A stretch of 22,705 bases of DNA from a virus. Position numbers and translations under genes: made by a program. The notes beneath the pieces are model-generated. The model had not been told where the DNA came from and made no database searches. It was given only the letters and a program-made list of their open reading frames with translations. Numbering within the stretch: position 1 is the first letter of the stretch; every line of letters begins with the position of its first letter. Shown here piece by piece: positions 1 to 22,705 of the stretch. The stretch is taken from the IMG/VR virus record IMGVR_UViG_3300013137_000104, positions 1-22,705 of that record; one strand, given 5' to 3'.

Positions 1-1474
1 CAAAGTACGCATTCGCACCGTTGCTGTGCTTTACCCTCACGGCAGCAGTGGAGCCTTCTATGTGGAGAATGCGGTTTCCGCTGGAAACATCTTCCACCGT
101 GGCGGGAGAATCGGCAACAAGAACGCTGCCACTGTTGGTGAGGCGCATCCGCTCCGTGCCTGTGGTGGAAACACTGGTGTTTGTCTTGAACACCAAGTCT
201 TCGCCCGCTCCTGCGTTTCGCAGGAGTCCCGACCGCAGGTCGCCCACAAGCAACTGGTCATACGGAATGTCCACGCCGTCAATGATGGCGGCGCGAGTGT
301 ACGGCTGTGCCTTGATGATGTACCGCACCGCAAGATACGGAGGAATGTTCGTGACAGTGGGGTTCGCGGTTGTGCTGTTGATCAGATTAGTTGTTCCTAT
401 AGTAGTGGAACTAGCAACACTGCTGAACACTGTTGTATCCGATCCACCAAAATTAGCAAGCGGATATGTACCCGCACTGGCTCCGATAGGAAAACGGCTG
501 CGAAGATCGGGAGTGTTGAAGTGGGTTGTCGTGACTGATGTTATACTGATACTACTACTAGTAATGCTAGTACCACCGGCATCCCAAATGCGATAGTTTC
601 TATTAGCCTGAATAAGATCACCGCCCGATATCTGCCCCGCGCCCATCTGGATGTTTGGATACTCAAACCTTTGGGTTACAGTATTGTACTTTGGCTGTAT
701 TTGCACAAAAGTTGGGGAACTACTACCACTATTCAACACAATGCCATACACATCTGCGGTAGCAATGTCGGCATTTAAGTTTATAGGGACACTCCATGAA
801 CTCGTGGTACTGATCTTGAATAGTATTATGTCGCCCGCGGTAAGAAAAAGGCTTCCAGTTCTAACAATCTGAACCACCGAGCCGTACTTCGGAGTGGCAT
901 CACCAGTGGTGTTCAGCAGTGCGGAGTACAGTTCAGGATACGCACCCACCGAATACGAAACACCGTTGCACTCCAGCCAAGTCTCGGGAACCGTGCCCTC
1001 TGCCGCATACGGCATGATTGTGCCCACAGGCTGAATCTGTTCAATGGACACGGTGGACGAGCCACCAATCTGCGTGCCAAGGTAGTTCATCACGATGAAC
1101 TCGCCCGTGCCGCTGCCGCTCTTGCGGGTCAGCACGGGCTTCACGACTGTTCCGATTGCGCTTGGCGGCGATTCACTCAACCCACCAGCGATGTCTGCGC
1201 TCAAGAACAGCACGGGACTTGTGCTTGTACCGTAGCGCGAGTTCAGGTCAATGTAGCCCGAGTACACGATCTTGAACGATCCAACCTGTATTTCCTTGAC
1301 CACACCAACCACTTCAGAGTTTTCCGCGTTGTTGGCTTGTGCCAGTGCCCACACACCAGTGTTCACATTAAACCGCACCACATCTCCCACCGCAAACGAG
1401 TGCGTCACGGAAATGGTTTCTTCAATTGTCTTGGAGGTCGTTGAACCCCCCTTTAGTAATAGTGATGAACCCAT
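1..1474 (-). CDS. Tail-collar short tail fiber-like protein (3' end beyond window)
   Basis: The frame is open from an ATG at 1474 to the window edge (491 codons, no stop), so the C-terminus is missing. Residues about 20-135 carry a module shared with the upstream fiber gene (SEVVGVV at 53-59, IGTVVKPV at 107-114). Residues about 148-180 match the start of a phage tail-collar domain (PVGTIMPYA, then WLECNG and YPELY). The domain resumes at 319-331 with FNTPDLRSRFPIG and closes with NIPPYLAVRYIIK near 376-388. Between the halves lies an AT-richer stretch of about 120 residues (198-318). The tail after 400 (RMRLTNSGS, GNRILHIEG) looks like a fiber shaft or sugar-binding region. Collar domains occur in receptor-binding short tail fibers such as T4 gp12, so a host-contact role is inferred. 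The start has a good GAGGA ribosome site and lies 16 bp after the previous stop. Confidence 0.85.
   Translation of the reverse strand, partial: MGSSLLLKGGSTTSKTIEETISVTHSFAVGDVVRFNVNTGVWALAQANNAENSEVVGVVKEIQVGSFKIVYSGYIDLNSRYGTSTSPVLFLSADIAGGLSESPPSAIGTVVKPVLTRKSGSGTGEFIVMNYLGTQIGGSSTVSIEQIQPVGTIMPYAAEGTVPETWLECNGVSYSVGAYPELYSALLNTTGDATPKYGSVVQIVRTGSLFLTAGDIILFKISTTSSWSVPINLNADIATADVYGIVLNSGSSSPTFVQIQPKYNTVTQRFEYPNIQMGAGQISGGDLIQANRNYRIWDAGGTSITSSSISITSVTTTHFNTPDLRSRFPIGASAGTYPLANFGGSDTTVFSSVASSTTIGTTNLINSTTANPTVTNIPPYLAVRYIIKAQPYTRAAIIDGVDIPYDQLLVGDLRSGLLRNAGAGEDLVFKTNTSVSTTGTERMRLTNSGSVLVADSPATVEDVSSGNRILHIEGSTAAVRVKHSNGANAYF
523..885 (-). other. AT-richer insert splitting the tail-collar domain
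   Basis: Hand counts of two lines here (541-600 and 721-780) give about 40-42% GC, below the flanks. The segment encodes residues about 198-318 of the collar fiber and falls exactly between the two conserved halves of the collar domain (YPELY/KYG before, FNTPDLR after). It reads without a stop. Its sequence is rich in Ser, Thr and Ile and I do not recognise it. Confidence 0.55.
1085..1417 (-). repeat. EVVGVV module, copy C (in collar fiber)
   Basis: Residues about 20-130 of the collar protein. Landmarks are FAVGDVVRF, SEVVGVV, FKIVYSGYI, VLFLS, SAIGTVVKPVL and GEFIVMNYLG. The layout parallels copies A and B in the neighbouring gene. Confidence 0.65.
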
Positions 1475-1480
1475 TTTAGT

Positions 1481-1485
1481 TCCTC
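1481..1485 (-). promoter_or_regulatory. Ribosome binding site of the collar fiber gene
   Basis: GAGGA on the minus strand lies 6 bases before the ATG at 1474. It is inside the 16-bp gap after the TAA of the upstream fiber gene and supports this start. Confidence 0.7.
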
Positions 1486-1490
1486 AATCC

Positions 1491-3446
1491 TTATTGAATT
1501 CTCTGACACAGGTGATACGCCGTTACTCCGCTGCTTCCGCGATCAAGAGCCAGACCGCGAGTCTTCCATATTCCGTTGAGGGTCACTCCGACCGTGCTTG
1601 CTCCAAGATACAGCACATACTCGCCGCTCAAGCCGCCAGTGTTGTGGTAGTACACCGTGACACCGCGATTCGGGGACAGCGTTGACCCCGTGACACCCAT
1701 GATCATGCTGCCAACAGGCAGGTCGGTGTACTCTGCTGATGCACCCGTATAGCCTGTAAACGATGACTGACCAGCGTTGTTCACATCCCCACGATACGAA
1801 ATAATGTGTCCACTCACGGTGGATGTGCTGCTCAAGAGGGGCTTGCGAACATGACCAATTGTGGTGGGTGGAGCGTCTGCCAGTGACGGCACATCGCTTT
1901 CGTATGCGCGAGATGTGCCTGCACAGTTGGCGGCGAGGAAGTACTGCACGCCACCAACCATGTTTCCAACCACACCACCGTTTGTGGCACACACACCACC
2001 AATATTCTGAAAGAATCCGTCCGTGATAATGGAGAACTTGTAATTGATGCCTGGCAGAGTTCCACCGATTGCGCTCATGGGTAACACTTGGGTGACCACA
2101 CCAAGCACTTCCGCAGCAGCCTCCGTGTCAGCCTGTGCTTTCACATAGATGCCGTTGGGGTATGTGGCTCCAGTGAATCCGCCTGCGATTCCCGCGGGGT
2201 AATCATACGAAAGTCCCACATCTGTGCCAGGCAGGTAGCGAACCGCATCACCCACACGGAACTTGTTGAATTGTATGACTTCAAGTTCTGTGGAGGTGGC
2301 AGAAGCAATTATCACATCTTCCGCAAGCAAACCACCTGTAAACGGAACAACCACTGCGCTGTTGAGTCCCGTTGCGATCATAACCGCCTTGTGAACGGTG
2401 CCTGGTGCGGACGAAGCAGAAGGCGACAGTTTACCCGCAGAGTTGCACAGGTAGTACACGCTGCCCGATCCAAGCGTGGACGCTCCCGTGAGCAGTGCAT
2501 TGGAGAAGTTTCCGTAAATCTCGCCGCTGAATGTGAGTTCAAATGTGTTCGCGTCTATGCGGTTGGACACCACGCCCACCACTTCAGCCACATCAACTCC
2601 CGTGGAAGCAGCAGGAATGTATGCGCCTGATGCGTCCACATACACTGGCGTGCCGAACGACAGCCCGTGACCAGTCTGCGTGATCCGCTTGCGGTTTGCA
2701 CCGTTGCGGATGTTCATAAACGGATACGCGCCGTAGGTGGTGCCGTTCAAGACTTCTGCAAACACCGTGGAGCCAGCAGCCGAATACCGCGCAAAATCAA
2801 TGTTGCGCTCGGTTGTCTGCCCGCTGCCAGAGAACTGCACAACCAATCCATGGTCGGTTGTCGTGCCACCGTCTATCCGAATTCCGCTGCCGTGAACAGG
2901 CAAGACTCCACCGCCAGCAGGGTAAATGCCGCTTGTGCTGCCGCTGAAACCGATGCTGGTGTTTGCACGCCACACACCAGTGATGCCATGCACTTCCGTG
3001 CGTTGCCACAACCACTCGGCGGTGAGTCCACCGCCACGATTCAGCAGCAGTCCACCGCCACCAGCCGCTTCAATGTTTGGATCACTTGCTGCGGCAGTGT
3101 CGCCAAGAACAATGTTGTAGTCATCAATCGTGACTGCGTTGGCGTTTACCGTGAAGGTGGAAGCGTTGAAGGTGACCTGTCCGTTGAATGTGACTCCCGC
3201 ACCAAACACAATGGCACCCGTAAAGGTGAGTCCATCGGAAATGGTTGGATTCAGCGCAAGGGAGAATGTTCCGCCAGTGGTTCCTGTGTACGCAATGCTA
3301 TCAGTTGAAACGCCCTCGTAGACGCGAATCTTGTTTAGTTTGTAAACAGAAGTGTTGGTGATGTCCTTCCACACATTGAAATTGTCGCCAAGCGCAACTT
3401 CAGGTATGGTGTAGGTGGAGTCGTTTGGACCAGTGTTTGTAGCCAT
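1491..3446 (-). CDS. Virion structural / tail fiber-like protein
   Basis: This 651-residue protein has no enzyme motif. Residues 105-147 (VTIDDYNIVLGDTAAA, GGGGLLLNRGGG, AEWLWQ) form a signature I associate with structural proteins of cyanophage-like T4 phages. Before it (70-103) is a Gly/Thr/Phe/Val stretch typical of beta-rich fiber shafts. Residues about 256-370 and 391-555 are two copies of one module, with AEVVGVV at 287-293 and AEVLGVV at 445-451. A third copy is in the collar fiber downstream. The C-terminus (570-651) contains LPVGSMIMGV and another Gly-rich beta region. It starts two bases after the stop of the coiled-coil gene. A role as an outer baseplate or fiber protein is inferred from composition and from its place just before the collar gene. 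I cannot assign a T4 gene number. Confidence 0.75.
   Translation of the reverse strand: MATNTGPNDSTYTIPEVALGDNFNVWKDITNTSVYKLNKIRVYEGVSTDSIAYTGTTGGTFSLALNPTISDGLTFTGAIVFGAGVTFNGQVTFNASTFTVNANAVTIDDYNIVLGDTAAASDPNIEAAGGGGLLLNRGGGLTAEWLWQRTEVHGITGVWRANTSIGFSGSTSGIYPAGGGVLPVHGSGIRIDGGTTTDHGLVVQFSGSGQTTERNIDFARYSAAGSTVFAEVLNGTTYGAYPFMNIRNGANRKRITQTGHGLSFGTPVYVDASGAYIPAASTGVDVAEVVGVVSNRIDANTFELTFSGEIYGNFSNALLTGASTLGSGSVYYLCNSAGKLSPSASSAPGTVHKAVMIATGLNSAVVVPFTGGLLAEDVIIASATSTELEVIQFNKFRVGDAVRYLPGTDVGLSYDYPAGIAGGFTGATYPNGIYVKAQADTEAAAEVLGVVTQVLPMSAIGGTLPGINYKFSIITDGFFQNIGGVCATNGGVVGNMVGGVQYFLAANCAGTSRAYESDVPSLADAPPTTIGHVRKPLLSSTSTVSGHIISYRGDVNNAGQSSFTGYTGASAEYTDLPVGSMIMGVTGSTLSPNRGVTVYYHNTGGLSGEYVLYLGASTVGVTLNGIWKTRGLALDRGSSGVTAYHLCQRIQ
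1782..2276 (-). repeat. EVVGVV module, copy B (in fiber-like protein)
   Basis: Residues about 391-555. Landmarks are FRVGDAVRY, AEVLGVV, YKFSIITDGF, VQYFLA, TTIGHVRKPL and SGHIISYRG. It is longer than the other copies because of a Gly-rich insert near residues 408-432. Confidence 0.6.
2337..2681 (-). repeat. EVVGVV module, copy A (in fiber-like protein)
   Basis: Residues about 256-370. The order of landmarks is LSFGTPVYV, AEVVGVV, FELTFSGEI, VYYLCN, SPSASSAPGTVHKAV. The same order recurs in copy B (1782-2276) and copy C (1085-1417). The repeat is visible at the protein level only. Confidence 0.65.
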
Positions 3447-3448
3447 GC

Positions 3449-3634
3449 TTATTCGCTCTGCTTATCTTTGAGGAGGTGCTGTTGCAGTTCCAAGACTTGC
3501 TCTTGCAGAGTATTTATCTGCCGCTGCAAAGCCTGTATCTGCTCCTGTTGAGTTTTTTTTGAAAGGTATGCCCCCACTGCTTCGGCATCGCAGAGTATGG
3601 CAGCACCAGTTCTTGCGTCCCGTTTGTACCGCAC
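3449..3634 (-). CDS. Small coiled-coil protein
   Basis: This 61-residue protein starts at a GTG three bases after the stop of the DUF4815 gene and ends two bases before the fiber gene ATG, so it is wedged between structural genes. The N-terminus (RDARTGAAILCDAEAVGAYL) is followed by a strongly heptad-like Gln/Leu/Glu helix from about residue 28 to 55 (ALQRQINTLQEQVLELQQHL). Similar mini-proteins with a short globular head and one coiled coil occur next to fiber genes in cyanophage-like T4 phages. Function is unknown; chaperoning or linking a fiber trimer is conceivable. The gene contains an A8 run near 3553-3560. The other overlapping frame here has no coiled coil, and this frame has correct spacing to both neighbours. 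Confidence 0.65.
   Translation of the reverse strand: MRYKRDARTGAAILCDAEAVGAYLSKKTQQEQIQALQRQINTLQEQVLELQQHLLKDKQSE
3510..3519 (-). promoter_or_regulatory. T4-type late promoter-like motif upstream of the fiber gene
   Basis: The minus strand reads GATAAATACT, one mismatch from the T4 late consensus TATAAATA, with the CT that often follows it. It lies inside the coiled-coil gene about 65 bases before the ATG at 3446, and could give the fiber genes their own late transcript. Confidence 0.4.
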
Positions 3635-3637
3635 GGA

Positions 3638-6600
3638 TCAGATGAAACTCACTACGCGAATATTTTTGACGCACGGGGTGCGATAGTACGATCCCCAGTT
3701 TCCTGGTGTGCTCTTGAGGGTATCCACACGAATCTGATACGACCCGAATGTGGTTCCTGCTGTCACACGGAACGCGCCCTCGCGGAAATCAAGTTCCGAT
3801 GTGCTGGCGAAAGTGGGATTTGTGCGTGAAACCGCCGACCACGGCTTGAAGAAAATGTCCTCTTCCCCTGTTTCGCTGTAGCGGTAGTACACGCGGGTGG
3901 ACGAACCACTGGGAGTGTTTTCGTCCAAGAACACAGCCAGTCCCTTGGAGTGGAGATCGTCTGGCAGTTCCACCACGCGGGAAACATACCGTCCGCTGGT
4001 GGACTGCGTGACTGCTGCACCGTACAAAGAATTCAAATATACCACAGGTGACACCGCAGACAGGTTGCCCCGCGTAAGCGTGTACTGTAGATTGGGTGCG
4101 GTGAGCGTGGTAGACGGATACACTGCCTCGTTGTTCAGGAACGAGTACGATCCAATGGTGCGAGACACAGAGCAACTGTTGGGCACGATCTCGGGTGCGT
4201 AGAACTTCAGAACATGGGCACCCGTGCAGGTTGACAGGTTCCTGTACTGAATGTTTCCGCTCGTAGACTGCGAGAAGTCGCAGCGTCCAAGGGCAAACAT
4301 CAGGTCTGTGGCGTTGTCTGCCACAGCAGCACCGATGCCCTGTGGGGCAAACAGGGTTCCGACCGTCTGATTGTTGCCTGCACGACCACCCACCGCATCG
4401 GTGTTCGCGTTGGCATTCACCGAAGAATCAGCCGCAAACAATTCGTAAGAACTGCTGTTCGTGAGAACGCAGAGAGCGTACTCGCCTGGCTCAAGATACA
4501 CAGGGCTGCTGAATTGGAAATTAGTGGCTTGCGGAGCGGTTGCGGTTGCAGTCACTTCCGAAGGGATCTTCGTGACAGTGCTGAACGGCATCACCACGGA
4601 CGGCGAGGGATATCCGCTCACCGTTGGGCGAATCTGCACGGTGACAGGCAACGCGCTGTCTTTTGCCGCAAAGTACAGAGAAACGCTCTTCAGCATCAGT
4701 CCATCGGGATACAGTTTCTTGTCCACGAAGAATGTCTGCGAAAGCGGATCGCTCCAGTGGTTGGCTTCAACAGAGTCAATGTCCCTGTTGAACGGATCAC
4801 GGGAAATTGCTTCGCTTGAAACCGTCTGCCTGCGAACCTCTGGTGGCAGCACGGACACGCACCCGTTCTCGCGCTGACGCAACAGACCCGTGCAGTAGTA
4901 GGTGGCATCGGCGGCAATGACTGCGTTTTCGGTCACGGCAGCGTCTGAGATGCGGACGGTCTTCTCTCCGACCGAATACGCTCCTGCGGTGATTCCGAAA
5001 GAGAACGAAGCGGAGCCGTTTGCGTCCGTGGACACACCAGCGGTGACTGAAACTCCGTCAAAGTACACCGAAAGACCCGTGGTGTTGGGCTTTAGCCCGT
5101 GAACCGTTGCACTGACCGTGGTGGTCGGAATGTACGGCAGCACGCTGCGATCCACCAACCGCGAACCCACGCGGTACTTGATGCGATTCTTTAGTTTGCG
5201 GGTCTTTATGAAATTGCTGGTCTTTTGATTCACGCTTTCCGCAGTGCGGTTTGCGCCGATGCGGTTGCTGCCTGAATTGCGTGACGGAATGGCGGAATCG
5301 GTGGTGAAGCGGGGCAGTTCAAACACACGCTTCTGAATCTCGTCCTGCTCCTCCTCCACATCCTCTATGCCTGTCCAGATGCTGTCCCAATCGTTCCACT
5401 GCGTGCCAAAGCCGCGCAGATTGCTTGGGTTGGCGGACTGCCAGTTGTCGTTCTCCATGAGGGAGTTCGTCTTGATCAGGGGACGGTATCCCGTATCAAA
5501 GAACGGATTCACGGACGAAGACAGTTTCATAAATCCAAGCCAGTTCACGGTGTTGGACGGATTGATCTTCACCGTCTTCGTGTAGAACAGGTTTTCCACA
5601 TACGGAGTCACGGTGTACTGAAGGGTCAGTACCCCATCGGTTGAAACCGCAATGTTGGAAATACTGCTTGTTTCAGGATCGGACACCTCATCGTCATCGG
5701 TGATGGGAGTAGTATCAATCAAGTTCACGCTCTGTGTCGTGAAGAACGGACGCAGTTCGCCCCGTTCAAAGTCCACGGAACAGGTGTACAGCGAGTCGGT
5801 GACATCGCCCACGGAGTGACCGTAGAACTCGTCAACAAAGATGGATGTCTTCAGTGGCTCGGTGGCAGATGCCGATGTCTTGAGTGAACGAGACTCCAGT
5901 TCTGATTCCGACAGAGACAGTTTCGCAAACACTTCAACATCGTCTATGCGCTTTTCCATCTTGCCAAGATCAGCCATCGTGAACCGCTTGGTTTCAACAG
6001 GATCAAGCACCACATCCGTGGTGTTGTGGGTGTACGCAGGAACGGTGATGGTGGACAGCACCAATGCGTCCTGTGGATCAGGGGGCGCAACAGGCGACAG
6101 GTCAGGAGTTCCCTGAACCAAGAAGAACAGGGCAGAACCGTCATCAGGATCAGCCTTTACGCACAGTTTGTCGATGCGTGGCAAGTAGTGGTTGTATGTG
6201 ACCGCAGTGTTTTCCGCAACAACGAAATCCACATTTGCGCCGTAGGGCTTGATGCGAACGGTGGCAGCAGTTGGTCCACTGTGGCGGAAATCCAAGCAGT
6301 TTGCAAGGGAAACGGTCTTGCCTGTTCGTGGATTGGTGAACACAGGAATGTTCTCGTATGGAATTCCTGCATACGAAAGGGCACCCACAAAGGGAGCAGA
6401 AGCCAATCCACCGTGGGCAAAATACGAATACGAAACGGTGAGGTTGATGTTGGACGAGGAATATCGCGCTTCAGTTGCAGCCGTTGGTTTCAGGTACAGA
6501 CGAGACAGCCCGTAATGGGTTTCGCGTTGTCCGTCATCCAATTCAAAATCTGCGGTCACATTCACCGTGCTGTTGTCAGTGGTGTTCGTTGCAATCACGG

Positions 6601-8611
6601 AAGACACAGCGTACACATCAGCACGATCAAACTCATAATATACGCTGCTTGCATCTGTGCTAGGATTGCCCTTGCGGTCGGCAGAGGCAGCAAAGGTTTT
6701 TATTGTGTTTGTGCTGGTCTTTGTTCTGTACTGACCGCTGACGGTAAGATCAGGAGTATACACCACAGGAACAATCAACCGAATGTTTCCTGCGGTAAAA
6801 CCTCCCCATCCACTGTCAGTGGAATTGGTGAGCGTAAGCGTTATGGTGTCGGTGTTTCCGCCACCCGACAGAGTTCCATTGCTAATTACCGCACACCCGC
6901 CGTCATTGTTGACGATTCCGATTTGCCTTATTTCCACAGCCGATGTTGATGTTCCGTAATCCTTGAATCTATATGGAACAGCAGAGTCTAGCGAATCAAA
7001 ATCTGATGTCTTGTTGACAGTGTATACTGCGGTATCGGTGCCGTTATTGGGCGTTCCCGTATAAGAAACCGTGAGATCATCGCTAACCAATTTTCCGTAC
7101 ACCGTAAGGCTGTCAATGTCCTTGATGGCGTATCCAGGCTTGATCTCGTACACCAACGAACTGTTGACCGTATCTTTCGGAGCCGTCAGATTGCTGCCTG
7201 CGGGATTGGTGAAGAAAGCACCTAGAGTGAATCCCGTGAGGTCGGAGTAGATGTATCCTGTGCGTCCAGATGTCACCGAGCCGCTGATGCCGTACAAGAA
7301 CAGGCGATATGTTCCTGTGCTGACTGGATTCACGCCGTGGACGCGAGCCGTGCCCACAACGGTGCGAGAAGCATTCAAGAATCGCACAAGGGCAGAACCC
7401 GAACCAATCGTATGAAGATTGTCCGCGAATGTTTGCCCAAGGTTGCTGGCACCGCCCACCGTAGCGTCAATGTAGTTTCCAACCGTGTACGGAAAAGTTT
7501 CGATGTTGGATGCCGTTGTCCGCGCTTTTGGGAGTGCAACCACCTGCGGATACTGATTCTCCACTTCGTGTCCAAGCACATACGATTTTCCGCTGCCGAT
7601 GGACAGACTGTAGTTAGTGGTGTCGTTTGCGCGAACCTGCACTTCAAACGGACGAACTGTATACGATCCCGATTCATCAAAGGTTCTGCGGGCAAGCGCG
7701 TTCTCAATCTCTCCGTAGGTGACTCGCTCCACCTTTTTCGTGACGCGACCGCCTTCAAAGCGCAGCAGTTCAACGAAATCCGAAGGAGTCTCTGACAAAT
7801 CCTTTTGGTCAAGAGACAGAACAACGGTGTAGCGGTCTGCACCAGGCGCGTTGTAGTTGTACGAGCCAATGGCAGGATCACGAAGACTAGAGTCTTCCTG
7901 CTCTGTTACATTGTCGTTGGTTACCGTGAAACCGATCTTCTTTGACAGTTCGGCAAACGCTTCATCCGCAACAGAAGCAAACTCAAGGTCGCGGTAGGAC
8001 TCATCGCTGCTCAAGCGGTAAGGTGTGAACTGCTGCAAGCCTGTGCGTACAAAGAAGCCGTTGATGTAGAATATTCCCTCTGCCACACTGACCACTTTGC
8101 ATGACCCGCTCGCAAATGAGTCTGTCGCTAGAGCAAGGGCATTCGTGCCTGTGTACGAAACATCGGGAGAGTTCACAAGATTAACGGCGGTTGCGCTGAA
8201 CTCAGACCCCGAATAGAAGTCCACAATCAGTACAAGGTAACCATCGCTGTTGGAATCAGGTGCAATGTACCCAACAACTTTTGCGCTTGTGGTTTCTTCC
8301 GTGGCAGTGAGCGTGCCGCCCACAAGTGGCTCAAAGTCCGTGACACCGTACAGTGGGCTGTCTACGCCCACATCCACCATCAAGAAAGAAGCGTTGCGAA
8401 CGGTGATTCCGCCGCCAACTATCCGCGAACCGTCCTTGAACAGGTGGTCACCCACCCGCGACAACTGATTCTGCAAAATTGTCTGCAATTGGGTGAGTTC
8501 ACGCGCCTGAACCGCGTAGCCAGGCTTGAAAAGAACACGCAAAAATCCCTTCGCAGAGTCAAAGTCATCGTAGTACGGGTTGATGTTAAAAATGCTGGGA
8601 TCGTATGCCAT
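3638..8611 (-). CDS. DUF4815-type giant baseplate/tail structural protein
   Basis: This 1657-residue protein opens with a DUF4815 signature at residues 11-50 (NPYYDDFD, FLRVLFKPGYAVQARELTQL, QTILQNQL). Other landmarks I associate with this family are MEKRIDDVEVFAKLSL at 885-900, RLVDRSVLPYIP at 1151-1162, YFDGVSVTAG at 1183-1192, and DPLSQTFFVD followed by LPVTVQIRP and GYPSPSVVMPFS at 1288-1345. The C-terminus YYRTPCVKNIRVVSFI (1642-1657) is also typical. The family is structural in T4-like marine phages. It sits where T4 has genes 9-11, so an outer-baseplate or fiber-attachment role is inferred, but no homology to gp9 or gp10 is visible by eye. The ATG is preceded by GAGGA, nine bases after the gp8 stop. 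No frameshift or stop interrupts the reading frame. Confidence 0.85.
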   Translation of the reverse strand: MAYDPSIFNINPYYDDFDSAKGFLRVLFKPGYAVQARELTQLQTILQNQLSRVGDHLFKDGSRIVGGGITVRNASFLMVDVGVDSPLYGVTDFEPLVGGTLTATEETTSAKVVGYIAPDSNSDGYLVLIVDFYSGSEFSATAVNLVNSPDVSYTGTNALALATDSFASGSCKVVSVAEGIFYINGFFVRTGLQQFTPYRLSSDESYRDLEFASVADEAFAELSKKIGFTVTNDNVTEQEDSSLRDPAIGSYNYNAPGADRYTVVLSLDQKDLSETPSDFVELLRFEGGRVTKKVERVTYGEIENALARRTFDESGSYTVRPFEVQVRANDTTNYSLSIGSGKSYVLGHEVENQYPQVVALPKARTTASNIETFPYTVGNYIDATVGGASNLGQTFADNLHTIGSGSALVRFLNASRTVVGTARVHGVNPVSTGTYRLFLYGISGSVTSGRTGYIYSDLTGFTLGAFFTNPAGSNLTAPKDTVNSSLVYEIKPGYAIKDIDSLTVYGKLVSDDLTVSYTGTPNNGTDTAVYTVNKTSDFDSLDSAVPYRFKDYGTSTSAVEIRQIGIVNNDGGCAVISNGTLSGGGNTDTITLTLTNSTDSGWGGFTAGNIRLIVPVVYTPDLTVSGQYRTKTSTNTIKTFAASADRKGNPSTDASSVYYEFDRADVYAVSSVIATNTTDNSTVNVTADFELDDGQRETHYGLSRLYLKPTAATEARYSSSNINLTVSYSYFAHGGLASAPFVGALSYAGIPYENIPVFTNPRTGKTVSLANCLDFRHSGPTAATVRIKPYGANVDFVVAENTAVTYNHYLPRIDKLCVKADPDDGSALFFLVQGTPDLSPVAPPDPQDALVLSTITVPAYTHNTTDVVLDPVETKRFTMADLGKMEKRIDDVEVFAKLSLSESELESRSLKTSASATEPLKTSIFVDEFYGHSVGDVTDSLYTCSVDFERGELRPFFTTQSVNLIDTTPITDDDEVSDPETSSISNIAVSTDGVLTLQYTVTPYVENLFYTKTVKINPSNTVNWLGFMKLSSSVNPFFDTGYRPLIKTNSLMENDNWQSANPSNLRGFGTQWNDWDSIWTGIEDVEEEQDEIQKRVFELPRFTTDSAIPSRNSGSNRIGANRTAESVNQKTSNFIKTRKLKNRIKYRVGSRLVDRSVLPYIPTTTVSATVHGLKPNTTGLSVYFDGVSVTAGVSTDANGSASFSFGITAGAYSVGEKTVRISDAAVTENAVIAADATYYCTGLLRQRENGCVSVLPPEVRRQTVSSEAISRDPFNRDIDSVEANHWSDPLSQTFFVDKKLYPDGLMLKSVSLYFAAKDSALPVTVQIRPTVSGYPSPSVVMPFSTVTKIPSEVTATATAPQATNFQFSSPVYLEPGEYALCVLTNSSSYELFAADSSVNANANTDAVGGRAGNNQTVGTLFAPQGIGAAVADNATDLMFALGRCDFSQSTSGNIQYRNLSTCTGAHVLKFYAPEIVPNSCSVSRTIGSYSFLNNEAVYPSTTLTAPNLQYTLTRGNLSAVSPVVYLNSLYGAAVTQSTSGRYVSRVVELPDDLHSKGLAVFLDENTPSGSSTRVYYRYSETGEEDIFFKPWSAVSRTNPTFASTSELDFREGAFRVTAGTTFGSYQIRVDTLKSTPGNWGSYYRTPCVKNIRVVSFI

Positions 8612-8615
8612 GTGT

Positions 8616-8620
8616 TCCTC
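8616..8620 (-). promoter_or_regulatory. Ribosome binding site of the DUF4815 gene
   Basis: GAGGA on the minus strand directly follows the gp8 TAA and lies 4 bases before the ATG at 8611, which fixes the start. Confidence 0.65.
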
Positions 8621-10987
8621 TTAGAATCCTAGACGGAGCCTGAACTCTTCGGTTTGACCCGTGCCGCGCGTGACAGGTCGTACATTGTTTATGTATAGTA
8701 TTTCGCCTGAAGTGGGGTCTATTTCTGGCAGGGTTACGGTGCTGATCACATACTCTCCGAACGCTGCACCTGTGGCACCATAAGTCTGCACATCACGGAA
8801 CTGTCCAGTCACATTGGTCAGGTACAGCAAGCCGTATGACGGATTTACGAAATTCCACCTGTACACCTGTCCCGTGGCGTAATGACCGAATTCTCCTGTC
8901 ACGCCTTGATGCACCAGATCGCCACTGGAGAAGGAGTTCTGCGTCAGCGGGGCATACGATATGTCTAGCGTACCCGTGGCTCCGCTCACGCTTGTAGCCA
9001 CCTCAAGCACATGAAGACCGCTGTACGAGGGGGTGTTGTTCAGGTCAAAATACGACTGACCCGTTTCCACCACGCGGTACAGTTTCTGCACGGTGTCATC
9101 GTTCTGCACCACTTGCACATTTCCACCGATGGACTTCGTGACCACCACAAGTTCGCCGTTCGTGACTTCAACCCCATTCACATCGCCACTGACTCCTGAT
9201 TGTGCGCCCCTTATCGTGTATCCGCTCACGAAGTTTCCTTCAGATGTGACACGGACATAGAGATTGCCTGCATTGCTGTCGAGCACTGTTCCTGAAACAT
9301 CAAGATCGTATCCGAAAGATATGCCGTCACCACTTGTTGTGGTAATCACAGATCCTGCGGGCACGGACTGCGAAACCGTTTCTCCATCAAAAAAGTCTAG
9401 AGCATTGACCACAGAAAGACTGTAATCACGAATACGGTCAAGACGGCTGACAAATCGTCCAGACGAGTTCAGTGTTTTCAGCGTGACAAGTTTGGTCACC
9501 GAGTTTGGAGCGGTCTTGATTGCGTCCACCTTCGCCAACGCAAACGACTCCGTGCCGATAATGTAGTTGTCGGCTGATCCGTCAAAATGAGCGGCATCGG
9601 GAACAGCGTCTTTGCGGATAAGGGTAATGTCTCGGTAGTACGGATTGTTTTGACCCGCAAGCAGAGCCGTTCCACCAAGAAGCCGTGGATTCTTGATGAT
9701 GCCGAACTGACGATATGTTCCGCCCGTGATGAACTTGTTCTGGTCTTCCTCACCGATGTCCACGATTATGAGGATGTCCTTGATGTTCAGTTCTTTCAGA
9801 ATATTGCTGCCGTGACCGCCCTTTGGAGACAGCACAGCGGTGAGTGTGGGGTGATCCGTTCCCGCCTGCACTTCACTAGTCACCTCAAGCAGCACCTTGC
9901 TGTAGTTGCGACCCCCGTTGCCCTGTGTTTGTATGTCAACAGCGGTAATCTCTTTGTCGGTATTCATGGTGGGGAAGGCAAACGCTCCGCTGCCGTCACC
10001 CACAATCTTGATGTACGGCAAAAAGTCCACCGCAGCCTTATTGGTCTGTGTAGTGGGCGTAACCACGAAATCCACCGCATCGTTTTCCACGGTAAATATT
10101 ATTTCATTTGTTGCTGTGAAAACTGCCGTGATGACACCGTAGTTGTTTACTTCAGCAGGATTTGCCGTGCTTGCGTTGACACGCATCACATATCCAACAA
10201 GATTGTCTGGAGTGGTTGATGTGAGAATATTGATGCGATCACGAGAAGCAGCGTCAGTTACGCGAACCTGTTTCACCGTGCTGCTGATCTCGGTGAATCC
10301 AGCAACCTCCACAAGATAGGGAGTGCCTGCATCAGCAATCGTCTGATTGTACGCATACGGATACACGCCTGGAGTGGCTGTGTTGTCCACATCTATCCGC
10401 GCAATCTCGCCATTCACCGCTTCAAGTTGGGTGTTGTACTGATTCTGTGTCTCGTTGTCGCTGCTGATGGTGGCTACATCCACGGGAATGTAGTCTGTTA
10501 GTTCGTATGGAAGATCGCCTTCCTTGATGGTAGCAAGATACTTCCACACATAGCCGTCACCGAGGGTGACCGCCTCCGATGTGACATGGGTTGGCTTTAC
10601 GGTGGAACCAGTGGAGTTTGCGCCGTTGTTGCCCAAGCACTTGTACACATGGTTTGCATCGGTAACCACATAGAATATGGCGGGATCGGTGTCGTCAAAC
10701 AGGTCAACGGTGTCATCGTACTGATCGTAGACCGTTCCGCTTGTCCACTCGTAACGGGGCAGGGCGAAAAGAATGTTCTGTGGGTTGAGTTTCTTGTACC
10801 CGATGATCTCGTTCATTACCTGATATTCAGCAGCCACGGTATCGGAATACGCCGATGGGCTGTTCTCGTTTGCCCATGTGGTGCCCTTTGCAACAAAGAA
10901 AAAATACTGATTCTCGTTGCGTTCAAGTTCCGCCAAGAAACTCTCGGCGTATGAGCGTTCAATTGATGCCTTCAGGTAACTAGCCAT
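8621..10987 (-). CDS. 8: Baseplate wedge protein gp8
   Basis: This 788-residue protein matches the gp8 wedge pattern at both ends. The N-terminus has RSYAESFLAELERNENQYFF and VAKGTTWANENSP (11-44), followed by VYKCLGNN (114-121) and GDGYVWKYL (143-151). The middle carries LSPKGGHGSNILKEL (386-400) and TYRQFGIIKNPRL (424-436), both characteristic. The C-terminus SGEILYINNVRPVTR (760-774) is the usual gp8 closing motif. T4 gp8 is about 334 residues; the extra length here lies in beta-rich inserts (roughly 200-380 and 500-745), as in cyanophage-like relatives. gp8 dimers join gp7 and gp10 in the T4 wedge, which fits its place after the gp7-like gene. The start lies 11 bases after the previous stop with a G-rich ribosome site. 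Confidence 0.88.
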   Translation of the reverse strand: MASYLKASIERSYAESFLAELERNENQYFFFVAKGTTWANENSPSAYSDTVAAEYQVMNEIIGYKKLNPQNILFALPRYEWTSGTVYDQYDDTVDLFDDTDPAIFYVVTDANHVYKCLGNNGANSTGSTVKPTHVTSEAVTLGDGYVWKYLATIKEGDLPYELTDYIPVDVATISSDNETQNQYNTQLEAVNGEIARIDVDNTATPGVYPYAYNQTIADAGTPYLVEVAGFTEISSTVKQVRVTDAASRDRINILTSTTPDNLVGYVMRVNASTANPAEVNNYGVITAVFTATNEIIFTVENDAVDFVVTPTTQTNKAAVDFLPYIKIVGDGSGAFAFPTMNTDKEITAVDIQTQGNGGRNYSKVLLEVTSEVQAGTDHPTLTAVLSPKGGHGSNILKELNIKDILIIVDIGEEDQNKFITGGTYRQFGIIKNPRLLGGTALLAGQNNPYYRDITLIRKDAVPDAAHFDGSADNYIIGTESFALAKVDAIKTAPNSVTKLVTLKTLNSSGRFVSRLDRIRDYSLSVVNALDFFDGETVSQSVPAGSVITTTSGDGISFGYDLDVSGTVLDSNAGNLYVRVTSEGNFVSGYTIRGAQSGVSGDVNGVEVTNGELVVVTKSIGGNVQVVQNDDTVQKLYRVVETGQSYFDLNNTPSYSGLHVLEVATSVSGATGTLDISYAPLTQNSFSSGDLVHQGVTGEFGHYATGQVYRWNFVNPSYGLLYLTNVTGQFRDVQTYGATGAAFGEYVISTVTLPEIDPTSGEILYINNVRPVTRGTGQTEEFRLRLGF

Positions 10988-10998
10988 TCGGGTTCCCC

Positions 10999-11520
10999 TT
11001 ATCCAATATTACTGTATGTATCGCCCGACAGAACCGTTCCGTTGGACAGCACCGTGCCTGCGGACTTGTACAGCGTGTCGGGGAAATGCACGAAGTTCTG
11101 TAGCGTGATGCCACCAAAACATATGCCTGCGGGAATGGTTGACAGCCCCTCGGTGTTTGGGTGATGCCGTATTTCCCAATAGGTCAAGCCAGCGGAGTAC
11201 GCACTGTTGTGCGATTTCGTGAACGAGTCAGGAAGTTTTTCATTCAATCCATACTTCAACGACAGGTACTGATACACCTGTTGACGCTCCACCTCCGTCA
11301 ACTTGCGGTTGAACACGATGACTTCATGCAGAACGCCTGCAAAAGAATACGAAGGATTGTCCGTGTCGCTCTTTGCGTGATTCACGAAATCAGTGTTTGC
11401 TGCCGCAGCCGTTGACCCCAATTCCCCACGCACATACGCACCAAAACGCCCAAGCGAAACAGGAGCGGTGCTGTACTGTTCTGCGGGTGCTGCGTAGTCT
11501 AGTTCGTTTACTTCTGCCAT
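10999..11520 (-). CDS. Small protein with the C-terminal piece of a LamG-like domain
   Basis: This 173-residue protein carries only the end of a concanavalin/LamG fold: LGRFGAYVRG (23-32), then FAGVLHEVIVFNRKLT (60-75) and a closing helix ERQQVYQYLSLKYGL (78-92). The conserved first strands of such a domain are absent. After residue 95 comes a region with FTKSHNSAYSAG and WEIRHHPNTEG that I do not recognise. The ATG has an AGGCG ribosome site and is 11 bases after the gp7-like stop. The gp7-like protein contains the complementary front part of such a domain (about 508-808), so this may be a detached gp7 C-terminus. It could instead be a remnant of a separate adhesin. It may still be expressed and virion-associated. 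Confidence 0.65.
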   Translation of the reverse strand: MAEVNELDYAAPAEQYSTAPVSLGRFGAYVRGELGSTAAAANTDFVNHAKSDTDNPSYSFAGVLHEVIVFNRKLTEVERQQVYQYLSLKYGLNEKLPDSFTKSHNSAYSAGLTYWEIRHHPNTEGLSTIPAGICFGGITLQNFVHFPDTLYKSAGTVLSNGTVLSGDTYSNIG

Positions 11521-11531
11521 GAGTTACGCCT

Positions 11532-14500
11532 TTACAGTTCGTACCGAGAACGAATGGAGTTGAAGTTCTGCTGTATTTCCTGTGGCAGCAGAATCCTGTC
11601 GTACACGCGGAAATCGGATACCCGACCACGGAACCAGTTGTCCTTGGACGGACCGTCACCCATGATGCTGCGGTCAAGGAATCCAACCGTCCACCGTCCG
11701 CGAGTGCCGTCTGCTTCCACATCCCACGGCAGCACAGCCGACAGCGAAACGGTGGTATTGAGTTTTTGCTGTCCGTTGATCCACATCTGAACCGATAGTC
11801 CGTCCACCTGAAGCACGCAGTGTGCCCATGTGTTCGGCAGAACGGAGTTGTCGGGTGTGGCAAGAACGGTTGGATTTGTTCCGTCCCACAGCACAGCCTT
11901 CACGCGTTTATTCACAGGATCGTATCCAAGATACTGTCGAACTCCATTGGTGGAAGACCCAAGAATGTAGTGGTCGCCCGCGAACAGGTTGGGCGTGGGA
12001 TAGAGTATAGTCTCCACCGTGAAGCGATTCTGTCGTGGAGTTCCCACCGAAACCGCAGGAGCAGGATCTATCTCAAAGTGGTCACCCGATGTGTATCCAT
12101 CAAAACGGAAGTACCCCATGTCTGCGGTTGCGTACACAGGTTGATTCATGGCGTACACTGGCTGAACGATTCCGTCACGATCCTTCAGTCGATACGCACT
12201 GCCGTTCAGCAGTTCGGCAATTGACGGCTCCGTGCCGTCCACAAGGTCTATGCGTGGTTCAAAAATCTGATGCCGCGGAGTTCCGTCATTGGGATAATAA
12301 GCCCAAGAGCGTAAAGCAGCATATGTAGTGCCAGGAAGCCACTGTGCGTCACCAGCACTATTAAGAGGTATTGTTCTGCTAGACACGCCGTCTGTGGTGT
12401 ATCTACCGCTTGTTGCACTATGGGCAAACGCTGGTCCTGTAGGAGAACCCGATGGGTACATATAGTACACATACAAATACCATTTGTTCTCTTCGTACCC
12501 GTTCGGAACCCTTTGTGGAGGAGTAACAAAGAAATAATGATTCCAGTTGGGATTACCCCCATTTCTAGGAACAACTCGGTCAAGAGTATATCCAAAACTA
12601 TCACTGTTTATGGATGGGTAACCGTTTCCGTGAACACCAAAATACATATTTCCGTTTGCAGTGTTGGTATCATTAATGGCTGGACGGTCATCGTTTCCCA
12701 TGCTCAAACCAGTCCACGGAATACCCAACTCCTTGCGGTTCATCCACACCGAAAATCTGTAAATCTGAGTTTCGTCAATGGGAATTATTGGTGCATTAGT
12801 TCCGATGCCTCTAGAATATCTGCCAACCAAAAAACCACCGTATCCCGTATTTGATCTTCCAACAGACCCAGCCCGTCCCCATGTAACTCCAACAAATTGA
12901 CCGTATACTGCGCTGTAACTCAAACCCGATGGTGTAACGAGTAAGTTGTACGGAGCCTGTGTCAGATCAATGTTTGGAAATTGCTGATTATCTGTGTGGA
13001 AAGGGAAAATTCGGGGTCTGCTGTCGAACACTAGCGATTTTCTGCCCCACGGATCGGAATCAAATGTAATGGAAGCAAGACCTCTTCCCATAGCGTTTGC
13101 ATCAGTGGCTATTAGTACATCACTCCAATACACCGTGCTTGTGCCAAAAGTCTCGTTTCCTATTCCTGTTCCGCGTCTAAAAAATTCAGATTCTCCCGCA
13201 TAAACATAACGAGAGACAAGATTGCCGTTAATAATATCTTGGATGTATTCACTGTTAGATGGACCGCTCACGCCGTCAAATCCAAGCACCAATCCATTGC
13301 GAACCAAGAAGTCTTCATTGTTCGGAGACACCAGATCGGCAACAGGAATGCCAGTGGAACGCGACCTGTTCAGTGCAGCATCACCGTTCAGGAATGTCTC
13401 TATGCGGTTGCTGCCACGCCGCCACTCGCCCACGATGGTGCCCAAGCACGCACCCGACACATGGGGATCGTATGCAAGGGTGTTCTGTGGGGACGCAAAA
13501 TTTCCGCCAGCAGGACGGAATCCCACAAGTCCCGTCTGCACGGTGGCGTTGTTGGGATACTGCGGAGTGCCGTCAGGCAGTATTCGGTAGTACTCCGATG
13601 TCTGTTGTGCAGCAGTCCTGTCTGTTTGGTTGTACGAACGGTTGAAGAAAACGGTGTCGTTCGTGACTCCAAGCAGCGCAGTTGCCGCAGAAACCAAGCC
13701 GATTCCCCGAGCAGGGCTGTCGCTTGTGGAGCGATACACCATGAACACATCCATGTCATCCGTGAGCGTGATGCCGTTCGTGAGATAGAAATGCTGACCA
13801 GTGAGTATCTTGCCTGCTGTGTTGCCTGATGCTCCGAATGTAAAGCCAGGAATACCACCAAGGGTCTTGCCGTTGTTTGTCCACACGCTCTGCGGCGAAT
13901 ATATCACTCCACCGTTGAAGCAAATGCCCGTGATGCCTGTCTGAAGCACGGGACGAAGAGCGTCAATGGTGACTCCCGAGTACGCAGGATCAGTCGTCCA
14001 CCGTCCCCACTTGGGAGGAATTGCGTGGTTTCCTGACGGAGAAGCATCGCTCCACACATCCATGCTTGCGCCGTTTGCCACCGCACCACACACGCCGATG
14101 TTCTCTGGCTTCAGCCACAGCACAAGTCCGCTTATCGTGTTAGGATCAGGACCTCGTTCGTGACCAAGCGTCCAAGACGCAGTGCTGCCAAGAGGCGCAC
14201 CGATTGGGTTGTGTGCTGTGCGTCCGCTTTCTGGCACATAGCACCAAGTGTACCCAAGGGATGTGCCAACGAACACCGTGCCGTTGGGCGTGGTGCTGCC
14301 GTTCGGTCCAACCTGTGCAGTGCTGCCGATGTACGGGTTGTACCCAAGTGGATACAGGTCACCTGTTGCGCCAAGCCAATATCCAGACGCGGTGATTCCG
14401 TTGTTCCGAAGGTCAATGGTGGTTCCCGTGGTGTACGGGGTGTACTGACCAATCACGGGAGTGAGGAAATATGTGGCTTGTGCAGACGAGGTGAGTGCGT

Positions 14501-15653
14501 TGTCTATTTCACTCTTGAACAGCACCGATCCAAACATCCTCATGCCCGCAGGGTGAATGATGCTCTTGAGCAAATCAAAATAAGAATCAAAGGACACCTC
14601 GCCCTTCAGCACATACGAAAAGTCCTGATAGTAGTGTCCGTCTTGAATCTTCTTGTTTGAAGAAATCTTTCCGCGATTACCAGAGAAGTAGCCAGGATAA
14701 TTCGTGACCGCGCTCCGCAGAGCAACAACCTTGGCGGATCGCGCACCGCTGTCGCTGAAGATGTTCAGCACAAGGTCAGCCAAATAATTGAGTCCAGAGT
14801 TGGCAATGCCAATCTTCTTTACGCCACCCGAAAAACTCACTTGGTCGATCTTTGCCGAAAAGCCCACACCGTTTGCGTCAATCACGGTGGCAGTGTCACC
14901 TACGCGATACCCGTCACCAGGAATCTCAACAAAGAAGTCTCCGAGAACGGAGTACGCTGTTTCCACCCACTCATCGCTGCCCTGCTCAATGTACACCTGT
15001 TGACCAGGCAGGAATGTGCCGTTTATGTCTGAAATGAAGAACTCCGTGACAGGCAGACCGTTGAAGGAGTACTGCACCACGCTTTCAATGAACGCAGACG
15101 CGGAAACCTGCGTGCCAGAGTACTGCGCCAACCGCCCGTTTTTGCCGCTGAACAGGGCAGTGCCGTTGGTGGAAGTGGTCTTCACCGACTTTGGTTCAAG
15201 CCACTGTCCATCCGAAGCCTTTAGAATGTCTTCCTTGGGATAATAGATTTCCAAGTCGCTGTCGTACAGCACACGGAACAAGAACTTGTACGCGCTTTCG
15301 GTTCCCTTGTTGCCGTAGAAGTCACGAATCTTCTTCAGCAGCGTGTTCTTGTTGGGCTTGTTGCCGCTTGCGTTTGTTGCAAGCACCTCGGGAAAGGTGA
15401 GCAGATAGGTGTTCTTAAAATGGGAATAGAACTCATCAAGGCTGCGGTCAGCGTCATAGATGGTGTCTAGTTTGCCAAGCACATATCCAGCGTTTCCCTT
15501 TTGATCCAACCACTCATAATACGACTTGATGAACAGCACCAGTTTGCGGTAATCTGCACGCATGAATGACGGAAACTGCTCCTCAATGAAAGGAGACAGA
15601 ATGTCTTCAAGTGCTTCCGCTTCGGTGTTGAGTATTATGTTCTTTGGATCCAT
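11532..15653 (-). CDS. 7: gp7-like baseplate wedge protein with lectin-like C-terminal domains
   Basis: This is a 1373-residue protein. Residues 1-390 resemble the wedge protein encoded after gp6 in cyanophage-like T4 phages: SFMRADYRKLVLFIKSYYEW (29-48), KNTLLKKIRDFYGNKGTESA (102-121), YPGYFSGNRGKIS (319-331), IQDGHYYQDFSYVLKG (336-351) and HPAGMRMFG (367-375). Residues 390-500 form a linker with YNPYIGS and CYVPESGRTAHNPIGAPLGS. Three adhesin-like regions follow: the front of a LamG fold (508-808), an AT-richer carbohydrate-binding-like part (about 810-1140, YRFSVWMNR at 965-973, WYLYVYYMYPSG at 1058-1069), and a complete LamG (about 1178-1373, RVSDFRVYDRILLPQEI at 1344-1360). The gp7 name rests on position between gp6 and gp8 and on recalled relatives, not on visible similarity to T4 gp7. 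It starts 4 bases after the gp6 stop, probably coupled. Confidence 0.75.
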   Translation of the reverse strand: MDPKNIILNTEAEALEDILSPFIEEQFPSFMRADYRKLVLFIKSYYEWLDQKGNAGYVLGKLDTIYDADRSLDEFYSHFKNTYLLTFPEVLATNASGNKPNKNTLLKKIRDFYGNKGTESAYKFLFRVLYDSDLEIYYPKEDILKASDGQWLEPKSVKTTSTNGTALFSGKNGRLAQYSGTQVSASAFIESVVQYSFNGLPVTEFFISDINGTFLPGQQVYIEQGSDEWVETAYSVLGDFFVEIPGDGYRVGDTATVIDANGVGFSAKIDQVSFSGGVKKIGIANSGLNYLADLVLNIFSDSGARSAKVVALRSAVTNYPGYFSGNRGKISSNKKIQDGHYYQDFSYVLKGEVSFDSYFDLLKSIIHPAGMRMFGSVLFKSEIDNALTSSAQATYFLTPVIGQYTPYTTGTTIDLRNNGITASGYWLGATGDLYPLGYNPYIGSTAQVGPNGSTTPNGTVFVGTSLGYTWCYVPESGRTAHNPIGAPLGSTASWTLGHERGPDPNTISGLVLWLKPENIGVCGAVANGASMDVWSDASPSGNHAIPPKWGRWTTDPAYSGVTIDALRPVLQTGITGICFNGGVIYSPQSVWTNNGKTLGGIPGFTFGASGNTAGKILTGQHFYLTNGITLTDDMDVFMVYRSTSDSPARGIGLVSAATALLGVTNDTVFFNRSYNQTDRTAAQQTSEYYRILPDGTPQYPNNATVQTGLVGFRPAGGNFASPQNTLAYDPHVSGACLGTIVGEWRRGSNRIETFLNGDAALNRSRSTGIPVADLVSPNNEDFLVRNGLVLGFDGVSGPSNSEYIQDIINGNLVSRYVYAGESEFFRRGTGIGNETFGTSTVYWSDVLIATDANAMGRGLASITFDSDPWGRKSLVFDSRPRIFPFHTDNQQFPNIDLTQAPYNLLVTPSGLSYSAVYGQFVGVTWGRAGSVGRSNTGYGGFLVGRYSRGIGTNAPIIPIDETQIYRFSVWMNRKELGIPWTGLSMGNDDRPAINDTNTANGNMYFGVHGNGYPSINSDSFGYTLDRVVPRNGGNPNWNHYFFVTPPQRVPNGYEENKWYLYVYYMYPSGSPTGPAFAHSATSGRYTTDGVSSRTIPLNSAGDAQWLPGTTYAALRSWAYYPNDGTPRHQIFEPRIDLVDGTEPSIAELLNGSAYRLKDRDGIVQPVYAMNQPVYATADMGYFRFDGYTSGDHFEIDPAPAVSVGTPRQNRFTVETILYPTPNLFAGDHYILGSSTNGVRQYLGYDPVNKRVKAVLWDGTNPTVLATPDNSVLPNTWAHCVLQVDGLSVQMWINGQQKLNTTVSLSAVLPWDVEADGTRGRWTVGFLDRSIMGDGPSKDNWFRGRVSDFRVYDRILLPQEIQQNFNSIRSRYEL
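12263..13253 (-). other. AT-richer carbohydrate-binding-like insert in the gp7-like gene
   Basis: Two hand-counted lines (12481-12600) give about 42% GC, below the flanks. The segment encodes residues about 801-1130. Its start coincides with the end of the first LamG part (LGFDGVSGPSNSEYIQD), and its end precedes the second LamG. The pattern YRFSVWM, MYFGVHGNG, WYLYVYYMYPSG, ALRSWAYYP, FEPRID resembles a beta-sandwich carbohydrate-binding domain seen in other marine phage fibers; that is my recollection, not a search result. Confidence 0.55.
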
Positions 15654-15657
15654 TACC

Positions 15658-17475
15658 TTACGCCTTCAGGTTCTGCTTGCGGTTGGTCTGCGACTGCACG
15701 CTGACCTTCACGGAGTCGGTGTACCCTCTGTTGATGCGGACAATCTTGTTCTCAAACACGAATATGTCTTCGTTTCGCGGTTCAGCCGTGAGCGTGAACA
15801 GCACCGATGTGCTGATGGGATTGAAGTACGAGTTGAACGAGACTCGTCCCCCATCGTAATCAACGGTTCCGATCCGTGGGTACACGGTGTATACGGTGCC
15901 ACCGCTGTTCTTTGCCACTAAATTCAGGATGCCGTTGCCGTCATCGTTCACATAGACATCGCTCACGGTGGTTCCGTCCGTGTCCACATGAGAGAAAGTG
16001 GAGGACGAAACCACGGACGAGTGACCGCTGTGCGGGTGGTACAGCGGATTCTTGAAATCCACGCTGAAGCCCTTGGACAGGACGAGTTTGCTCAAATTAA
16101 TGGTCTTGCGAATCTTTACCGTGGTGTCGTTGCTCAAGATGGACGGGTCAAGCCTGTTCATTCCTTCGGTGAGTTTGGACAGGTAGAAGTTGGAACCAAA
16201 CCGCTCAAGAGTGGTGGCGGAATATGTGAATATGTACGCCACAATCAGTGCCTTCACCGTTCCCACGCCAAGCGATGTGCGGGTGGGGTCGTATGTAACA
16301 AGCGAATCAATCACCAGATCAATGTAGTCAGGATCAACGATTTCGGGTGTCACCGTGACTACCGAGCGGTTGTCCTTCAGAGTTCGCGCAAGGCTGCGCT
16401 TTTCTTCCGCCGTGAGTGCGGTTCCCGTGCGCGGCTTCACCGCGACAAACACCTTGCCGTACTGCGGGGGTGTCACCGTTTCGCCACCGTACACATACAC
16501 TGAATCCGCTGCGGGATAGTCCTTGATGACTGCTGCGGTGTAGTCGTCTTCTGTGACGGCACGATTCTGTGATTGGTAGAAGCGGGGAGCAAGGAACTTG
16601 ATCTTGGAAACGCTCTCCTCAAGTGCGCCACCCGAGGACGCGCTCACCACGCCGATGTTTCCCAATCCTGAAATGGAGGACGAGAACGAGTCAATACCGT
16701 TGCCTTGATCGCCGTTTGTTTCAAGATATTCAACAATCACGATGTTTCCTGCCTCTGGCTGCTGACCAAGGAAATCGTCACCGAAGAACAGTTCGTACAT
16801 TCCTGCTTCCTTTTCCTGAAGGAAGAACACCTTTGATGTGGGTGTCAGGTCAATGTACGAATCAGAATATACCCATGTGTCTTCTATTCCCGTGTTGTCC
16901 GTTGCAGAAGACTTGACGCGCACCTTGATGGTGCTTGTGTCGATCTTGTCGTTGGGAATAAGCAGCACCGAAGACGGCTTCTTCGTGGGATCGTACACAT
17001 AACTCATGCGGCGCAGTGTGCCCTCGTACACTTCCACATCCGCAAACTGCTGTGTGTCCGCGTCTGCGTACACTGTGTCAAGCAGCACGAAGCGGTACTG
17101 CGTTCCCGCAGGATCGGTGCCCACGAACTCCGAGCCACGCGCCAGATAGGTGGACTCCGATGCGCCTGCCGCCGAAATGCCAAGCACAGCCTTTGCTGCG
17201 CGGCGGGAAGTGGGCACATATCCGAGCGTCTTCGCGTGGGAAACCACGGACGGACGCAGAGCCGCGCTGTCAAGGAACATCTCGTTTGCCACCATGTTTG
17301 CGTAGAACGCCTGGTAGTGGGTGTTGTACGCCAGCACATCCAGCACCGTGGACAACACCGAACCATCAAAATTGTAGTCCTTCAGCGTGTCCTGTGATTG
17401 CAGGAACGCCTTCAGTGACGCTTTTGCGTCATCAAAGTCTAGCCCCACAATGTTGAAACTGTTCGTGTTAGCCAT
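15658..17475 (-). CDS. 6: Baseplate wedge protein gp6
   Basis: This 605-residue protein matches T4 gp6 (660 residues) and the related J-like wedge family. The N-terminal signature is clear: KDYNFDGSVLSTVLDVLAYN (32-51), HYQAFYANMVANEMFLDSAA (53-72) and AKTLGYVPTSRRAAKA (81-96). Further landmarks are ENRAVTEDDY-like QNRAVTEDDYTAAVIKDYPA and the C-terminal beta region ending in RINRGYTDSVKVSVQSQ. gp6 dimerises into the ring that ties wedges together around the hub and drives baseplate rearrangement on contraction. Its ATG shares one base with the gp25 stop (TGATG), so translation is likely coupled. The order gp25, gp6, gp7-like, gp8 supports the call. Confidence 0.9.
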   Translation of the reverse strand: MANTNSFNIVGLDFDDAKASLKAFLQSQDTLKDYNFDGSVLSTVLDVLAYNTHYQAFYANMVANEMFLDSAALRPSVVSHAKTLGYVPTSRRAAKAVLGISAAGASESTYLARGSEFVGTDPAGTQYRFVLLDTVYADADTQQFADVEVYEGTLRRMSYVYDPTKKPSSVLLIPNDKIDTSTIKVRVKSSATDNTGIEDTWVYSDSYIDLTPTSKVFFLQEKEAGMYELFFGDDFLGQQPEAGNIVIVEYLETNGDQGNGIDSFSSSISGLGNIGVVSASSGGALEESVSKIKFLAPRFYQSQNRAVTEDDYTAAVIKDYPAADSVYVYGGETVTPPQYGKVFVAVKPRTGTALTAEEKRSLARTLKDNRSVVTVTPEIVDPDYIDLVIDSLVTYDPTRTSLGVGTVKALIVAYIFTYSATTLERFGSNFYLSKLTEGMNRLDPSILSNDTTVKIRKTINLSKLVLSKGFSVDFKNPLYHPHSGHSSVVSSSTFSHVDTDGTTVSDVYVNDDGNGILNLVAKNSGGTVYTVYPRIGTVDYDGGRVSFNSYFNPISTSVLFTLTAEPRNEDIFVFENKIVRINRGYTDSVKVSVQSQTNRKQNLKA

Positions 17476-17885
17476 CAGCGCAACCTTTCTAGTACGACCG
17501 ACACCCGATCTATCTTGCCGATCCCCACAACGGAATACTCCACATTCACCGTGTAGTAGTTCTCGTCAGGATTCGCTATGACATCAACAATCACATTTCC
17601 CACGCGAGGCTCGTGGTTCCGTATGGTTTGCAGAATGCGGTCACGGATTTCCATCGTGGTTATTGCATCTATTGGCTCAAACAGCAGAGGACGCAGCGAT
17701 CCACCGATGGTGGGCTGAAACAACCGCTCCCCGAACGAGGTGGACAGCAAGTTCTTCAAGGACAAGCGTACAGCACCGTCATCCCGCACCGTGAGCAGAT
17801 CACTGGTCTTCGGGCTACGGGTGAAAGTAGGGTCAATATCTGAAAAGACCGCTTTCGTGCTGTTGCTGATGATCCGTAATGCCAT
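17475..17885 (-). CDS. 25: Baseplate wedge protein gp25
   Basis: This 136-residue protein has the length and fold signature of the gp25/GpW family, which forms part of the wedge core and seeds sheath assembly. Visible marks are FSDIDPTFTR (14-23), the acidic/aromatic stretch RLFQPTIGGSLRPLLFEPID (54-73) and the conserved HEPRV (91-95), whose Glu-Pro-Arg is the family hallmark. It ends with a short beta strand segment (YTVNVEYSVVG). Its ATG directly follows the stop of the membrane protein gene (TAAATG), and its stop overlaps gp6. Despite the Pfam name lysozyme-like, members of this family in phage baseplates are structural, and no catalytic claim is made. Confidence 0.92.
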   Translation of the reverse strand: MALRIISNSTKAVFSDIDPTFTRSPKTSDLLTVRDDGAVRLSLKNLLSTSFGERLFQPTIGGSLRPLLFEPIDAITTMEIRDRILQTIRNHEPRVGNVIVDVIANPDENYYTVNVEYSVVGIGKIDRVSVVLERLR

Positions 17886-18554
17886 TTACTGTTTTCCGTT
17901 TTTGTAGGACAGATATGCGTTTATGTTCTGCGTTTTGTTTTCTATGAGTTCCTGAAGCGCGTCTTCCGTGATTCCCTCGTTCTCAATCTGATCCAGTTCT
18001 GTTGCCGTACACCAGTGGCAGCACAGGAATCCCATCGGTGTAATTCCGTCCATGCACTTGAGAGGCAGAACGCTGAAGTATTCAACGCTATTTATCTCAA
18101 GTCCAGAACGAAATGCGGACGGCGGCAGGGAGTCAACCCGTATTATTTTGCCAGCCCGTTCCTCCATGACGCGAACCAAATCCATGTAACGGGTAAGCAG
18201 CACATCCTGCGATTCAAGAATCATGCTCTGCGTTGGCGCGGCACACGACTCATGTGTAACCGAAAACCGCTTGATGGAAGTGCCGTCCGCAAACGATCCG
18301 CCGTTGTGAAACTGAAAAATGAGGCATCGACAAGCGCGGACGGTGACGCGGAGTTCCGTGAGCATTTCGTGGATTTGGGTGTGGGACTCCACGAATCGCT
18401 TCTCCTTCTGCGGCGACCACTTCAGCATGGACTTCTTTTTACGCAGGATTCCCCACACACCGATTCCCACTCCCGTGAGCAGAACACCGATGATCTCCCC
18501 GAACGCAAGGGCAAAGTCCTTCAGCAAAGTCAAAAATTCCGCTGCGTCTTTCAT
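17886..18554 (-). CDS. Membrane-anchored protein with GAF-like domain, unknown function
   Basis: The chosen start is the ATG at 18554, giving 222 residues. It overlaps the upstream stop by ATGA, whereas a longer reading to 18653 would run 33 residues into the upstream gene with no benefit. Residues 14-37 (FALAFGEIIGVLLTGVGIGV, then WGIL) form one membrane helix followed by a basic stop, RKKK. A helical linker follows, then a region resembling a GAF-type fold: CLIFQFHNGGSFADG (77-91), KIIRVDSLP (136-144), YFSVLPL (159-165) and MGFLCCHW (174-181). The closing helix is 187-214. Six Cys occur in the soluble part. GAF domains usually bind small ligands or sense redox state, but no ligand is visible. 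Its place between an unknown structural gene and gp25 suggests a phage function late in infection, for example at the inner membrane. Confidence 0.65.
   Translation of the reverse strand: MKDAAEFLTLLKDFALAFGEIIGVLLTGVGIGVWGILRKKKSMLKWSPQKEKRFVESHTQIHEMLTELRVTVRACRCLIFQFHNGGSFADGTSIKRFSVTHESCAAPTQSMILESQDVLLTRYMDLVRVMEERAGKIIRVDSLPPSAFRSGLEINSVEYFSVLPLKCMDGITPMGFLCCHWCTATELDQIENEGITEDALQELIENKTQNINAYLSYKNGKQ
18089..18096 (-). promoter_or_regulatory. T4-type late promoter-like motif inside the membrane protein gene
   Basis: The minus strand reads GATAAATA, one mismatch from TATAAATA. It lies about 204 bases before the gp25 ATG, so it could start a wedge-gene transcript, but the match may be chance. 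Confidence 0.25.
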
Positions 18555-19342
18555 CGGTAACCCCCAAAACCCGTTGGTGTACCCCCGCGCACTGCATTCA
18601 GGAAGTCGGGACTGACCAAACTGCCGTTCAGAGTGCCTCCCAACTTGAAGCACGGATCGGTGTTTGCCTCGTTGATGAGATTCGCTAGGGCGTTGATGCT
18701 CGTATATTTTTGAATGAAGTCCGCTGCCTGATTCTGCAAGGCTTCGGCAGCGTCCATAAGACCACCAATAAGGGCGTTGGCTTGATCCATGACTCCCGTG
18801 ATCTTGCCCAAGCCTTCCTGCAACTGTCGCACTGCATCGGCGGTGGCGGTTCCAAGGTTGTTGTCAGAGAACTGATTGAGTATTTTTTCAAGATCAACAT
18901 TTGCCACCACCGCGTAGTTGATGGACAACTGACCGTTTTGATTCACTACATTCAGCCCCACCCCAATATCCAATCCTTGAATGCCCAAGGCGCACTGCAT
19001 TTCTGCAAACAGGCTCAACGAACTGACGATGTTGATTAGTTGCTTGGGATCGGTGAACCGATTGCACTCGTTCTCAAATGCGTCCACGCGGTTGTCCAGC
19101 ACATTGATCGCGCTTTTCACTCGGTTCAGTTCAGGTAGTGCAGTGGTGAGGGCGTTGCTTGTCCCTCCAACTTGGGCGGCTTGTATGAGTGATTCTATTC
19201 TTGCGCCGTTTGCGCCACCCAACTGTCGATACACTGCAATGGCTGCTGCGTTGGGATTACGCAACATCTCATTGGTCAATCCAAAGTTGAGGATTCCCCT
19301 TTCACCGTCTGTCAGCGATTGTTTGCACGGACACTCTGCCAT
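18551..19342 (-). CDS. Helical virion-type protein of unknown function
   Basis: This 263-residue protein has no recognised catalytic motif. The N-terminus is Cys-containing (MAECPCKQSLTDGERG). Residues 45-115 and 150-230 are strongly helical and Ala/Gln/Asn rich, and a short beta-like stretch lies between (GLDIGVGLNVVNQNGQ, then INYAVVANV). The end NEANTDPCFKLGG followed by TPTGFGGYR is similar to what I recall from unnamed structural proteins near gp25 in cyanophage-like T4 phages. The start has a strong AAGGAG site that overlaps the preceding stop, and the gene ends in an ATGA overlap with the membrane protein gene. Alternatives include a tail chaperone or hub-associated protein; the sequence does not decide. 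Confidence 0.65.
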   Translation of the reverse strand: MAECPCKQSLTDGERGILNFGLTNEMLRNPNAAAIAVYRQLGGANGARIESLIQAAQVGGTSNALTTALPELNRVKSAINVLDNRVDAFENECNRFTDPKQLINIVSSLSLFAEMQCALGIQGLDIGVGLNVVNQNGQLSINYAVVANVDLEKILNQFSDNNLGTATADAVRQLQEGLGKITGVMDQANALIGGLMDAAEALQNQAADFIQKYTSINALANLINEANTDPCFKLGGTLNGSLVSPDFLNAVRGGTPTGFGGYR

Positions 19343-19347
19343 ACGCT

Positions 19348-19353
19348 CTCCTT
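19348..19353 (-). promoter_or_regulatory. Ribosome binding site of the 263-residue gene
   Basis: AAGGAG on the minus strand overlaps the TAA of the PAAR gene and lies 5 bases before the ATG at 19342, which supports this start and suggests coupling. Confidence 0.7.
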
Positions 19354-21343
19354 ATTGAACAGAATATTTAGGTATCACGACAGACGAGGTTACGAGCCAT
19401 GCACCCCCGTCCGCGTCCACCGTGAGTGGTCGCCCTGTTTCGCTTATGAGCGTAAGACCAGGCTTGGGCGTGATTCGCCACACATACTTGTCCTTGTTGT
19501 CGCCCCCTGCGGCTTTGGTTCCGCTCACCACATAATCCGTGTTAAACGAAATGCGGTTTTTTGTAACCGTGTCTGGTGAATATCCTCCCAATAAATCATT
19601 TACTTCTTGCATCACACCATTCAATTCAGTGCAATTTCTAGAAATAATTTCTGAATTTGTGGTTGCACTCGTATCCGCTGAATTCCAATAGTAAAAATGC
19701 TCTGCTCCAAGCACGGAACAATGGCGAATCACTTCATAATAAAACTTCTCGCCGCTTGCAGGAGAATACTGCTGTCCAAATGTTATTCCTACTATGAAGC
19801 CAGCATCACCCGTCCAACCGCGAGGACGAATCCACGGACGAAGATAAGCCGCTGAATCTGCTCGCTTGATTGCTCTCACTTGCTGTATGTCCACCAAAAA
19901 ACAATTCCATATACTATTTTTGAATCGCGGAAGTGTGTCCGTAAATGTATTGGTGTTGTTTCTTATGATGCGAGTATTGTCGTATGGATCTACTACCCAC
20001 GCAGTATCACTGTTCCATGATGCGTACAAATACGGTGCTGCGCCATCACCCACGGTATTTTCTTGATACACAGGATGTCCATACGGATCATATGCCCAAT
20101 CCTTGTCGGTGGTTTTGAATGACTCGTAATTACTCAAGCCAATATCAGGATAATTCTGCTTTGCTGTTTCGTAGAAACAGTATGTCATGCTGGCGTTCCG
20201 TATGGAGGAAAGACCGCCGTTCCAATAGATGTAACTTGGTTCAGTCTGTGGATGTCGATTGGTGGCAGCACGCAATGCACTGTTAGTAGGATACTTTCCG
20301 TCTTGCGTCAGCACCGTTTTAAGTGGTCTTGCCCCGTACCACTCTTGCTGCGCCCGAGGATCGCTTTCTATTGATTCTAGGGCGGCTTGACGATTTCCCA
20401 CAGGGTAATCGGTGAACGCATTTCCAGGAAACCCTTCCGTGTCAAAAACAAGGTAGTCTATGTTCGCTCCGCGATTTTTTAGACCAGAACACATCACTTT
20501 CCAGTCTTCAGAAATTTGATTTATAGCAGTTGCTCCCCATATGGAAGCAAGCGTCCAGCCCGCTCCTCGCAGATTATCTGATTTGCGATTAAACAAAAAG
20601 ATGCCAGTGGCACGATCACCGCAAATTCCAGGATAGGTGTTGTAATCAGGATTAGCAGCCACAAAAGCAGCAAAATCACCTCTCTTCTTTGTTTCGTTTT
20701 CATAGTATGCGTATCCGTTCCAGTAATACCACGGAGCCAACGCACGCATACCTTCAGGAAGACTGTTCAATCCGTTTACAATACCGTTTATCCTGTTACG
20801 GTACGATGTACTTGTGCCTATCTTCGTGAAGTACGATTGAGCAGAGTCATCAATATACGAAGAACTGCTGTTCGGTGCAGTGAGCCATATTAGTGGTTTC
20901 ACAAAATCGTATGTTTGAAAGTCTTCAGTTGTGTATGTCTCTGCGGCAATGCTTCTGTTTCTTCCAGAAACAGGAGGATGCCAAGTGGCAACCCAAATAG
21001 GATTGGGCGTTTCGGGTGGAGTGTATGAAAACTGCGGAGCCGTGCCAGGATTACGGCTTTCGCTGCCACGGCTTGATGTTCCAACCGTAAAAGTAGAAGA
21101 TCCAGTTGCTTGATGACCACAACTGGCTTGGCTTGCGGATGTGCATACAGGAATTCCGTTGATCAGGAAATTGGGTGAGCCGTTCACGATCACGGCGGAC
21201 GAGTGTTCATTGTTTCCGTGACTCTGCACAGGATTTCCCTGCATTGCTACAGGTAATCCGTCAAGATAAAAATCGGGGTTGCCAACTTGTATGGTTCCCC
21301 CTGCGGTGTCAAGATACGCACGGGATACCCCGTTTACTGGCAT
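19352..21343 (-). CDS. PAAR tail-tip protein fused to a glycosidase-like barrel
   Basis: This is a 663-residue protein. Residues 1-90 are a PAAR-type cone: GNPDFYLDGLPV, GNPVQSHGNNEHSSAVIVNG, INGIPVCTSA, SCGHQATGSSTFTVG. H42, H47, C75 and H77 are plausible metal ligands, C67 another. PAAR proteins cap the membrane-piercing spike. After a linker (91-115), residues about 116-595 look like a TIM-barrel glycoside hydrolase-type domain: PIWVATWHPP (115-124), ALAPWYYWNGYAYY (201-214), IDYLVFDTEGFPG (295-307), YLYASWNSD (438-446), AYLRPWIRPRGW (499-510), GAEHFYYWNSAD (546-557). D301 and E303 at a strand end are candidate catalytic acids. Residues 600-663 form a small beta domain. PAAR proteins without fusion are about 90-100 residues. 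The enzyme role is inference from motif layout; a structural or lectin role is possible. Confidence 0.75.
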   Translation of the reverse strand: MPVNGVSRAYLDTAGGTIQVGNPDFYLDGLPVAMQGNPVQSHGNNEHSSAVIVNGSPNFLINGIPVCTSASQASCGHQATGSSTFTVGTSSRGSESRNPGTAPQFSYTPPETPNPIWVATWHPPVSGRNRSIAAETYTTEDFQTYDFVKPLIWLTAPNSSSSYIDDSAQSYFTKIGTSTSYRNRINGIVNGLNSLPEGMRALAPWYYWNGYAYYENETKKRGDFAAFVAANPDYNTYPGICGDRATGIFLFNRKSDNLRGAGWTLASIWGATAINQISEDWKVMCSGLKNRGANIDYLVFDTEGFPGNAFTDYPVGNRQAALESIESDPRAQQEWYGARPLKTVLTQDGKYPTNSALRAATNRHPQTEPSYIYWNGGLSSIRNASMTYCFYETAKQNYPDIGLSNYESFKTTDKDWAYDPYGHPVYQENTVGDGAAPYLYASWNSDTAWVVDPYDNTRIIRNNTNTFTDTLPRFKNSIWNCFLVDIQQVRAIKRADSAAYLRPWIRPRGWTGDAGFIVGITFGQQYSPASGEKFYYEVIRHCSVLGAEHFYYWNSADTSATTNSEIISRNCTELNGVMQEVNDLLGGYSPDTVTKNRISFNTDYVVSGTKAAGGDNKDKYVWRITPKPGLTLISETGRPLTVDADGGAWLVTSSVVIPKYSVQ
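19363..19371 (-). promoter_or_regulatory. Late promoter-like motif before the 263-residue gene
   Basis: The minus strand reads CTAAATATT, a variant of the T4 late motif TATAAATA. It lies inside the end of the PAAR gene about 20-30 bases before the ATG at 19342. Only weakly supported. Confidence 0.25.
19560..20970 (-). other. AT-richer barrel-coding island in the PAAR gene
   Basis: Hand-counted lines inside give 37% (19861-19920), 43% (20581-20640) and 38% (20641-20700), though one (20521-20580) reaches 53%. The line 19381-19440 beyond it counts 65%. The island matches residues about 125-595, the barrel-like part, while the PAAR end and the C-terminal 60 residues keep the composition of neighbouring genes. 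Confidence 0.5.
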
Positions 21344-21348
21344 GATTG

Positions 21349-21354
21349 TCTCCT
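21349..21354 (-). promoter_or_regulatory. Ribosome binding site of the PAAR gene
   Basis: AGGAGA on the minus strand lies 5 bases before the ATG at 21343, within the 19-bp gap to the upstream stop. Confidence 0.65.
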
Positions 21355-21362
21355 AAACACTA

Positions 21363-21665
21363 TTAAACATCCACCGCACCCGCAAACTCCCCGCCAACGA
21401 TGGACTTCAGGAACAGGTATCCTGCCTTTACCTCGTTCATTCCCGCAGCATCAATGACGGCAGGAGCAAACCATGTGGGATAGTCTGCCACCTCCACGGT
21501 TCTGTTGTCCAACGGAATCTTTTCGTCTTCCCGTGCGTCTTGGGACACATATCCGTCCACCGTGATGCTGCCTGTTCCCGTGGTGTGGTTCAGCGTGATG
21601 GAACGAATTTTCCAATACTGCGAATAGGTTCCCGTTGGGTGCTGTATGATCTGTTGAAGTGCCAT
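21363..21665 (-). CDS. Small structural-type protein of unknown function
   Basis: This 100-residue protein lacks a signal peptide or membrane helix. Landmarks are QYWKIRSITL (16-25), a beta-strand pair with ITVDGYVSQDARE (34-46), and a C-terminal helix with NEVKAGYLFLKSI. The GYxSxxAR layout resembles small unnamed phage tail proteins I recall, with no known function. Its ATG overlaps the upstream stop by one base (TGATG), so the two small genes are likely translated together. It precedes the PAAR gene, so a tip, hub or assembly role is possible. Confidence 0.65.
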   Translation of the reverse strand: MALQQIIQHPTGTYSQYWKIRSITLNHTTGTGSITVDGYVSQDAREDEKIPLDNRTVEVADYPTWFAPAVIDAAGMNEVKAGYLFLKSIVGGEFAGAVDV

Positions 21666-21985
21666 CAGGTACTCTCCAATACTGATACGATGATGTCAAG
21701 TCCCGCAGTTACGCCTGCGGTTGCTTTGAGTGTGTCGCCTGTCGTGAGGGGAATCGGTGCGTCCAATGCTTGATAGGTGGACTGAATGGGAACCGCTGCT
21801 GCACGGACGATGTAGTAGCCCGTGGCTCCCTTGAACAGTTGAATGGACACGGAATTGGCTATCGTGGTGTTGGTGTTTGCAACATGAATGCCGTTCACGA
21901 TGGCGGTTCCCGTGATGCCATTGTAGATGTTTGTTGCACCAGTAGTGCCGATTGAAGTTGCGTAGTTTGTGTAGATGTCTGGCAT
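21665..21985 (-). CDS. Small beta-rich structural-type protein
   Basis: This 106-residue protein is rich in Thr, Ala, Val and Ile with alternating strand-like segments (AIVNGIHVANT at 28-38, NSVSIQLFKG at 44-53, YYIVRAAAVPIQST at 57-70). It ends with LTTGDTLKATAGVTAGLDII. The layout VxNTxxxxxxVxIxLxxG ... PIPLxxGDTLxA is typical of small beta-sandwich phage proteins found beside tail genes of marine phages; function is unknown. It has a strong AAGGAG site and one late promoter-like motif just upstream. Confidence 0.65.
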   Translation of the reverse strand: MPDIYTNYATSIGTTGATNIYNGITGTAIVNGIHVANTNTTIANSVSIQLFKGATGYYIVRAAAVPIQSTYQALDAPIPLTTGDTLKATAGVTAGLDIIVSVLEST

Positions 21986-21990
21986 AGGGT

Positions 21991-21996
21991 CTCCTT
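21991..21996 (-). promoter_or_regulatory. Ribosome binding site of the 106-residue gene
   Basis: AAGGAG on the minus strand lies 5 bases before the ATG at 21985, within the 18-bp gap following the LamG gene stop. Confidence 0.7.
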
Positions 21997-21999
21997 GTA

Positions 22000-22008
22000 G
22001 TATTTATT
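22000..22008 (-). promoter_or_regulatory. T4-type late promoter-like motif
   Basis: The minus strand reads AATAAATAC followed by TACAAGGAG. It is one mismatch from TATAAATA and overlaps the TAA of the LamG gene. A transcript starting from it would have a leader of only a few bases before the ribosome site at 21991-21996. Confidence 0.4.
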
Positions 22009-22705
22009 CTGTTGGTGCTGCGTTTTTGTATGGGTGGTCGTTGGGAAGGTTGGCTTCAAGTCCCCATTTCCATGCAAGGTAGCCTTCCACTAACTGACGG
22101 TCAGTAGTTGAAAGATGTCCTCTACAAAAGATTACTTCAGAAACAACACCAGTAAAGTTTGGTTCTTGGTCACGGTAGACTTTTCCAATTCGTAGAACTC
22201 CAGTTGTAACTTGTGTGTTTCCCGAAGCAGTAGAAGTTTCTGTCCCGCCGTTTTGTCGTAAACGAATACTTCCACCACTCAACTCAACTCCGCTGATAAC
22301 ATTAGTGCCAAAGGTGTATGACTGCGTGGTGACATCGTTAGTGCCATCCCAGTTATACACACCAATCAGATTACTTGTCCCCCTAAAATAGTTTGAAATA
22401 TATCCACCATTATCACCCCAGAAACCAGAGTTATTGAACCCGTCTGCATTATTTGTCGGAGCAGAGGTGGCACGACCCACGGTAAAAGCGGAATATGAGT
22501 TACTAAGAATAATGTTGGAAATATTGACTGACATTTCCAAAAATTTGAGTGTGCCATCAAAAGTTATTGCAGGTTTGCTGTTGAGTGTTAGTGTGTTGTA
22601 TACTGGCTGATTCGCTACCAATCCTTGAGTAGCGTTTCTTGCATTCCCGCTCTTGTCATTCCATTGACTTACATTATTGCCGTTCAGAGTGATGGTGTTG
22701 GCATC
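22004..22705 (-). CDS. LamG/concanavalin-like adhesin (5' end beyond window)
   Basis: The frame stays open from the stop at 22004 to the window edge, so at least 233 residues are seen and the N-terminus is missing. A TTG at 22621 is not the start, because the preceding 28 codons continue the fold (DANTITLNGNNVSQWNDKSG). The domain order is that of a LamG-type beta sandwich: SKPAITFDGTLKFLEM, YSAFTVGRA, VLRIGKVYRD, FTGVVSEVIFCRGHLS, and a closing helix with DRQLVEGYLAWKWGL and ANLPNDHPY. Such domains bind sugars or proteins on phage fibers and capsid decorations. The end resembles the small LamG-tail protein at 10999-11520. The parent protein cannot be named because its front is missing. Confidence 0.75.
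   Translation of the reverse strand, partial: DANTITLNGNNVSQWNDKSGNARNATQGLVANQPVYNTLTLNSKPAITFDGTLKFLEMSVNISNIILSNSYSAFTVGRATSAPTNNADGFNNSGFWGDNGGYISNYFRGTSNLIGVYNWDGTNDVTTQSYTFGTNVISGVELSGGSIRLRQNGGTETSTASGNTQVTTGVLRIGKVYRDQEPNFTGVVSEVIFCRGHLSTTDRQLVEGYLAWKWGLEANLPNDHPYKNAAPTE

Follow-up and report, generated by a model that had tools for sequence, protein, structure and literature searches.

A marine T4-like phage spike-tip protein in which a PAAR domain carries a large extension with a swappable core, probably a glycan-acting domain

The window analysed here is a 22.7-kb virus record (22,705 nucleotides), which carries on its minus strand part of the baseplate operon of a marine, T4-like phage. 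The baseplate genes recognised using Pfam and PHROGs are those for gp25, gp6, a gp7-like large protein and a gp8-like protein, the best named relatives of the gp6 being those of the Pelagibacter phage HTVC008M and the Methylophilales Melnitz phages (about 38% identity); gp5 lies beyond the window end and is present in the related contigs L002, L003 and L007. The gene of interest encodes a PAAR domain followed by a very large extension (Table 1). No T6SS or eCIS gene context was found, the locus being a phage baseplate operon, and in this respect the phage-tip setting proposed in the initial annotation is borne out.

Table 1 Features of the PAAR fusion gene and its neighbours in the window.
Feature	Coordinates	Strand	Remarks
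PAAR fusion gene, 663 aa	19352..21343	(-)	ATG start; SD AGGAG at 21350-21354, 6 nt upstream of the ATG
PAAR spike-tip domain, residues 1-95	21059..21343	(-)	H42, H47, C75, H77 aligned to phiKZ163.1
Linker, residues 96-117	20993..21058	(-)	Start of the module common to L004
Swappable cassette, residues about 118-588	19580..20992	(-)	Putative beta/alpha barrel
FDTEG, residues 300-304	20432..20446	(-)	Holds the candidate catalytic pair D301/E303, the same in every member
AEHFYYWN	19682..19705	(-)	Invariant E548/H549; candidate last barrel strand
C-terminal tail, residues 589-663	19355..19579	(-)	Predicted beta
263-aa syntenic protein	18551..19342	(-)	No assigned function; adjoins PAAR also in unfused relatives L035, L036, L038
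Small protein with N-terminal membrane helix	17886..18554	(-)	Conserved in position between PAAR and gp25; probable true ATG 18554
gp25 baseplate wedge	17475..17885	(-)
gp6 baseplate wedge	15658..17475	(-)

Some further features of the neighbourhood may be mentioned in passing. The small membrane-helix protein, which many loci retain between PAAR and gp25, contains an FHNGG motif and weakly matches PHROGs 30125 and 14038. On the other side of the gene, the gp5-PAAR interval is hypervariable: in the window (21363-22705) it holds small ORFs, one of them with a virion structural PHROG match, in L002 it holds collagen-like GPTG repeats together with a 964-aa ORF, and in L003 it is almost empty, while in another phage (L016, 3451-5001) the same slot is occupied by an orphan protein of 516 aa.

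That the N-terminus is a genuine PAAR cone, as had been proposed for residues 1-90, is clear from several independent comparisons. Residues 13-76 match Pfam PAAR (PF05488) at 4.2e-9 (36.9 bits, above the cut-off of 27), the protein matches PHROG 281 at 3e-14, and in a sequence search of the PDB the closest match of the first 95 residues is the phiKZ spike tip (6p1z, 2.8e-15). The residues at positions 42, 47, 75 and 77 (His, His, Cys and His) are the same in phiKZ163.1 and are putative metal ligands. By its profile, by these four positions and by its gene neighbourhood, then, the product is a PAAR spike-tip protein, and homology suggests that it caps the spike.

Behind the cone lies a large C-terminal cargo of about 570 residues, again as first described. 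Residues 96-663 gave no convincing match in Pfam, PHROGs, NCBIfam or the PDB, and an hmmscan of all five aligned members returned no Pfam family, including any glycoside hydrolase (GH) family, at E<=10. No relatives of the extension were found among 50,697 phage records, among plasmids or in a scan of GTDB genomes, while scans of IMG/VR with the whole domain and with different conserved stretches always returned the same six contigs, so that with the window there are seven carriers of the module in all. Three marginal candidates were rejected: a Klebsiella jumbo-phage fibre (E 0.08), which looks like an unrelated fibre and shares no motifs; galactose mutarotase entries in the PDB (E 0.63-1.5), which disappeared once the alignment was enlarged; and PDB 9ikc, where a single chain gave a short, weak and unconvincing match (E 0.34). 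Since seven contigs carry the module, and since dN/dS between two alleles of its cassette (see below) is about 0.19, the extension is nonetheless a real conserved protein.

As to its fold, the initial annotation had proposed a TIM-barrel glycosidase, to be checked by structure prediction and a fold search. The motifs on which this rested do lie where they were said to (FDTEG at 300-304, LRPWIRPRGW at about 501-510 and HFYYWN at 549-554), but the check itself was uninformative: two AlphaFold (AF2) models reached pLDDT values of just 34.6 and 28.6, too low for fold assignment, and Foldseek found no match with the low-confidence model, a query too poor for that result to mean much. Chou-Fasman propensities computed on the alignment show beta and alpha stretches in alternation and then a tail rich in beta, a pattern compatible with a barrel though not proof of one. 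Likewise, the acidic pair D301/E303 singled out previously is invariant across all alleles, as are E548 and H549; its place in a barrel pocket is putative. Conservation is rich in aromatic residues (W, Y, G and P are over-represented among conserved columns, and 75% of W and 66% of Y columns are invariant as against 45% of all columns), which would also be compatible with the proposal. There is a local resemblance between YLVFDTE and the YLVLDYE of the GH25 muramidase Cpl-1, and motifs of this kind are rare in ORFs of the surveyed loci, the motif in both comparisons having been chosen after the fact. Identity as a GH25 muramidase was nevertheless rejected, as an hhalign comparison with the GH25 profile scored 16.4, within the 12-22 range of shuffled controls; PF01183 (GH25) was not found in the window. 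Given the absence of any profile match, a barrel glycosidase is a putative assignment, to be treated as a lead and not as a result.

The history of the fusion can be followed by comparing loci, 80 of which were collected via gp6 and searched with profiles built in this analysis. These loci have in common the gene order gp5, variable cargo, PAAR, (small proteins), gp25, gp6, and in all 53 gp6 loci with a detectable PAAR (three of these being cut at the contig start) the PAAR stands as an ORF of its own, no longer than 154 aa; its fusion to the module is limited to the window's clade. The unfused state of the window's PAAR gene is seen in L035, where the gp6 and an 88-aa PAAR are each 68% identical to those of the window and where the two small genes known from the window, then gp25 and gp6, again come after PAAR. 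In L004 the arrangement is different again: PAAR is a separate ORF of 95 aa, and the module (60% identical to that of the window) sits behind a domain of about 250 aa within a 1438-aa protein encoded just upstream of it. As L039 has in the same place an unfused ORF of 240 aa, 74% identical to L004 residues 10-248 and stopping exactly where L004's module starts, we conclude that the module has been joined twice, to two different spike-tip-locus proteins. The 1438-aa protein ends in a second module of about 600 aa (L004, about 7729-9537), for which there are no relatives in phage records, and hhalign showed no similarity of the first module either to this one or to the 516-aa protein of L016.

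The second fusion partner goes beyond what was noted initially, and so does the finding that the core of the module is exchanged as a cassette. Nucleotide identity between L006 (the same contig as L003) and L008 (a type that also includes L007 and L009) is mostly 90-99% (about 96%) over some 15 kb, but within the cassette it falls to 58-73%, the boundaries lying near residues 118 and 588. Values of dS between the two are 0.10 for PAAR plus linker, 1.55 for the cassette and 0.23 for the tail, the last being conserved much as PAAR is and unswapped within the clade. Because synonymous sites jump too, the cassette must have been replaced by recombination, and not altered through amino-acid selection alone; plain fast evolution in place is ruled out for the same reason, and an assembly artefact by the occurrence of the same allele on three separate contigs (L007, L008 and L009). 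The low dN/dS quoted above shows that the cassette is under purifying selection. The window's cassette differs from that of L003 about as much as their surroundings do but differs more from that of L007, a pattern suggesting that the L007 cassette is the imported allele. A second sharp dip in L006-L008 identity occurs at about 15001-15560 of L006, in the large baseplate protein after gp6; the window counterpart of this dip falls inside 11532-15653, and the window homologue of this protein ends in a LamG-like domain.

Judged from these sequence comparisons, the module probably brings either an enzyme acting on glycans or a recognition domain to the site where the cell is punctured. The more specific reading that we place first, although only tentatively, is of a glycan-acting domain mounted on the spike tip, probably a hydrolase, with the swapped core suggesting a substrate that varies with the host. 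By homology, the gene product would be the central spike tip of the phage, its PAAR cone capping the gp5 beta-helix and, by analogy with T4, present as one copy per virion, which would lead the tail tube. The C-terminus of the cone would then carry the domain of about 470 residues and the conserved tail of about 75, the former a probable beta/alpha-barrel hydrolase using D301/E303 and presumably acting on a host envelope glycan where the cell is punctured. Since the core is swapped while PAAR and tail stay fixed, the substrate probably differs from host to host (a surface polysaccharide, LPS or the like), in contrast to invariant peptidoglycan.

Ranked next, though unlikely, is a tail lysozyme that cleaves peptidoglycan and has been relocated to the PAAR tip from gp5. 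The tip has to get across the wall, and in T4, where the tip complex passes through the outer membrane into the periplasm, the gp5 lysozyme helps it through the peptidoglycan (PMC7600766, PMC4576200); in the window's clade gp5 is without the T4 lysozyme domain, the gp5-like protein of L003 (369 aa) having Gp5_OB only. No Phage_lysozyme domain was found in the fusion gene or the window, and neither this nor SLT or M15_4 matched in the clade's contigs, which are, however, partial; the gp5 OB protein of Melnitz (L021, 7613-8653) does have a weak VanY-like peptidase match (E 1e-4). Set against such a transfer are the unfused L035 and L036, which have a similarly short gp5 and no module, so that no replacement lysozyme is required, and peptidoglycan would offer little reason for cassette swapping. 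That swapping is, on the other hand, also expected of a pure binding domain and to this extent counts against a hydrolase. A non-enzymatic glycan- or receptor-binding domain, with the swap as an exchange of adhesins, would fit the sharpness of the replacement in a near-identical background, the second dip in the large baseplate protein of the same phages and the aromatic-rich conserved positions; yet 470 residues and an invariant acidic pair exceed what binding needs, and the tip is held at the baseplate centre until contraction, so that we consider it, too, unlikely and rank it third. Least probable by some way would be an effector carried by the spike in the style of T6SS PAAR effectors, and acting in the periplasm, which the T4 tip complex does reach, or on a defence. 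Cargo fused to PAAR is a familiar feature of T6SS and eCIS (PMC8651086), but Pfam and NCBIfam gave no toxin, effector or defence family match, and in L004 the module is on a protein separate from PAAR. A glycan-acting hydrolytic domain thus stays first in the ranking.

A wider proposal, which we regard as more doubtful, is that the module represents a new protein family, one of exchangeable enzymes that determine host specificity from the central puncturing tip in contractile phages. Host specificity in tailed phages is usually ascribed to peripheral fibres, the PAAR tip being treated as a passive cone; if the proposal is true, host range would diversify through cassette swapping at the tip too and not only in the fibres. 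With a large swappable domain on the tip, attached on separate occasions to two tip-locus proteins, the puncturing point itself could be matched to the host, something that the two natural alleles in near-identical phages make directly testable, while the orphan family could add a new envelope-active enzyme. In the part of the literature covered, no PAAR-fused swappable cassette in a phage was found.

Among known systems, the closest are the tips of T4 (gp5.4, PDB 4KU0) and phiKZ (phiKZ163.1, PDB 6p1z), with which the window protein has in common its PAAR domain and a gene placed between gp5 and gp25/gp6, and in the case of phiKZ163.1 the H/H/C/H positions as well. A single gp5.4 caps the three gp5 chains of T4 (PMC7600766, PMC4576200), and both tips are stand-alone proteins of about 90 aa, whereas the window tip bears its 570-aa extension. 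Specialised PAAR effectors of T6SS and eCIS likewise consist of PAAR and then C-terminal cargo; unlike them, the window protein belongs to a phage baseplate operon, has no known effector domain and has a core that is swapped within a phage clade. The likeness to the T4 gp5 tail lysozyme, putative here, is that of an envelope enzyme on the central spike, but the protein is a different one, without lysozyme homology and with one copy expected instead of three. GH25 muramidases such as Cpl-1 have the local YLVxDxE motif in common with the window domain, which is far larger and has no profile similarity to them above shuffles. Finally, phage receptor-binding proteins are known to include exchangeable depolymerases (PMC6872550), and these are modular and exchangeable as the window module is, and glycan-directed as it probably is; their place, however, is in fibres or spikes on the periphery of the tail, whereas the window module is on the central puncturing tip.
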